Source: Lacunisphaera sp. (lineage in GTDB: Bacteria; Verrucomicrobiota; Verrucomicrobiia; Opitutales; Opitutaceae). From it: 64,000 bases of DNA. Positions 1-64,000 of the stretch are shown in pieces. The stretch's first letter is position 1; each line of letters opens with the position of its first letter. Location of the stretch: the NCBI GenBank assembly GCA_029945445.1, contig JAQSCO010000045.1, positions 115,092 to 179,091 of the forward strand, written 5' to 3'. A program made the position numbers and the translations under genes. The notes beneath the pieces are model-generated. The model saw only the letters and a program-made list of their open reading frames with translations. It was not told where the DNA came from and ran no database searches.

Positions 1-641
1 ACCGGCTCGATCTCGCGGCCGAGCACCGACTCGTGCGGGCCGGTCATGCCGACGTCGCACATGAACGCCGTCTGCTGGCGCAGCAGCGACGCGTCGGCCG
101 TGGCGACGTGCGTGTGCGTGCCGAGCACGGCGGTCACGCGGCCGTCGAGGTGCCAGCCCAGCGCCTGCTTCTCGGAAGTCGCCTCGGCGTGGATCTCGAC
201 CAGCGCGCCGTCGAACTGGCCGGCGAGTTTCTTCAGCAGCGCATCGGCCCCGAGGAACGGGCACTCGGCCTTCACGCCCATGAAACTGCGGCCGAGCATC
301 GTGCAGACCAGCAGCCGGAAACCGCGTTGCGCAACGATGACATGGTCGCGGCCCGGATTGGAGGCGGGCAGGTTCGCCGGACGGCAGACACGGTCGAACG
401 AATTGATCTCGCTTTCAAAACCCTTCTGGTCCCACACGTGGTCGCCGAGCGTGATGACATCCACGCCGGCCGCGAGGAGCGACTGGCAGATGGCGCCGGT
501 GATGCCGGCGCCCGCGGCGGCGTTCTCGCCGTTGGCGATGACAAAATCGATGCCCCGCTCGGCGCGCACTTTCGGCACGAGGGCGGCAACGAGGTCGCGC
601 CCGGGCTTGCCGACGATGTCGCCGATGAAGAGGAGCTTCAT
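1..641 (-). CDS. YmdB-family metallophosphoesterase, 3' end cut by window
   Basis: The reverse strand encodes a protein that starts with an ATG at 641 and runs off the left edge after about 213 codons. It has the metal-binding signature of the YmdB/TIGR00282 calcineurin-like family: GDIVGKPGR near residue 7, NGENAAAG near 38, GDHVWD near 65 and the late THTHVATAD motif. Family members (about 255-280 residues) are metal-dependent phosphodiesterases; the Bacillus enzyme hydrolyses 2',3'-cyclic nucleotides in vitro. The start lies three bases after the stop of tolB on the same strand, so the two are probably co-transcribed. The missing part is only the last 50 or so residues. Confidence 0.85.
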   Translation of the reverse strand, partial: MKLLFIGDIVGKPGRDLVAALVPKVRAERGIDFVIANGENAAAGAGITGAICQSLLAAGVDVITLGDHVWDQKGFESEINSFDRVCRPANLPASNPGRDHVIVAQRGFRLLVCTMLGRSFMGVKAECPFLGADALLKKLAGQFDGALVEIHAEATSEKQALGWHLDGRVTAVLGTHTHVATADASLLRQQTAFMCDVGMTGPHESVLGREIEP

Positions 642-644
642 GAA

Positions 645-1826
645 CTACGGCGCGAGGTAGGCCGGGCTCAGGGCGTTGCCGAAGGAGGTCGGGCTCAGGC
701 GCGTGGCCTTGCCGGACTCGGTGTCCAGGATGTAGAGGCTGCGGGTGTTGGCGGCGCGGAAGGTGCAGACCACATGGCGGCCGTCGGCCAGCCACGCGGC
801 CTCGATGGCGTCGGTCGGCGCCTTCGAGACAATCTTGCTGGCGCCCGCCGCCATGTCGTAGACGGCGATCTGGTAGCCCGAGCCCACGCCGGCGGTGAAC
901 ACGATTTTCTTCGGGTCGGCCGCGCTCCAGTCGGGCTCGGCGCAGTATTTGGAAATATTGGTGGCGAGACGCGTCGGCGTGCCGCCGCCCGCCGACATGA
1001 TGTAGAGCTGGGGGCCGCCGGCGGCGTCGGACACGAACAGCAGGCGCGAGCCGTCGGGCGACCACACGGGCGAGGCCTCGACCGACTGGTTGTTCGTGAG
1101 GCGGCGGATCTGCCGGCCCTGCGCGTTGCCGACATAGACCTCGGGGTTGCCCTCGCCTGAGAGCACCATGGCGACCTGCTGACCATTGGGGCTGTAGCGG
1201 CCGCCGCTGTTGGTACCCTTGAAACTCGCGAGCAGCGAAATGCGGCGGTTGTTCAGCTCGAGCACGTAGATGTCGGGGAAGGTCGTGCGGTAGCTGGTGA
1301 AGACGATCTTCGAGCCGTCCGGCGCCCAGCGCGGGCCCATCACCTGCTTGCCGTCGCCGGTCCACTTCAGGACGTCGCCGAAGAACAGGTCGGACGTGTA
1401 GATCTCGGTCTTGCCGGTCTTCTCGCCGACGAACGCGAGCCGGCCCGCGAAGAAGCCGCGCAGGCCGCTGGTCTTCGCGACGGCGACGTCGGCGGCGCGG
1501 AGCAGGGCGTTGCGCTGGTTCGCGCCGGTGACGGTCTCGCTCGCGACCGGCGTGCCGGCGGCGCCCTTGGTGATGGTGACGGTGACCTGATTGGGACCGG
1601 CGGACGCGAAGTTCACGCTGAACGCCGCGCCGCTCGCGACGAGCCGGTAGCGGCCGTGCGCGCTGAAGGCCCGCAGCGCGAGGTCCTGCAACTCGGGCGA
1701 GGCCGAGGTGACGTTGAGCGGGATGGTGGTGGTATCGGCGTCGACGTTGACGACCCCGATGTCGCGCTGGGCGAAAAGGGACGCGGTAAGCGCGAGCCCG
1801 AGGAGGAAACGAAAAGCGTTCTGCAT
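645..1826 (-). CDS. tolB: TolB-like periplasmic beta-propeller protein
   Basis: The 393-residue protein opens with a signal peptide (MQNAFRFLLGLALTASLFAQ) followed by a TolB N-terminal-type domain and, from about residue 150, repeated PD40/WD40-like blades: GPRWAPDGSKIVFTSY, GGRYSPNGQQVAMVL, ASPVWSPDGSRLLFVSD and CAEPDWSAADPKKIVF. This is the layout of TolB, the periplasmic part of the Tol-Pal system that keeps the outer membrane attached during division. No tolQ, tolR, tolA or pal is nearby, so the assignment rests on domain order alone. It is followed after three bases by the phosphoesterase gene. It could also be a general WD40-like exported protein. Confidence 0.75.
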   Translation of the reverse strand: MQNAFRFLLGLALTASLFAQRDIGVVNVDADTTTIPLNVTSASPELQDLALRAFSAHGRYRLVASGAAFSVNFASAGPNQVTVTITKGAAGTPVASETVTGANQRNALLRAADVAVAKTSGLRGFFAGRLAFVGEKTGKTEIYTSDLFFGDVLKWTGDGKQVMGPRWAPDGSKIVFTSYRTTFPDIYVLELNNRRISLLASFKGTNSGGRYSPNGQQVAMVLSGEGNPEVYVGNAQGRQIRRLTNNQSVEASPVWSPDGSRLLFVSDAAGGPQLYIMSAGGGTPTRLATNISKYCAEPDWSAADPKKIVFTAGVGSGYQIAVYDMAAGASKIVSKAPTDAIEAAWLADGRHVVCTFRAANTRSLYILDTESGKATRLSPTSFGNALSPAYLAP

Positions 1827-1941
1827 GAGAGTGGGACGGGAATTAATGACGGAAGTTCGCAGCCGGTTTTTGTTTTACTCCCGGCCGCCTACTCACAAGG
1901 TCAAAAGCGCCCCGTTTTCCAAGCAATTTTCTCCCCCTATT

Positions 1942-3003
1942 GTGACCACCGACGCCCTCAAGGAAGCCCTCAAGCAAGTGAAGTATCCCGGATTCAGCCG
2001 GGATATCGTGTCTTTCGGGCTCGTCCGCTCGGCGGTCTTCGCGGAGGGCACCGCCAAGGTCTCGCTCGCCATCACCACCTCGGACCCGAAGGTGCCCCTG
2101 CAGCTCAAGGCCGACATCGAGCAGTGCCTGCGCGCCCAGCCGGGCGTAAAGGACGTGATCATCGAACTCGCCGTCTCCGCCGCCAAGGCTCCGCCCGCCC
2201 CCGGCCAGACCAATCTCGCCGGCGGCACCGCGCCGACCGGGCTCAAGCATTCCGTCGCCATCGCCTCCGGCAAGGGCGGCGTGGGCAAATCAACCTTTGC
2301 CGTCAACCTCGCCTGCGCGCTCGCCCAAATCCTCGAGAAGCGCGGCCGCCCGGGCCGCGTCGGCCTGATGGATTGCGACATTTACGGCCCGTCGGTCCCG
2401 CTCATGATGGGGCTGCAGGGCCGGCCGGAAATCGACGGTGAGGCGCTCGTCCCGCTCGAGCGCTTCGGCGTGAAGGTCATGTCGATGGGCTTCCTCGTGG
2501 ACGACAACACCCCCGTCGTCTGGCGCGGCCCGATGATCATGAAGACCATCCAGCAGTTCGTCCAAAATGTGAAATGGGGCGAGCTCGACGTGCTGCTGGT
2601 CGACCTGCCGCCGGGCACGGGCGACGCGCAGCTTTCCCTGGTCCAGACGCTCCCGCTCGACGGCGCCATCCTCGTCACCACCCCGCAGGCCGCCGCGACC
2701 AACGTGGCGCGCAAGGGCGGCCTGATGTTCCAGAAGGTCAATGTCCCGCTCCTCGGCGTCGCCGAGAACATGAGCTGGTTCGAGGATGCCAACGGCAAGC
2801 GCCAGCTGCTCTTCGGCGAAGGCGGCGGGGCCACCATCGCCGAGCTGCTCGGCACCACCCTGCTCGGCCAGGTGCCGCTGTTTCCGGAGATTCGCGCTGG
2901 CGGCGACACCGGCCACCCTGTGGTGGTCAACTCCCCCGACAGCCGCCCGGCGCAGGTTTTCCGCGAGATCGCCGAGGGTTTGCTGAAAAAACTAAAGGTT
3001 TGA
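1942..3003 (+). CDS. mrp: Mrp/ApbC-family P-loop ATPase, iron-sulfur carrier
   Basis: The 353-residue protein has an N-terminal MIP18/DUF59 domain (about 1-75) and a ParA/MinD-like ATPase domain with the deviant Walker A SGKGGVGKS near residue 110, GLMDCDIYGPSVPLMMG and the LPPGTGD switch motif. Mrp/ApbC proteins carry and transfer Fe-S clusters. I chose the GTG at 1942 because it opens the conserved TTDALKEALKQV helix; the reading frame is open further upstream but would run into the divergent tolB region. The CPxC motif that usually follows ENMSWF is absent here (EDANGKRQLLFG instead), so a canonical bridging cluster is doubtful. Confidence 0.88.
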   Translation: MTTDALKEALKQVKYPGFSRDIVSFGLVRSAVFAEGTAKVSLAITTSDPKVPLQLKADIEQCLRAQPGVKDVIIELAVSAAKAPPAPGQTNLAGGTAPTGLKHSVAIASGKGGVGKSTFAVNLACALAQILEKRGRPGRVGLMDCDIYGPSVPLMMGLQGRPEIDGEALVPLERFGVKVMSMGFLVDDNTPVVWRGPMIMKTIQQFVQNVKWGELDVLLVDLPPGTGDAQLSLVQTLPLDGAILVTTPQAAATNVARKGGLMFQKVNVPLLGVAENMSWFEDANGKRQLLFGEGGGATIAELLGTTLLGQVPLFPEIRAGGDTGHPVVVNSPDSRPAQVFREIAEGLLKKLKV

Positions 3004-3005
3004 GG

Positions 3006-3055
3006 TGGAGGGCTCGCGTCCCTGCGAGCCGGCCCGCAGAGACGCAGGCCCTCCA
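3006..3055. repeat. REPIN-like palindrome, family A copy 1
   Basis: Two inverted halves, each beginning TGGAGGGC and containing a hairpin (GGCTCGC/GCGAGCC and GGCCTGC/GCGGGCC). It lies three bases after the mrp stop and could also stabilise or end that transcript. Other copies in the window have different stems but the same TGGAGGG ends. Confidence 0.7.
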
Positions 3056-3089
3056 ATCCCCTATGCCACGCCCGGACGCCGCACACCTG

Positions 3090-3117
3090 TTGACACGCAC
3101 GCCGGGAAACATCTAGG
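3090..3117 (+). promoter_or_regulatory. Possible sigma-70 promoter for the small gene at 3212
   Basis: A consensus -35 TTGACA (3090-3095) is followed after 16 bases by TCTAGG, a poor -10. The transcript would have a leader of about 90 bases with a small GCCGAC/GTCGG-type hairpin near 3155. Only the -35 is strong. Confidence 0.4.
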
Positions 3118-3211
3118 GTGTTTCTCGCATGACACAGCAGCAGGGCCAAACTCAGCCGACGATGATTGTCGGGACCATTTCCCTCTGTCGCTGAGCTCCA
3201 GACCGCCTGCC

Positions 3212-3472
3212 ATGACGACGATGACCACCACAGAAACCACCGGCAGCCGCGAGTTCGTCAAGCAATCGAGCCTCTACCAGGAGTTCCTGGCCGAGCGGGA
3301 GGAAATCTTAAAGCACAAGTGGATCGAGTCCGAGCGGCTCGGCTACGACATCGGTTTCGAGCGCGCCCTGCTCGACTGGATCCGCAAGCACCGGGACAGC
3401 TGGCGCGCCGCGCGCCGCGCCCAACTCGCCACCCACGCCACCCCGGCTACGGTGGTAGAGATGAAGAAATAA
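3212..3472 (+). CDS. Small conserved-looking protein of unknown function
   Basis: An 86-residue protein starting at ATG 3212. I do not recognise a characterised family. It is charged and helical in appearance, with a central stretch EREEILKHKWIESERLGYDIGF followed by ERALLDWIRKHRDSWRAARR that reads like a helix-turn-helix pair or a short protein-binding module; I recall similar HKWIESE-type small proteins in Verrucomicrobiota but cannot name a function. The frame stays open upstream to 3005, but that part is palindromic repeat and untidy sequence. It is bracketed by two family A repeats. A second ATG three codons in is an equally possible start. Confidence 0.6.
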   Translation: MTTMTTTETTGSREFVKQSSLYQEFLAEREEILKHKWIESERLGYDIGFERALLDWIRKHRDSWRAARRAQLATHATPATVVEMKK

Positions 3473-3476
3473 TCCT

Positions 3477-3528
3477 TGGAGGGTCGGTCTCCCGACCGAC
3501 CGCGGCTCGTCAGGAGACAGGTCCTCCA
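3477..3528. repeat. REPIN-like palindrome, family A copy 2
   Basis: TGGAGGGT at the left and CCTCCA at the right, with a good hairpin GGTCGGTC/GACCGACC in the left half and a degraded one in the right. It follows the stop of the small gene at 3472 by four bases. Confidence 0.6.
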
Positions 3529-3542
3529 ACAATCCACCCAAT

Positions 3543-3568
3543 AAAAAGGCCGGTCACGAGGACCGGCC
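3543..3568 (-). terminator. Rho-independent terminator of rpmG
   Basis: On the reverse strand an 8-bp perfect stem GGCCGGTC/GACCGGCC with a five-base loop is followed by five T residues. It lies 45 bases beyond the rpmG stop codon and points the right way. Confidence 0.85.
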
Positions 3569-3612
3569 GGAAATCGCCTGTGGGCGGGGTGTCCTCACCC
3601 CGCGAGGACGCC

Positions 3613-3777
3613 TTACTTGATCTCCTTGTGGAGCGTGTGGCGCTTGAGGAAGGGATTGTATTTCTTCTTCTCGATGCGCTCCGTGACGGTTTTCTTGTTC
3701 CGCTTCGTGAGATAGCGGGACGGCGGCTTGCCCTCTTTACGGGCTTCGGTGCATTCCAGGGTGACGGTTTCTTGCAT
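3613..3777 (-). CDS. rpmG: 50S ribosomal protein L33
   Basis: A 54-residue basic protein on the reverse strand, ATG at 3777 and TAA at 3613. It begins [20 protein letters not shown] and continues with [34 protein letters not shown], the normal length and sequence of bacterial L33, with the conserved [14 protein letters not shown] end. L33 sits near the E site of the large subunit. Only one of the usual zinc-binding cysteines is present, so this is the zinc-independent (C-minus) form. It is monocistronic, with a strong terminator downstream. Too short to appear in most gene lists, but the match is unambiguous. Confidence 0.95.
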
Positions 3778-3899
3778 GGCTTAAATGGGTTGGAGGGTCG
3801 AAAGAAAGGCCCCGTGCCTACCGCGTGCAACCTAAATCTTTTGCCGGGCGACGGCCTGGACAAACACCGGGCTGGCAGCAGCCAGCAACGGTGTAAACG

Positions 3900-3955
3900 G
3901 TAGGGCTGCCGCTTGTCGGCAGGCCGCGCGGCACGGCGACTAGCGCCGGCCCTAC
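3900..3955. repeat. REPIN-like palindrome, family B copy 1 (RAYT-type)
   Basis: Left REP GTAGGGCTGCCGCTTGTCGG has stem CTGCCG/CGGCAG and loop CTTGT; the right, inverted REP has stem GGCG/CGCC and ends CCGGCCCTAC. The same units flank the RAYT gene at 14706. Confidence 0.75.
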
Positions 3956-3974
3956 AAATACAAATAAAACTAAA

Positions 3975-5327
3975 TCAAGCGCTTACCTTCTTTTCCGTGA
4001 GCGGCATCATGACGCCGCGGCGGAAAAGAGTCACCTGTCCCGTGCTCGATGAGACGACCAGCGCAATGCAATCGGCCGCGACCGAGGCCGCCGCCGCCGC
4101 CGCATGCCGCGAACCGAGGCCACTGGGCAGCGAATGGTTGTAGTCGGCCGCCTGGATCAGCGCGCCCGCCGCCTCCACGACGCCGTCGCCGCGGATGATG
4201 AAGGCGCCGTCGATCGACGAAAATTCCTTGATGGTCTCGTCCATGAAGGGATTGAGGATGTTCCGGTCCTCCTCTTTGTAGCCGTAAAATGGATTGAGCA
4301 CGAGGGGCTTGGTCATCTTCTCCAGCTTCTCGCTGTCGCCGACGACAAACAGGCAGCCGACCGGCCGGCCCTCGCGGCCCTCGACCGCCAGCTCCGTGGC
4401 CACGGCGATCACGCGCTCGAGCACCTCGGGCTTCACGTCCGCCGGCAGCAGGTCGGTGTGGCCGGAGAGCAGCGTCTGGAATTCCTTCTCCACGTCCACG
4501 ACCACGATCGTGTCGAACTGGTTGCTGCCGGCGAGGCCGCCGACGCAGCAGATGCGGTCGTTAAAGGTGACGAGGCCGCGCGTCAGGCCGACGAGCACGG
4601 CGCTGCGCAGCTGCGCCATGCGCTGGTTGGAAAAGGAGCGGACCTGGATCGTCTCGTCGAACTTCGCCGGGTGATCCTCGGCGTCGGTCAGATTGCGCGT
4701 GACGAGGATGGTCTTGAGCGTGGTCTTCCACTTGGGCGACTCGAAGGTGCCGGCAAAGGTGTCGCCGAAGACCATGAGCCCGGTGCAGCGGCTGCCACGG
4801 GCGATTCGCTCGGCCTCGCGGAGCACGACGACGTTGACGCGGCTCGGGGCCGCTACCGCCGCCTTCGGGGCGATGCCGCCGAAGCCCGCGAAGAGCCGGT
4901 CGTAGAGCGCGTCGAGGTCCGGTGCCTGCACGAGGCTGTTCACGAAATCCGGCTCCTGCAGCAGGCGGGCGAGCGCGGCGAGGACCTGGAGATAGTCGCG
5001 CGCCTTCTCGTCGGCGATGAGCATGATCACGAGCCGCACCGGCTCGCTCTCCATCGCGCCGTCGTAGCGGATGCCGTAATGGCTGCGGCCGATGGCGAGG
5101 ACGTAACGGCGGCCCATCTTCACGCGGACGTGCGGGAGCGCGACGCCGAGGCCGAGGTAGGTCGTCATCGTGTCCTCGCGGCGCAGCAGGCCCTTCAGCA
5201 GCGCGTCCTTGTGCAGGTCGGGGAAACGGTCGACCGTCAGGTTGAGCAGCTCGGACAGCGCACCTTCCATATCGGTGCTGCCGAGGTCGAGGACGCGGCT
5301 CCGGGAAATGTATTTGTCGAGCCGCAT
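3975..5327 (-). CDS. Three-domain diadenylate cyclase: EIIA(Ntr)-like, pyruvate-kinase C-like, DAC
   Basis: The 450-residue protein has three parts. Residues 1-145 are a PTS EIIA type-2 (nitrogen-type) domain with the phospho-acceptor motif GVALPHVR (His66). Residues about 160-290 resemble the pyruvate-kinase C-terminal (alpha/beta) domain, including VLVGLTRGLVTFNDRICCVGG and FDTIVVVDVEKEF. Residues about 320-440 are a DisA_N/DAC domain with both catalytic motifs, DGA at 373-375 and GSRHAAA around 405-411. DAC domains join two ATP to make c-di-AMP. Pyruvate-kinase-like plus DAC is known from archaeal CdaZ/DacZ enzymes; the added EIIA domain suggests control by PTS phosphorylation. It lies downstream of nuoA on the same strand, separated by an AT-rich inverted repeat. 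Confidence 0.88.
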   Translation of the reverse strand: MRLDKYISRSRVLDLGSTDMEGALSELLNLTVDRFPDLHKDALLKGLLRREDTMTTYLGLGVALPHVRVKMGRRYVLAIGRSHYGIRYDGAMESEPVRLVIMLIADEKARDYLQVLAALARLLQEPDFVNSLVQAPDLDALYDRLFAGFGGIAPKAAVAAPSRVNVVVLREAERIARGSRCTGLMVFGDTFAGTFESPKWKTTLKTILVTRNLTDAEDHPAKFDETIQVRSFSNQRMAQLRSAVLVGLTRGLVTFNDRICCVGGLAGSNQFDTIVVVDVEKEFQTLLSGHTDLLPADVKPEVLERVIAVATELAVEGREGRPVGCLFVVGDSEKLEKMTKPLVLNPFYGYKEEDRNILNPFMDETIKEFSSIDGAFIIRGDGVVEAAGALIQAADYNHSLPSGLGSRHAAAAAASVAADCIALVVSSSTGQVTLFRRGVMMPLTEKKVSA

Positions 5328-5347
5328 GGAAAGTCAGTTCAGGAGGA

Positions 5348-5469
5348 AACCACTAATGAACACGAATAGACACTAATTTATCCGACCAGGCGCAGGCTGA
5401 AATGATGGTTACCTGAATGATGGTTCCGATCGGTCCCCCATTCGTGTCAATTCGTGTCCATTCGTGGTT
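5348..5469. repeat. AT-rich inverted repeat built of CGAATxxACA words
   Basis: Left arm 5348-5377 (AACCACTAATGAACACGAAT and on) is nearly the inverse of right arm 5440-5469 (ending TGTCCATTCGTGGTT). The arms are themselves short tandem phrases. It fills the nuoA to cyclase spacer. Confidence 0.65.
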
Positions 5470-5483
5470 AAAAAAACTCCGCC

Positions 5484-5858
5484 TCACTTCTCCCACTCCA
5501 GCGCACCCTTCTTCACCTCGTAGAACAGGCCGAGCACGAGCACGAAGAGGAAGAACAGCATGGGCGAGAGGATCGCGATGTTGTTCGCCAGGAAATCGCG
5601 GTAGACGAACGTCCACGGGATGAGGAACACCACCTCGATGTCGAACAGGATGAAGAGCATCGCCGTGACGTAGAACTTCACGGAGAAGCGCGTGTGCGTG
5701 TTGCCGTCGCCCGGGATGCCGCACTCGTAGGCGGTGTCCTTGATGGCGTTGGGCCGGAACCGCTGGCCGACGAGATGGCTGATGCCGATCACGGCCGCCG
5801 TGATCACGGTGGCGAGCACGACCTGGACGAGGAACGGCAGATAGGCGGCGTAGGACAT
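5484..5858 (-). CDS. nuoA: NADH-quinone oxidoreductase subunit A
   Basis: A 124-residue membrane protein with three hydrophobic segments (about 8-28, 62-84 and 93-113). The loop has the family signature AYECGIPG and the second helix reads RFSVKFYVTAMLFILFDIEV, which is diagnostic for NuoA/NdhC. NuoA is a membrane-arm subunit of complex I close to the quinone channel. No nuoB, nuoC or nuoD follows; the next gene on this strand is the diadenylate cyclase, so nuoA is detached from the rest of a nuo operon, at least here. Length is normal. A weak promoter-like TTGAAC lies about 30 bases upstream. Confidence 0.95.
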   Translation of the reverse strand: MSYAAYLPFLVQVVLATVITAAVIGISHLVGQRFRPNAIKDTAYECGIPGDGNTHTRFSVKFYVTAMLFILFDIEVVFLIPWTFVYRDFLANNIAILSPMLFFLFVLVLGLFYEVKKGALEWEK

Positions 5859-5968
5859 CTGCCCCTAGACTCCCCACCCCGCGCCCCGGTTCAAGTGGAA
5901 TTTTCAGGGAAGACAGGAAGAGATCGCTAAAGCACGGAAGAGCGGAAGCACGGAAGCGAATCCCCTCG

Positions 5969-5993
5969 TGGAGGGCCCGCCTCCCCGCGGGCC
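5969..5993. repeat. Single REP-like hairpin, family A copy 3
   Basis: TGGAGGGCCCGCCTCCCCGC... forms one hairpin GGCCCGC/GCGGGCC with loop CTCCCC. No inverted partner is seen here. Confidence 0.6.
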
Positions 5994-6005
5994 GTTCTGG
6001 AAACT

Positions 6006-6076
6006 GTAGGAGGGGCTTTACGCCCCGATTGGATTCAGGCTACGATCACCGTATCGGGGCATAAAGCCCCTCCTAC
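6006..6076. repeat. REPIN-like palindrome, family C
   Basis: GTAGGAGGGGCTTTACGCCC at the left and the inverse ending AAGCCCCTCCTAC at the right; each half forms GGGGC/GCCCC around TTTAC or TTTAT. It ends just upstream of the HIT gene at 6082. Confidence 0.75.
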
Positions 6077-6081
6077 TCCCC

Positions 6082-6552
6082 ATGAGATTGTTTTATTTCG
6101 TCTCTCTCCTTCTCGCCACCGCCGTCCTCGCGGAGGAAACCAAACCCTGCGTCTTCTGCGAGATCGTGGCGGGCAAGCGCGAGGCCGCGATCGTCTACCG
6201 CGATGCCGACGTCGTCGCCTTCATGGACAACTCGCCGCAGAATCCCGGCCACGTGCTCGTGCTGCCCGTCCGGCACGCCGACGGCATCCTCGACCTGCCG
6301 CCCGCCGATGCCCGCGCCATGATCACCGTCGCCCAGAAGATCGCGCAGGCCATCAAGCGCACGGACCTCACGGCCGACGGCATCCGCCTGCAATTCAACA
6401 CCGGCGCCGCCGCCGGACAGTCGATCGCGCACGCCCACCTGCACATCATCCCCAAGCTCGCGAGCGATGTGGAAGCCAAGTCTAACAAGCCCCGCGTCGC
6501 GCTGGCGGAACTGGAGCCGTTGGCCCAGAAAATCCGTGCAAAGCTGGAGTAA
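6082..6552 (+). CDS. HIT-family hydrolase with a signal peptide
   Basis: The 156-residue protein contains a complete HIT domain: CVFCEIVAG near residue 23, DNSPQNPGHVLVLP around 49-62 and the catalytic HAHLHIIP with histidines 117, 119 and 121. HIT proteins hydrolyse nucleoside phosphoramidates and dinucleotides and normally work in the cytoplasm. Here the domain is preceded by MRLFYFVSLLLATAVLA, which looks like a secretory signal with a cleavage site after Ala17. That points to a periplasmic location, unless the true start lies elsewhere; no other in-frame start precedes the CxxC. G+C of a sample line is 67 %, like the host. A second HIT gene follows. Confidence 0.85.
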   Translation: MRLFYFVSLLLATAVLAEETKPCVFCEIVAGKREAAIVYRDADVVAFMDNSPQNPGHVLVLPVRHADGILDLPPADARAMITVAQKIAQAIKRTDLTADGIRLQFNTGAAAGQSIAHAHLHIIPKLASDVEAKSNKPRVALAELEPLAQKIRAKLE

Positions 6553-6607
6553 ACCACGCACGAGGCGGCCGGGATGAGATCGCGGAAACACGGAAGTGCG
6601 GAAAATC

Positions 6608-6654
6608 GGGTTGAGCTTTACGCGGGTAAAAATCAGCCGCGCAAAGCTCAACCC
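6608..6654. repeat. 17-bp inverted repeat
   Basis: GGGTTGAGCTTTACGCG (6608-6624) and its inverse at 6638-6654 match at 16 of 17 positions with a 13-base loop. The motif GCAAAGCTCAAC recurs at 6719-6730. It may belong to a worn attC site upstream of the cassette at 6751. Confidence 0.6.
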
Positions 6655-6750
6655 AACCAAGTCGAGTGTTGATTTGCAGGAGCTTATCAGTCCTCATTCG
6701 CTCACGGGCCGTAACCATGCAAAGCTCAACTCAGTTGAGGTGAATATACT

Positions 6751-7254
6751 GTTGGGCAAAGAGAAACCATGACCTGCATTTTCTGTGATATTATCGCCGG
6801 GAAGCTCGCGGGTTCGTTTGTCTATCGTGATGACCGAGTGGCGGCTTTTATGGACATCCAGCCGGTGAATGCGGGGCATGTTTTAGTTGTGCCCATCAAT
6901 CACGCAGTCGGCCTTGAAGACTTGAAGAAAGAAGACGGTGAAGCAGTTTTCGCCGCTGCACAGCGAGTCGCGCGTGCGCTGAGGAAGAGCGGCCTCCGCT
7001 GCGAGGGTGTGAATCTCTTCCTCGCCGATGGCGAGGCGGCCATGCAGGAGGTCTTTCATCTCCATCTTCATGTATTCCCCCGCTTCGCTGGCGATGGCTT
7101 TGGCCTAAAGTTCTCTGAAGCGTATAGCCAGAAGCCGCCCTGGGCCAGTTTGGAAGCAGGCGCTTTAGCAATCTCCGACGCTCTAAAAACGGAGCCCAAC
7201 CAGGCGCTACAGCCAACGGCCCCAAGCGGCCGTGGCTGATCTCAAACGTTCGGC
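6751..7254 (+). mobile_element. Integron-type gene cassette carrying a HIT gene
   Basis: The cassette begins with GTTGGGC (6751-6757), a perfect core site GTTRRRY. Its own R'' box GCCCAAC (7194-7200) is the exact reverse complement, as expected of a circular cassette. The attC-like site 7194-7254 folds with arms CAGCC/GGCTG and ACGGCC/GGCCGT and an unpaired A, ending at GTTCGGC (one mismatch to the core). Sequence after both cores is the same: GGCAAAGAGAA. The gene fills the space between. No integron integrase is present in the window. Confidence 0.65.
6769..7239 (+). CDS. HIT-family hydrolase encoded in a gene cassette
   Basis: A 156-residue cytoplasmic HIT protein: CIFCDIIAGK at the start, AFMDIQPVNAGHVLVVP in the middle and the catalytic triad HLHLH (His97, 99, 101). 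Unlike the gene before it there is no signal peptide. Codon use is more AT-rich (a sample line is 52 % G+C against 67 % in the neighbour). The start is 12 bases after the cassette core site, and the C-terminal tail NQALQPTAPSGRG is translated from the attC site itself, a common feature of cassette genes. It is not a recent duplicate of the upstream HIT gene: identity outside motifs is low. Confidence 0.88.
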   Translation: MTCIFCDIIAGKLAGSFVYRDDRVAAFMDIQPVNAGHVLVVPINHAVGLEDLKKEDGEAVFAAAQRVARALRKSGLRCEGVNLFLADGEAAMQEVFHLHLHVFPRFAGDGFGLKFSEAYSQKPPWASLEAGALAISDALKTEPNQALQPTAPSGRG

Positions 7255-7367
7255 AAAGAGAAGAGGCCTGCTGAAGGCCTTCGGGTCGGCGGAGATTGGA
7301 AACTGACTTCACCAGTGGAGCCGCCGCGCGCTTGCGCCGGGACGGCGATTCACCTTTTCTCGCGGCC

Positions 7368-7928
7368 ATGACCGATACCGCCCGCGACCAGCAGATCCAG
7401 GCCATCGCGCAGCCCGACCCGGCGCTGCTGAAATACTACCTGCTGAGCGCCCTCGTCATCCCACCGCTGTTCCCGATCATCGCGCCCTACCTGTATTTTC
7501 GCTACCACACGATGCGCTACAAGTTCACCGACGACGGCATCTCGATGAGCTGGGGCATCCTCTTCCGCCGCGAGATCATCGTGAACTATGCGCGCATCCA
7601 GGACATCCACCTCCGCTCCAATGTCGTCGAGCGCTGGTTCGGCCTCGCGCGCATCCTCGTGCAGACGGCCTCCGGCAGTTCCTCCGCCGAGATGACCATC
7701 GAGGGTTTGAAGGAATTCGAGGCCCTGCGCGACTTCCTCTACTCGCGCATGCGCGGCGTGAAAGACCACCCCCACCCCCACCACCCCGCCGCGCCGGCGC
7801 CGGCCGTTCCCGCCCTTGCCGGGGTTGGCGGTGGCAATGCCGAGCTCGCCGCCGCGCTCCGTGAGACCGCCGCCGAACTTCGTGCGGTCCGCGAGGCGCT
7901 CGTCCAACGAAAAAGCCCAGGCTCCTGA
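7368..7928 (+). CDS. Bacterial PH-domain membrane protein (YdbS-like)
   Basis: A 186-residue protein from the ATG at 7368; the open frame continues upstream to 7296 but into cassette flank. Residues about 18-45 hold a hydrophobic hairpin, followed by a bacterial PH (bPH_2, DUF304) domain: RYKFTDDGISMSWGILFRR, then IVNYARIQDIHLRSNVVERW and GLARILVQTASG. The C-terminal tail is rich in His, Pro and Ala and ends in a helical segment. bPH_2 proteins are membrane-anchored and of unclear role. The next gene also has this domain, and the two probably work together as YdbS/YdbT pairs do. Confidence 0.8.
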   Translation: MTDTARDQQIQAIAQPDPALLKYYLLSALVIPPLFPIIAPYLYFRYHTMRYKFTDDGISMSWGILFRREIIVNYARIQDIHLRSNVVERWFGLARILVQTASGSSSAEMTIEGLKEFEALRDFLYSRMRGVKDHPHPHHPAAPAPAVPALAGVGGGNAELAAALRETAAELRAVREALVQRKSPGS

Positions 7929-7933
7929 ATTTT

Positions 7934-8046
7934 TAGCCGCAAAAAGGCACAAAAAATGTTTCTTCTGCTTTCGAACAATTTCCGCGCGCCTATAGGCGCC
8001 TTGAGAGCTGGTCCTGTTGGCGGATCTTTGCGCCTTTTTGCGGCCA
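7934..8046. repeat. Inverted repeat in the spacer between the PH-domain genes
   Basis: TAGCCGCAAAAAGGCACAAA (7934-7953) and TTTGCGCCTTTTTGCGGCCA (8027-8046) are inverse copies with few mismatches. The loop holds a smaller GGCGCC palindrome. Confidence 0.65.
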
Positions 8047-8070
8047 ATACCCTGATCGGGATTTCTTCCC

Positions 8071-9072
8071 ATGTATAACCGCTACAGCGCGCTCGTCCTC
8101 CGCTGGCTCAAGGTCCCGCCGGAGCCGCATCCGCCGTTCGGCGACCCGGCGTCGCTGCGTGTCTTCCGGGCGGGGAAAAACTATTACCGGCTGCGGATGT
8201 TCGGCTGGGGCGTGGCCGAGTTGGCCGCCTTTGCCGGCATCGTGTTCTGGGCCTTTGTCTTTATCAGTGCCGAGGAGACGGCGCGCATCGAGAAACAACG
8301 CCGCGCGGCCTCGACCCAGGTGGTCGCCGACCACCGGGCCAGCCTGGCCGAGCAGGCGAAAGAGGCGGCCGCATCCCTCAAGGCCGCGGCGGAAGCCGAA
8401 CTGCAGGCCCAGGACCAAGCCACTGCCAAGGCCGCCAAGAAACCGGTGCGCAAGCGCGGGCGCATCGACGGCTGGGACGGGTTCATGCGGGTTTTTGTCG
8501 AACTCGCGATCAGGATGCCGCCCTGGGCCTTTCCGCTGATCTGGGCGCTGAAGATCCTCGGGCTCGCCGCCTACCTGCTGCAACTGCCGCTGACCTATGC
8601 CGTGCGCCGGCTCGACTATGAGATGCGCTGGTATGTCGTCACCGACCGCAGCCTCCGCATCCGCACCGGCGTGTGGAGCGTGCAGGAAAGCACCATGAGC
8701 TTCGCCAACCTGCAGCAGGTGGAGGTCTCGCAGGGCCCGCTGCAGCGCCTGCTCGGCCTGGCCGACGTCACGGTGCAGTCCGCCGGCGGCAGCGACGGTC
8801 CGCCGGGCAAGCGCGGCGAGGAGGACTCGCTGCACACGGGGCATTTTCACGCCGTGGAGAACGCGCAGGAGATCCGCGACCTGATCCAGCACCGGCTCAG
8901 GCGCTTCCGCGAGAGCGGCCTCGGTGATCCGGAGGAAGTGCGCCGCGCGGCCGCGATGCCGGCGCCCGTGTCCATGGTGCAACCGGCCGCAGAAACAAAT
9001 GACGCCGACGTGCTCGCGGCCGCGCGCGAACTCGCCGCCGAGGCGAAGGCACTGCGCGTGGCGCTGGGGTGA
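8071..9072 (+). CDS. Bacterial PH-domain membrane protein with coiled-coil insert
   Basis: A 333-residue protein. Two hydrophobic segments (about 42-62 and 152-180) flank a long Ala/Glu/Gln-rich stretch, roughly residues 68-125, that should form a coiled coil. A bPH_2 domain follows: RWYVVTDRSLRIRTGVWSVQ, then TMSFANLQQVEVSQGPLQRL and GLADVTVQSAGG, close to the DUF304 consensus. The C-terminus is a second helical Ala/Glu region. It lies 142 bases after another bPH_2 gene on the same strand. The coiled-coil insertion between the two membrane segments is unusual for the family and may mediate oligomerisation. Confidence 0.8.
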   Translation: MYNRYSALVLRWLKVPPEPHPPFGDPASLRVFRAGKNYYRLRMFGWGVAELAAFAGIVFWAFVFISAEETARIEKQRRAASTQVVADHRASLAEQAKEAAASLKAAAEAELQAQDQATAKAAKKPVRKRGRIDGWDGFMRVFVELAIRMPPWAFPLIWALKILGLAAYLLQLPLTYAVRRLDYEMRWYVVTDRSLRIRTGVWSVQESTMSFANLQQVEVSQGPLQRLLGLADVTVQSAGGSDGPPGKRGEEDSLHTGHFHAVENAQEIRDLIQHRLRRFRESGLGDPEEVRRAAAMPAPVSMVQPAAETNDADVLAAARELAAEAKALRVALG

Positions 9073-9076
9073 TTTT

Positions 9077-9133
9077 GTAGGGCTGCCGCTTGTCGGCAGG
9101 CCGCGACGGCACGGCGACAAGCGCCGGCCCTAC
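9077..9133. repeat. REPIN-like palindrome, family B copy 2 (RAYT-type)
   Basis: Nearly identical to copy 1 at 3900: left REP with stem CTGCCG/CGGCAG and loop CTTGT, right inverted REP with stem GGCG/CGCC and loop ACAAG. It fills the spacer between two convergent genes. Confidence 0.8.
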
Positions 9134-9148
9134 ATTACACTACGCCGC

Positions 9149-10201
9149 TCACTTCTCCCCGCCGAGCTTGATGATCTTCACGTGCGCGATGTCGGTCGAG
9201 CCGACGCCGAGCTGCTGGGCGAAGTCGAGCATGCGGGCTTCGTCCTCCGTCACCGGGTCGAAGCCGTTGCGCTTCCGCACGCCGTTGATCTTCTCAAGCA
9301 TCAGCGCGTCGAGCATGACCGGGTCAGCGCTCATCAGGATACGCGGCTCGGAGACGGTGTAGAGCGAGTTGAAATACGGGCCGCCGATGAACTGGTAGAG
9401 CTGCAGGCTGGCGAGGTTCAGCACCCAGCCCTCGCGCAGCTCCGGGATGGCCGCCATCTCGGCGACGGCGGCGGGCGCGGTGTTCGGGCTCTTGAAGAAG
9501 CGGAAGGTGTTCGAGGCGTTCCAGAGCGTGGCGTTGACCAGCGCGCCGTTGACGCCGAGCACCTGGTGGTCGGTGTAGACCGGCAGGTTGATCCAGAAGT
9601 CGGCGTCGAGGAACAGCGGCGTGGCGAGGAAGCTCTTGCGGTCCTCCTCGGTCGTGGTCGTGGCCTTGCCGCCGGCGGCGTTCTTCACGGCCTGGTCGTT
9701 CGAGATCGGGTCGAAGCGCGACGGCAGCGGGCTGTCGTAGAACCAGGTCGGGTCATAGAACTTGCCCGACTCGAGCACGTAGACCGGGTGGCCGGGGAAT
9801 GGCAGGATGCCGGTCGAGAAGTTCGGCAGGTAGCCGGTGAGGCGCAGGCGCAGCGGGTTCAGGCCGACGAGGAAGATGTTCTCCGTCGCGAAGCCGCGCT
9901 TCTCAAGCGAGACAATCAGCGCGCGCACGAGGCCGAACGGCGTGGCGAGGCCCGGGCCCGAGTCGGCGTAGATCTTGAGGCCGACCTTCTTCTTGGTGCC
10001 CGGGACGAGCTTGCGGCCCGTGGTGCTCTCATAATTCTGCAGCAGCTGCTCGACGGCGTAGCGGTAGTCGGCGTCGCTGAAATCAACGAGGCGGTGCTCC
10101 CAGACGGGAGCGGTGGGCGCCGCCGGCTGGGCGGCCGGGAGCGTAGCGGCGCCGGCGAGGAAGACGAGAGCGAGGGCGGTTTTCGACAGGAAGGAACGCA
10201 T
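9149..10201 (-). CDS. Exported DUF362-like protein
   Basis: A 350-residue protein with a clear signal peptide (MRSFLSKTALALVFLAGAA, cleavage near PAAQ). The body resembles DUF362 proteins: KVGLKIYADSGPGLATPFGL, then FWINLPVYTDHQVLGVNGAL and the late DPVMLDALMLEKINGVRKRN. DUF362 proteins are often exported and of unknown activity; some carry ferredoxin domains, but no cysteine cluster is present here. The gene is convergent with the PH-domain gene and divergent from dnaG. Function is not known; the family call is from pattern recognition and moderately sure. Confidence 0.7.
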   Translation of the reverse strand: MRSFLSKTALALVFLAGAATLPAAQPAAPTAPVWEHRLVDFSDADYRYAVEQLLQNYESTTGRKLVPGTKKKVGLKIYADSGPGLATPFGLVRALIVSLEKRGFATENIFLVGLNPLRLRLTGYLPNFSTGILPFPGHPVYVLESGKFYDPTWFYDSPLPSRFDPISNDQAVKNAAGGKATTTTEEDRKSFLATPLFLDADFWINLPVYTDHQVLGVNGALVNATLWNASNTFRFFKSPNTAPAAVAEMAAIPELREGWVLNLASLQLYQFIGGPYFNSLYTVSEPRILMSADPVMLDALMLEKINGVRKRNGFDPVTEDEARMLDFAQQLGVGSTDIAHVKIIKLGGEK

Positions 10202-10289
10202 GTGGGTGGGCGCGCGGACAGTCCGGCAGGACGGGCGCGAAACCTGACAGACCCCAACGGCGGTTAAAAGTTTAATCTTCCCGCAGAAA

Positions 10290-10353
10290 GGGCGCTTGGG
10301 GGCAAGCGCCCCTCCCTAGGCTGCGTGGTAGGGGCCGTTGCCCCCAACGGCCC
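10290..10353. repeat. Pair of REP-like hairpins, family D copy 1
   Basis: Two hairpins: GGGCGCTTG/CAAGCGCCC and GGGCCGTTG/CAACGGCCC, with G-rich and C-rich loops. A related pair is at 50282. The dnaG frame is open through part of it, which argues that dnaG starts downstream. Confidence 0.7.
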
Positions 10354-10417
10354 TGTCTCCACCCCGCCCGATTTTATGCTCGGCGACGGTCATGGACCGC
10401 CGCTACAGCTACTGCCC

Positions 10418-12286
10418 GTGCCAGTCATCAAAGCCAGCAGCCTCCGCGACCTGAAGAATCGCGTGAACATCCACGATGTCGTGATGCGCGTGGTGGCCCT
10501 GAAGAAGGCCGGCAGCGGGCGGTTCAAGGGGCTCTGCCCCTTCCATTCCGAGAAGACGCCGTCCTTCAACGTCTCGGCCGACAAGGGATTCTACAAATGC
10601 TTCGGCTGCGGCAAGGCCGGCGACGTGATCAACTTCGTCATGGAGACCGAGGGCCTGCAGTTCACCGAGGCCGTCGAGGCCATCGCGCAGCGCGCGGGCA
10701 TCACGCTCGAATACGAGGAGGGCTCGGGCGGCCCGTCGAAGGAGACGCGCTCACTGCGGCAGGAGATCTTCGACATCCACGACCTCGCGGCCGATTACTA
10801 CCGGCAGGCCTTCCTCGCGCCGACGCCGCACGGCGAGTTCATCCGCGACTACTGGGTGCGGAACCGGAAGTTCACGCTGGAGCTCGCCGACGACTTCAAG
10901 ATCGGCTTCGCGCCGCCCGAGGACAACGGCCTCGCCGCCGCGTTGCTGAAGCGGAAATTCTCCGAGGACGCGCTGCGGCAGTGCGGGCTTTTCTTCACGC
11001 GCGAGGGCGCCGTGCTGACGATGGGCGCGCTGCGTCCGCGCTTCCGCGGCCGGCTGATGATCCCGATCCGCGACCACCAGGGCCGCGTCGTGGCGTTCAC
11101 GGCGCGCCAGCTCGAGCTGACGCCGGCCGACGACCCGGCGCGGGAGGCGAAATACGTCAACTCGCCCGAGACGCCGATCTTCACCAAGAGCAACCTGCTC
11201 TTCAACCTGGACCGCGCGCGCGCGCACGCCGGCGACGGGCACCCGTTCGTGCTCGTCGAGGGCCAGCTCGACGCGCTGCGCTGCTGGAGCGTCGGCCTCA
11301 AGACCGCCATCGCGCCCCAGGGCACCTCGATCACTGAGGGCCAGCTGATGCTGCTGCGCCGCTATCATTCGTCGGTCGAGTGCTTCTTCGACAGCGACAG
11401 CGCCGGCCAGAAAGCCGCGCTGCGTTTTTTGCCGATGGCGCTGAAGGCCGGATTGGAAGTGCGTTTCCTGATGCTCGCCGGCGCGGAGAAGCTCGATCCG
11501 GATTTGCTGTTCCTCGAAAAGGGTCTCGCGGCCTACGAGGAATTGAAACGCGGGTCGCTCGCCGCGATGGATTTCGCCTGCCGCTCGCTGCTGCCCGGCG
11601 CCGCGACCGCGTCGGCCGAGCAGAAGTCGCGCACGGCGACGGCGCTGTTCGAAATCATCGCACAGACCGACTCGGACGTGACGCGCACGTCGTTCCTCAG
11701 CGAGATCGCCGGCCACCTGCGCGTGGCACCCGGCGCGCTGGAGCGCGACCTGCGGGCGTTCATGGAGCGGCAGCGCGGCTCCCGTTTTGCGAATCCGAAC
11801 GCCCAGCCCGCGCCTGCCGCCCCGGTCGCCGACGACGCCCACGGCAAGGCCAGCGAGGCGCACCTGCTTTTCCTGTGCCTGCACCACGAGGCGTTGTTGC
11901 GCGCCCTCGCCACCCAGCTGCCGCACGAATGGATCGATACTTCCCACCCCGCCGGCAGCCTGCTGGACCGCATCCTGGCGGAGGTCGCCCACAACGGCTG
12001 GACGGGCCGCGAGCAACTCGACCAACTCCTTGAGACAGAGGAGGAAAAGACCATGGTCGCCTCCCTCCTCTTCGAGGTCGCGGCGGACGATGATTTGGCC
12101 AAGATTGCCAGCGAGGGAATACGGTCCCTGCAGCGCCGGTTTCTGGAGCCGCGGCGACGTCAAATAGAACTTGAATTAGCTTCGAAAGGCACGGACATTG
12201 ACTCTGACGCTCTGTCACTCATCAAACAGCTCAAAGAGATTGAGCGACAGCTCCGCAATCCGCCCAAACTTTCGCTAGTCTCCTAA
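10418..12286 (+). CDS. dnaG: DNA primase
   Basis: About 622 residues from the GTG at 10418; an ATG at 10376 is the alternative. The N-terminal CHC2 zinc finger reads CPFHSEKTPSFNVSADKG followed by CFGCGKAGDV (zinc ligands Cys, His, Cys, Cys at about 38-61). The central TOPRIM domain has PFVLVEGQLDAL (Glu) and VECFFDSDSAGQKA (Asp-x-Asp). The C-terminal part is the helicase-binding region and is weakly conserved. DnaG makes RNA primers at replication forks. It is followed 58 bases later by rpoD, the classical macromolecular-synthesis arrangement without rpsU. Confidence 0.95.
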   Translation: MPVIKASSLRDLKNRVNIHDVVMRVVALKKAGSGRFKGLCPFHSEKTPSFNVSADKGFYKCFGCGKAGDVINFVMETEGLQFTEAVEAIAQRAGITLEYEEGSGGPSKETRSLRQEIFDIHDLAADYYRQAFLAPTPHGEFIRDYWVRNRKFTLELADDFKIGFAPPEDNGLAAALLKRKFSEDALRQCGLFFTREGAVLTMGALRPRFRGRLMIPIRDHQGRVVAFTARQLELTPADDPAREAKYVNSPETPIFTKSNLLFNLDRARAHAGDGHPFVLVEGQLDALRCWSVGLKTAIAPQGTSITEGQLMLLRRYHSSVECFFDSDSAGQKAALRFLPMALKAGLEVRFLMLAGAEKLDPDLLFLEKGLAAYEELKRGSLAAMDFACRSLLPGAATASAEQKSRTATALFEIIAQTDSDVTRTSFLSEIAGHLRVAPGALERDLRAFMERQRGSRFANPNAQPAPAAPVADDAHGKASEAHLLFLCLHHEALLRALATQLPHEWIDTSHPAGSLLDRILAEVAHNGWTGREQLDQLLETEEEKTMVASLLFEVAADDDLAKIASEGIRSLQRRFLEPRRRQIELELASKGTDIDSDALSLIKQLKEIERQLRNPPKLSLVS

Positions 12287-12307
12287 TCCACCCGCCCTTT
12301 CCGCCGT

Positions 12308-12335
12308 TTGACCGTAACTCTCCACGGGATACATT
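12308..12335 (+). promoter_or_regulatory. Probable sigma-70 promoter of rpoD
   Basis: TTGACC (12308-12313), 16-base spacer, TACATT (12330-12335). The predicted start of transcription is within a few bases of the rpoD ATG at 12345, so the mRNA would be almost leaderless. Confidence 0.5.
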
Positions 12336-12344
12336 ACTTACGTT

Positions 12345-14327
<1,983 letters not shown>

Positions 14328-14378
14328 AACCGCTTTGGTCCTTTACTCGTCTCTCCCCCAATCTAACCTCCAATAATC

Positions 14379-14600
14379 ATGTCCCTCCCCCTGCTTCCCT
14401 TCGCCATCTTCGGTCTCGGCGGTCCGGAATTGATGATCATCCTGGTGATCATCCTGCTGCTGTTCGGCGGCGCCAAGCTGCCCGCCCTCGCCAAGGGCCT
14501 CGGCCAGTCCGTGAAGGAATTCAAGAAGGCCGCCAAGGAAGGCGACGATGACAACGACGACAAGAAGCCCGACGCCGGCCAGAAACCCGGCAACAACTGA
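14379..14600 (+). CDS. tatA: Twin-arginine translocase subunit TatA/E
   Basis: A 73-residue protein with the TatA layout: a short N-terminus, one membrane helix ([20 protein letters not shown], about 16-35), the [14 protein letters not shown] hinge and an amphipathic helix ([12 protein letters not shown]), then an acidic and Pro-rich tail. TatA oligomerises to form the channel for folded proteins carrying twin-arginine signals. It follows rpoD by 51 bases and ends before a strong terminator. No tatB or tatC is seen nearby. Confidence 0.93.
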
Positions 14601-14625
14601 AAGGGCCGATTCGCCCTCGTCCTTC

Positions 14626-14653
14626 AGCCGCGTCTCCCGACGCGGCTTTTTTA
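14626..14653 (+). terminator. Rho-independent terminator after tatA
   Basis: Perfect 7-bp stem AGCCGCG/CGCGGCT with an 8-base loop, then six T residues. It ends the rpoD-tatA unit. Confidence 0.9.
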
Positions 14654-14657
14654 TTAT

Positions 14658-14688
14658 GTTGGGCCGGCGCTTGCCGCCGGGCCGTGAC
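14658..14688. repeat. REP-like palindrome left of the RAYT gene, family B copy 3
   Basis: GGGCCGGCGCTTGCCGCCGG, with stem CGGCG/CGCCG-type pairing, is an inverted copy of the element at 15259: their 23-base cores differ by one base. Together they bracket the transposase gene. Confidence 0.75.
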
Positions 14689-14705
14689 CTCCCTACCATC
14701 CACGC

Positions 14706-15257
14706 GTGGCTTTGCCTGACCGCAAAACCCCACGATTGCGCTTCGGTCGCGTCTCTTCGCCTGGCGCCGGCTACTTCATCACTCTTTGTACAAAGGATCG
14801 CAGTCCGGTTCTGCTCCAACCCGACGCCGCGAAATCAGTGATCAGTGAGCTTCGAGCTATGCGCGCTTCACGTGACTTTGAACTTCTGGCTGCAACGGTC
14901 ATGCCCGACCACGTCCACCTCCTCTTCACCCTCGGCGATCGGCTGAAGGTCGGCCAAGTAATGGGAAAATTTAAGGCGAAATCCCGCAACCAAGGCAGGG
15001 CACCGGGGCGTTGGCAGGACGACGGATTCGAGCATCAGCTTAGAACGATCGAGTCGGCCGAAGATTATGCATTCTACATTTTCATGAATCCTTACCGGGC
15101 CGGACCATGCCCCTTGACCGCCTCGTGGCCTTGGTGGCTTTGTCCGCAACCATCGGGCTTTCGATTTTTGACTGAGTGGAATCTCACCCAGCCAGTGCCA
15201 CAGGAATGGCTGGGTCTGTGCGAGAAAATCGCGGCCAAAATCGCCACCGGTGATTGA
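14706..15257 (+). CDS. REP-associated tyrosine transposase (RAYT, Y1_Tnp family)
   Basis: A 183-residue protein starting with GTG at 14706. It has the HUH endonuclease motif MPDHVHLL (His69, His71) and the downstream YIFMNPYRAG motif whose Tyr124 is the likely nucleophile, as in Y1_Tnp/RAYT proteins of about 170-220 residues. RAYTs are domesticated IS200-like transposases that bind and cut REP hairpins. Inverted copies of one palindrome lie 18 bases upstream and one base downstream, and the same palindrome occurs as inverted pairs at 3900 and 9077. The usual tract GLV after the NPxRAG motif is altered to GPCPLT. All catalytic motifs seem intact. Confidence 0.9.
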   Translation: MALPDRKTPRLRFGRVSSPGAGYFITLCTKDRSPVLLQPDAAKSVISELRAMRASRDFELLAATVMPDHVHLLFTLGDRLKVGQVMGKFKAKSRNQGRAPGRWQDDGFEHQLRTIESAEDYAFYIFMNPYRAGPCPLTASWPWWLCPQPSGFRFLTEWNLTQPVPQEWLGLCEKIAAKIATGD

Positions 15258-15258
15258 A

Positions 15259-15287
15259 GGCGGCCCGGCGACAAGCGCCGGCCCTAC
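15259..15287. repeat. REP-like palindrome right of the RAYT gene, family B copy 4
   Basis: GGCCCGGCGACAAGCGCCGG and CCCTAC, stem CCGGCG/CGCCGG, loop ACAAG (complement of CTTGT). It starts one base after the transposase stop. Confidence 0.75.
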
Positions 15288-15307
15288 AAAGGCCAAAGCC
15301 CCTCTCA

Positions 15308-15440
15308 CCCCGCAGACTCCCCTTGAACGCCGCGCGCTGGTCCGGGGCTGCCGAGCACGTTGTCGCCCGTAAAGAGTTTCTCCTCGCCGCCGGGATTGAG
15401 GAGGCGCACGCCGCCGCAGTTTATGCCGGCGACCTGCCCC
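15308..15440 (-). pseudogene. Decayed fragment of an RCK_C (TrkA_C) domain gene end
   Basis: On the reverse strand the sequence matches the last 40 codons of the antiporter at 18434-20713: it reads AGINCGGVRLLNPGGEEKLF and TGDN, then loses frame in the LGSPDQ region through small deletions. Most bases align with 18438-18560. No upstream part of a transporter gene is left. It is either a partial duplication of that gene or the remnant of a paralogue. The rest of 15441-15599 holds no gene I can see. Confidence 0.7.
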
Positions 15441-15599
15441 TTTTGCTACTAGCCCATTGCAGCTTGCTCCAGGGGAGGTCGCCTCGCAGCGTGCTCGCAC
15501 CCGAAACCGTTGGAATGGCCATGGATGGCCGTTTATACCCACGCCCCTCGTCTGGTTGCATTCGCTCCCGCCCACGCCCACCTCCACCTGCCCCAATCA

Positions 15600-16334
15600 A
15601 TGCTCCCGTCTTCCCTCGGCCATCGACTGACCCGGCGCGCCATCGTCGTCATCCTCGCCGTCACGCTCGCGAGTCGCGCTTTGGGGCAAGTAACGGTGAC
15701 GCCCACGGCCTTCACCGATGCTTCGACCTTCACCGTCTCCAACACCGACCTGCTGCAGACCTCGCTGGGGTCGGCGGCGATGACAGGCACCTTCTATTTT
15801 TTCGGCACCGCTTCGCTTGGCACCCTCACCGATGGCAGCTTTGGCGCGGGCGGAACCGACTCATTGACGGTGGTATCGTTCACGGTCGGAGCCACCGTGA
15901 CTTTTAACCTCGACCTCACCGCCAGTGCGGGAGGCTACAACCTTTCGCAAATTCGAACCTATACCGGTTGGGATGAAGGCCGGGATGGCCAGGAATACAC
16001 CCTGGAATACGCCACGGCCTCCGCCCCGACCACATTCCTCTCCCTCGCGTCGGTCGGTCCGTTCGGGGCCGGCAACGTGGGCAATCCGGGCTCCCGCATC
16101 ATGGTCACGGTCTCGGATCTGCTCGCGGGCCCCTTGGTCCAAAATGTCGCCGCGATTCGTTTCACCTTCACCAGTTTTGAAAACGACTCGGCCGCTTGGC
16201 GCGAGATCGACGTCATCGGCACCGCCGTCCCCATCCCGGAGCCGGCAACCTCGGCCGTCAGCCTCGCGCTGATAGCAAGTGCCGCCTTGGTGTTTCGCCG
16301 CCGGCAGATGCAACGCAAGAGCCACACCGCATAG
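15600..16334 (+). CDS. PEP-CTERM sorting-domain exported protein
   Basis: A 244-residue protein from ATG 15600. It has an N-terminal signal peptide (RRAIVVILAVTLASRALGQ), a beta-rich body with many Thr, Ser and Gly and no recognised catalytic motif, and a C-terminal PEP-CTERM signal: VPIPEPATSAVSLALIASAA followed by VFRRRQ. Proteins of this kind are handled by exosortase and presented outside the cell, often with exopolysaccharide. The internal segment GWDEGRDGQEYTLEYATAS resembles discoidin-like PEP-CTERM passengers. No exosortase is in the window. Sequence upstream to 15288 holds a decayed gene fragment. Confidence 0.88.
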   Translation: MLPSSLGHRLTRRAIVVILAVTLASRALGQVTVTPTAFTDASTFTVSNTDLLQTSLGSAAMTGTFYFFGTASLGTLTDGSFGAGGTDSLTVVSFTVGATVTFNLDLTASAGGYNLSQIRTYTGWDEGRDGQEYTLEYATASAPTTFLSLASVGPFGAGNVGNPGSRIMVTVSDLLAGPLVQNVAAIRFTFTSFENDSAAWREIDVIGTAVPIPEPATSAVSLALIASAALVFRRRQMQRKSHTA

Positions 16335-16416
16335 GCAATTGGCGTCATGTCCGAACTTGAGATCAGCGATTCGGCGGCGGATCGCCGCGGAAGAAGCCAT
16401 TTGCCAGACTAGCGCC

Positions 16417-17493
16417 ATGGCTCTGAACCGGCATTTAGGGCGGATCTACGCCCTTCGCCTGCGCGAAGCGGTGGTGGTCGGAGCCGCGTTCGGGTGCGCG
16501 GTGGGCGGCTTGGTGCTCAAGCCACCGCTGCTGGGTGCGGGGCTGGGCGCGATCTCCGGGACAATCGACATAACCGTGCTGATGGCGCTTATCGGAGGCG
16601 CCGAAACCTTCCTGCCCCGCACGCGGCTCGGTCGGGCCCTCGCGCGGATGCCCTTCCTCGCCGCCGTCGCGGTGAAGGCGGCGGCCTACCTGGCGGTGGT
16701 CTTGGCCGTGGTCGGCGGCCGGCTGGGACCGAGCGTCGCCCTGCTCACCGTCGATGCCGGCACCGCGCAGCTCATGGGTGCGCAATTCGAGTCAAACCTG
16801 CCGCGGGGGCTGCTGATCCCCGTGGCGACGCTGTTTGTGCTGCTGCTGGTCACGTTGCGGCAGGCGACGCAGCTGGTCGGCGAGCGCACCATGCGCGACA
16901 TCGTATATGGGCGATACCGCCGGCCGCGCCTCGAGGAGCGGTTTTTCCTGTTCGTGGACATCGTCGGCTCCACCCCCGTTGCCGAACGCCTCGGGCCGGT
17001 CTCGGTGCATCGCTACCTGAACCGGGTCTTCCTGCTCGCCTCCGACCCGATCGACCAGCACGACGGCGCCGTCGTGCAATACGTGGGCGACGAGATCATC
17101 GTAACCTGGAAGCTGGCGGAGGGCGGCGGCGGGGCGCGGCCGCTGGCCTGCCTCTTCGCCATCGAGGCGGCGGTCGCGGCCGCCGCGGCGGATTTCGAGC
17201 GCGAGTTCGGCACGATCCCCAGACTGCGCGCCGCGCTGCACGCGGGCGAGGTCGTCACGGGCGAGACCGGCGGCAGCCGGCGCGCGATCGTCTTCAATGG
17301 CGATGTGATGAACACCACCTCGCGGATCGAGAACGCCACCCGCACGCTCGGCCGGGCTTACCTGGTGTCGGAGGACGCGCTCAAGCGCATGGAGGGGACG
17401 GAGACCTATGCGCTGGAGGACATGGGGCCGCAGCAACTGCGCGGCAAGGAGGCGCGGCTGCGCGTGTTCGCCGTGTCTTTGCCCGGAAGGTAA
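16417..17493 (+). CDS. Membrane-bound class III adenylate/guanylate cyclase
   Basis: A 358-residue protein. Residues about 15-155 contain four or five hydrophobic helices. The C-terminal cyclase homology domain starts near 170: FFLFVDIVGSTPVAERLG holds the first metal-binding Asp, VVQYVGDEIIVTW the second, and FNGDVMNTTSRIENATRT the later nucleotide-binding strand. The position usually occupied by the substrate-selecting Lys (before TxGD) is Gln, so base specificity is uncertain. Membrane topology resembles MASE2-type or integral-membrane cyclases. A promoter-like element and the ATG at 16417 support this start. The next gene is convergent. Confidence 0.85.
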   Translation: MALNRHLGRIYALRLREAVVVGAAFGCAVGGLVLKPPLLGAGLGAISGTIDITVLMALIGGAETFLPRTRLGRALARMPFLAAVAVKAAAYLAVVLAVVGGRLGPSVALLTVDAGTAQLMGAQFESNLPRGLLIPVATLFVLLLVTLRQATQLVGERTMRDIVYGRYRRPRLEERFFLFVDIVGSTPVAERLGPVSVHRYLNRVFLLASDPIDQHDGAVVQYVGDEIIVTWKLAEGGGGARPLACLFAIEAAVAAAAADFEREFGTIPRLRAALHAGEVVTGETGGSRRAIVFNGDVMNTTSRIENATRTLGRAYLVSEDALKRMEGTETYALEDMGPQQLRGKEARLRVFAVSLPGR

Positions 17494-17532
17494 TGCAACG
17501 GCGCCGGCGGGCTGGTCTCGTGTCCGCCCATG

Positions 17533-18381
17533 TCACTGCCCTTTTGAGAGGCTCGCTTCGAGTATGCGCACGCGCCGGGCGCCCGGGCGCTGCGCGATCA
17601 CGCAGGTCTCCGGCAGGTTGCGCGGGTCGTGCATAGTCGCCTGCTGGAAACCGGCCTCGCGCATCAGTTCCAGGCCGTCCTCATTCGAGGCGAAGTGCAC
17701 GTGCATGCCTCCGCGCACGAAGCCCGCCAGCACCTTGCGGAAAATCCTGACGTTGAGGCTGGTGTTCCCGGTGCGCAGGTAGGCGTCCGAGAGATACAGG
17801 CCGTGGGGAAAACACTGCAGCTGCCGCGCGATGCGTGCCCAGAGCGCCCGCGCCACCGGCGGGTCCAGGTAGTTCATCAACCCTTCGGTGATGATCGCGG
17901 TGCCGACGTTGGGATTGAGCGTGGCCGCGACCGCGGCCAGCGAGCGCACGCCGGAGTCCGCCAGGGCGTCGAGCTCGACCACGGCGTGTTTTTCCGTGAG
18001 CAGGCCCGCCTTTCCCAGCAGGCCGCGCTTGGTCGCCACCATCGCCGGCAGGTCAGTTTCCAGATAGAGAATCCTCCCGCCGTAGCGCTTGGCCATGCGC
18101 AGCCCGCGGCCGGAGAGTCCCGCCGCGATCTCGATCACCTGCCCGACGCGGCCGGCCTCGATGGCGCGCGTGAGGATGCTGTCGATGCCCTGGTGCCGCG
18201 CCAGCATGAGGTCGTCAAAGGGCAGGCCGCCGATGGGTCGCAACGCGACGAGCAGCAGCTGAAAAAGGCGGTCGAGCCGTTTTCCGCGCGGGGTCGCCAG
18301 CACCTCGTGCGAGAGGCCGAGGCGATACCACATATAACCTGTGGCGTAGGCGGTGGGGCTGATTTTTTCGGACTCGCTCAT
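17533..18381 (-). CDS. LCM-family (PPM1-type) SAM-dependent methyltransferase
   Basis: A 282-residue protein starting at ATG 18381. It resembles the leucine carboxyl methyltransferase family: ARHQGIDSILTRAIEAG, then QVIEIAAGLSGRGLRMAKRY as the SAM-binding motif I, YLETDLPAMVATKRGLL as motif II and ITEGLMNYLDPPVARALW as the conserved post-motif. Bacterial members methylate diverse small molecules; the substrate cannot be read from sequence. The gene follows the CPA2 antiporter on the same strand (53 bases apart) and could be its operon partner. An alternative upstream ATG at 18423 adds 14 residues inside the spacer. Confidence 0.8.
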   Translation of the reverse strand: MSESEKISPTAYATGYMWYRLGLSHEVLATPRGKRLDRLFQLLLVALRPIGGLPFDDLMLARHQGIDSILTRAIEAGRVGQVIEIAAGLSGRGLRMAKRYGGRILYLETDLPAMVATKRGLLGKAGLLTEKHAVVELDALADSGVRSLAAVAATLNPNVGTAIITEGLMNYLDPPVARALWARIARQLQCFPHGLYLSDAYLRTGNTSLNVRIFRKVLAGFVRGGMHVHFASNEDGLELMREAGFQQATMHDPRNLPETCVIAQRPGARRVRILEASLSKGQ

Positions 18382-18433
18382 GCCGTAAACAGGCCGGCCC
18401 AATATCTGGCAAGGGCCCTGCATTTCTTCATCT

Positions 18434-20713
18434 TCATTTCCGCAGCGCGCCCTTGAAGTTTGCGATCTGGTCCGGGCTGCCGAGCACGAGCACGTCGTCG
18501 CCCGTGAAGAGCTTCTCCTCGCCGCCGGGATTGAGGATGCGCACGCCGCCGCGGTTGATGCCCGCCACCTGCAGCCCGTAGGCGCGGCTCAGCGCCACCT
18601 CGGCCAGCGTGCGGCCGTGCAGCCCGCAGCCCGGCGGCAGTTCGACCGCCTGCATGCGCACCTCGTCGAAGGTTGAGGCGCTCGGCGCGCCCGAGGCCTG
18701 CTGGAGGAATTCCTTGCCGGCCACCACCTGCTTCGGGTCGCCGAGCAGCAGCACCTTGTCGCGCGGGTAAAGGATCATGTCGCCCGTCGGGTTGCCCACC
18801 ATCACGCCCTGGCGCTCGACGCCGGCCACCGTGCAGCCGAAGCGCGTGCGCAGCCCGAGCTCGCCCAGCGTGCGGCCGCGGCAGTCGGCCAGGTCCGGGA
18901 GCATGCAGTCCGTCAGCGTCAGGTTCCAGTCGCTGTGTGCGGCCATCCACGGCGCCGTTGTGCCGGTGAACTTCTGGTCGCCGGATGTCAGCATCTCCGC
19001 CAGCTCCACCTCGAGCATGCTGTGCCAGTAGATGAGCCGGCGCCGCAGCACCAGGAAGACGAGCGCCACGAACCCCAGCGCCAGCAGCGGCAGCCAGCGC
19101 GCCATGCCGCTGATGGGCAGCAGCGCGCTCAGCCAGAGGAAAAGCAGCAGGCCGGCCCCGAGCTTGAGGCCGGTCTCGACCATCGGGGCCAGCTGCGCCG
19201 CCTTGGGGTGGCCCTGCGTGCTGACCTGCGCGAAGAGCAGCGACAGGGCGGAGACGTTGCGCCAGATGGCGACGACCGGCGCGATCGCCACCAGCACCAG
19301 CCCGCTCCAGAAAATCAGTTCGGCCCCGCGCGGGAAGCTCCGCTCCACCGGCAGGTAGTCCCGCACCAGGCCGAACATCTGTTCCGAGAACACCAGCAGC
19401 CCGGTCACGAGCAGCATCTCCACGCCGACCTGCACGAAGCGCTTCTTGCTCAGCTGCCAGAGCACGTTCTGGCGTTCGTGCTGCTGCAGGCGCTCCAGCC
19501 AGCGGTGATAATACTCCTCCCAATCCTCCAGCCATTTCGGCTGCCGTGCGGCCACCCAGCCGCTGATGGCCTCCGCGCGGCGCGTCAGCACCGGCCCGGC
19601 GAGCGTCGTGATCAGCGACACGCCGACGGCCAGCGCCTGGAACTTCGCCGGCAGCGCGCCCGCGGCCACGCCGAACTGGGCGATGATGAAGGAGAATTCA
19701 CCGAGCGGCGTGACCGAGAGGCCGACCCGCAGCGACTCCCGCGTCGAGCCGCCGATGAGGAGCACGCCCGTGGTCACCGCGAGCGGCCGGGCCACGAGCA
19801 CGAAGGCGCCGATGCCGAGGATCAGCAGCCACGAGTCCGCCATCGCCTGCAGGTCGATCAGCATGCCGATCGAGACAAAGAACACCGCGCTGAACACGTC
19901 GCGCATCCCCTCGAAGGCGCGCCCAATCTGCGTCTTGTGCGGCGTCTCGGCCACGATGGCGCCGAGCATGAAGGCGCCGAGCGCCAGCGAGAAACCCGCC
20001 TTGTCCGCCAGGAACGCCAGCACGAACAGCAGGCCCGCCACCACGATGGTCGGCAGCTCCTCGCCCGCGCTGAGGCTCATCTTCTTGAGCAACCACGGCA
20101 CCAGGAGCATGCCGCCGATGCCGGCCAGGGCGATGAAGGCCCCGAGCAGGCCCAGCGTCGTGCCGAGCGAGGCCGAGTGGGTGCCACCGATCGACACGAG
20201 CGAGTTGAGGATCGTCAGCATCACGATCGCCACCACGTCCTCCAGCACCGCGACCCCCATGGCCATCTGGCCGGTCTTCTCGTGCGTCAGGCCGGTCTCA
20301 AGCAGGATCTTGCTGATGATCGCCGAGCTGGAAACCATCAGCATCGCCGCCAGGAAGGCCGTCTCCACCGGGCTGAAGCCGATCGCCCCGCCGAGCACGC
20401 GGGTCAGGTTATACATCACGATGGCGCCGGTGAAGGTCGCCAGCACGAGCGACAGGCCGAGCCGCCGGAGCTTGCGCAGGCTCAGCCCCATGCCGATCGA
20501 GAACATCAGGAAGATCAACCCGACCTGCGCCAGGGTCTCGATCCGCTCCTTGTCCGTCACCAGTGAGAAAGGCGGCGTATGCGGACCGATAAGCACGCCC
20601 GCCACGAGGAAGCCGACCACGACGGACAGCCCGATGCGGTGGCAGGCCCAACCCACCAGCCCGGCGACGAGCATGACCACCGCGAGATCCTGGATGAAGT
20701 CGATTCCGTGCAT
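18434..20713 (-). CDS. CPA2 cation:proton antiporter (KefB type) with two C-terminal RCK_C domains
   Basis: About 759 residues from ATG 20713. Residues 1-390 form a Na/H exchanger domain of KefB type with some 12 membrane helices (GFLVAGVLIGPHTPPFS, LMFSIGMGLSLRKLRRLG, LEDVVAIVMLTI, LGAFMLGAIVAETPH). A further set of helices spans about 470-570. The C-terminal third has two RCK_C (TrkA_C) domains, about 590-675 and 681-759. No nucleotide-binding RCK_N is present, unlike E. coli KefB. RCK_C domains bind ligands; in some Firmicutes transporters the ligand is c-di-AMP. The start of the divergent msrC region lies beyond a repeat at 20772. Confidence 0.9.
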   Translation of the reverse strand: MHGIDFIQDLAVVMLVAGLVGWACHRIGLSVVVGFLVAGVLIGPHTPPFSLVTDKERIETLAQVGLIFLMFSIGMGLSLRKLRRLGLSLVLATFTGAIVMYNLTRVLGGAIGFSPVETAFLAAMLMVSSSAIISKILLETGLTHEKTGQMAMGVAVLEDVVAIVMLTILNSLVSIGGTHSASLGTTLGLLGAFIALAGIGGMLLVPWLLKKMSLSAGEELPTIVVAGLLFVLAFLADKAGFSLALGAFMLGAIVAETPHKTQIGRAFEGMRDVFSAVFFVSIGMLIDLQAMADSWLLILGIGAFVLVARPLAVTTGVLLIGGSTRESLRVGLSVTPLGEFSFIIAQFGVAAGALPAKFQALAVGVSLITTLAGPVLTRRAEAISGWVAARQPKWLEDWEEYYHRWLERLQQHERQNVLWQLSKKRFVQVGVEMLLVTGLLVFSEQMFGLVRDYLPVERSFPRGAELIFWSGLVLVAIAPVVAIWRNVSALSLLFAQVSTQGHPKAAQLAPMVETGLKLGAGLLLFLWLSALLPISGMARWLPLLALGFVALVFLVLRRRLIYWHSMLEVELAEMLTSGDQKFTGTTAPWMAAHSDWNLTLTDCMLPDLADCRGRTLGELGLRTRFGCTVAGVERQGVMVGNPTGDMILYPRDKVLLLGDPKQVVAGKEFLQQASGAPSASTFDEVRMQAVELPPGCGLHGRTLAEVALSRAYGLQVAGINRGGVRILNPGGEEKLFTGDDVLVLGSPDQIANFKGALRK

Positions 20714-20771
20714 GGTGCCGTTGCTGCCCCTAAGACGGCACAACCATTCCATCCGTCAAGCCCGCAGGACA

Positions 20772-20840
20772 GGTGGAATGCGGCCTCCGGACGCGTTTGC
20801 TTGTTCTCCGATCAACCCGTCACGGAGGCCGGGTTCCACC
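20772..20840. repeat. REPIN-like palindrome, family E copy 1
   Basis: Inverted halves with conserved 9-base loop GCCTCCGGA or GCCTCCGTG. The left stem is AATGCG/CGCGTT, the right AACCCG/CGGGTT-type. The right end touches the msrC stop codon. Confidence 0.75.
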
Positions 20841-21344
20841 CTAATCCGCCAGCCGGCTAAGATCCGATCCCTTCAGGAAAATCTCCGCCGTCGCGGCGAG
20901 GCCCACCGCGTCCGCCTGGTCGAAACGGGCCAAGCTCGGGCTGTCGAGATCGAGCACGCCGATCAGCTTGCCCTCCTGCACCAGCGGCACGACGACCTCC
21001 GATCTCGACGCATGGTCGCAGGCGATGTGGCCGGGAAACTTCTCCACGTCCAGCACCACGATGGTTTCGCGCTGCTGCGCCGCCGTGCCGCACACGCCGC
21101 GCCCGAGCTTGATGCGCACGCACGCCACCTTGCCCTGAAACGGCCCGAGCACCAGTTCGCCGCCGCGCAGGAAATAGAAGCCCGCCCAGTTGAGGTCTGG
21201 CAGCCCCTGCCACAGCAGGGCCGCCGCGTTGGCGGCGTTGGCCAGCCCGTCGCGTTCGCCGGCCAACAAGCCGCCGAGTTGGGCGTTCAATTCGCGGTAA
21301 AGCTCTGCCTTCGTGGCTCCGGCGCTCGTCTTGACGGTGAACAT
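20841..21344 (-). CDS. msrC: Free methionine-(R)-sulfoxide reductase (GAF-type)
   Basis: A 167-residue single-domain GAF protein from ATG 21344. It shows the fRMsr signature: NWAGFYFLRGGELVLGPFQG, GRGVCGTAAQQRETIVV with the first active-site Cys, FPGHIACDHASRSEVVVPL with the second Cys, and GVLDLDSPS near the end. The enzyme reduces free L-methionine-(R)-sulfoxide using thioredoxin. The start was set at MFTVKTSAG because upstream codons look like non-coding sequence. The divergent neighbour is mreB. The stop codon abuts a family E palindrome. Confidence 0.92.
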   Translation of the reverse strand: MFTVKTSAGATKAELYRELNAQLGGLLAGERDGLANAANAAALLWQGLPDLNWAGFYFLRGGELVLGPFQGKVACVRIKLGRGVCGTAAQQRETIVVLDVEKFPGHIACDHASRSEVVVPLVQEGKLIGVLDLDSPSLARFDQADAVGLAATAEIFLKGSDLSRLAD

Positions 21345-21445
21345 GCCTTCAGCGAAGCCATCCGCGCCACTTCCGCCAGTTTGTTTTGGCGGAAAACCGG
21401 ACCGCCCCACCCGGCGTTAATCTCTTCGGGCCAACGAGTTTGCTT

Positions 21446-21476
21446 TTGACAATTTCGCCGGCGGCCCGCTTGTATT
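21446..21476 (+). promoter_or_regulatory. Possible promoter of the mre operon
   Basis: Consensus -35 TTGACA at 21446-21451; the best -10 is TGTATT (21471-21476) with a long 19-base spacer. It lies 25 bases ahead of the mreB start. Confidence 0.45.
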
Positions 21477-21500
21477 CTTCAACCCCCCGCCACCGCCACA

Positions 21501-22526
<1,026 letters not shown>

Positions 22527-22556
22527 GTCCGGCCCGGCTGATCCGCCGTCCGCGCC

Positions 22557-23393
22557 GTGCTCCCGAAACGCTACGATCAGGCCCGTCCGTTCGCCACGCT
22601 GGGCATCCTCCTGCTCGGGTGGCTGCTGCTGCCGCTCGTCCTGAAGGTTTTCACGCGCGCCACCTTCTTCGAGATCCAGGCCCCGCTGGTCGTGGCCGAT
22701 TCCTACGCCGAGGACCTGCGCAACTTCTGGTCAAACCGCCTGCACTCGAAGGACGAGTTGCTCAAGGCCGGCCATGACCTCGCGGGGCTGTTCGCCGAGT
22801 ATTCCTACAGCACCCAGCAGAACGCCGAGCTGCAGGCCGAGATCCTCCGCATGGAGAACCTGCTCAACCTGCCGCCGCTGCCGGCCTTCCGCTTCGAACC
22901 GGCCCGCGTGGCCCGGCGCGACTTCTCGGGCTGGTGGCAGCGCATGGTCATCCGCAAGGGCTCGAACTACGGCATCCCCGTCGGCGCGCCCGTGGTTTTC
23001 TCCGGCGGCGTCGTCGGCCGCGTGACCGAGGTCCACCAATACACCGCCGTCGTCGACCTCATCACCAGCCCGACCTTCCGCCTCGCCGCCACCGTCTCCG
23101 GCGACAACCGCCCGTTCAGCTACCAGGGCGGCCTCAACGACGCCTTCAAGTCCCCGCGCGGCGCCGCGGAATTCGTCCCGCTCGACGTCTTCGCCACCCG
23201 GACGGACCCCAGGCGCGTCGTCACCTCCGGCCTTGGCGGCGTGTTCCCGGGCGGGCTCACCATCGGCGTGATCTCCAGCCTCGAGTCGAGCGGCGACGGC
23301 CTCTTCAAGGTCGGCGAGGTCGCGCTCGACGAGCGCCTCGGCTCGCTCACCGAGGTCACCGTGCTCGTGCCGCTGAATCCGGAGGACAAGTGA
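22557..23393 (+). CDS. mreC: Rod-shape-determining protein MreC
   Basis: A 278-residue protein with GTG start at 22557. An N-terminal membrane helix (about 13-30) is followed by a predicted coiled coil (NAELQAEILRMENLL, about 85-102) and the beta-barrel MreC core: MVIRKGSNYGIPVGAPVVFS, GGVVGRVTEVHQYTAVVDLI and GLGGVFPGGLTIGVI. MreC is the periplasmic scaffold of the elongasome and binds PBP2. It follows mreB by 30 bases and its stop overlaps the mreD start (ATGA). Confidence 0.93.
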   Translation: MLPKRYDQARPFATLGILLLGWLLLPLVLKVFTRATFFEIQAPLVVADSYAEDLRNFWSNRLHSKDELLKAGHDLAGLFAEYSYSTQQNAELQAEILRMENLLNLPPLPAFRFEPARVARRDFSGWWQRMVIRKGSNYGIPVGAPVVFSGGVVGRVTEVHQYTAVVDLITSPTFRLAATVSGDNRPFSYQGGLNDAFKSPRGAAEFVPLDVFATRTDPRRVVTSGLGGVFPGGLTIGVISSLESSGDGLFKVGEVALDERLGSLTEVTVLVPLNPEDK

Positions 23394-23926
23394 TGCGCCG
23401 CTACGATCCCCGCTGGCTGATCGTCTTTGGCGCCAACCTCCTCCTCTGGTGGCTGGTCGGGCTGGCCAATGACGCCCTCGCGGGCAGCGCGGTCCACCTC
23501 TACGTCGGCGGGCTGTTCGTCGTCTACGCCTCGCTGCAGCTCGACCGCAAGCACGGCCTCATCGCCCTCGCGCTGACGGGCCTGATGTTCGATGCCGCCG
23601 CGCCGGTGCCCTTCGGCACGAGCCTCTTCCTGCTCGGGCTGGTGCACGCCACTCTGCTCTACGGCCGCCGGCAGTTCCCGCGCGAGGGCTCCGTCTTCGG
23701 CATCGTGGTCGCGCAACTGGCCAATCTTTTCCTCTTCATTGCGCTATCATTCCTGCTGGTCGGCGCCAACCCGCACCCGGCCGACGCCTGGCTGCGGCTT
23801 TTCGTCGACCTCCTCGCCTCCCAGCTGGCGATCCTCCTCATCGCGCCGTGGTTTCTCGCGCTGCAGGCGCGGGCGATGGAGCTGGCGCATATCCATCCCG
23901 AGACGGGACGTCGCGTGACGGTTTGA
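23393..23926 (+). CDS. mreD: Rod-shape-determining protein MreD
   Basis: A 177-residue very hydrophobic protein with five or six membrane helices, starting at the ATG that overlaps the mreC stop (ATGA). Recognisable MreD features are GLMFDAAAPVPFGTSLFLLG and the terminal APWFLALQ helix. Sequence conservation in this family is low and the call leans on position between mreC and mrdA. It helps anchor the elongasome. Confidence 0.85.
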   Translation: MRRYDPRWLIVFGANLLLWWLVGLANDALAGSAVHLYVGGLFVVYASLQLDRKHGLIALALTGLMFDAAAPVPFGTSLFLLGLVHATLLYGRRQFPREGSVFGIVVAQLANLFLFIALSFLLVGANPHPADAWLRLFVDLLASQLAILLIAPWFLALQARAMELAHIHPETGRRVTV

Positions 23927-23957
23927 GTTTCTCCCGCGCCTGCGTCCCTTTGCCGCC

Positions 23958-25910
23958 GTGAGCCGCCTCATCGAAACCCACCGCGCCCGCAACCCGCGGC
24001 TGTTCCTGTTCCATGGCATCGTCGCCGCCGTGGTGGCCCTGCTGGTCGGTGGCCTCGCCTACCGCCAGCTCTTCAAGACCATCCTCTACAGCGAGCGCGA
24101 GCGCATGCAGAACCAGCGCCGGGTCATCGTGCCCGGGCCGCGCGGCAACATCTACGACCGCGACGGCCAGGTCCTCGTCGGGAACCGCCCGCGCTTCTCG
24201 GTCGTCCTCGATCTCGCCGCGCTGCGCGAGGAGTTCCGGGCCGAATACAAGGCGGTCAAGGCCAACTACAGCAAGCTCGCGGCCGGCGAGCGGCCGGACA
24301 CCGACCAGATGGCCCGCATCGCCCGCGCCAGCGTCGCCCAGCGCTACCTCGACCGGGTCAACTTCATCCTCGGCCGCAACGAGAAGATCCGCGCCGCCGA
24401 CCTCCGGCGCCACATGGACAAGACGCTGCTGCTGCCCTTCGTGCTGCTCGACGATCTTTCCCCCGAGGAATACGCGCGCCTCATCGAGCGCCTGCCGGTC
24501 GATTCACCGGTGCAGGTCTACACCTCCAGCGTGCGTGATTATCCCCACGGTTCCGCCGCCGCCCACGCCCTCGGCTACATCGGCGCCAACAACGACCCGG
24601 AGTCCGAGGATTTCGGCGACGAGAGCCTGCGGACCTTCAAGATGAAGGGCACGGTCGGCCGCAGCGGGCTCGAGGAGATCTTCGACGACCAGCTGCAGGG
24701 CGAGACTGGCGGCGCGATCTACCTCGTGGATCCCGCCGGCTACAAGGTGCCGGGCAAGCCCCTCGAGCAGCGCCTGCCCGTGCAGGGCAGGAACCTCGTC
24801 ACCAGCCTCGACATCGAGCTCCAGGAAGCCGCGGAGACCGCCATGAAGGAACGCACCGGCGCCGCCGTGGCCCTCGACATCCGGACCGGCGAGGTGCTCG
24901 TGATGGTTTCCAAGCCGGACTACGATCCGCTCACCCGGGTGCCCAACCTGCCGCCGGAACGCGCCTTTGAGAAATCCGGCGTCTGGCTGAACCGCACGAT
25001 CCAAGGCCGGTATCCGCCGGGCTCGACCTTCAAGATCATCACCGCCATGGCCGGCCTGCGCAGCGGCGCGATTGATCCGGCCACCTCCCGGTCGCTCTGC
25101 CCGGGCTACCTCATGGTCGGCAACCGCCGCTTCCCCTGCTGGAACCACAACGGCCACGGCGAGCGCGATGTCGTCACGGCCATCCGCGATTCCTGCAACG
25201 TGTTTTTCTACAAATACGGGCTCGAGACCGGCCCCGAGCTCATCTCCGCCGAGGCCCAGCGCTTTGGCTACAACCATCCCACCGGCATCGAGCTGCCCTC
25301 CGAGTTCAAGAATCCGCGCATCGCCGATCCCGAATGGCGGCGCCAGCCCGCCAACTGGAAAGGCGCCAACCTGCCCGACGGTGTCTGGCGCCCCGGTGAC
25401 ACGGCCAACATCGCCATCGGCCAGGGCGACACCCTGATCACCCCGCTGCAGGCCGTCTGCATGGTCGCCTCCTTCGCCCGCGGCGAGACCGAGACCAAGC
25501 CCACCATTCTTCACGACCCGAACCGCCCCGCACAGCACACCGCCCCGATCGGCCTGTCCCCGTCCGACTACAACGTCATCCTCGAGGGCCTGAAGCAGTG
25601 CTACCAGATCGGCACCGCCCGCTTCGCCCGCGTCGAAGGCCTCAGCGGCGCCGCCAAGACCGGCACCGCGCAGAAGAAACCCATCGAGCTCGCCTGGACC
25701 ATCGCCTTCGCCCCGCTGGAAAATCCGCAGATCGCGATCGCCATCGTGCTCGAGGGCGACGAGGACGTGGCCTTCGGCGGCGGGGCCAACGCCGCGCCCG
25801 TGGCCAAGGCCATCCTCGAGGCGTGGAAGGCCAAACGCGAGCGCCCGCCCGAGGAGAAGGTGGAATTCAAGGTGAAGCCCCCGCCGGCAAAGAACCTCAA
25901 GATCCGCTGA
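23958..25910 (+). CDS. mrdA: Penicillin-binding protein 2 (elongasome transpeptidase)
   Basis: A 650-residue class B PBP with GTG start at 23958. One membrane helix (about 17-38), then the PBP dimerisation domain opening with RRVIVPGPRGNIYDRDGQVL, and a transpeptidase domain with the three active-site motifs: STFK in RYPPGSTFKIITAM (about residue 356), SCN in IRDSCNVFFYKYG and KTGTA in SGAAKTGTAQKKP. PBP2 cross-links peptidoglycan during elongation. No rodA follows in this operon; the next gene is convergent and ends one base away. Confidence 0.95.
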   Translation: MSRLIETHRARNPRLFLFHGIVAAVVALLVGGLAYRQLFKTILYSERERMQNQRRVIVPGPRGNIYDRDGQVLVGNRPRFSVVLDLAALREEFRAEYKAVKANYSKLAAGERPDTDQMARIARASVAQRYLDRVNFILGRNEKIRAADLRRHMDKTLLLPFVLLDDLSPEEYARLIERLPVDSPVQVYTSSVRDYPHGSAAAHALGYIGANNDPESEDFGDESLRTFKMKGTVGRSGLEEIFDDQLQGETGGAIYLVDPAGYKVPGKPLEQRLPVQGRNLVTSLDIELQEAAETAMKERTGAAVALDIRTGEVLVMVSKPDYDPLTRVPNLPPERAFEKSGVWLNRTIQGRYPPGSTFKIITAMAGLRSGAIDPATSRSLCPGYLMVGNRRFPCWNHNGHGERDVVTAIRDSCNVFFYKYGLETGPELISAEAQRFGYNHPTGIELPSEFKNPRIADPEWRRQPANWKGANLPDGVWRPGDTANIAIGQGDTLITPLQAVCMVASFARGETETKPTILHDPNRPAQHTAPIGLSPSDYNVILEGLKQCYQIGTARFARVEGLSGAAKTGTAQKKPIELAWTIAFAPLENPQIAIAIVLEGDEDVAFGGGANAAPVAKAILEAWKAKRERPPEEKVEFKVKPPPAKNLKIR

Positions 25911-28148
25911 TCAGCGGGCGCGCCGCGCCTTCCGCGCGCGCTTGAACACCCCGCGCGGCTCCGGCCACGTCTCGCGCCGGCCGTAGCGCAGCCGCTGCAG
26001 GTCGGGCACGACCTCCCGGTCTGCTGCGCTCTGTAGCCTGTCCTCTGCTGGCTTCCGCAATCGCGTCAGCCAATGCCCTGCCGTGCGGCGCACCGGGTCG
26101 AACTCCTGCGGCCGGCGCCAGCCTTGCCAGCGCCACCAGCCCCAATGCCCCAGCCGCACCAGCGCCCAGCCGGCGGCGGCGACGGCCGCAGCCAGGGCCG
26201 CGAAACGCACCACGCGCCTGGCATCCCACGGCCGCAGGAACCATTCCTTGAGCCGCTTGGTGAACTCCTCGAAGCGCACCCGCAGCGACGAGCCCGAGTC
26301 GAGCGTGAAGGTCTTCACCGACTCGATGATCTGCACCTGCGTGCGCGAGTCGAAGCTCACGATGCGCCGATACCAGATGACGCGCAGGCTGTCGAAGCGC
26401 GCGGTCCAGCTGCTGTCCTGCACCTGGTTCAGCGTCCGTTCCGCGTTCGTGCTGGTGGCGGTGAGCGCGCCGGGCGTCGGGTCGACCCGCTGCCAGGCGG
26501 ACTTGCCGTCGAAGATCTCCGCCCAGGCGTGCGCGTCGGAATTCTTCACCATGAAGTAATTTTCAAAGCCGTTCAGCACGCCGCCGTGGAAACCGGCGAC
26601 GACCCGCGCCGGGTGGCCGGCCGCCCGCGCCAGCACCGTCAGGCCGGCCGCGAAATACTCGCAGAAGCCCGGCTGGTTGGAATCCAGCCAGCGCACGATG
26701 TCGTCCTTCCCCTCCCCGGCCGGCAGCTTCACCGACAGCGCGTAGGCGTGGCGCTCCTGCAGCCACGCCGTCGCCCGGCGCGCGAACTCGCCGGCGGGCA
26801 GCTCGGCGCCGCCGGTGATCTCGCGGACCACGCGCGCGAGCACCGCGTCATTCGCCGCCCCCTGCGGCCCGCGCAGCGTGAGCAAGGGGTCGGGCACGTA
26901 GCCGTCGGCCCGGGACTTCGGCTCCGGATTCTCGCGGGCATGCTTGAGCCGCGCGACAAAGCCATTGTCCTTCACGAGGGGCGTGAGCTCCACATCCTCG
27001 AGCTGGTAGGCCGTCATCGTCATCGACTCCGTGCGGAACGCCGCGAGCCGGGCCGTCGCGCTGGTTTGCAGCGGCATGAACTCCCGCAGCCGCAGGACGC
27101 CATAGCTGCCCGGCAGCGGCAGGAAACGACTGACCCCGGGTTCGATATAAAACGTCCACACGCCGCCCACCGGGTTGAGGATCCGGCCGGCGCCCGCCGC
27201 CCGCGACCGCTGCGTCACGAACTGGTTGTGCAGGAGCTCACCCTTCAGGCCGGCGGAAACCCGGAAGCCGTCAGGCGTGTATTCGTCCAGTGCCACGAGC
27301 CGCCAGTACGGCGACTCGCGCAGGCCGCGCGAGTCCGTCAGGTCCACGCGCATGGCGACGCTCTCGTCGCGGATGAGTTCGCTCACGTCCCCGAAGCGCA
27401 CCGAGTCGGTGAAGCCGGTGCGGCTCTTCCGCGTGATGTATTTGTCGAGGAAGAAGCCGGTCGCCACCTCGAAGCGCGGGATGACCATGAACAGCAGCGC
27501 GGAGAAGCCGATCACCAGCACGAACAGGCCGCCCGCAAAGCCCATCAGGCGCCAGTCGGCCACCTGCCGCAGCCGGACGAAGAGCCGGCGCGAGCTGCCG
27601 CGCGCCCACGGCGGGCACTGGCTCATTTCCTGGTAGGTCAGCGCGATGGCCGTGCGCTCCGTCATGTCGATGAGCGTGATGACAAACAGGAACCCCAGCG
27701 CGCCCGCCGTGAAGCCCAGCAGGAGGAAGGCGAAGCCGAGCGACACCGTCAGCACGCCCGCGACGACGATCAGGAACAGGCCGAGCACGATGAGCTGCAG
27801 GTCCTCGCGTTTGCGCCGGTAGGACACGGTGCGGTAGAGCACGAGCAGGATGCCCAGCCGGATGAGCGCCGGCAAGGTATCGGGGCTGGTATAAAGATCC
27901 GCCGCAAAGATCGCGATGATCGCGGGCACCGCGAGCCGCCAGATGATGGGCGGCACGCGCGACGGCAATTGGGGCCAGACCAGGGCGGCGAGGATGGCCG
28001 ACCCCGCGATGGCGACCAGCGAGAGCGCCTCGACATCGAGGAAGAACACCGTCCACAACGACACGAGCGCCATGGCGCCGCCGAGCAGCCACTTCAGGCG
28101 CCGGAGCTCGTCGAGGCTAAGCTGTGGCTGTCTGGTGCCCGTCGACAT
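25911..28148 (-). CDS. TgpA-like transglutaminase, membrane protein
   Basis: About 745 residues from ATG 28148. Residues 20-190 carry a cluster of membrane helices (DUF3488-type). A periplasmic region follows with a transglutaminase-like core at about 470-580: GFCEYFAAGLTVLARAAGHP with the nucleophile Cys, SDAHAWAEIFDG with His and WQRVDPTPG with Asp, so the triad is complete. A last membrane helix lies near 650, then a basic cytoplasmic tail. TgpA of Pseudomonas is an essential protein of the same layout. It is the third gene of moxR-DUF58-tgpA; its start lies 32 bases inside the DUF58 gene. Confidence 0.88.
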   Translation of the reverse strand: MSTGTRQPQLSLDELRRLKWLLGGAMALVSLWTVFFLDVEALSLVAIAGSAILAALVWPQLPSRVPPIIWRLAVPAIIAIFAADLYTSPDTLPALIRLGILLVLYRTVSYRRKREDLQLIVLGLFLIVVAGVLTVSLGFAFLLLGFTAGALGFLFVITLIDMTERTAIALTYQEMSQCPPWARGSSRRLFVRLRQVADWRLMGFAGGLFVLVIGFSALLFMVIPRFEVATGFFLDKYITRKSRTGFTDSVRFGDVSELIRDESVAMRVDLTDSRGLRESPYWRLVALDEYTPDGFRVSAGLKGELLHNQFVTQRSRAAGAGRILNPVGGVWTFYIEPGVSRFLPLPGSYGVLRLREFMPLQTSATARLAAFRTESMTMTAYQLEDVELTPLVKDNGFVARLKHARENPEPKSRADGYVPDPLLTLRGPQGAANDAVLARVVREITGGAELPAGEFARRATAWLQERHAYALSVKLPAGEGKDDIVRWLDSNQPGFCEYFAAGLTVLARAAGHPARVVAGFHGGVLNGFENYFMVKNSDAHAWAEIFDGKSAWQRVDPTPGALTATSTNAERTLNQVQDSSWTARFDSLRVIWYRRIVSFDSRTQVQIIESVKTFTLDSGSSLRVRFEEFTKRLKEWFLRPWDARRVVRFAALAAAVAAAGWALVRLGHWGWWRWQGWRRPQEFDPVRRTAGHWLTRLRKPAEDRLQSAADREVVPDLQRLRYGRRETWPEPRGVFKRARKARRAR

Positions 28149-29358
28149 AGGCGGCGACGCCCCGCGCTCCTTCGGGCACGAATGTGATGGTGTTCTTGCT
28201 GGCGGGGGGCGGGGTGCCCCCAACCCGCGGGAAGGATGGGGGCACCCCGCCTCCCTCCCCCACCGGCTCCAGCAGGGCCAGCTCGTCGAGGAAGGCCTCG
28301 ACGTCGCGCAGGCGGCGGGTGTCGATCAACGGTCCGCCGTTCACGGACACGCCGCGCAGCCGGCCGGCCGCATAAAGGTCCTCGGCCATCGTGCCGGCAA
28401 AACTGCACAGCAGCTCGAATTGCCCGGGCCGCGTCCACACGCCGGCGGGCGTGTCGAGCCGCAGCAGGTAGCCGTCGTGGCTCTCGGCCGCGAACTGCCG
28501 CAGCATGAGCTGCCCCAGCCGCGCGCTGGCCTTCCAGTGGATCAGGCGGTGCGAGTCGCCGCGCTCGTATTTGCGCAGCGCGAGCAGGTCGTCGCCGGTG
28601 CCGGCGCGGGCGGTGCGCCGGCCGGAGGAGCCCGCGGGCGCGGCCACCGCGCCCGTCCAAGTGTATGCCACCTGCGCGGGCCAGACGAGCACCGGGTGCC
28701 GCAGGGCCACGCCAATGTTTTTCTTCAGGAAGCCAAACGGAAACAGCGAGCCCACGGCGCTCAGCTCGACGACGGCCGCGCCGCGCTGGGTGGGCTTCAC
28801 GCCCCACTCCAGGGTGGTCTCGCCCTGCGCCTCCAGCCGCTCACGCATGAACACGCGGCCGCGCGTCACGAGCTTGTCGATCGCGGCCAGGATCTCGCGC
28901 ACCTTCATGGCCTCCGCGGGCTTGTCGCCCGCGGGGGGGCGGCGCGGCTGCGTCATGAGCTCGAACCACAGCCCGTAGCTCGGGAGCCACTGCTTGCGGT
29001 TCTGCACCTCGACGGCGACGAGGGTCTCGTGCCCGGCGCGCCACGGGCCCGGCGGGCGGATGCGCCAGCACACGCCCATGAAGTTGAACCACGAGAGCAG
29101 GCCGCTGAGCAGCAGGCAGGCGAGCAGCAGCGAGAGCGTGATGAACAGGATGTTGCTCGCGGTGTTGTAGGCCGCCGTGCCGATGCCCATCGCAAGCATC
29201 ATCAGGAACAGGCCCGGCACCGTGGGCGAGATGCGGTGGCGCTTCGGCGGGAACACCAGCGACCAGAGCAGCGCGTGCCAGCTGAACAAGCGGTTCTTGC
29301 GGTCCTTGGCGCCGGGGCCGGACCAGTCGGCGCTCGCCACTGCGACGGAGGCAGACAT
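28117..29358 (-). CDS. DUF58 protein
   Basis: A 413-residue protein. Two adjacent membrane helices (about 47-90) are followed by the DUF58 core with its signature GDDLLALRKYERGDSHRLIH and WKASARLGQLMLRQF. DUF58 proteins share operons with MoxR ATPases and are thought to act in their chaperone-like or metal-centre pathway; no enzyme activity is proven. Residues near 370-385 (GGGVPPSFPRVGGTPPPA) are encoded by a palindromic repeat lying in frame, so this stretch is a probable late insertion. The moxR gene is seven bases upstream. Confidence 0.88.
   Translation of the reverse strand: MSASVAVASADWSGPGAKDRKNRLFSWHALLWSLVFPPKRHRISPTVPGLFLMMLAMGIGTAAYNTASNILFITLSLLLACLLLSGLLSWFNFMGVCWRIRPPGPWRAGHETLVAVEVQNRKQWLPSYGLWFELMTQPRRPPAGDKPAEAMKVREILAAIDKLVTRGRVFMRERLEAQGETTLEWGVKPTQRGAAVVELSAVGSLFPFGFLKKNIGVALRHPVLVWPAQVAYTWTGAVAAPAGSSGRRTARAGTGDDLLALRKYERGDSHRLIHWKASARLGQLMLRQFAAESHDGYLLRLDTPAGVWTRPGQFELLCSFAGTMAEDLYAAGRLRGVSVNGGPLIDTRRLRDVEAFLDELALLEPVGEGGGVPPSFPRVGGTPPPASKNTITFVPEGARGVAAYVDGHQTATA
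28203..28254. repeat. REP-like palindrome inside the DUF58 coding sequence, family F
   Basis: GGGGGGCGGGGTGCCCCC at the left and ATGGGGGCACCCCGCC at the right are inverse copies around a 14-base centre. The repeat is translated in frame near the end of the DUF58 gene. Confidence 0.7.
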
Positions 29359-29364
29359 GGGGGG

Positions 29365-30336
29365 TTACTCCGGCACCGGCACGGCCCCGATGATGCGGCG
29401 CAACGCGGCCAGCACCGTGCGGCGCTCCTCCAGCGCGTCCGAGGTTTGCCGGCCGAGCGAGAGGCGGTGGGCCAGCACGGCGCCGGCCATCAGCTGCACG
29501 TCCTCGGGAATGACAAAGTCGCGGCCGAGCATCAGCGCGCGGGCCTGCGCGGCGACGCGCAGCGCGAGTCCGCCGCGCACGCTCACGCCGGCCTTGAACT
29601 CGGCCTCGGTCCGCGTGGCGGTGATGATTTTCAGGATGTAATCGAGCACGGTGTCCTCGACGAAGACCTTGCCGACGAGCGCCTGCATTTTCAGCACCTC
29701 GGAGCGGGTGACAACGGGGTTGAGCGCGATGGCGTCGTAGCCCGTGCGGGGTGAGCGCAGGATTTCCATTTCATCGCCGGGCTGCGGATAGCCCATCTGC
29801 AGCCGCATGAGGAAGCGGTCCATCTGGCTCTCCGGCAGCGGGAATGTGCCCTCGTAGTCCACGGGATTCTGCGTGGCCACGACCATGAACGGCGCGCCCA
29901 CCGCGTGCGCCTCGCCGTCCACTGTCACCTTGCTGCGGTCCATGACCTCGAGCAGCGCCGACTGCGTCTTGGGCGTCGCGCGGTTGATCTCGTCGGCCAG
30001 CACGACGCTGGCGAAGACCGGGCCGGGCTTGAAGACAAACTCCTTCACCGTCTCGTCGTAAATGGAAACGCCCGTCACGTCCGTCGGCAGCAGGTCGCTG
30101 GTGAACTGGATGCGCGAGAAGGCGCAGTCCATCGAGCGGGCGAGCGAGTAGGCCAGCGTGGTCTTGCCGACGCCCGGCAGGTCCTCGATCAGCAGGTGAC
30201 CGCCGGCGAGCAGGCAGACCAGCGTCTGCTCGATGACGTCGTCCTTGCCCTTGATGGTGACGCGCATGTTCGCCTTGAGGCGCTCAAGGGCGGCGCGCGT
30301 GGTCGCGACTTCGGCGGCGGGGGCAAAATCACTCAT
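29365..30336 (-). CDS. MoxR-family AAA+ ATPase
   Basis: A 323-residue protein with Walker [15 protein letters not shown] (near 54), Walker [21 protein letters not shown] (near 110), sensor 1 [20 protein letters not shown] and the MoxR lid region with [20 protein letters not shown]. MoxR ATPases remodel or load partner proteins, typically those encoded in the same operon (DUF58 and transglutaminase here). The gene begins the unit at 30336; a divergent lipoprotein-like gene starts about 100 bases away. Confidence 0.95.
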
Positions 30337-30432
30337 GGGTTTTCAGCGTATGAATACGCCCCGGCGGCGCAAACGGATTCACCCGGCGCGATTGCGGTTT
30401 ACGCCTCGCGACCATTGGCGAATATTCCCGGC

Positions 30433-31200
30433 ATGTCCCTGCCCACCAGCGGAAACCTGCCCGGCTTCGCTTTGCTGGCGGCCCTGTCCGCCGCAGCCCT
30501 GGGCGGAGGCGGATGCGCCACCGGCGGGCCGAACCATGTCTACTTCACCTCGCACGGCAGCCCGGCCGTGCATGATCTCGGGCCGCCGCCGGCCCAAGTC
30601 GACCGTGCCGTCGCGCCGGACGAGCTGGTGGAGGGCCTCGCCTACGACTTCAACACCGACCATCTCTTCCTGCGCATCGCGCCCGCGCAGGTCATCCGCG
30701 TCATCGAGCGGCCGTCGGGGAAAATCCTGCGCGAGATGCCGCTGCCGGTTGGGCTGCAAACGACCCGACCGGCGGACCTGGCCATCCGCCCGGGCGACCG
30801 TCATCTCTTTGCGGTCCATCCGGACGGACGCTCGATTGTCGAGCTGACACTGTTCGGCGATTTCGTGCGCCGCATCGAACTCCGCGGACCGGCCGAACCG
30901 GTCAGCGGACTCACCTACGACCAGAAAAACCACCGCCTCCTTGTCCTCACGGCCACCTCCCCGGCCCGCGTGGGCACCGTCGCCCCCGACGGGTTTGTCA
31001 TATATTATATGACAATCGAATCCGCCGTTGACCCGGTCTCGCTCGGCTACGATTCCGCTGCCGGACACGTCTACGTGCCGCTGGCAGATGGAAAGAACCT
31101 GGGCGAATTTGACGCGGAGGGAAAACTCCTGGCCACCATCCCCAGCGGCCCGGTCACCGCGGTCGACGCCGGCCCGCGTTCCTTCGTGCGGATTTTCTGA
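30433..31200 (+). CDS. Probable lipoprotein with beta-propeller-like repeats
   Basis: A 255-residue protein from ATG 30433. The first 28 residues look like a lipoprotein signal (FALLAALSAAALGGGGC, Cys28), although the lipobox GGGC is weak. The remainder has repeating patterns of the NHL/YncE kind: LAYDFNTDHLFLRIAP, LAIRPGDRHLFAVHPDG, LTYDQKNHRLLVLTATS and LGYDSAAGHVYVPLADG, each about 45-50 residues apart. Such propellers bind ligands or partners; no activity can be assigned. A family E palindrome follows the gene. Confidence 0.7.
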   Translation: MSLPTSGNLPGFALLAALSAAALGGGGCATGGPNHVYFTSHGSPAVHDLGPPPAQVDRAVAPDELVEGLAYDFNTDHLFLRIAPAQVIRVIERPSGKILREMPLPVGLQTTRPADLAIRPGDRHLFAVHPDGRSIVELTLFGDFVRRIELRGPAEPVSGLTYDQKNHRLLVLTATSPARVGTVAPDGFVIYYMTIESAVDPVSLGYDSAAGHVYVPLADGKNLGEFDAEGKLLATIPSGPVTAVDAGPRSFVRIF

Positions 31201-31223
31201 ACGCGGCTTACGCAGTTGAGGTG

Positions 31224-31294
31224 GGTGGAACCGGGCCTCTGGACCGGTTTTCCCCGCGTGGATCCAACAACCCGTCCGGAGGCCGGGTTCCACC
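31224..31294. repeat. REPIN-like palindrome, family E copy 2
   Basis: Inverted halves. Left hairpin AACCGG, loop GCCTCTGGA, CCGGTT; right hairpin AACCCG, loop TCCGGAGGC, CGGGTT. The outer ends are GGTGGAAC and GTTCCACC. Confidence 0.8.
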
Positions 31295-31405
31295 ATTTGG
31301 TGCGCGCCTTTTAGCGGAGACTGGTGCCTCTACTGCATGATCCCGGCTGAGCGCGGCATCTTTGCCGTTGAGCTGCGGGCGGGTTGCGCCTTTCTGAATT
31401 GCGCC

Positions 31406-32374
31406 ATGCCGCTGATCGACAAACCCCTCGCCGAGCTCAAGCAATACCAGGGCCTGAATCCCCGCCCCGCCGATTTCGACGCCTACTGGGACGCCGCCCT
31501 GCGCGAGCTCGACGCCACCGACCCGTCGCCCGAGCTCGTGCCGTCCAAGGAAATCGCCCCGCAGCACAGCGAGGCGTTCGACCTGTGGTTCACCGGCGTG
31601 GGCGGCGCGCGGATCTACGCGAAGTATGTCCGCCCGAGGAAATCCGCCGGGCGCCACCCCGCGGTGCTGCAATTCCACGGCTACACCGGGCACGGCGGTG
31701 ATTTCGCCAGCCGGCTCGCGTGGTCGGGCGAGGGCTTTTGCGTGGCCGCGCTCGATTGCCGCGGCCAGGGCGGCCGCTCCGAGGACAACGGCTCCGTGCA
31801 GGGCACGACCAACCGCGGCCACATCATCCGCGGGCTCGACGACCCCGATCCGCGCCAGCTGTATTTCCGTCAGGTCTTCCTCGATACCGCGCAGCTCGCG
31901 CGCGTCGTGATGGGCTTTCCCGAGGTGGACGCCGCGCGCGTCGGCGCCATGGGCCTGTCGCAGGGCGGCGCGCTCACCCTCGCCTGCGCCGCGCTCGAGC
32001 CGCGCCTCAAGCGCGCCGCGCCGGTCTTCCCGTTCCTCTGCGACTACCAGCGCGTCTGGGAGATGGACCTCGCGAAGGACGCCTACGAGGAACTGCGCAT
32101 CTGGTTCCGCCACTTCGACCCGCAGCACCGGCGCGAGCGCGAGGTGTTCACCAAGCTCGGCTACATCGACTGCCAGCACCTGGCCCCGCGCATCAAGGCC
32201 GAGGTGCTCATGTTCACCGGCCTGATGGACGCGATCTGCCCGCCGTCCTCGCAATTCGCCGCCTACAACAAGATCACCGCGCCAAAGGACATGGTGATCT
32301 ACCCGGACTACGGCCACGAGGCCTACCTGCCCGGCGAGAGCGACCGCACCTTCAATTTCCTGCGCGGGCTCTGA
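31406..32374 (+). CDS. Acetyl xylan esterase / cephalosporin-C deacetylase family (CE7)
   Basis: A 322-residue alpha/beta hydrolase from ATG 31406, the usual length for CE7. Motifs: HPAVLQFHGYTGHGGDF oxyanion region, CRGQGGRSEDNG typical of the family, nucleophile GLSQGGALTL (Ser near 181), LMDAICPPSSQ with the acid and YGHEAYLP with the His. CE7 enzymes remove acetyl groups from xylo-oligosaccharides and related esters, which suits a polysaccharide degrader. There is no signal peptide, so it acts in the cytoplasm on imported oligosaccharides. The frame is open upstream to 31337 but the conserved start is MPLIDKPLAEL. Confidence 0.9.
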   Translation: MPLIDKPLAELKQYQGLNPRPADFDAYWDAALRELDATDPSPELVPSKEIAPQHSEAFDLWFTGVGGARIYAKYVRPRKSAGRHPAVLQFHGYTGHGGDFASRLAWSGEGFCVAALDCRGQGGRSEDNGSVQGTTNRGHIIRGLDDPDPRQLYFRQVFLDTAQLARVVMGFPEVDAARVGAMGLSQGGALTLACAALEPRLKRAAPVFPFLCDYQRVWEMDLAKDAYEELRIWFRHFDPQHRREREVFTKLGYIDCQHLAPRIKAEVLMFTGLMDAICPPSSQFAAYNKITAPKDMVIYPDYGHEAYLPGESDRTFNFLRGL

Positions 32375-32388
32375 GCGACTTGCCTCCG

Positions 32389-32419
32389 GGGAGGGCTCAG
32401 CTCCCGCTGGGCCTTCCAG
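32389..32419. repeat. REP-like hairpin, family A copy 4
   Basis: GGGGAGGGCTCAGCTCCCGC followed by TGGGCCTTCCAG. The hairpin GGCTCAGC/GCTGGGCC has one G-T pair. It sits between two convergent genes. Confidence 0.55.
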
Positions 32420-32428
32420 CAACGCCCC

Positions 32429-32725
32429 TCACTTCACCCAGCTCAGCGCCTGAATTTTTTTCGCGAGCGTCACGTCCTTCGCCGTGACCTTGCCGCCGGC
32501 GTCGTGCGTGTTCAGCCGGATGGCGACGCGGTTGTAGACATTGGTCCAGTCGGGATGATGGTCCATCGCCTCGGCCTCGAAGCCCACGCGCACCATGAAC
32601 GAGAGCGCCTCCTTGAAACTGCCGAACTTGAATTCCTTCGCGAGCGCGTCGCGCTCGAGCTTCCAGCCCGGCAGTGCGGGCAGCGCGGCGGTGATCTCGG
32701 CCGGGGTCAGGGGTTGGCTCGCCAT
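32429..32725 (-). CDS. 4a-hydroxytetrahydrobiopterin dehydratase (pterin carbinolamine dehydratase)
   Basis: A 98-residue protein from ATG 32725. It has the PCD signature: [20 protein letters not shown], then [19 protein letters not shown] and a final [10 protein letters not shown] helix; the HH-PDW and THD residues are the catalytic ones. The enzyme recycles pterin cofactor after aromatic amino-acid hydroxylases, and some relatives serve as coactivators. No hydroxylase is encoded nearby. It is divergent from uppS with only 67 bases between the two starts. Confidence 0.93.
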
Positions 32726-32792
32726 GGGGGAAAGCAACTACGCCCCTTCGCCCTTGTCAAACCCGCCGCCGGCACCCTGAATCTGGCCAAGC

Positions 32793-33536
32793 ATGTCGTC
32801 CCCCGGCCCCGCCAAGATCCCGCAGCACGTCGCCATCATCATGGACGGCAACGGCCGCTGGGCCCAGCAACGCGGCCTGCCCCGCCTCGAGGGTCACCGC
32901 CGGGGCGTTGAGACCGTCCGCACTGTCGTCGACGCGGCGCGCGAGATCGGCATCCGCTACATTACGCTCTACGCGTTCTCCGTCGAGAACTGGAAGCGGC
33001 CCACCGACGAGGTCTCGGGCCTGATGGGCCTGCTCGACTACTTCCTCAAGCGCGAGCTGAACAACCTCATCAAGGAAAAGGTCCGCCTGCACACCATCGG
33101 TCGCACCGACGCGCTGCCGGACAACGTCCAGCGCGAGCTCGCGCGCGTGAAGGACGCCACGAAGCACTTCACCGACTGGAACCTCGTGCTCGCACTGAAC
33201 TACGGCTCGCGCACCGAGATTGCCGACGCCGCGCGCGCCTACGCCGCCGCCGTGGTGGCGGGCACCGAGAAGCTCGCCGACGCCTCCTGGGAGAATTTCA
33301 GCCGTTACCTCTACACCGCGCAGATCCCCGAGCCCGACCTCCTCATCCGCACCTCCGGCGAGCAGCGCGTGAGCAACTTCATGCTGATGCAGTGCGCCTA
33401 CGCGGAGATGGTGTTCACCCCGGTGCTCTGGCCCGACTTCGGCCAGGCCGACCTCCAGGCCGCGGTGGATGAATACGGCAGGCGCGAGCGCCGCTACGGC
33501 CTGACCACCGAGCAAATTAAGTCTGGCGCCAAATAA
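32793..33536 (+). CDS. uppS: Undecaprenyl pyrophosphate synthase
   Basis: A 247-residue cis-prenyltransferase. Motifs: HVAIIMDGNGRWAQQRGLPR with the catalytic Asp, GHRRGVE, YAFSVENWKRP and LLIRTSGEQRVSNFMLMQC. It builds the C55 lipid carrier for peptidoglycan and other envelope polymers. It is the first of uppS-cdsA-dxr-rseP-ispG, a conserved lipid and isoprenoid gene string, with spacers of 23 and 21 bases to the next two. The Glu that binds magnesium is in the usual place near the C-terminus (PDFGQADLQAA region follows). Confidence 0.97.
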   Translation: MSSPGPAKIPQHVAIIMDGNGRWAQQRGLPRLEGHRRGVETVRTVVDAAREIGIRYITLYAFSVENWKRPTDEVSGLMGLLDYFLKRELNNLIKEKVRLHTIGRTDALPDNVQRELARVKDATKHFTDWNLVLALNYGSRTEIADAARAYAAAVVAGTEKLADASWENFSRYLYTAQIPEPDLLIRTSGEQRVSNFMLMQCAYAEMVFTPVLWPDFGQADLQAAVDEYGRRERRYGLTTEQIKSGAK

Positions 33537-33559
33537 CGCCGCCCCGCCTACTCTCCGCC

Positions 33560-34438
33560 GTGCTTTCCCGCATTCTCAGCACCCTCATCCTGTGGACTGT
33601 GCTCCTCGGCAGCCTGTATGTCTTCGGCCCCCACGCCGCCGTCGTGCTGGTCACGCTGCTCGCCGCGCTCACCCTGCGCGAGTTCTACGCGATCACGACG
33701 AAGATGGGTTTCCGCGCCTTCCGCTGGATGGGCCTATTTTTCGGCGTGCTGATGACCGGCGGGACTTACTACCTCGCCTGGTTTACCGAAGGCGCCGAGA
33801 TCATGGGCGCGGTCTCGAACGGCCTGCTGGTGTTCGCCTTCCTCGTGTGCTGCATCCGGGTCCTCGGCGAACGCGATCCCACCAGCCGCATCGAGACCAT
33901 CGCCGCGACCATGGCCGGCCTGTTCTGCGTTCCCCTCCTGCTGCAGTTTCTCCTGCGGCTGCTGCTGCTCCAGGGGGCGGACAACCCGGGTGCCTTTGTC
34001 CTGTGCCCCCCGCTTGATCCCGGCCTGGTGCTCTGCCTCTGGGTCGTCGCCGTGTCCAAGTTTTGCGATGTCGGCGCGCTGCTCGCCGGCCTCGCGTTCG
34101 GCAAACACAAGCTGGCCCCGCAGATCAGCCCGAAGAAAACCTGGGAGGGCGCCGTGGGCGGCGTGCTGGTCTCCGCCGGGGTCGGCGCCGCGATCGCGTA
34201 TTTCGCCGCGGGCCGGCTGCCCGAGATCCTCACGCCCGTGATGGCCGCGCTCATCGCGCTGCCCCTCGCCATCGTCGCCATCATCTCCGACCTGATGGAA
34301 TCGGCCCTGAAGCGCCGCGCCGACGTCAAGGACACCGGCGCGCTCATCCCCGGCATCGGCGGCGCGTTCGACCTGACGGACAGCCTCCTCCTCACGGCGC
34401 CGGTCGCGTATTTCATTTTCTTCTTCTTTGGGGAATAA
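33560..34438 (+). CDS. cdsA: Phosphatidate cytidylyltransferase
   Basis: A 292-residue membrane protein with about eight helices and GTG start at 33560. The C-terminal signature is recognisable: SPKKTWEGAVGG, SDLMESALKRRADVKDTGAL and GIGGAFDLTDSLLLTAP, which carries the CdsA Asp residues. The enzyme makes CDP-diacylglycerol, the precursor of all the phospholipids. Position between uppS and dxr supports the call. Confidence 0.93.
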   Translation: MLSRILSTLILWTVLLGSLYVFGPHAAVVLVTLLAALTLREFYAITTKMGFRAFRWMGLFFGVLMTGGTYYLAWFTEGAEIMGAVSNGLLVFAFLVCCIRVLGERDPTSRIETIAATMAGLFCVPLLLQFLLRLLLLQGADNPGAFVLCPPLDPGLVLCLWVVAVSKFCDVGALLAGLAFGKHKLAPQISPKKTWEGAVGGVLVSAGVGAAIAYFAAGRLPEILTPVMAALIALPLAIVAIISDLMESALKRRADVKDTGALIPGIGGAFDLTDSLLLTAPVAYFIFFFFGE

Positions 34439-34459
34439 CGCGCGCCGCGCGCCTTTGCC

Positions 34460-35641
34460 GTGTCCGCCCCTCTTCAAAAACGACGCGTCGTCCTCCTCGG
34501 CGCCACCGGCTCCATCGGCGAGAGCACGCTGCGCGTCATCGCCGCCCACCGCGACCGACTGGAACTCGTCGCCATCGCCGCCCACGGCAAGCACCAACGC
34601 CTCGCGGAAATCGCGCGCGAATTCGGCGTGCGGCAGGTCGGCCTCTACGACCCGGCTGCGCTGGCCGCGGCGAAAACCAACGCCGCCTTTCCCGCCGGCA
34701 CCAAGTTTTACGGCGGCGCCGCCGGCCTGAGCGAACTCGCGACCCTGCCGGAGGCCGACATCGTGCTCGTCGCCGTCGTCGGCACGACCGCGCTCGAACC
34801 CACGCTCGCGGCCATCGCGGCGAAGAAGACCATCGCCCTCGCCTCGAAGGAAATCCTCGTGCTCGCCGGCAAGTTTATCATGGCCGCCGCGCGCGCCAGC
34901 GGCAGCCCGCTGCTGCCGGTGGACAGCGAGCACAACGCGCTCTTCCAATGCCTCGAGGGTCATCGCGCCAGCGACGTGCGCCGCGTGGTGCTCACCGCGT
35001 CGGGCGGGGCGTTCCGCGACTGGCCGCTGGCGAAACTCGCGGCCGTCACGCCCGAGGACGCCCTGAAGCACCCGAACTGGGCGATGGGGCCGAAGATCAC
35101 CGTCGATTCCGCCACGCTGGCGAACAAGGGCCTCGAGCTGATCGAGGCGCAATGGCTCTTCGGCCTGCGCGCTGGCCAATGCCAGGCCGTGCTGCATGCG
35201 CAGAGCATTATGCACTGCCTCGTCGAGTTCACCGACGGCTCGCTGCTCGCGCAGCTTTGCCCGCCCTCGATGACCTTTCCCATCCAGCACGCCCTGCTCC
35301 ACCCCGGGCGCGCGCCGGCCGGCACCGACACCGCGCTGTCGCTGGACAAGGCGTTCTCCCTGGATTTCCGCCCCGTGGACGAGGCGCGCTATCCCTGCCT
35401 GCGGCTGGCCCGCGAGGCGATGACGGCGGGCGGCACGGCCCCGGCGGTGTTTAACGCGGCTAACGAGGTGGCTGTCGCGGCTTTCCTCGCGAAGCGTGTC
35501 CCGTTTCTTGCGATTCCGCGGATTATTGAGCAGACTCTGGCCACGGTCAAATTGCTCGAACCTGACGCCCTCGCGCAGGTCCTAGCCGTCGACGCCGAGG
35601 CCCGCACCACCGCCACCCAATTTACCAGCCAACTCAAGTAA
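34460..35641 (+). CDS. dxr: 1-deoxy-D-xylulose 5-phosphate reductoisomerase
   Basis: A 393-residue enzyme with GTG start at 34460. Motifs: LLGATGSIGESTLRVIAAH for NADPH, ALASKEILVLAGKFIM, LPVDSEHNALFQCLEG with the metal-binding Asp and Glu, and SGGAFRDWPLAKLAAVTPED with VDSATLANKGLELIEA after it. It performs the first committed step of the MEP isoprenoid pathway; ispG lies two genes further on. Length and motif order are normal. Confidence 0.97.
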   Translation: MSAPLQKRRVVLLGATGSIGESTLRVIAAHRDRLELVAIAAHGKHQRLAEIAREFGVRQVGLYDPAALAAAKTNAAFPAGTKFYGGAAGLSELATLPEADIVLVAVVGTTALEPTLAAIAAKKTIALASKEILVLAGKFIMAAARASGSPLLPVDSEHNALFQCLEGHRASDVRRVVLTASGGAFRDWPLAKLAAVTPEDALKHPNWAMGPKITVDSATLANKGLELIEAQWLFGLRAGQCQAVLHAQSIMHCLVEFTDGSLLAQLCPPSMTFPIQHALLHPGRAPAGTDTALSLDKAFSLDFRPVDEARYPCLRLAREAMTAGGTAPAVFNAANEVAVAAFLAKRVPFLAIPRIIEQTLATVKLLEPDALAQVLAVDAEARTTATQFTSQLK

Positions 35642-35668
35642 CCTGTCATGCCAAACGTAGTAAATCCA

Positions 35669-35720
35669 TGGAGGGCTCAGCTCCCGCTGAGCCGCGGCCC
35701 AGCGGGAGCTGGGCCCTCCA
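35669..35720. repeat. REPIN-like palindrome, family A copy 5
   Basis: The clearest family A pair: TGGAGGGCTCAGCTCCCGC and its inverse around GCGG. Each half folds as GGCTCAGC/GCTGAGCC or GGCCCAGC/GCTGGGCC. It lies between dxr and rseP. Confidence 0.8.
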
Positions 35721-35774
35721 ACTCCACCAGAAACTCTGGATCCTTCGCTGCGCTCAGGACGACACGTCTTTAAA

Positions 35775-37211
35775 ATGGATTTCCTCAACACCCTGTTCAG
35801 CAGCGCCTGGTCGATCTTCCTGATCGTCCTATTTTTCGGCGGCTCGATCTTCGTGCACGAGCTCGGCCATTTCATTGCCGCCCGGCGCCGCGGCGTGAAG
35901 GTCACGCGCTTTTCCATCGGCTTCGGCCCGGCCATCTGGTCACGCAAGGCCCCGGACGGCGTCGAATACCGCCTCTCCTGGATCCCGCTCGGCGGCTACG
36001 TGGCCCTGCCCCAACTCGCCGACATGGCGACCATCGAGGGTGAATCGGAAAACACCGAGCCGCTGCCACCCATCAGTTACAGCACGCGCATCATCGTTTT
36101 CGCCGCGGGCGCGTTCTTCAACATCCTGTTCGCCTTCGCGCTCGCCACCATCCTGTGGGTCGCCGGCCAGCCGACCAGCGAGGATCTCGCGACTACCCGC
36201 ATCGGCTACATTTCCAAGACCATCGCCCTCGCCGATGGCACCTCGGTGCCCAGTCCCGCCTCCGAGGCCGGCCTGTATTTGGGCGACACCATCCGCGCCA
36301 TCGACGGCGCCAAGGTCGCCGACTGGCCGGAGCTGATGCAGACGCTCGTCACGAGCGCGGGCGTCACCACCGACGGCCGGCGCAAGGCGATCTTCACCAT
36401 CGAGCGCGCCGGCCGGCCGCTGGAGGTCACGGTCTACCCGCGCCTTTCCGGCGAGGACAACATCCGCAAGGTCGGCATCCTGCCCGCCTACACGCCTATC
36501 GTCGCGAGCGTCCCGGAGAAATCCTTCGCGCAGACGATCGGCCTGCAGCTCGACGACGAGCTGAAGACCCTCAACGGCGAGCCGCTGCTGAACCTCGTCA
36601 CCGTGATGGACGTCATGCAGGCCAAGGTGCCCGCGGAGTTCACGCTTACGGTGCTGCGCGCCGGCCAGACGATCGCGCTCAAGGTGCCGGCCACGCGACC
36701 CAAGGACACCTCGGCGCTGTTCGGCGCGGGTTTCCGCACCAACTTCGGCCTCGTGCACACCAATCCGGTCGAGCAGGTCGTCAACCAGATCCGGATGACG
36801 CTGCGGGTGTTCGTCAGCCTCATCCAGCCCCAGTCGGACATCGGCATTTCCAAGCTCAGCGGGCCCGTCGGCATCGGCCGCATCTACTGGGACGCGTCCA
36901 AGGCCGGCATCCGCTACGTCCTCTGGATGGCGATCCTGGTCAACGTGAACCTCGCCATCTTCAACCTGCTGCCGATCCCGGTGCTCGACGGCGGCCACAT
37001 GCTTTTCGCCACGATCGGCAAGCTCCGCGGCCGCGCCCTGCCGATGAACTTCATCGCGGCGGCGCAGAGCGTCTTCATCGTGCTGCTGTTCTCGATGATG
37101 CTTTACGTGACGGTCTTCGGCGACATCCGCCGCTGGGCGCGTGATATCAAGGCCGACAAGGACGCCGCGACCGAGCAGGCCAAGAAAGCCGCGGAACCGG
37201 CCAAGCCCTGA
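35775..37211 (+). CDS. rseP: Site-2 protease, RIP metalloprotease RseP
   Basis: A 478-residue membrane protein. The first helix carries the zinc motif HELGH (residues 28-32) in GGSIFVHELGHFIAARRRG. Two PDZ domains lie in the middle: PSPASEAGLYLGDTIRAIDG at about 155 and FAQTIGLQLDDELKTLNGEP at about 250. The third membrane segment holds the LDG motif: LPIPVLDGGHMLFA. RseP cleaves anti-sigma factors and signal-peptide remnants in the membrane. It is preceded by a family A palindrome and followed by ispG. Confidence 0.96.
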   Translation: MDFLNTLFSSAWSIFLIVLFFGGSIFVHELGHFIAARRRGVKVTRFSIGFGPAIWSRKAPDGVEYRLSWIPLGGYVALPQLADMATIEGESENTEPLPPISYSTRIIVFAAGAFFNILFAFALATILWVAGQPTSEDLATTRIGYISKTIALADGTSVPSPASEAGLYLGDTIRAIDGAKVADWPELMQTLVTSAGVTTDGRRKAIFTIERAGRPLEVTVYPRLSGEDNIRKVGILPAYTPIVASVPEKSFAQTIGLQLDDELKTLNGEPLLNLVTVMDVMQAKVPAEFTLTVLRAGQTIALKVPATRPKDTSALFGAGFRTNFGLVHTNPVEQVVNQIRMTLRVFVSLIQPQSDIGISKLSGPVGIGRIYWDASKAGIRYVLWMAILVNVNLAIFNLLPIPVLDGGHMLFATIGKLRGRALPMNFIAAAQSVFIVLLFSMMLYVTVFGDIRRWARDIKADKDAATEQAKKAAEPAKP

Positions 37212-37300
37212 CTCATTGTTCAATTTCCATTGTTCAGCCTTCATGGTTCATCTCCGAAATGAACATTGACCAATGGACGATGGAAAATGACCAATAGCCC

Positions 37301-39361
37301 ATGTCCTACTGCGCGTCCCGCTACCAGACCGTCCGCCGCCGCACCGTCGAGGTGAAGGTCGGCGCCGTCGGGGTCGGCGGCACCCAGCCGATCCGGCTGC
37401 AGTCGATGACGACGAGCGACACGCAGGACATCGCGGCCACCGTGAAGCAGTCCATCGCGCTCGCCGAGGTCGGCTGCGAGATCGTCCGCATCACCGCCCC
37501 GAACGTCGCCGCCGCGAAATGCCTCCGGGACATCCGCACGCAGTTCAGCGCCGCGGGTTTTTTGCACATCCCGCTGGTGGCCGACATCCATTTCCTGCCC
37601 TCGGCCGCCATGGAGGCCGTCGAGCATGTTGAGAAGGTCCGCGTCAATCCCGGCAACTACGCCGACAAGAAGAAATTCGCCGTCAAGGAATACACCGACG
37701 CCGACTACGAGGCGGAGCTGGCGCGGCTGCACGAGTCGTTCTCGCCGCTGGTGCAGCGCAGCAAGGAGCTCGGCCGGGCCATGCGCATCGGCACGAACCA
37801 CGGCTCGCTTTCCGACCGCATCATGAACCGCTACGGCGACACGCCGCTTGGCATGGTCGAGAGCGCGCTGGAGTTCCTCCGCATTGCCCGGTCGCACGAT
37901 TACCATGCGATCATGCTCTCGATGAAGTCGAGCAACCCGAAGGTCATGATCCAGGCCTACCGGCTGCTCGTCCAGCGCATGGACCAGGAGGACATGCACT
38001 ACCCGCTCCACCTCGGCGTCACCGAGGCCGGCGACGGTGAGGACGGCCGCATCAAGAGCGCCATCGGCATCGGCAGCCTGCTGCTCGACGGCCTCGGTGA
38101 CACGATCCGCGTGTCGCTGACGGAGGACTCGGTCTACGAGATCCCGGTAGCGCGTGCCATCGCGGACAAGGCCATGTCACTCTGGAACACCGACGCGCCT
38201 ACCGCGATCTCCCCAACCAATGTTCGTAATACGAACATTGGCTCTGACTCCATCGACCCCTATCACTTCTCCCGTCGCGAGACCGGCGTCCTCCAGCTTT
38301 CGCCCAAGTGTGCCGTCGGGCCCGAGCAGCCGCCGCGCGTCATCGTCCGCAGCACTCTGGCCGGCCTGCCCGGGACGGCGACGGCCCTGTCCGCGCCCAA
38401 GATGAAGGACACCCCCGCCGAAGGGCTGTTGGTGCGCGTCGACACGCCCAGCGACCTGGCGGAACTCGCGGACACGGTCCGAAAGCAGCCCTTGCCGGTG
38501 GAATTCCTCGTGCTCGAGGCCGGCCCGTTGCTCAGTGCAGCCGATGTCGCACCCATGCTGATGGCGGAGGGCGGGAGAATCATGCTTGTCCGCCGTTTCG
38601 GCGCCAACGACGCCGGGCTTTTAAAGGAATTCGCCGCCGCGGTCCGCCCCAAGGGCCATTTTCTCGCCATCGACGCCCCCGCGGACGTGCTCGAAGCCCT
38701 CGCCCCCACTTTGCGCTCCCTCGGCGACGATGCCGGCCTCGTTTTCACGCTCTCCACCGCCTCCGGCGCGGGTCACGCCACCGGCGCCTACCGGCGTCTG
38801 CTCGAATCCCTCAGGAAAGCCGGCTCGAAGGCGCCGGTCTGGATCCGCAACACGACCACCACGGCCGTGCACGGCGACAACAGCTTCCTTTCGAAGCTGC
38901 TCGAGGCCAGTTTCCTGACCGGCGGACTGCTGTGCGACGGCGTGGGCGACTTCGTGAGCATCGAGACCGAGGCGGACGGCGCCCGCTCGACCAAACTCGC
39001 CTACAATGTCCTGCAGGGCGCCGGCGCGCGCATCTCCAAGACCGAATTTGTCGCCTGCCCGAGCTGCGGGCGCACCCTCTTCGACCTGCAGACCACCACG
39101 CAGCGCATCCGCGCACAGACCGGGCACCTCAAGGGCGTGAAGATCGCCATCATGGGCTGCATCGTGAACGGCCCGGGCGAGATGGCCGACGCGGATTTCG
39201 GCTACGTCGGCGGTGCGCCGGGCAAGATCAACCTCTACGTCGGCAAGAATTGCGTCCAATACAACATCCCGCAGGGCGAGGCAGACGCGCGGCTTATCGC
39301 GCTCATCAGGGAGCACGGCAAGTGGGCCGATCCGGAGCCGCATCAGCTCGCGAACGCCTGA
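37301..39361 (+). CDS. ispG: 4-hydroxy-3-methylbut-2-enyl diphosphate synthase, long form
   Basis: A 686-residue IspG (GcpE). The TIM-barrel part has VGGTQPIRLQSMTTSDTQD, ADIHFLPSAAMEAVEHVEKV and LGVTEAGDGEDGRIKSAIG. The extra 250-residue middle domain found in long-form IspG of plants, Bacteroidetes and Chlamydiae/Verrucomicrobia is present. The C-terminal Fe-S domain has ACPSCGRTLFDL and AIMGCIVNGPGEMADADFGY, giving the three cluster cysteines. IspG makes HMBPP in the MEP pathway. Residues about 306-314 (TNVRNTNIG) are encoded by a perfect palindrome and look like an insertion. The ATG at 37301 opens the conserved YCASRYQTVRRRT. Confidence 0.95.
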   Translation: MSYCASRYQTVRRRTVEVKVGAVGVGGTQPIRLQSMTTSDTQDIAATVKQSIALAEVGCEIVRITAPNVAAAKCLRDIRTQFSAAGFLHIPLVADIHFLPSAAMEAVEHVEKVRVNPGNYADKKKFAVKEYTDADYEAELARLHESFSPLVQRSKELGRAMRIGTNHGSLSDRIMNRYGDTPLGMVESALEFLRIARSHDYHAIMLSMKSSNPKVMIQAYRLLVQRMDQEDMHYPLHLGVTEAGDGEDGRIKSAIGIGSLLLDGLGDTIRVSLTEDSVYEIPVARAIADKAMSLWNTDAPTAISPTNVRNTNIGSDSIDPYHFSRRETGVLQLSPKCAVGPEQPPRVIVRSTLAGLPGTATALSAPKMKDTPAEGLLVRVDTPSDLAELADTVRKQPLPVEFLVLEAGPLLSAADVAPMLMAEGGRIMLVRRFGANDAGLLKEFAAAVRPKGHFLAIDAPADVLEALAPTLRSLGDDAGLVFTLSTASGAGHATGAYRRLLESLRKAGSKAPVWIRNTTTTAVHGDNSFLSKLLEASFLTGGLLCDGVGDFVSIETEADGARSTKLAYNVLQGAGARISKTEFVACPSCGRTLFDLQTTTQRIRAQTGHLKGVKIAIMGCIVNGPGEMADADFGYVGGAPGKINLYVGKNCVQYNIPQGEADARLIALIREHGKWADPEPHQLANA
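38217..38241. repeat. Perfect 25-base palindrome within ispG
   Basis: CCAATGTTCGT, AAT, ACGAACATTGG: 11-base arms with no mismatch. It is much more AT-rich than the surrounding gene and lies in frame. Confidence 0.8.
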
Positions 39362-39759
39362 TGGGCGCCGCTTCAGAGGGGAAAATCGGGCCGACACCCG
39401 CGCATTTTAGCGCAACATCAAAATGCGGAAAGTTATCGGCCCGCCGCGTGTGAACAACATGTCGGAAAGTTACTATTGAAACGCATTTTTTGATTCACGT
39501 TAGTCACGAAGTATCTTTTAAACGTTCTCTCCTCAGCCTGTTCCTTCCCAACTCCGCAGCGCACCCCGTGCCCGATAGCTCCAAGGTTATCCCTAGACGC
39601 CGGCCTCAAGTCACTTCGCCCCAGCTCCCCACGCTGCCGGTTTGGTGACGGCCCCAGACCCCTTTTCCCTTGTGAGTGACGGCCCCCCGACGGTTGAAGC
39701 GGATGTTTGGCAAATGCAGTTGCTGCGGCGCGAATAAACCGCCACTTATCCGACCTGTC
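39362..39759. other. dnaA upstream region; possible replication origin
   Basis: Nearly 400 bases without a gene, more AT-rich than its surroundings. It holds one good DnaA-box match on the reverse strand, TTGTTCACA (39449-39457), and two partial ones, TTATCCCTA (39587) and TTATCCGAC (39747). CGCATTTT occurs three times, once as an inverted pair (39401-39427), and CGGAAAGTTA twice. An AT stretch lies at about 39480-39520. Box clustering is thin, so this could equally be just the dnaA promoter region. Confidence 0.35.
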
Positions 39760-41127
39760 ATGCCCCACTCCGTGCTCCAGACCAGTCTCTGGGAAACCGT
39801 CAAATGCGACCTCAAGGGACTTTTCCCGGAGGACGTGTTCGCGATGTGGTTCGAGCCGATCAAGTGCGTGGAGACGACGGAGGACACGATCACCCTCGGC
39901 GTGCCGAATGATTTCGCCGCCATCTGGATTCACGACAACTACCTCGACCTGATCACGCAGCGCCTGCGCATGACCGCCGGCCGCCTGGTCTCGGTGCATC
40001 TCCGCAAATCCGAGCACGGCGCCGTGGCTCCCGCCCTCGCGCTCGAGCCGAAGGGCCGCCCCGCCAAGGCCCGCCCCACGCGCTACGACGAGCGCTCGGC
40101 CGCCGCCGGCACGCTGAACCCGCGCAACACCTTCGAGACCTTCGTCGTCGGCCAGAACAACCAGCTCGCCCACGCCGCCGCCCTCGCCGTCGCCTCGGCC
40201 CCCGCGCAGGCCTACAACCCGCTCTTCATCCACGGCTCGACCGGCCTCGGCAAGACCCACCTGATGCACGCCATCGGGCACAGCATCCTCCAGCGCAACC
40301 CCGAGGCGCGCATCGCCTACCTTTCGACCGAGAAGTTCACCAATGAATACATCCACGCGATCCAGGAGAACGCGCTGACGAAGTTCCGCCAGCGCTACCG
40401 CAGCGTCGACGTGCTGCTGGTGGACGACGTGCAGTTCCTCGCCGGCAAGGAGCGCATCCAGGAAGAGTTCTTCCACACCTTCAACGACCTCTTCGAGTCC
40501 CAGAAGCAGATCGTCATTTCCAGCGACCGCCCGGTCTCCGAGATCGCCACGCTCGAGTCCCGTCTCGTGTCGCGTTTCCAGTGGGGCCTGTCCGCCGACG
40601 TCCAGTCGCCCGACTTCGAGACCCGCGTCGCCATCCTCAAGGCCAAGTCCGCCACGCTGAAGATCGACCTGCCGATGCCCGTGATCGAGTTCATGGCGCA
40701 GCACATCTCGAAGAACATCCGCCGGCTCGAAGGCGCGTTGATCAAGATTTCCAGCTATGCCGCCCTGACGGGCAAGGTCCTCGACCTCGCCATCGCCGAG
40801 CACCTGCTCAAGGACGTGCTGATGGAGGAGGCGCAAAACCGCCTCAACATCGAGGGCATCCAGAAGCGCGTGGCCGACCACTACCAGATCCGCCACTCGG
40901 ACATGACGAGCAAGCGCCGGCCCAATGCCATCGCCTTCCCCCGCCAGATCGCCATGTATCTCAGCCGCCAGCTCACCCGCCACTCCCTCCAGGAGATCGG
41001 CGAGGCCTTCGGCGGCCGCGACCACGGCACCGTCATCCACGCCGTCAAGACCGTGGAGAACATGATGGAGCAGGACGACTCCGTCCGCGGCAGCGTGGAT
41101 TTTCTGAAGTCCCAGCTGTCGAAATGA
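39760..41127 (+). CDS. dnaA: Chromosomal replication initiator DnaA
   Basis: A 455-residue protein starting at ATG 39760 (MPHSVLQTSLWETVK). Domain I spans about 1-85. The AAA+ domain has Walker A IHGSTGLGKTHLMHAIGHSI, Walker B VLLVDDVQFLAGKERIQEE and the sensor ISSDRPVSEIATLESRLVSR. Domain IV carries the DNA-binding signature: PRQIAMYLSRQLTRHSLQEI and FGGRDHGTVIHAVKTVE. DnaA unwinds the origin. No dnaN or recF follows, so the ancestral dnaA-dnaN order is not kept. The reading frame is open upstream, but the alignment supports this ATG. Confidence 0.97.
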   Translation: MPHSVLQTSLWETVKCDLKGLFPEDVFAMWFEPIKCVETTEDTITLGVPNDFAAIWIHDNYLDLITQRLRMTAGRLVSVHLRKSEHGAVAPALALEPKGRPAKARPTRYDERSAAAGTLNPRNTFETFVVGQNNQLAHAAALAVASAPAQAYNPLFIHGSTGLGKTHLMHAIGHSILQRNPEARIAYLSTEKFTNEYIHAIQENALTKFRQRYRSVDVLLVDDVQFLAGKERIQEEFFHTFNDLFESQKQIVISSDRPVSEIATLESRLVSRFQWGLSADVQSPDFETRVAILKAKSATLKIDLPMPVIEFMAQHISKNIRRLEGALIKISSYAALTGKVLDLAIAEHLLKDVLMEEAQNRLNIEGIQKRVADHYQIRHSDMTSKRRPNAIAFPRQIAMYLSRQLTRHSLQEIGEAFGGRDHGTVIHAVKTVENMMEQDDSVRGSVDFLKSQLSK

Positions 41128-41148
41128 GCTGCGCGCCGCGCATCTCAT

Positions 41149-41235
41149 GGTTGAAAGTTGAAGGTTGAAGGTTGAAAGTAGGGTTGAAGCGGATTGGTTC
41201 CGTCTTTCAACTTTCATCATTCCACTTTCAACTTT
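41149..41235. repeat. AT-rich inverted repeat of GTTGAAAGTT words
   Basis: Left GGTTGAAAGTTGAAGGTTGA repeats, right ACTTTCAACTTT repeats in the inverse sense. It lies between dnaA and the next gene and may serve as a transcript end. Confidence 0.65.
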
Positions 41236-41241
41236 GCCTTC

Positions 41242-41811
41242 ATGACTTTGAGCCCCGAACAAAAGCAGGCCGTCGCCGCCTGGGTCACCGCCGGTGACAA
41301 CCTTTCCGCCGTCCAGAAGAAGCTCGCCGAGCAGTTCAAGCTGTCCCTGACCTACCGCGACGTCCGCTTCCTCGTCGACGACCTGAACCTCGAGCTGAAG
41401 GACCCGGCCCCGAAGGTCGACACCTCCGACGTCAGCAAGGCCCAGCCGCGCCCGGCTCCGGCCGAGAAGAAAGGCATGATCGACCGATTGAAGGAAAAGG
41501 TCGGCCTGGCCCCCGGCGCCGTGGAGGAGGACGAGGTTTCGCCCGAAGCCCTCGCTGACGCCGCGGCGGAGGAACTCCCCGCCCCGCCCGCCGGCGGCAG
41601 CGTGACCCTTGATCTCGACCGCATCATGCGCCCGGGCTTCATGGTCAGCGGCACCGTGACCTTCAGCGACGGCGTCAGCGGCAAGTGGGCCTTGGATCAA
41701 CAGGGCCGCCTGCTGCTCGAGACCCCGCAGAAGGGCTACCAGCCCAGCCCGGCCGACGTGCAGGCCTCCCAGCGCGAGTTGCAAGTGCCGCTGCAGCGCC
41801 CGGGGTATTAG
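41242..41811 (+). CDS. Conserved-looking protein of unknown function
   Basis: A 189-residue protein from ATG 41242. Residues 1-50 look like a helical DNA-binding-type module (LSPEQKQAVAAWVTAGDNLS and YRDVRFLVDDLNLEL). A Pro/Ala/Glu-rich linker follows, then a C-terminal small beta domain (GSVTLDLDRIMRPGFMVSGT, then FSDGVSGKWALDQQGRLLLE). I have seen proteins like this in Opitutales but know no function. There is no signal peptide. The gene follows dnaA after an inverted repeat and could be read from the same promoter. Confidence 0.65.
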   Translation: MTLSPEQKQAVAAWVTAGDNLSAVQKKLAEQFKLSLTYRDVRFLVDDLNLELKDPAPKVDTSDVSKAQPRPAPAEKKGMIDRLKEKVGLAPGAVEEDEVSPEALADAAAEELPAPPAGGSVTLDLDRIMRPGFMVSGTVTFSDGVSGKWALDQQGRLLLETPQKGYQPSPADVQASQRELQVPLQRPGY

Positions 41812-41816
41812 TCCCG

Positions 41817-41870
41817 TGGAGGGCCCAGCTCCGGCGGGGCCGCGCGGCTCAGCCGGAGCTGAGCCCTCCA
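41817..41870. repeat. REPIN-like palindrome, family A copy 6
   Basis: TGGAGGGCCCAGCTCCGGC at the left and the inverse ending AGCCCTCCA at the right. Stems are GGCCCAGC-type and GGCTCAGC-type with loop TCCG. Confidence 0.75.
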
Positions 41871-41904
41871 CTGCCTGGTTTCTGACCCCCCAGCCAACCC
41901 GCCG

Positions 41905-41934
41905 TTGACTCGTCCCAGCGGCCGGACATACCCT
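41905..41934 (+). promoter_or_regulatory. Probable promoter of the DoxX gene
   Basis: TTGACT (41905-41910), 18-base spacer, TACCCT (41929-41934). The predicted leader before the ATG at 41996 is about 55 bases. Confidence 0.5.
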
Positions 41935-41995
41935 GCAGCCGCTCCGGCGGACATTGGGCCCGTCGGGCTTACCCCATCAACCCACGAGGTGCCCC

Positions 41996-42448
41996 ATGGA
42001 AAAGCTGCGTCAGTTTATCGCTTGGGCGGAAGCCCACCCCAAGGTCTGGCTCGATTGTGTGCGAATCTATCTCGGGCTCGGTCTTTTCATCCGCGGCGTG
42101 TTCATCATCACCAACACGCGCGCGGAATTCATCTTGGATCTGCTCAAGCGCATGGACTATCCGTGGCTCGTGACCGTCGCCCTGCTCCACTACATCTCCC
42201 TGGCCCATCTCGTCGGCGGCCTGATGCTGGCGGTCGGCCTGCTGACCCGCATCGCCGCGTGGGTGCAGATCCCGATCCTGGCCGGCGCCCTGTTCGTGCA
42301 TCGCCACGAAGGCCTGATGTCCGGCGGGCAATCCCTCGAGTTCTCGGCCCTGGTGTTTTTCCTGCTCGTCATCTTCTCGATCAGCGGCTCCGGGCCGCTG
42401 TCGGTCGACAATGGCATGCCCAAGCTCAAGCCGGCGCTGACGCCGTAG
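41996..42448 (+). CDS. DoxX-family membrane protein
   Basis: A 150-residue protein with four membrane helices (about 20-40, 60-80, 85-105 and 112-130). It fits the DoxX family by GLGLFIRGVFIITNT, the YISLAHLVGGLMLAVGLLTR segment and the terminal FSISGSGPLSVDN motif, where SGxGxxSVD is typical. DoxX-like proteins act in redox or sulfur and thiol pathways, but the bacterial paralogues are mostly of unknown role. AGGT stands in the right place ahead of the ATG, and a promoter lies 60 bases upstream. Confidence 0.85.
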   Translation: MEKLRQFIAWAEAHPKVWLDCVRIYLGLGLFIRGVFIITNTRAEFILDLLKRMDYPWLVTVALLHYISLAHLVGGLMLAVGLLTRIAAWVQIPILAGALFVHRHEGLMSGGQSLEFSALVFFLLVIFSISGSGPLSVDNGMPKLKPALTP

Positions 42449-42504
42449 GTGGTTTGTGCTCGTTGTGGGCGGGGTGAGGGCGCCCCGCCCACAATTAACT
42501 TTGC

Positions 42505-44496
42505 TCACGGCACCCCCGGCCCGAGGTTTTTTTCCAGAAAGGCGACCATCGCCTTGAAGATGGCCGTCCGGTCCTTCTCAGTGCCGTAGTTGTGACCGAC
42601 CTCCGCGAGGAACAGGCTCTCGGGCTTGTGCCCGGTCTTCTCCAGCGCCGCGATCATGCGCTTGGCCTGGTCCTGCGGCACGCGCTGGTCCCGCTTGCCC
42701 TGGATGATCAGCACCGGCGCGGTGATCTTGTCCGCAAAGTTCACCGGGGAGATGGACCGCAGGTCCTCCTTGTCGGGGTCGCCGATCTGCTCCCGCCAGT
42801 ATTTCCTGGCCGCCTTGTTCTCGGCCACGTCGCTGTCCGCATACATCGCCGGCCAGTCGGTGACGCCCGCCAGCGAAATGCCACACCGGTAAAGTCCGGG
42901 CGTCCGGCCGAGGGCAAAGAGCGTGGAGTAGCCGCCATAACTCGCGCCCATGATGGCGATGCGCTTCGGATCGGCCACGCCGACCGTGATGGCCCATTGC
43001 GTGGCGTCCTCGATGTCGTCCTGGATCTTGCCGCCGATCTCTTTCTTCGCGGTCTTCAGAAGTTCGTCGCCGTAGCCGGTCGAGCCGCGGTAGTCCATCT
43101 GCAGCACGGCATACCCGCGGTTGGCCAGCAGCTGCACGAGCGGGTCAAAGCCCCAGGTGTCGCGCACCCACGGGCCGCCGTGCGGCATGACCACCAGCGG
43201 CAGCTTCTCGTCGGGCTTGTGGCCGGTGGGCACCGTCAGGTAGCCGTGGATCAGCAGGCCGTCGCGGGCGTGATACTTCACCGCAAGCGTGGTCGCCATC
43301 TGCTCGGGCTTGATCGCGTTCCGGCAGCGCGCCAGCTGCTTGAACGAGTGCTTCTCCACGTCCAGAAGCGTATATACCCCGGGATTCTGGTCCGAATAGG
43401 AGAACCACAGCAGGCGTTTGCCATCGAGCGTCTCGTCCACCAGCAGGTTGACCGTATCGGGCAGGTTCTTGTCCATCACCGTCTGGTAGGCGGCGTATTC
43501 CCGGTCGAACCACTTCACCCGGGCCGTTTCCGTGTAGTAACGCATGCCCGTCAGCGCCCGCTTGCGCTGGGAGAAAACCGGCCCGACCAGCGGGACGCCG
43601 CTCATCGCCGGGATGAACCGCTCTGGAAAAATATCGTATTCGGGATCGGACAGCAGCGGCTCACCGAGCGCGCCGGTGGCGGGATCGAGCGCGAAGGGCG
43701 CCCACCGCCGCTCCTTCGTCAGGGCGGCCACGAACATCCGGTTGTTGGCCGCATCAAAGCCCACGGGACGCAGGTGCGCGCCGCGGCCAGCCAGCGGCAG
43801 GATCGTCCGCCAGGGCGCCTGCTCATTCTCCCGGTAGATCGCGCCCGATTGCTCGCCGTGCGCGAGGATGCCGAGGCGCACGACGCCGTCGAGGTCGATG
43901 CCCCACCGCACAACTTCGCCGGGGTTCTTCACCTCCGTCGACGAGGTCCCGCGCACCGTCTCAACCTTGAGGATATCCGGCCGGTCCGACCGGCCGCCTC
44001 CACCCAGATGGTCGTCGAGCATCAGGATGTTCATGTCCTTGTCGTTGAAAACATGGATGACCTCGCGGGCGAAGAGCTTGGTGCCGCTGATCGCCACCTG
44101 GTTGTCCTCGTAGCCGCTGATGGGCGCGGGGCGCGCGCCGTTCCAATCCGCCGCGAGCACGCCATAGATGATATCACCCCACACGGTGGTCGTGATGACC
44201 AGTCGCTTGTCCCCCACCCAGGTGAAACTCGCCGCCTCCTTGATCGCATCGTTGGCCAACAGCGCCTGATCCTGATCCAGCCGGTAAAGTTTGCCCTGGT
44301 CGATATCGAGGACATGCACCGTGGCCCGGGAGACATAGTCGCGCAAGAAGGCCAGGCGCTTGCCGTCGGGCGAGAGCCGCGCGCGGGCGACCTCGGGTGT
44401 CCGGGCGAAATCCTCGATTGGGACACGTTCAACAGCCTGCGCCGCGGTCAAGGTCACCGCGCCCAGCCCGGCCAGTAGAAAACGGGGTGGTTTCAT
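42505..44496 (-). CDS. S9-family prolyl oligopeptidase-like peptidase
   Basis: A 663-residue protein from ATG 44496 with a signal peptide (RFLLAGLGAVTLTAAQA). Residues about 40-390 make a beta-propeller (ARARLSPDGKRLAFLRDYVS, FTWVGDKRLVITTTVWGD). The C-terminal hydrolase has the S9 motifs GGPWVRDTWGFDPLVQLLAN, nucleophile GASYGGYSTLFALG, acid in IQGKRDQRVP and His in AEVGHNYG. S9 peptidases of this kind are exported and cut short peptides. It is a lone gene with no obvious partner; upstream lie a family A hairpin and a relic of ligA. Confidence 0.92.
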   Translation of the reverse strand: MKPPRFLLAGLGAVTLTAAQAVERVPIEDFARTPEVARARLSPDGKRLAFLRDYVSRATVHVLDIDQGKLYRLDQDQALLANDAIKEAASFTWVGDKRLVITTTVWGDIIYGVLAADWNGARPAPISGYEDNQVAISGTKLFAREVIHVFNDKDMNILMLDDHLGGGGRSDRPDILKVETVRGTSSTEVKNPGEVVRWGIDLDGVVRLGILAHGEQSGAIYRENEQAPWRTILPLAGRGAHLRPVGFDAANNRMFVAALTKERRWAPFALDPATGALGEPLLSDPEYDIFPERFIPAMSGVPLVGPVFSQRKRALTGMRYYTETARVKWFDREYAAYQTVMDKNLPDTVNLLVDETLDGKRLLWFSYSDQNPGVYTLLDVEKHSFKQLARCRNAIKPEQMATTLAVKYHARDGLLIHGYLTVPTGHKPDEKLPLVVMPHGGPWVRDTWGFDPLVQLLANRGYAVLQMDYRGSTGYGDELLKTAKKEIGGKIQDDIEDATQWAITVGVADPKRIAIMGASYGGYSTLFALGRTPGLYRCGISLAGVTDWPAMYADSDVAENKAARKYWREQIGDPDKEDLRSISPVNFADKITAPVLIIQGKRDQRVPQDQAKRMIAALEKTGHKPESLFLAEVGHNYGTEKDRTAIFKAMVAFLEKNLGPGVP

Positions 44497-44579
44497 GGCT
44501 TGAGTGGGTGAAGTCTGGCGGCCGCCGCCATCGCACGCAAAGTTTTCCCGCCGGGATTTATGCGGACAGTCAGACTTGG

Positions 44580-44609
44580 TGGAGGGCCCAGCCCCCGCTG
44601 AGCCATCCA
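44580..44609. repeat. REP-like hairpin, family A copy 7
   Basis: TGGAGGGCCCAGCCCCCGC followed by TGAGCCATCCA. The stem GGCCCAGC/GCTGAGCC has mismatches, so this copy is worn. It lies six bases from the ligA relic. Confidence 0.5.
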
Positions 44610-44614
44610 ACCAT

Positions 44615-44697
44615 TCAATCCTTCAGCAGCCGCAATAACTCCGCCTCGTCGATCACCGGCACGCCGAGCTCCTTGGCCTTGTCTGATTTCGGGAACC
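44615..44697 (-). pseudogene. ligA: Displaced native 3' end of ligA (BRCT domain end)
   Basis: The reverse strand reads KSDKAKELGVPVIDEAELLR and then LLKD and TGA (stop at 44615-44617). This matches the last 25 or so residues of bacterial LigA (in E. coli AKAQELGIEIIDEAEMLRL). The intact gene next door ends instead in [19 protein letters not shown]. The relic is GC-rich like the host, while the adjoining stretch is AT-rich. The GGTTCC before it matches the GS of GAGSK with two extra bases. It appears to be the original end of this chromosome's ligA. Confidence 0.8.
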
Positions 44698-44712
44698 TGA
44701 TTTAATGTTGGT

Positions 44713-47330
<2,618 letters not shown>

Positions 47331-47387
47331 TCAGCCCCTGTGGGAAAATAGTCGAGCTGGTGAGATCAAACGTTCAGATTAGCCGGC

Positions 47388-48173
47388 ATGACCAACGTGA
47401 GTGTCCCCGCCGCAGGCCGGTCCAGTTGGAGCCTGGGCGTCGAGCTGTTGACCCGGCCCTATCCGCTGAGCGCTCGCGTGGTCGTGCCCATGGTCACGCT
47501 CATGCTGGTCGTCCCCGGTTACCTCATCATCGGCGCGATGAATGCCGACCGGACACTGAACCTGCCCCAACTGGCCTTGGACCGCCTGATCCCGCTACAG
47601 CCTGCCTGGACGCTGGTCTATGCCTCCCATCTGGTCTTCCTGGCCCTGCCGGTGCTCATCATGCGGCAGGAAGAGCAGATCCGTCGCACGTTCCTGGCTT
47701 ACCTGCTGGTGTGGATTACCGGGTATGTCTGCTTCCTGGTGTATCCCACCGTCCTGCCGCGGCCGGCCACCGGGACAATCGGCGACGGCTTTTTCGCCTG
47801 GTGCCTGCGGATTGTCTATTCGGCCGACCAGCCGCGGAACAACTTTCCTTCCCTCCACGTCGCGCACGCCTGCGTGTCGGCGCTGACCTGCTGGCGCGTG
47901 CACCGCGGCGTCGGCCTCGCCGCCGGCCTGTGGGCCGCCCTCATCGCGCTCTCCACGCTGTTTACCAAGCAGCATTATGTCGTCGACGTCATCTCCGGCA
48001 TGGTGCTGGCCGGGGTGGCCTACCTCGTGTTCCTGCGCAACTGTCCGCGCGTGCCGATGTCCGAGCTCGACCGCCGTGCGGCCCCGGTGCTGGTGTGGTG
48101 GGCCATTGGGATTCACGGGCTCGTGGTCGCCGGCTTCTGGGTGGCCTACCTGCTGGGCCGCCACCCGGCATAA
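47388..48173 (+). CDS. PAP2-superfamily membrane phosphatase
   Basis: A 261-residue protein with six predicted helices from ATG 47388. The PAP2 motifs are there: LPRPATG (with KxxxxxxRP replaced), NNFPSLHVAHACVSALTCWR with the catalytic His in PSLH, and TKQHYVVDVISGMVLAG with the SxxHxxxD-like second His and Asp. Topology and the PSLH variant match the PAP2_C / inositol phosphorylceramide synthase-like branch (lipid phosphate phosphatases or phosphotransferases). It lies alone between ligA and tRNA-Pro; substrate unknown. Confidence 0.82.
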   Translation: MTNVSVPAAGRSSWSLGVELLTRPYPLSARVVVPMVTLMLVVPGYLIIGAMNADRTLNLPQLALDRLIPLQPAWTLVYASHLVFLALPVLIMRQEEQIRRTFLAYLLVWITGYVCFLVYPTVLPRPATGTIGDGFFAWCLRIVYSADQPRNNFPSLHVAHACVSALTCWRVHRGVGLAAGLWAALIALSTLFTKQHYVVDVISGMVLAGVAYLVFLRNCPRVPMSELDRRAAPVLVWWAIGIHGLVVAGFWVAYLLGRHPA

Positions 48174-48251
48174 AAAAGCGCCTCATGTCGCCACGGTGCG
48201 CTTCGGGGAAATTGGCCGCGCCATTCGTAGCCTTACTCGCTGCCGCTAAAG

Positions 48252-48312
48252 GGTCCTCCGTCGCTAAAGCTTTGGAGGACCATTCTTCGCTCCGTATTAC
48301 TACGGCGAAGAA
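48252..48312. repeat. Two hairpins at the 3' end of tRNA-Pro, family H
   Basis: GGTCCTCC/GGAGGACC (48252-48281) and ATTCTTCGC..CGTA / TACG..GCGAAGAAT (48282-48313). The second hairpin's CTTCGC arm begins one base from the encoded CCA of tRNA-Pro. Related hairpins abut tRNA-Arg and tRNA-Ala. Confidence 0.7.
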
Positions 48313-48389
<77 letters not shown>

Positions 48390-48470
48390 ATGATTCATCG
48401 GAAGGGCGAAGAAGCCCCATGCCCCTGCCTTAGGCAAGCCCTTTCCGGCCTCAAATACTCCGATCATTTT

Positions 48471-48574
48471 AACCGCTAATCTGCGCTAATGGACGCTAAT
48501 TTAGGAACCGGGCCCGGGAGCGATGGCGTTCAGACCTATTCCCCTGATCGGTTGATCAGCGAAGATTGGCGGTT
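48471..48574. repeat. AT-rich inverted repeat of CGCTAAT words
   Basis: AACCGCTAATCTGCGCTAAT (48471-48490) against ATCAGCGAAGATTGGCGGTT (48555-48574), inverse copies with four mismatches. It fills the spacer between tRNA-Pro and the VanZ-like gene. Confidence 0.6.
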
Positions 48575-48658
48575 CACCCTCCGGTGCCTTAGTCGGACGC
48601 TGCCATTTCGTGCGAAACCTGTCTTGGCTGGGCCGGCTTGCCCGCCATAGCCTTGGCG

Positions 48659-49087
48659 ATGCTCCGCCCTAGTCTCCGCTGGCTGCCGGCCGTCCTCTGG
48701 ATGGCTTTCATTTTCGCCCTGTCCACCGGCCTGGGCAGCGCGGAGCATACTGCCCGTTTCATCGGGCCGTTCCTGCACTGGCTGCTGCCGCACGCAGCGC
48801 CCGAGACGATCGCATGGCTGCATTTCCTGATCCGCAAGGCCGGTCATTTCACCGAATACGCGATCCTCGCGCTGCTGCTGCGGCGGGCCCTCGGCCCGGG
48901 CGGCGGCAAGGCGCTCGGCCTGGCCCTGCTGCTGGCCGCGGTCTATGCGGCGACGGACGAGTTCCACCAATCATTCGTGCCGGGCCGCACCGCGTCGCTG
49001 GGCGACGTCCTGATCGACATCACCGGGGCGTTCGTGGCGCTGGCGGTGGCGGCCGCGTGGCAAAAGTGGCGCATGCCCGCGGCCTGA
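48659..49087 (+). CDS. VanZ-like membrane protein
   Basis: A 142-residue protein with four membrane helices from ATG 48659; an in-frame TTG at 48638 is possible. VanZ-family signature: LHFLIRKAGHFTEYAILALL with KxxHxxxYxxL, and ATDEFHQSFVPGRTASLGDV (DExHQxxxPxRxxxxxDv), then a final LIDITGAF helix. VanZ-like proteins are widespread; teicoplanin resistance is known only for VanZ itself. Function here is unknown. The tRNA-Arg gene follows 50 bases later. Confidence 0.85.
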   Translation: MLRPSLRWLPAVLWMAFIFALSTGLGSAEHTARFIGPFLHWLLPHAAPETIAWLHFLIRKAGHFTEYAILALLLRRALGPGGGKALGLALLLAAVYAATDEFHQSFVPGRTASLGDVLIDITGAFVALAVAAAWQKWRMPAA

Positions 49088-49137
49088 AAAAATGCTGCAA
49101 TTGCAGGAAAGAACCTCCAATAAACGACGCATCCTTT

Positions 49138-49214
49138 GTCCTCGTAGCTCAGCTGGATAGAGCACCGGTTTTCTAAACCGGTCGTCGCGTGTTCGAGTCA
49201 CGCCGGGGACGCCA
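49138..49214 (+). tRNA. tRNA-Arg (TCT)
   Basis: 77 nt with acceptor GTCCTCG/CGGGGAC (one G-T pair), anticodon stem CCGGT/ACCGG, loop TTTCTAA (anticodon TCT), T arm GCGTG-TTCGAGT-CACGC, discriminator G and encoded CCA at 49212-49214. Confidence 0.96.
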
Positions 49215-49624
49215 TCCTTCGCTCCTGCGGAGCTTCGGCTCGGCAAGCCATCTTCGGCAAAGTGCCCCTTTACAGTCGTTTTTTGCTGAACGCCCGGCCC
49301 GAAGCGGATTTCAGGTATTTCTCGAATGCCGCAGCCTTGCCGCGGTTTCGGAAAGCGACAGCCGTCTTGATCCGCCACGGTCTCAGCTTGCCTGTGTGGG
49401 GAACGCCTCCGCTATTATGCTTGGCGAGTCGGTTGGCCAGATTGTCGGTCAGGCCGGCATAATATCCTCCCTCAGGCGCAAGGGACTCCAAGATGTAGAC
49501 GTAGGCGAATTCCTTCATGTAATTCGGCCCGTTGTATCCCCAATCGCCCGCCTACGCCCTGCGGGCTACGGCGCGGCAGCCTTCGCTGGCTTGCCGAGCC
49601 GTAGCTCGTCAATCGAGCGAAGGC
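49215..49624. mobile_element. GIY-YIG unit bounded by inverted repeats, docked between two tRNA CCA ends
   Basis: Left repeat 49216-49250 and right repeat 49587-49623 share CCTTCGCTC, AGCT and CGGCTCGGCAAGCCA in inverse orientation, with a 6-8 base variable insert. Each outer end is one base from the encoded CCA of a tRNA (Arg at left, Ala at right). The right repeat also folds on itself (AGCCTTCGCT/AGCGAAGGCT). The GIY-YIG gene lies inside, reading leftward. No direct target duplication is visible. Confidence 0.6.
49270..49518 (-). CDS. Small GIY-YIG endonuclease-domain protein
   Basis: An 82-residue protein that is nothing but a GIY-YIG domain. Motifs: AYVYILESL and GYYAGLTDNLANRLAKHNSG, where the second Tyr, Gly and Arg line up with the GIY-YIG active site, then PHTGKLRPWRIKTAVAFRNR and EKYLKSASGRAFSKKRL with the late Glu. 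It is like the short UPF0213/YhbQ group. The role of this subgroup is unsettled: repair, recombination or selfish DNA. Its place within inverted repeats between two tRNA 3' ends suggests mobility. The protein seems intact, with all catalytic residues. Confidence 0.88.
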   Translation of the reverse strand: MKEFAYVYILESLAPEGGYYAGLTDNLANRLAKHNSGGVPHTGKLRPWRIKTAVAFRNRGKAAAFEKYLKSASGRAFSKKRL

Positions 49625-49700
49625 TGGTGGAGCAGATCGGGATCAAACCGACGACCTCGTCGTTGCGAACGACGCGCTCTATCAACTGAGCTACTGCCCC
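49625..49700 (-). tRNA. tRNA-Ala (CGC)
   Basis: 76 nt on the reverse strand, acceptor GGGGCAG/CTGCTCC with one G-T pair, anticodon stem CGTCG/CGACG, loop TTCGCAA (anticodon CGC), discriminator A and encoded CCA. Confidence 0.95.
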
Positions 49701-49886
49701 GTAAAGTGGAACGGATTGATTGGCGGACGCGGGAGCCGGAGTAAACCAAAATTTTGTGCCAACACTACCCCCTTGCCCAGCGTGACTTAACGCAACCGCG
49801 AATTTGGCGCTGTAATTGCTGTTGCAGCCAGCCACGGCAGGAGAAAATACAACCTCCTACCCCTTTAACTAAAACAGAAATCAGCC

Positions 49887-50267
49887 ATGAAAAAGACCAC
49901 TAAGAAAATTTCCACCGCCAAGGCGCCCAGCGCGCCCAAGTCGGCCACCAAGGCCCCGGCGAAGAAAATGACGGCGCCCGCCAAGCGGAAGCCCGCCGTC
50001 ACCAGCGAACCGCCCGCGACCTTCATCTCCGCCAAGATCGACATTGGCTTCGGCAACCACCTCTACATCCGCGGCACCGGTCCGGGCCTGAACTGGGCGC
50101 ACGGCCTCGCGATGGACTGCGTCGGCGCCAACCTCTGGACCAGCACGGTCAAGCACGCGACCGCCCCGGTCACCTTCAAGCTGCTGGTGAACGACCTGTC
50201 CTGGAGCACCGGCAACGACTTCGTCGTCGAGCCCGGCCAGAGCGTCACGGTCGTGCCGGGCTTCTGA
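49887..50267 (+). CDS. Lysine-rich tail fused to a starch-binding-like beta domain
   Basis: A 126-residue protein. Residues 1-45 are a Lys/Ala/Pro/Thr-rich, histone H1-like tail (MKKTTKKISTAKAPSAPKSA and on). Residues 46-126 resemble an isoamylase-N/CBM20-like beta-sandwich: KIDIGFGNHLYIRGTGPGLN, then MDCVGANLWTSTV and FKLLVNDLSWSTGND. Basic tails of this kind bind DNA or other polyanions; the second part suggests carbohydrate binding, but no ligand is known. I recall similar proteins in Verrucomicrobiota and Chlamydiae without a function. No signal peptide. A good AAAA-rich leader precedes the ATG. Confidence 0.7.
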   Translation: MKKTTKKISTAKAPSAPKSATKAPAKKMTAPAKRKPAVTSEPPATFISAKIDIGFGNHLYIRGTGPGLNWAHGLAMDCVGANLWTSTVKHATAPVTFKLLVNDLSWSTGNDFVVEPGQSVTVVPGF

Positions 50268-50281
50268 GTCTGGTGAATTCG

Positions 50282-50334
50282 GTAGGGGCGCTTGCCCTAA
50301 AGCGCCCTGGGCCGTTGAGGGCAACGGCCCCTAC
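50282..50334. repeat. REPIN-like palindrome, family D copy 2
   Basis: GTAGGGGCGCTTGCCC at the left, GGGCAACGGCCCCTAC at the right; stems GGGCGCTT/AAGCGCCC and GGCCGTTG/CAACGGCC. Its right end supplies the TAG stop of the acyltransferase gene. Confidence 0.75.
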
Positions 50335-50957
50335 CCCATATCCGGACTGATCGCAATCAGCGCCGCGCGCACGTCGGCGGCGCCGAGCTTCGTGCCGTCG
50401 GCTTTCTTGGCCGGCAGCACGGTGCAGCGCAGGTTGACCCGGGAGAACGGCCAGGGAATGTAGAACTGGTCCCAGCTTTTCAGCCGCCACGCCCGCGTGA
50501 ACTCCACGCCGACGAGCACCATCGGGGCATGGTTGCGCCGCGTGACGACCAGCACGCCCGGCTCGACCGCATACATCGGGCCGCGCGGCCCGTCGGGCGT
50601 GATGCCGATGTCGTGGCCGGCGCGCATGACGTCGATCAGGGCCTTGCCCGCCTCGCGGCCGAAATTGCTGCTCGAGCCGCGCACCGGGATGAGCCCGATC
50701 ATCCGGTAGAACGCCGCCAGCCACGCGCCGTCCTTGCTCGCGCTCACCAGCGCGTAGACGCTCCGGCGCGTCCGGTAGCGGCGGAAATATTCCGCGGAGA
50801 CGAACAGGCGGTTGTGCCAGATCACCAATGCGGCCGGTTCGGCCGCATACCGCAGCCGCTCGTGCGTCGCCGCATCCGCGGCGAAACGCAGCGTCCGGCC
50901 CCAGGCCCGCAGCAAGAGCGCCAGCAGCCAGCACACCAGGCGGCGCCAGCCGCGCAC
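50331..50957 (-). CDS. DUF374/LPLAT-type lysophospholipid acyltransferase
   Basis: About 208 residues from a GTG at 50957; no ATG is available in the proper stretch and the frame is open further upstream, so the start is uncertain. Motifs of the DUF374 branch: LVIWHNRLFVSAEYFRRYRT with the catalytic HN variant, ALVSASKDGAWLAAFYRM, GLIPVRGSSSNFGREAGK and IGITPDGPRGPMYAVEPG. These enzymes transfer acyl chains in lipid A or phospholipid assembly at the inner face of the membrane. The stop codon lies within a family D palindrome. Confidence 0.82.
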   Translation of the reverse strand: MRGWRRLVCWLLALLLRAWGRTLRFAADAATHERLRYAAEPAALVIWHNRLFVSAEYFRRYRTRRSVYALVSASKDGAWLAAFYRMIGLIPVRGSSSNFGREAGKALIDVMRAGHDIGITPDGPRGPMYAVEPGVLVVTRRNHAPMVLVGVEFTRAWRLKSWDQFYIPWPFSRVNLRCTVLPAKKADGTKLGAADVRAALIAISPDMG

Positions 50958-51119
50958 CTCGTTGATGGAGTCTGTTGCTTCAGTTTGCAGGCCCCCGTTA
51001 TGCGGGGAACGCGGGCCCGCCGCCAAACTTAAACTTGCGCAGTCAGCCCCGCTGGTGACGCTCGCCCGATGCCACCGCGCCTGCCGCCCTGCCCCCATCT
51101 GCCTGCGGCCCCGGCGCGC

Positions 51120-51602
51120 ATGGATGCCAGCGCGCTGTCCGCCCACGGCCCGGCGCGCGACGCAGCGTTCTACCTCACGGCGCTGACCTACGCCCAATAC
51201 CTCTGGCAGCGCGGCCTTGCGGCCCGCGCGCTCCTCAAGCTCGACCGCGCCCTGCTGTCCGACCTGCGCGGCGACGAGCCGGTGTTGCGCGAACGGCCCC
51301 TGCCCTACGCCGCCATGGCGTGGCTGCTGCGCCACACGCCGCCGGATGTCTTCATCGGCAATCCCCGCGTGCATTTCCAGCACCTCGCCGACCGCATGAA
51401 CGAGCCCCGCCGCGAGCAGCGCCGCTGGCGCACCTGGGCCTGCTGGGCCCTCGCGCGCGCCGTCCGCCCGGAGTTCGCCGCCGACCCGAAGCACGTGGTG
51501 GTCGAACCCACGGTGGATCTGATCGCCCAAAAGCTCACGGTGCACGGCATCCCGCGTGAGACCGAGCTCTGGCAGGAGTGCATTAAAAAAGCCGCAACCT
51601 GA
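51120..51602 (+). CDS. Conserved-looking protein of unknown function
   Basis: A 160-residue protein from ATG 51120; an upstream ATG at 51069 adds 17 Pro-rich residues. It is mostly helical: AFYLTALTYAQYLWQRGLAA, RALLKLDRALLSDL, PYAAMAWLLRHTPPDVFIGN and VHFQHLADRMNEPRREQRRW. Pattern and spacing resemble a TPR-like or helical bundle protein that I recall from Verrucomicrobiota without a name. There is no signal or membrane segment. It is divergent from the acyltransferase gene and ends beside the tRNA relic at 51619. Confidence 0.65.
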   Translation: MDASALSAHGPARDAAFYLTALTYAQYLWQRGLAARALLKLDRALLSDLRGDEPVLRERPLPYAAMAWLLRHTPPDVFIGNPRVHFQHLADRMNEPRREQRRWRTWACWALARAVRPEFAADPKHVVVEPTVDLIAQKLTVHGIPRETELWQECIKKAAT

Positions 51603-51612
51603 GGTTCCGGCT
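51585..51612 (-). terminator. Terminator next to the displaced tRNA-Asp end
   Basis: On the reverse strand AGCCG-g-AACCT-c-AGGTT-g-CGGCT then six T residues. Placed just after the partial tRNA it looks like the original tRNA-Asp terminator, moved with it. Confidence 0.75.
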
Positions 51613-51618
51613 CAAAAC

Positions 51619-51655
51619 TGGCGGGATGGGCGAGACCGAACTCGCGACCTTCTGC
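51619..51655 (-). pseudogene. Partial tRNA-Asp (3' half), probable attachment-site copy
   Basis: Reads from GCAGAAGGTCGCGAGTTCG to the CCA end, equal to the intact tRNA-Asp at 54864 from its anticodon stem to CCA, apart from one missing A and one T-to-C change. Same orientation as the intact gene. Confidence 0.8.
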
Positions 51656-51896
51656 GGGAGAGGCCGAGGGGCGGTTTTTGTCATCCATGACCTACGGGAC
51701 GACTTGCCAGAATGCTGCCACTACGGGCCCTGGTGGAGAGCGCCGTATCGTCGTCCCGCTCAGCCTCATGGTTTACGTCAATGATGGTCTGGCGATCGTA
51801 TAGGTCAGGCAGAGTCTATCGGGCGCTGCGCGCGACACTGGCCTGCGTTTCGCAACCCTTCTTTTTTGGGATGGGAATAATCGTGGTGCCGATCGA

Positions 51897-53207
51897 TCAG
51901 ACGACTTCGGTGGCAGATGGCTCGCCGAAATCGATCCGAGCCTTCAACCCGTCACGGGCCTCAAATTCAAAGGTGGCCCCGATTTGCTCCGCGAGCATCT
52001 TCACGATCCGTAAACCGAGGGTTGGGGAAGTCCCCAAGGCAAAGCCGGAGGGAACGCCCACCCCGTTGTCCCGCACGATCAGGCGATAGCGCGCAGGTTC
52101 CGACCCCGCGGACAGCTCCACGTGCACCAGCCCACTTCGGCCGTGGGGGAACCCGTGCTTCAGGCTGTTGGCCACGAGCTCGTTGACGATAAGGGCCAGG
52201 GGCACGGCGCTGTCGATTCCCAGGATTGTTTTTTCTGCCGTCACCTCGATGGTCACCGCGCCGGCGTGGAGCACGTTGGATTGCGACATCAGTTGAGTCA
52301 GGTGTCGCAGGTAGTCACCGAAATCGATCCTCGCGAGGTTTGGCGAATGGTAGAGCATCTCGTGAATCAGGCCCATCGCCTTGATCCGTCCCTGGCTTTC
52401 CCGGAATGCGGCCAAGGCCGCGTTATCCTGGATGAAGCCGGATTGGAGCTGGAGCAGGCTGGAGATCACCTGCATGTTGTTCTTCACGCGATGGTGGAGC
52501 TCTTTCATGAGGACATCTTTTTCGCGTAGTGACGTGCTCAGTTGTCCGGAGCGCTCCAACAAATCCCGCTCGCTGAAGAGGCGCCGGGTGTTTTCGCGCA
52601 GGAGGACGAAGAAAACCGTGAAGAGCAGAGCCGCGCTGAAGCTGCCGCCGATGATCACAAGCCAGAACGTGGTGCGGGCGTCGCGCTCTTTCTCGGCGGT
52701 GTGCCCCATCAGATGCTGTGACTCGACGGCCTTGGCTTCCGCGATCTGTTGACGAATTTCTTCCATGAGGGCCTTGCCCTGGCTGGTCATGACGATCTCA
52801 CGGGCCGACTCAAAGCCTTGGGTCGTGCGCAAGTTGATCGCCTGCTTGAGCGGCTTGAGCCGGGCCTTGATGAGCGGGTCGAGGTTGGTCAACCGCTGCT
52901 GTTGCGACAGGTTGTCGTTGGTCAGCTCTCTCAAGTCAGCGAGCCTCTGTTCAACCCGTCGCAGCGCGGTATTGTAGGGTTCCAGAAACGCCGGTTCGCC
53001 CGTAATGATGAAGCCGCGCGCGCCGGTTTCGGCATCCTGAAGGTCGGAGAGCAGCGCCTCCAGTTGTTGGATGACGAGGAAAGCGCGGTTTTCCAAGCGG
53101 TCGGATCCGGTCATCGAGCGGCGGTCGGTCACCCACCGCCCGCCGAGGGCGGCCAGAATGGCCAGGGCCAAAAAGACTGTTAAATACCAAACGGGGCGTT
53201 TAATCAT
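51897..53207 (-). CDS. Membrane histidine kinase, CHASE3 plus HisKA_2/HWE-type
   Basis: A 436-residue protein. An N-terminal membrane helix (about 8-24), a CHASE3-like helical sensor (QDAETGARGFIITGEPAFLE, about 57-76), a second helix near 182-205, and a kinase core: KDVLMKELHHRVKNNMQVIS with the phospho-His, then LALIVNELVANSLKHGF and IVRDNGVGVPSGF as the ATP-binding N and G boxes. This is the HisKA_2 type. The ATG at 53207 lies eight bases from a run of 16 G residues on its strand. Composition of a counted line is 53 % G+C, lower than the host. It sits on the tRNA-Asp islet next to a divergent regulator gene. Confidence 0.9.
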   Translation of the reverse strand: MIKRPVWYLTVFLALAILAALGGRWVTDRRSMTGSDRLENRAFLVIQQLEALLSDLQDAETGARGFIITGEPAFLEPYNTALRRVEQRLADLRELTNDNLSQQQRLTNLDPLIKARLKPLKQAINLRTTQGFESAREIVMTSQGKALMEEIRQQIAEAKAVESQHLMGHTAEKERDARTTFWLVIIGGSFSAALLFTVFFVLLRENTRRLFSERDLLERSGQLSTSLREKDVLMKELHHRVKNNMQVISSLLQLQSGFIQDNAALAAFRESQGRIKAMGLIHEMLYHSPNLARIDFGDYLRHLTQLMSQSNVLHAGAVTIEVTAEKTILGIDSAVPLALIVNELVANSLKHGFPHGRSGLVHVELSAGSEPARYRLIVRDNGVGVPSGFALGTSPTLGLRIVKMLAEQIGATFEFEARDGLKARIDFGEPSATEVV

Positions 53208-53214
53208 AATCCCT

Positions 53215-53230
53215 CCCCCCCCCCCCCCCC
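53215..53230. repeat. Homopolymer tract of 16 C (16 G on the kinase strand)
   Basis: An uninterrupted C16 run between two divergent signalling genes. On the kinase strand it reads G16 then AGGGATT and ATG, so it overlaps or directly precedes the ribosome-binding site. Runs this long are prone to slippage and also to sequencing error. Confidence 0.8.
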
Positions 53231-53314
53231 GGCCTCATTGTCGCTAGGAGCTGCTCTTCGGCGGGCGGGACTTTCATTCCATCATTAAGCAAACGGTCTC
53301 GCCGATTTGCGACG

Positions 53315-53343
53315 TTGAATAAGGAGTGAATCGCGATTACATT
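53315..53343 (+). promoter_or_regulatory. Possible promoter of the response-regulator gene
   Basis: TTGAAT (53315-53320), 17-base spacer, TACATT (53338-53343). The transcript would start about 20 bases before the ATG at 53372. Confidence 0.45.
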
Positions 53344-53371
53344 TTGCCGTAACTTGAGCATCGCCCCAAAA

Positions 53372-54487
53372 ATGATCCTCGTGGTGGAGAACGAGCGACT
53401 GGTGGCGGCCGATCTGAAGATGCAGCTTGAACGCCTGGGATATGGGGTGAGCGGCCCGGTCGCCACCGGCGAGGCGGTGTTGGCCCAGGTCGCCGCCCAC
53501 GCGCCCGACCTCATCCTGATGGATGTCATGCTCGACGGAGCAATGGATGGCATTGCCGCGGCGCGAGCGCTGCCGAAGCACCCCGTGATTCCGGTGGTGT
53601 TTCTCACCGCGCACTCCGATCGACCGACCGTGCAACGTGCCGGGGAAGGCGCACCCTACGGGTATATCATCAAGCCTTTCACCCCCGCGGAACTAGGGAT
53701 CGCGGTTGAGATGGCGTTTCACCGTGTCGCCGCCGAGGAGCAACTGCGCCAGGCGGAAGCCCGGAGCTACGAGGCCCAGCGTTTGGACGCCCTTGCCGCG
53801 GTGACCGCGGCGGGGCAAGATGAAGAGAGGCTCCGGGCCCTGACCCGCAACTTGATGGAGGAGCAGGAAGCCGAGCGCGGACGTTTGGCCCTCGAATTGC
53901 ACGACAACGTGACGCAACCACTCAGTGCCATTGCGTTTCGCGGCGAAGCGCAGGCCCGCAAGCTCAGGGCGCGCGACGCTCCGGCAAAGAGCGAACAGCG
54001 GGCTCTCCTGCAATTGATCGGTGAGACCGCCGTGGTGGCCGAACGCATCTCGCGCAAGCTGCGACCCGGCGTGCTGGATCTGCTGGGCCTCGATGCCGCG
54101 TTGCACGAGATCAGCACAGAGTTCACCAAACGAACGGGCGTGCCGATCAAACTGGACTGTGCGCCGCTCGGTGAGCGGCTGCCAGCCAACATCGAACTCA
54201 CGCTTTGCCGCAGCGTCCAGGAAGCCTTGGAAAACGTGGAGGCACACGCCCACGCTCAGCACGTCAACCTGCGCCTGACGAAGCAGGGGAAAAACGTTGA
54301 GTTGGCGATTGGCGACGACGGCGTCGGTTTTGATCAAGATCATCTGCCGACCAAGAGCGAAGCGGCGCGCGGCCTTGGCTTGTTCGGCATGCGCGAACGG
54401 GTGGCGGCCGCCGGCGGCGCCCTGAGCGTCAAGTCTGCTCCGGGTCAAGGCACCACCATTTGCGCGCGGATTCTGCTTGGCGGTTGA
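53372..54487 (+). CDS. Hybrid: response-regulator receiver plus HisKA_3/NarX-type kinase
   Basis: About 371 residues from ATG 53372; a TTG at 53354 is another candidate. Residues 1-120 are a receiver domain: MILVVENERLVAADLKMQLE, LILMDVMLDGAMDG with the phospho-Asp (near 50) and PYGYIIKPFTPAELG with the conserved Lys. After a linker comes a HisKA_3 domain (LALELHDNVTQPLSAIAFRG) and an ATPase domain (IGDDGVGFDQDH, GLGLFGMRERV). A receiver fused ahead of a NarX-like kinase suggests a phosphorelay node, likely fed by the divergent membrane kinase. The protein lacks a DNA-binding domain. Confidence 0.9.
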   Translation: MILVVENERLVAADLKMQLERLGYGVSGPVATGEAVLAQVAAHAPDLILMDVMLDGAMDGIAAARALPKHPVIPVVFLTAHSDRPTVQRAGEGAPYGYIIKPFTPAELGIAVEMAFHRVAAEEQLRQAEARSYEAQRLDALAAVTAAGQDEERLRALTRNLMEEQEAERGRLALELHDNVTQPLSAIAFRGEAQARKLRARDAPAKSEQRALLQLIGETAVVAERISRKLRPGVLDLLGLDAALHEISTEFTKRTGVPIKLDCAPLGERLPANIELTLCRSVQEALENVEAHAHAQHVNLRLTKQGKNVELAIGDDGVGFDQDHLPTKSEAARGLGLFGMRERVAAAGGALSVKSAPGQGTTICARILLGG

Positions 54488-54824
54488 TGCCGCGCTGCGC
54501 GTTCGGCGCCTTGCTCAGCAAAATCGCACCTCGGCGGGCGCGTTTTGCTCGTCCCAGAAACTGCCGGCTCGGCACGAGACACTCTTCCTCCCGCCAAGCG
54601 GACGGCATTGCCTCTGGCGCAGTGGAGTCAGGCAGAGAGGCCTCCAAGGCTCGGATCATCCCGGCGGCTGACAACAGTCCCCAGTCCTCTGCCCTGACGC
54701 GCGGCGTCGGGTAGGGCCTATCACCGTCGAGAAGCAAAATTGCACCACCACTGAGGCCGTCGGGATCGCCGCCGGGCATTGTCGACCCATTGTCGCCACA
54801 GCCGGTTTGGCAAAAGTCGGCGCC
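54488..54824. other. Gene-poor right end of the islet
   Basis: No credible gene. A reverse-strand frame is open from about 54429 to 54839 but shows no start signal, no recognisable motif and odd composition. It could be the relic of a lost gene such as an integrase, but nothing in the translation supports that. Confidence 0.4.
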
Positions 54825-54856
54825 AAAAAAACCCCGCAACCTTCAGGGCGGCGGGG
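54825..54856 (-). terminator. Terminator after tRNA-Asp
   Basis: Reverse strand CCCCGC/GCGGGG stem with a 13-base loop, then seven T residues, eight bases past the CCA of tRNA-Asp. Confidence 0.8.
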
Positions 54857-54863
54857 CATAAAC

Positions 54864-54940
54864 TGGCGGGATGGACGAGACTCGAACTCGCGACCTTCTG
54901 CGTGACAGGCAGACGCTCTAACCAACTGAGCTACCACCCC
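54864..54940 (-). tRNA. tRNA-Asp (GTC)
   Basis: 77 nt on the reverse strand: acceptor GGGGTGG/CCATCCC with one G-T pair, anticodon stem TCTGC/GCAGA, loop CTGTCAC (anticodon GTC), T arm GCGAG-TTCGAGT-CTCGT, discriminator G and encoded CCA. Its 3' half is repeated at 51619. Confidence 0.96.
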
Positions 54941-54985
54941 GTGAATCGGGAAAGAGGCGGCAACGTAGATTCCGAGGGAGGGGTG

Positions 54986-55957
54986 TCAAGCGTCCTTTGG
55001 AAACTCACTTTGGACCTTTTTTTGGAAGAATTTCAGCGCGTCTTCCCGGTCCCGGGCGATCTGGGCCCGAAGTTCGTCCATGCTGCCGAACTTGCTTTCC
55101 GGGCGCAGGAAATGGAGCCAGTTGACCGTGATTTTCGCCCCGTAAGTGAGCGCCGAATCGTCGAGCAAATGCACTTCCAGCCGCGGCTGCGTCGCCGCCC
55201 CGACCGTCGGGCGCAGGCCGTAGTTGGCCACGCCGCGCAGCACCTGGCCCGTGACCGTCGGCACCTCCACGGCATACACGCCGTAACAAGGCCGGAAGTC
55301 CGGCGCCCACGCGATGTTCAGCGTCGGGAACCCCATGGTGCGGCCGAGCTGCTGGCCGCGTTCGACCAGCCCCTCCGCAAAATAGGAATAGCCCAGCAGC
55401 GCGTTGACCTCGGCGATGGCGCCGGCCGCCAGCAGTTCCCGGATGCGCGAGCTGCTGATCGGCGCGCCGTTGTGGTTGAGCCGCGGCGCGCTGAACACCG
55501 CCACCCCCTGCGGGCGTGCGTCCTCGACGAGGAGGGCCACGTCGCCCGTGCGCCCGCGGCCGAAGCGCCAGTTCTCGCCGACATAGACCGCCGACAGGGT
55601 CGGCAGGCTGCGCTTGAGCAGCGCGACGAATTCCCGCGCGTCCACCGCCGCGAACTCGCGGGAAAAATTCTGCTCGATGAGAAAATCGATGCCCAGCCGC
55701 GCCAGCACGGCGCGCTTCATCCCGGGCGGCATGAGCAGCCGCGTCGGGTTCTCCGGCCGGAAGAGCGTGCTGGGATGCGGCCAGAAGGTCAGCACGCCGG
55801 CCAGGCCGCCGCTGCGCCGCGCGGAATGGAGGGCGGACTCGATGACCGACTGGTGCCCGAGGTGCAGGCCGTCGAACATGCCGATGGCCAGGTGCAGGGG
55901 TTGCGCCGGCAGTGTCGCCGCGCGGGCCAGGCCGTCGAACTGGAGCCGCGGGTTCAC
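54986..55957 (-). CDS. ribF: Bifunctional riboflavin kinase / FAD synthetase
   Basis: A 323-residue protein from the GTG at 55957, which overlaps the truB stop (GTGA). The N-terminal FAD synthetase part has [26 protein letters not shown] and [17 protein letters not shown], then [13 protein letters not shown]. The C-terminal riboflavin kinase part has [20 protein letters not shown] (GxPTxN motif) and YGVYAVEV, and ends in a conserved LRPESKF segment. It makes FMN and FAD. It is the last gene of the nusA operon. Confidence 0.96.
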
Positions 55958-56682
55958 AGCGCCACGCTGGGCGCCGCCTGGTAAACCGGGATGAGGCGCT
56001 TTTCGATTTCCGGCAGGGACAGCGCCTCGATCTGGTCGAGCGGGAGGCACTGATCGATCGTGAACTTGCCGCTGGCCGTGCGGCGCAGGGCCGAGAGATG
56101 CGCGCCAGGGCCGAGTTTCTGCCCGAGGTCGCCCGCCACCGTGCGCACATAGGTGCCCTTGGTGCAATCGAGGCGGAAGGTCAGCTTCGGCAGCGCGAAC
56201 GAGAGCAGGTCGAACGCGGCGATGCGGATGAAGCGCGGCTCGCGCTCCACTACCTCGCCCTTGCGTGCCAGGTGGTAGAGCTTCACGCCGCCGATCTTGA
56301 TTGCCGAGTGCATGGGCGGGATCTGGTATTGGTCGCCGAGGAAGGTCTTCATCGTCTCACGCACGTGGGCTTCCGCCAGCTCCGGCACGGGGCGGGTTTC
56401 CATGATCTCGCCCTCGGCGTCCTGCGAGTCGGTGATGACGCCCAGCGTGGCCTCGCCCTCGTAGACCTTGTCGACGCTCATCAGGTATTGGGAAATGCGC
56501 GTGGCCTTGCCGATGAGCATGACCAGCACGCCGGTCGCCATCGGGTCGAGCGTGCCGGCGTGGCCGATCTTCTTCATCTGCAGCTTGCGGCGCAGGTGGT
56601 AGACCACGTCGTGCGAGGTGAGTCCCTTGGGCTTGTCCACCAGCAGGACGCCCTCCATCTCCTTCGGCGGTTGCAGGCTCAT
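55954..56682 (-). CDS. truB: tRNA pseudouridine(55) synthase
   Basis: A 242-residue protein from ATG 56682, overlapping the previous stop (ATGA). Motifs: [40 protein letters not shown] with the catalytic Asp, and [20 protein letters not shown]. TruB modifies U55 in the T loop of tRNAs. The C-terminal PUA domain of E. coli TruB is absent, as in many compact family members. It is in the usual position after rbfA and nrnA. Confidence 0.97.
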
Positions 56683-57674
56683 TTCTTGGCGGCGTCGACT
56701 TCGGCCAGCCGGCGGATGATGGCCGCGACGAGCTTCGGGTAAAAACCGGCCAGCGTGTCCGGACAATTCAGGCCGGCGGCGCTGGCGTGGCCGCCGCCGC
56801 CGAACTGGGCCGCGATCGTGTCGACGCGATAGGTGGCATTCTTGGCGCGGAGGCTGGCCTTGATGGTGCCGGGCCGCTCCTCGATGAGCACGCCGATCTC
56901 GACGCCCTCGATCGAGCGCGCGTAGTCGACCAGGCCCTCGGTGTCCTCCACCGTGGCGTCGACCTCCTCAAAGATGCCTTGCGGGAGCACGCCGATGCAG
57001 AAGCGGCCGCCGCCCTCGAGCTTGAGGGAGCTGATGTAGTGCTGCAGCAGCTTCAGCTTGCCGGAGGATTCGCGTTCGAAGAGCTCCATGCCGGCCTGCG
57101 CCGGGTTGGCGCCCTTCGCCACGAGATCGCCGCAGATCTTGAAGACGCGGTGCGTGGTCGAGGGGAAGCGGAACTGGCCGGTATCGGTCATGATGCCGGT
57201 GTAGAGCGCCTGCGCCGTGGTCGGGTCGACCTCGATGTCGGCGTCGAAGAACATCCCCGCCAGGATCTCGGCCGTGGCGGCCGAGCCGGTGTCGACGAAG
57301 TTGCGCTTGGCGAAGCCCCCGTTCGAGACGTGGTGGTCGAAGCACGCCAGCGGCGCCGGATAGAGGAGCTTCACCTTCTCGCCGGCCCGGCCGTGATCGG
57401 CGCAGTCGGTGAAGATGGCCAGCCGGCCGGGCGGCAATTCGTCACGCGAGAAAAAGGGCGTGTCGCCGATCAGGAACTTGATGCGCCGCGGCACCGGGTC
57501 CGGGTTCATGCACACGGCGTCGATCCCGAGCGAGATGAGCACGCGGCAGAGCGCGACCTGCGAGCCGATGCAGTCGCCGTCGGGCCGCTGGTGGCCGATC
57601 ACGACGACCTTCTGGTCCTCGAGCTCCTGCAGGAGGACGGCGAAGCGCCCGGCGAACTTGGTGAAGTAGCTCAC
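56679..57674 (-). CDS. nrnA: DHH/DHHA1 phosphoesterase (NrnA / pAp phosphatase-like)
   Basis: A 331-residue protein. The DHH domain has [33 protein letters not shown] and CFDHHVSN (DHH); the DHHA1 domain ends in [12 protein letters not shown]. NrnA proteins hydrolyse nanoRNA and pAp; related members cut c-di-AMP or its product pApA. It is overlapped by truB (ATGA) and by rbfA upstream (four bases), giving a tightly coupled row. A c-di-AMP synthase gene is in the same window, at 3975. Confidence 0.92.
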
Positions 57675-58024
57675 GACGGCTTGCCTTCCCGGCGGTCGAT
57701 CTCGCTCAGCAACGCCTCGATCCGCAGCGTGCGGGGCGCGTGGTTGTCATGCACGAAGGCCAGCAGCGGCACGTGGCGGAGGATGACGTTCTTCGCCACG
57801 GTCTCGCGGATCGCGTCGCGCCGCCCGACCAGCCATTTGCCGGCTTTTTTGGCGGCCGTCTCGTCGCCGAGCACGGAGTAGAAAATCTTCGCCTCGCGCA
57901 GGTCGCCGGTGACCTCGACGCCCGTGATGGTGATGGCCACCGCCTCGCTGCTGTAGCGCTTGCGCAGGAACGCGCTGATTTCGCGCTGCATCAGCTCATT
58001 GACGCGGAGGAGTCGGTTGCTCAT
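57671..58024 (-). CDS. rbfA: Ribosome-binding factor A
   Basis: A 117-residue protein: SNRLLRVNELMQREISAFLR, VTGVEVTGDLREAKIFYSV-like core (ITGVEVTGDLREAKIFYSVL) and the C-terminal HDNHAPRTLRIEALLSEI. It assists late maturation of the 30S subunit and cold adaptation. It stands between infB (87-base spacer with an AT-rich inverted repeat) and nrnA, with a four-base overlap. Confidence 0.95.
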   Translation of the reverse strand: MSNRLLRVNELMQREISAFLRKRYSSEAVAITITGVEVTGDLREAKIFYSVLGDETAAKKAGKWLVGRRDAIRETVAKNVILRHVPLLAFVHDNHAPRTLRIEALLSEIDRREGKPS

Positions 58025-58039
58025 CGGATTTTCGTTTCG

Positions 58040-58114
58040 GATTCTTGATTTTCGATTTCTGAGAGCAACCGTTTTCCGGCAGGCGAAGCCCGCGAAGCCA
58101 AAATCAAAAATCAG
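58040..58114. repeat. AT-rich inverted repeat between infB and rbfA
   Basis: GATTCTTGATTTTCGATTTC on one side and CCAAAATCAAAAATCAG on the other, inverse in sense with mismatches. The right arm runs over the infB stop codon. Confidence 0.5.
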
Positions 58115-60546
58115 AGCGACGCCCGGACCTTCTGGATTTCAAAGCACTCGATCTTGTCGCCCGGCTGGTAGCCATCGTAGCCGTCGAGGCGGATGCCGCA
58201 CTCGAGGCCCGCGCGGACCTCGTTGGCGTCGTCCTTGAAGCGGCGCAGCGTGCCGACCTTGCCCTCGAAGACGCTGTCCTTGCCGCGGCGGACGCGGGCG
58301 GCGGAGTTGCGGGTGATCTTGCCCTCGGTGACGAGGCAGCCCGCGACGAAGCCCTTGGCGACCGGGAACACCTGGCGCACCTCGGCGCCGCCGGTCTTGT
58401 TTTCCTTGAGATCGGGGTCGAGCAGGTCGGCCATCAGCTCCTTCACGCGGTCGCCGAGCTCGTAGATGATCGCGAAGCTCTCGATGATGACGCCGGCGTG
58501 CTTGGCCACCGCGACGACGCCGTTTTCCTGCTTCGTGTTGAAACCGATGATGAGCGCCTTGGCCGCGCTGGCCATCTGGACGTCGTTCTTGCTGATGATG
58601 CCCACGTCGGAGGCGACGATGTCGAGCGAGACCTTGGTGCTCTTGATGCCCTCGAGCACGCTCTTCACGGCCTCGAGCGAACCGTAGACGTCGGACTTGA
58701 TGACGACGCGCAGGGTCTTGGCCTGGGTGGCGGCGATGTTGGCGAAAAGGGCGTCGATCGACGTGTCCTTCGGGACGGCGTCCTCGGTGACCGTCTCCTT
58801 CTTGAGGCGGTGCTCCTCCTCCTCGGCGAGGTTCTCGGCCTCGCGGGCGTTCTTCACGACGGTGAACTTGGAACCGGAATCCGGCGAACCGGACCAGCCG
58901 ATGACGCGCACGGGCATGGCCGGCAGCGCCTCCTTCACGGTGTTGCCCTGGTCGTCGAACATGGCGCGGACCTTGGCGAAATGCGGGCCGCACACGATGG
59001 CGTCGCCGACGCGGAGCGTGCCGCGCTGGACGATGACGGTCGCGAGCGGGCCGCGGCCCACGTCGACCTGCGACTCGATGACGACGCCGCTGGCCTCGGC
59101 CTTCGGGTTGGCCTTGAGCTCGAGCACGTCGGCCTGCAGCAAAATCATTTCCAGCAGCTCGGTGATGCCCTGGCCCTTGAGGGCGGACACCGGCACGGTG
59201 ACGGTTTCCCCACCCCAGTCCTCGGGGGCGATCTGGCGCTCCTGCATCTGCTGCTTCACGCGGTCGATGTTGGCGCCCTTCACGTCCATCTTGTTGACGG
59301 CGACCATGAGGGCGACCTTGGCGTCCTGCGCGTGCTTCAGCGCCTCGTCGGTCTGCGGCATGAAGCCGTCATCCGCCGCGACGACGAGCACCGCGATGTC
59401 GGTGACCGAGGCGCCGCGCGCGCGCATCTTGGTGAAGGCCGCGTGGCCGGGGGTGTCGAGGAAGGTGATCTGGCGGCCGTTGTGCTCGACCTGGTAGGCG
59501 CCGATGTGCTGCGTGATGCCGCCCGCCTCGCCCTCGGCGACATGCGCCTTGCGGATGGCGTCGAGCAGGGAGGTCTTGCCGTGGTCGACGTGGCCCATGA
59601 TGACCACGACCGGCGGACGGAGCGTGAGATTCTTGATGTCCTCCTCGCGCGCCTTCTCGGCCTTGTTGATCTTGGCCTTCTCCGGCGTGATAACCGGCAC
59701 GGGGGCCTCGCCGCGGTGCTTGATGTCGAGGAGGAAGCCGTGCTTCTCGCCCAGCTTGGTGGCGACGGCCTCGTCGATCGACTGGTTCATCGACGCGAAG
59801 ATGCTCATCTCCATCAGTTCCGAGATGAGCTTGAACGGCTTGAGGCCGAGCGCGACGGCGAAGTCCCGCACGATGATCGGCGGCTTGAGATGGATGATTT
59901 TGACCCCACCCTCCTCGGTGACCGTGATGGCGGTGGCCGACGGGGCGGCGGCCGTCGACAGCGGCGGGGCGGGGCGGAAGGCCGGCGGCGCGGACGGACG
60001 GGCGGACGGGACCGGCGGCGGCGCGATGGGGGCCTTGGACATCGGGGGCGGCGCGACGGGCGCGGGCCGCGGGGCAAACGCCGCCGGGGCCGGGCGCGGC
60101 GACATCGGAGCGGCTGAAAGGGGGCGCGGGGCGACCGGCAGCGGGGCCTTCATCTGCGGCGCGGGCGGCGGCGGCTTGGGCGCGGACACCGGCGCCGGCG
60201 GCTGGGCGGCGGCTTTAGCCGCGGCGAGGGCCTTGGCGGCCTCTTCCTTCTCGCGGGTGATGTCCTGGACCGTCTTCACGAAGACCCCGGCGGGCAGTTT
60301 CACGTGCGAAGCCTCGCCCATCAGCGGCGCCGTGGCGTGCGGGGCCTCGGCCACTGGCGCGGCCGGGGCCGGCGCGGCGGCGGGCTTGCCGTATTTCTTC
60401 TCGATCTCGTCGTAGTAGATTTTGCTGACCGTGCTCGAAACCGACTTGGTATCCGCCGCGACATAGCCCTGCTCCTTGAGCCAGGACAACATGTCCTTGG
60501 GCTCAATGTTGTATTGCTTGGCGATCTCGTGGATACGGGCACTCAT
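58111..60546 (-). CDS. infB: Translation initiation factor IF-2
   Basis: An 811-residue protein. The N-terminal IF2N helix bundle ([20 protein letters not shown]) is followed by a long Pro/Ala-rich linker (about 55-200), then the GTPase with G1 [21 protein letters not shown]3 [11 protein letters not shown] and G4 NKMD. Domains II-IV follow, ending in [16 protein letters not shown]-2 brings fMet-tRNA to the 30S subunit. The Pro-rich linker is the usual variable part. It is downstream of nusA (42-base spacer). Confidence 0.97.
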
Positions 60547-60588
60547 TCAGTATTTTGGGGCGCGGAAAAAATGGGCTGGGTGATCTGT

Positions 60589-61815
60589 TCAGGAACCAGA
60601 AACCTTGGCGATGAGGCCGGCGGCCTCCTCCTCGGTGAAACCGAAGCCGACGAGGTCGGACGCCTCGACGCCCTCGAAGGCGGCGGGCGAGTTGATGCCG
60701 TTGGCGACGAGGCGCTCGGCGACGGCCTTGTCGAAGCCGTAGGTGCCGACGAACAGGGCGATGGCCTGCGCGCGCGGGTCGGCGGCGACGACCTTGAACT
60801 CCTCGATGTCGAGGCGCCAGCCCACGAGGCGGGAGGTCAGGCGGGCGTTCTGGCCCTTGCGGCCGATGGCGACGGCGAGGTCGTCGTTCACCACGCGGAC
60901 AAGCAGGCGCTTGTTCTTTTCGTCGAGGATGATCTCGCGCGGCACGGCCGGCTTGAGGGCCTCGATGAGCATTTCCTTCGTGTCGGCGTGGTAGGGAATG
61001 ATGTCGATCTTCTCGCCGCCGAGCTCGCGCACGATGCTCTTCACCCGGGCGCCGCGGGCGCCGACGCAGGCGCCGACCGGGTCGACCTTCGGGTCGGTGC
61101 TCGTGACGGCGATCTTCGTGCGGTAACCGGGCTCGCGGGCGAAGGCCTCGATCTTGACGGTGCCGTCGGCGATCTCGGTGACCTCGAGCTCGAAAAGGCG
61201 GCGGACAAACTTGGGGCTGGCGCGGCTGAGGATGATCTCGGGGCCGCGGCTGCTGTTCTCGATCTCGAGCAGGATGCAGCGGATGCGCTCGCCGGGGGCG
61301 TATTCCTCGCCGGGGACCTGTTCCTTGCCCGGCATGACGGCCTCGGCCTTGCCGAGGTCGATGAAGAGGTCGTTGCGCTCGCGGCGGCGCACGGTGCCGC
61401 TGACGATGTCGCCGACGGAATCCTTGAAGTCGTCGTAGATGCGTTCCTTCTCGAAGGCGCGCAGACGCTGCATGATCGCCTGCCGCGCGGTCTGCGCGGC
61501 GATGCGGCCGAGGTAGGACGGATCGATTTCCCGGTCGATGGTGTCACCGATGACGGCGCCCGGCTTGAAGACCTGCGCCTTCTCGACGTGGATCTGCAGC
61601 TTCGGGTCGGACACGGAATCAACCACCTTGAGCTGGGACCAGGCGTTCAGCTGGCCGTTCTTCGGGTTGATCTCGATCTTGAGCTCCTGGCCCGAGTTAA
61701 CGCCCTTCAACGCCGCCGTCTTGATGGCATTGACGATGGTGGAGATCATGTCGGCACGGGGAATGCCCTTCTCCTTCTCCATGTATTCGAGGACGGACAG
61801 GATTTCGCTGCTCAT
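60589..61815 (-). CDS. nusA: Transcription termination/antitermination factor NusA
   Basis: A 408-residue protein: N-terminal RNA-polymerase-binding domain (1-130), S1 domain (about 135-200), two KH domains (about 205-345; [40 protein letters not shown]) and one short C-terminal helix-hairpin unit. NusA increases pausing and intrinsic termination. The gene heads a six-gene operon. No rimP is present upstream, where it usually is. A leader terminator and a strong promoter lie just ahead. Confidence 0.97.
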
Positions 61816-61835
61816 GGTGTGTTTTGATTAATGGG

Positions 61836-61863
61836 AAAAAAAAGGCGGACCCGAGGGCCCACC
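61836..61863 (-). terminator. Intrinsic terminator in the nusA leader (possible attenuator)
   Basis: Reverse strand GGTGGGCCC/GGGTCCGCC (9 pairs, two G-T) then eight T residues, 21 bases before the nusA ATG and about 25 bases after the predicted start of transcription. Confidence 0.85.
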
Positions 61864-61895
61864 TTTTAGAAAGTGAACTAGTTATATGGGGGCGG

Positions 61896-61925
61896 AAGAT
61901 ATTGCGTCGCGCGAACGCTTGTCAA
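61896..61925 (-). promoter_or_regulatory. Strong sigma-70 promoter of the nusA operon
   Basis: Reverse strand TTGACA (61925-61920), 18-base spacer, TATCTT (61901-61896). It lies in the 133-base spacer between the DUF2851 stop and nusA, so nusA has its own promoter. Confidence 0.8.
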
Positions 61926-61948
61926 GCCCCCGGCAAGTTTTCTCTGCG

Positions 61949-63148
61949 TCAGCGACTTGCGCGGGCCTCGCATTCCAAAATCCAGCCCAGCAAACCCTGC
62001 GCCCAGCCATGGCAGAGCGGCTGGTCGGCCAGGCCGGCCAACCCAAGTTTCGGCATGATTTTTTTCACCGGATCCGGCACATCGCCCAGAAACCAGTGAA
62101 ACCACGCGCCAAACCGGTCCTCGCCGGTCTCGGCGGTCACCAACGGCAGGAAACCGTCGCACACGAGGTTGTCCAACCGGGTGCCGCCGACCGCCTCCCC
62201 GGTGAGGTCGCGCGCGAAGGTCTCGCGCAATTTTTTCAGCTGCAGCGCCTGCCGGGCGGGTTTTGTCGGGGCGAGCGCCTTCGCCTCCGCCGGGAGGGCC
62301 ATGCGCCGCAACTGCTCCGGCCAGTCCGGCCGCGCCGCGGCCCACTGGTGATACTGCCGCAGCCGCGTGAGCGGATGGTTGGCCGGACGCACGCCCTGCA
62401 ATTGCCAGGCCGCCCCGCCCGCCGCGAAAACTTCCTCCGGCTTCACTCCCGCCCACGACTGCAGCGGAAACTGCGCGGCGATCCGCAGCATCGCCGCGCG
62501 GTTCTGCCGGTAGCCGAAAACCTCCAGCGCGGTGTGATGCGCCGCGTCCGTCCAGCCGAGTTTGCCTATGCGCACCTTGGCGAAGCGCACCTTTTGCCGC
62601 CAGCGCTCCGTCGCATGGCCGTGCAGCAGCGGCCGCAGCTCCGTCGCCGGCAGAGCCGCGAGCCCGGCGAACCGTTCCCACTCGTCGCGGGCGGTGATGT
62701 TCTCGAGCGCGTCGTCCGACGCGTATTCCTCGAGGTCGCGGTGCAGCAGCGGCAGGAGCACGAGCGTCGGAATCTCGCGGCCATCGCGGTGCACCACGGG
62801 TTTCCCGCCGGCCGCCAGCGGAAACAAAACCACGTGCAACGCCACGTTGTCGTAGGCGCGGTCCGCCGCGTGGCCATGGGCGCGCCAGTCCGCCGCGTGG
62901 AAGTGCACCTCCACATCGCCGGTGACCGTTCCGCCACCGATCACCAGCCGGGCCGCGCGAAAGTCCGGCCCGCCGAGCAGGTTCCATTGGCCCGTGAAGC
63001 GGATCTCCAGCGGCCGCCCGTCGGCGAGCACCAGCCGGTGCTGGGCAAAGTCGCCGCGCAGCCAGATCTTCTGCACGACGCGCTCGGTGAGCGTGAACGG
63101 GCCGTAGAGGCCCGACATTTCCGCGACATGATGGTTCGTTGAGGCCAT
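61949..63148 (-). CDS. DUF2851 protein
   Basis: A 399-residue protein of unknown function. The DUF2851 features are clear: LTERVVQKIWLRGDF, TGQWNLLGGPDFRAARLVIG, GDVEVHFHAADWRAHGH and AYDNVALHVVLFPL near the N-terminus, and a helical second half. Conserved His and Asp residues in HFHAADWRAHGHAADRAYD suggest a metal-binding or enzymatic site, but no reaction is known. It is found mostly in Bacteroidota and Verrucomicrobiota. The nusA promoter lies just past its stop. Confidence 0.85.
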   Translation of the reverse strand: MASTNHHVAEMSGLYGPFTLTERVVQKIWLRGDFAQHRLVLADGRPLEIRFTGQWNLLGGPDFRAARLVIGGGTVTGDVEVHFHAADWRAHGHAADRAYDNVALHVVLFPLAAGGKPVVHRDGREIPTLVLLPLLHRDLEEYASDDALENITARDEWERFAGLAALPATELRPLLHGHATERWRQKVRFAKVRIGKLGWTDAAHHTALEVFGYRQNRAAMLRIAAQFPLQSWAGVKPEEVFAAGGAAWQLQGVRPANHPLTRLRQYHQWAAARPDWPEQLRRMALPAEAKALAPTKPARQALQLKKLRETFARDLTGEAVGGTRLDNLVCDGFLPLVTAETGEDRFGAWFHWFLGDVPDPVKKIMPKLGLAGLADQPLCHGWAQGLLGWILECEARASR

Positions 63149-63271
63149 GGGATCCGCACCCGCCGCATGGCCCGCGCGACGAACTTGCGACGGAAGACTG
63201 GGCGAAAGACCCCGGAGACGGCGAGACGAAACACGCGCCGGGTGGAAAGAGGAACTTCCCGGAGGCGGAGG

Positions 63272-64000
63272 CTATTTGGTCCCGACGACGATCACCTCAA
63301 AGGTGTCGGGCAGGATAGGCGCCCGGCCGTTGCCCGTCGCGGGCTTCGGGCCGCGCTGCGCCGTGGAGGTGAACACCCGGCCGGTCTTGGGATCGAAGGC
63401 CACGGTCCGGGCGCCCGGGGCGGTCGACACGGTCGGGAGCGGCGAATACTTGTCGGCCGACTCCTGCTGGATGATCGACAGCGTGCCGTCGGGGTTCGTC
63501 GTGAAGATGCGGCCCGTCGCGGGATCGAACGCGAGCCCGTCGGGATCCTCGCCGCTGGCGGGCGTGGCGATGACCTTGCCGGTGTCGCTGTCGAGCACGA
63601 CGACCCTCTTGTTGGCGCAGGCGGCGAACACGCGGTGGTGCGCCGGGTCGACCGCGAGGCCGGTGCCGCCCTCGCCGGGCGCGAGGGACCACTTGGCCTT
63701 CGGCTGGAGCGTCTGCAGGTCAAAGACGAACACCGCGCTCTTGTCCTCCGCGAGGACGAAGCCCGAGCCGCGGCCGTCGAAGCCCAGCGCCTCGAGCTTG
63801 CCCTCGCCAAATTTCACGGTCCCGACGATGTCGCCCGAGGTGGCCTCGATCACGGTGACGTCGCCGCTGCCGTGGTTGGCGGCGTAGACGCGCTTGGTCG
63901 CGGGATCGTATTCGATGGCGTCGGGATTGGCGCCGGTGGATTTGATCTGCTTGATCGTCGCCAGCGTCTTGAGGTCGAACATCGTGATGAGGGCGTCGGT
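63272..64000 (-). CDS. YncE-like beta-propeller protein, 5' end cut by window
   Basis: The visible 243 residues are the C-terminal part of a seven-blade propeller: repeats IEYDPATKRVYAANHGSGDV, LAVDPAHHRVFAACANKRVV, LAFDPATGRIFTTNPDGTLS and VAFDPKTGRVFTSTAQRGPK, each about 45 residues apart. The frame remains open past the window edge, where the N-terminus and probable signal peptide must lie. YncE-family propellers are usually exported; ligands are unknown. Confidence 0.85.
   Translation of the reverse strand, partial: TDALITMFDLKTLATIKQIKSTGANPDAIEYDPATKRVYAANHGSGDVTVIEATSGDIVGTVKFGEGKLEALGFDGRGSGFVLAEDKSAVFVFDLQTLQPKAKWSLAPGEGGTGLAVDPAHHRVFAACANKRVVVLDSDTGKVIATPASGEDPDGLAFDPATGRIFTTNPDGTLSIIQQESADKYSPLPTVSTAPGARTVAFDPKTGRVFTSTAQRGPKPATGNGRAPILPDTFEVIVVGTK

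Follow-up and report, generated by a model that had tools for sequence, protein, structure and literature searches.

Palindromic elements with and without a minimal GIY-YIG nuclease gene at the 3′ CCA ends of bacterial tRNA and tmRNA genes: a probable family of mobile elements

Introduction

Slx1, acting with Slx4, is a structure-specific GIY-YIG nuclease that cuts branched DNA. It is the nearest solved fold to the small protein described here, but it is a eukaryotic repair enzyme with an extra domain and a partner, and it is not mobile. Stand-alone GIY-YIG proteins of the UPF0213/YhbQ type belong to the same size class, and we know of no link between the solved proteins of this type and tRNA. 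A nuclease of the same single-domain class beside tRNA genes is found among the free-standing GIY-YIG homing endonucleases of T-even phages, such as SegB, which prefers the motif RAWTSGAAC and cuts inside tRNA genes (PMC13096335); in our own reading, this motif would be the reverse complement of the T-loop. SegB is phage-borne, and the parts of its description at hand (PMC13096335) mention neither palindromes at CCA ends nor nuclease-less derivatives, whereas the elements reported here have both.

REP/REPIN sequences and their RAYT proteins are alike in having paired short hairpins, nuclease-bearing and nuclease-less units and few gene copies per genome. However, RAYT is a Y1/HUH enzyme, and REPs carry a GTAG tag and occupy many intergenic places, according to the sections of the literature at hand (PMC3733652, PMC8266576), whereas the gene here is of the GIY-YIG type and the location is the tRNA 3′ end. 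Islands and phages with tyrosine integrases use the same target region, but the present elements are far smaller, and no integrase gene was found inside the 100–410 bp units. In the open-licence papers searched, preprints and subscription papers being outside the search, GIY-YIG genes or mobile palindromes at bacterial tRNA 3′ ends were not described.

Results

Three separate elements in one window

The window, i.e. the whole 64,000-nucleotide stretch of a Lacunisphaera sp. contig analyzed here, contains two convergent tRNAs, tRNA-Arg and tRNA-Ala, whose 3′ ends face each other and are each followed directly after the CCA by the same hairpin motif (Table 1). Hereafter G000 denotes the source genome, other G numbers the compared genomes, L numbers loci and C numbers contigs; hairpins 1, 2 and 3 are names coined in this analysis. 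The initial annotation had placed the two CCA ends at 49214 and 49625, which ARAGORN and the sequence confirmed. It had also proposed repeats starting one base inside each CCA with an unequal insert, which we found as CTGCG versus GATTGAC between CCTTCGCTC and GAGCT, and a stand-alone GIY-YIG gene between the repeats, which proved correct since the 82-residue open reading frame matches the GIY-YIG family in Pfam (PF01541, E = 6.3e-12, 46.1 bits against a cut-off of 22.6). The inverted arms were 95% complementary over 21 nt (49230–49250 and 49587–49607) and 92% complementary over 13 nt (49212–49224 and 49615–49627), the latter pair including CCA. Hairpins 1 and 2 at tRNA-Ala formed one covariance-model match (49547–49624, minus strand, E = 5.8e-12), and the element at tRNA-Pro gave another (48250–48312, E = 1.4e-15). 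Each element in the window starts directly after the tRNA CCA, and its stem usually includes the 'CA' of CCA. The 36-nt element at tRNA-Arg is probably a decayed remnant.

Table 1. Features of the tRNA-Pro, tRNA-Arg and tRNA-Ala loci in the window
Feature	Position	Strand	Remarks
Hairpin 3 of tRNA-Pro element	48213–48232	−	ends GGCCA
Hairpin 2 of tRNA-Pro element	48253–48280	−	
Hairpin 1 of tRNA-Pro element	arms 48306–48315 (with CCA) and 48280–48289	−	
Non-autonomous element at tRNA-Pro, 100 nt, without gene	48213–48312	−	absent from orthologous tRNA in G071 and G113
tRNA-Pro(ggg)	48313–48389	−	ARAGORN
tRNA-Arg(tct)	49138–49214	+	ARAGORN
Short element, 36 nt, directly 3′ of tRNA-Arg CCA	49215–49250	+	own end is GCCA
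GIY-YIG nuclease gene	49270–49518	−	82 aa, catalytic domain alone; sole copy found in source genome
Hairpin 2 of tRNA-Ala element	49546–49574	−	folding, sequence
Hairpin 1 of tRNA-Ala element	49577–49626	−	arms 49616–49626 and 49577–49587; outer pairs from CA of tRNA CCA
Motif GAGCTACGGCTCGGCAAGCCA, hairpin-3-like, within hairpin 1 loop at tRNA-Ala	49587–49607	−	
tRNA-Ala(cgc)	49625–49700	−	ARAGORN; 3′ CCA 49625–49627 is left edge of nuclease-bearing element

The initial annotation had read the space between the two CCA ends as one 408-bp unit fitting exactly between two tRNAs. This is the arrangement of one genome, the source genome, and it is not preserved in two relatives: in G113, of the same genus, the gene lies at tRNA-Ala and an element-free tRNA-Arg follows about 610 bp further, and in G037 tRNA-Arg is reversed and without an element. 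In the window, each of the tRNAs has an element of its own. One-sided units are moreover the rule across loci, and we regard a unit bounded by two tRNAs as hardly credible. What stands of the mobile unit proposed there is the lodging at tRNA 3′ ends together with a stand-alone GIY-YIG gene and palindromes. The window holds two separate elements on two convergent tRNAs and a third one at the nearby tRNA-Pro.

The tRNA at 49138–49214 of the window and that of L058 are the same tRNA reversed relative to its neighbours between related genomes, and the Val-gac tRNA of G064 and G145 is likewise reversed compared to that of G020. Perhaps such tRNAs were turned around through recombination between inverted hairpins.

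Exact position, gain and loss

In the source genome, 44 tRNA matches and one copy of the GIY-YIG gene were found, and nine tRNAs bore the hairpin as judged by eye (Pro-ggg, Arg-tct, Ala-cgc, Lys-ttt, Gly-tcc, Cys-gca, Arg-cct, Leu-gag and Ser-cga). Two patterns derived from the motif matched five different places in the 4.17 Mb, and all five matches started one base after a tRNA CCA, indicating that the placement of the motif is not due to chance. In five genomes of the genus, we inspected the sequences on the 3′ side of 153 tRNAs (near-complete for G000, G071 and G113); a strict stem test was passed by 31 of 146 tRNAs versus 20/580 and 16/528 control positions, and under a looser test 10 of 145 displaced control positions also had a hairpin. 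Contigs C12, C14 and C45 of G000 and contig C25 of G130 end exactly at a tRNA CCA, and C51 of G000 ends one base short of it; such ends would be expected if flanks after CCA were mixed within the population sampled, or if the hairpins interrupted the assembly.

Comparison of orthologous tRNAs, always between species and not strains, revealed filled and empty sites, and exact boundaries were obtained from two orthologous loci. At Val-gac, the filled G071 has 98 nt inserted exactly after the CCA compared to the empty G037, and at Pro-ggg, the filled G000 has 100 nt after the CCA compared to the empty G071 and G113; both inserts end with GGCCA, leaving CCA on both sides. At Lys-ttt, with the same downstream gene, the site is filled in G071 and G000 and empty in G037, G130 and G113. 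The gene itself varies as well: at Leu-gag it is present in G037, G071, G113, G130 and G093 and absent from G000, where the hairpins are kept and the downstream flank is common to four of the gene-bearing genomes, not G071. In another genus, Val-gac of G020 has the gene and that of G090 has neither gene nor hairpin, the downstream gene being the same. No exact empty site for a nuclease-bearing copy was found at the loci compared, and the flanks of Phe-gaa, Gly-tcc and Cys-gca could not be aligned between genomes. A supposed empty site at tRNA-Val(cac), G000 versus G130, was rejected (shared flank of at most 25 bp).

At tRNA-Ala(ggc) of Bradyrhizobium and Rhodopseudomonas, 11 of 11 sites were filled, a pattern of prolonged vertical inheritance and not of hopping. 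The stop codon lies at most 2 bases from the conserved flank in 6 of 9 such sites, which gives the right edge of the long, nuclease-bearing form. In six comparisons of Bradyrhizobium with L359, the element was 75–80% and the flank 88–94% identical, whereas in L365 (Bradyrhizobium AS23.2) gene and flank align together at 86%; at the tRNA-Ala of the latter locus, the hairpin region is long and doubled.

Nuclease genes behind tRNAs of many isotypes

Within the same family, 89 of 200 genomes contained a match to the gene. Scanning named genomes yielded 74 loci, a set skewed toward close relatives, including Bradyrhizobium, Rhizobium, Phenylobacterium, Terriglobia, Kuenenia and Patescibacteria; going by the record names, relatives occur in Verrucomicrobiota, Pseudomonadota, Acidobacteriota, Planctomycetota and Patescibacteria. 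A tRNA was located within 500 bp in 83 of the first 103 loci, and a tRNA was present in 41 of 60 weaker loci, which were hand-picked from a longer list and not random. After removal of three duplicates, 160 distinct loci remained, in 118 of which a tRNA lies upstream and faces the gene at a median distance of 152 bp, with 17 isotypes represented. At the others, the gene lies behind tmRNA (11 loci) or behind T-arm fragments ending in CCA (4 loci), has only a downstream tRNA that faces it (1 locus) or a tRNA in another orientation (4 loci), is at a contig edge (4 loci) or has no tRNA-like end by script (18 loci); 2 of these 18 yield a tRNA fragment under a looser rule, for which the control rate was 3/311 windows. 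Fragments were called by script for this count, its looser re-run and the second-type repeats described below, and by eye elsewhere. HNH control genes of the same family were near a tRNA in 0 of 30 cases. Stems in which 8 or more of 9 positions pair, starting at the CA of CCA, were present at 88 of 114 loci behind a CCA-ended tRNA.

This distribution bears on the idea that the gene is a plain free-standing homing endonuclease, which cuts the tRNA T-arm and spreads into the same tRNA of other strains only, the hairpins being debris or regulators. T6 SegB, a GIY-YIG homing endonuclease cutting within tRNA genes, offers a precedent (PMC13096335, from the parts at hand), and in Bradyrhizobium SSUT77 the tRNA-Ala(ggc) bears a different element lineage in place of the usual one, next to a flank of 90.7% identity. 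However, the genes are spread over 17 tRNA isotypes and tmRNA rather than confined to one cognate site, close relatives sit at different tRNAs (e.g. the Val-cac copy of G130 groups among Ala-cgc copies), and nuclease-less units occur at many tRNAs. Since the flank differs from tRNA to tRNA, the cut site must moreover be in the tRNA, which the insert leaves whole. We consider plain homing improbable. On the protein tree the tRNA label changes 56 times over 115 tips (shuffled mean 83, minimum 77), with 35 of 140 inner branches firmly supported; the history of tRNA hosts is one of long stays with many jumps.

No relative was found in 72,556 plasmid records or in 50,697 phage records, and viral contigs gave no match to the motif and 46 stretches fitting the pattern, none of them a relative. 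PADLOC matched 0 defence-system families, NCBIfam gave no family either, and in the scanned stretches Rfam recognized nothing other than tRNA and tmRNA.

A second type of locus was also observed, in which a gene of a different GIY-YIG clade is flanked by a full tRNA on one side and a direct repeat of the tRNA 3′ part on the other (T-arm and acceptor, 18–92 nt), namely L216, L213, L211 and L215 (tRNA-Met), L157 (tRNA-Leu) and L153 (tRNA-Trp). The repeat is identical over 70 nt in L216 and 99% identical over 92 nt in L157; it is short in L217 and L155, and L214 has none. In build, this type resembles a homing unit equipped with a spare 3′ half of the tRNA. As to a downstream copy of the tRNA 3′ end serving as att site, the 81 loci examined showed it clearly in L157 and L153 and partly in L155 (Bacteroidota-like), and it was absent in the main type, for which the att explanation was discarded; the other matches were other full tRNAs (L125, L148) or an 18-nt match (L083).

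Hairpin units without the gene

A covariance model, R1, was built from 12 short elements with tRNA and CCA excluded. Over five whole genomes it gave 32 matches at E ≤ 1e-6, of which 25 were located at tRNA/tmRNA ends, 12 of these being training rows, 4 at tRNA fragments that include the T-arm, 2 at short CACCA ends and 1 elsewhere (L340); four or five of the 25 sit 17–66 nt inside a longer element. The 20 non-training matches were distributed as 13, 4, 2 and 1 over the same classes. Of the 32 strong matches, 29 thus place hairpin 1 + 2 units at tRNA-like ends, and 31 do so if short CACCA ends are counted. Placement at random with respect to tRNAs, which had been named as evidence against the initial annotation, was not what we saw, as model matches concentrate at tRNA-like ends; nor were empty sites missing, as described above for orthologous tRNAs. 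In the family, R1 matched at E ≤ 1e-4 in 59 of 120 genomes, and of 26 further loci (25 from other genera) 19 were at tRNA/tmRNA ends, 6 of the other 7 follow CCA and L440 does not. Weaker or unchecked places were away from tRNA in 17 of 20 cases, many with hairpin 2 alone, showing that hairpin 2 has dispersed relatives. Single hairpins like CCCTCCGAAGCCTTGGCGAAGGAGGGC were also scattered off tRNAs (L343, L349, L350, L354 and similar), some seemingly within genes, and constitute a REP-like repeat related to hairpin 2.

The possibility that another enzyme moves the hairpins, e.g. a Y1/HUH transposase (RAYT/TnpA_REP), with the GIY-YIG gene as a mere passenger or as an independent homing gene, was weighed against these data. 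Y1_Tnp matches were present in 5 of 5 genomes searched, the two- or three-hairpin build resembles REPINs, adjacent hairpin pairs exist as non-autonomous units (fold z of −2.6 to −5.4 in five examples) and hairpin-2-like units are dispersed. However, hairpin 1 + 2 units were not dispersed through intergenic space in the five genomes as REPINs are, and their partner is a GIY-YIG gene rather than a Y1/HUH gene: in 10 Y1_Tnp loci, the Y1 genes had no flanking hairpins, R1 gave one weak match (L394, E = 2.7e-4) and no other at E ≤ 0.01, and ARAGORN detected no tRNA. The tRNA position is shared with GIY-YIG genes, not with Y1 genes, and we judge movement by a Y1 enzyme unlikely.

Tandem units were seen in L190 and L238 (G113 Val-cac), where the terminal-hairpin CCA of one unit replaces the tRNA CCA for the next. 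In L320 and L326, the hairpin stands behind a 3′ half of tRNA-Leu(caa) that has no 5′ half, as would result from an island inserting into the tRNA and displacing its old end; islands appear to split some element-bearing tRNAs, the Leu-caa fragment of L320 being an example.

Pairing in the stems

The three nucleotides that follow CCA vary between elements, and in 86 of 96 stems they are exactly matched by the facing arm, compared with a mean of 40 and a maximum of 51 over 2000 permutations. Alignment A1 contains 21 two-sided changes in 12 rows, a value reached by 0 of 500 shuffles; these stem-pairing counts are inflated by shared descent of related rows. In an RNA helix, G-U pairs would be favoured. 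The 126 stems contained 68 mismatches, of which 8 were G-T and 11 A-C, and this lack of a G-T excess, unlike an RNA helix, points to stems acting as DNA, as far as mismatch symmetry can tell; selection on the stems at the RNA level was rejected for the same reason. Intrinsic terminators were rejected as well, the hairpins at occupied tRNAs being without a T-run by eye. Hairpin 3 matched the bases after CCA exactly in 10 of 20 cases (permuted mean 3.6, maximum 9), these cases being few and motif-biased; that hairpin 3 serves as a guide for those bases is only an idea.

The hairpins might otherwise serve the host as signals in tRNA 3′ maturation or in termination, with the nuclease as a host enzyme. 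They are always 3′ of tRNAs and on the same strand, and a palindrome 10 bp after tRNA genes of Methanopyrus kandleri has been so interpreted (PMC5217627, in the portion at hand). But occupancy varies between orthologous tRNAs, tRNAs lacking an element are often followed by a conventional T-rich terminator instead (as judged by eye), defunct tRNA fragments bear elements as well, and the mismatches described above do not resemble those of an RNA helix. A host signal seems very improbable.

The GIY-YIG protein

Judging from substitution rates, the protein is under purifying selection (dN/dS 0.00–0.21 in 39 of 51 pairs; undefined by saturation in 12). V7, Y8, G22, R30, H34 and E66 are invariant among 16 proteins and Y20 nearly so; we take the conserved Tyr, Arg, His and Glu to be the GIY-YIG active-site residues. 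The AlphaFold2 model (mean pLDDT 90) is predicted to fold like Slx1, which Foldseek ranked first (6seh, E = 5.1e-4, TM 0.73 on the query, 34% identity). The best sequence match among solved structures was 1zg2, of the UPF0213/YhbQ type (E = 1.5e-5).

Discussion

We consider it likely that these are mobile palindromic elements specific for tRNA/tmRNA 3′ CCA ends, which occur in nuclease-bearing and nuclease-less forms and would be moved by the GIY-YIG nuclease. The long form consists of CCA, hairpin 1, hairpin 2, in some cases hairpin 3, and a minimal Slx1-like GIY-YIG gene, with its right edge in Bradyrhizobium at the stop codon or close to it. Hairpins 1, 2 and 3 with a GGCCA end make up the short form (98–100 nt, two cases). 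The nuclease may recognize the tRNA 3′ end (T-arm and acceptor strand, as SegB seems to), a CCA-containing DNA hairpin, or both. The model joins two lines of argument: the elements follow every gene type with a T-arm and CCA, even bare fragments, and SegB aims at tRNA genes; and branched DNA is what Slx1 cuts, the element for its part offering a DNA hairpin with CCA in it. We infer a putative cut at CCA, after which host repair or replication would copy the element into the opened CCA junction, and nuclease-less hairpin units would be moved in trans. The single GIY-YIG gene of the source genome, set against nine hairpin-bearing tRNAs, counts against this explanation.

A further-reaching proposal, to which we give somewhat less than an even chance, is that the elements represent a new class of hairpin transposon, whose sole protein is a minimal Slx1-like nuclease and whose universal CCA target is built into the terminal hairpin, each insertion restoring the CCA junction for the next. 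The target would be chosen through base pairing of the element with the CCA of the tRNA, much as it is by the guide bases of IS200/IS605.

If this is true, a mobile element present in several phyla would have found a new solution to safe landing, directly after the last base of a tRNA, where insertion is harmless and a target is always present, and GIY-YIG nucleases could serve as sole engines of transposition. Hundreds of short genes annotated only by their domain would then be explained, as would the breaking of some assemblies at tRNA ends, and the elements would offer a very short, site-specific system for study.
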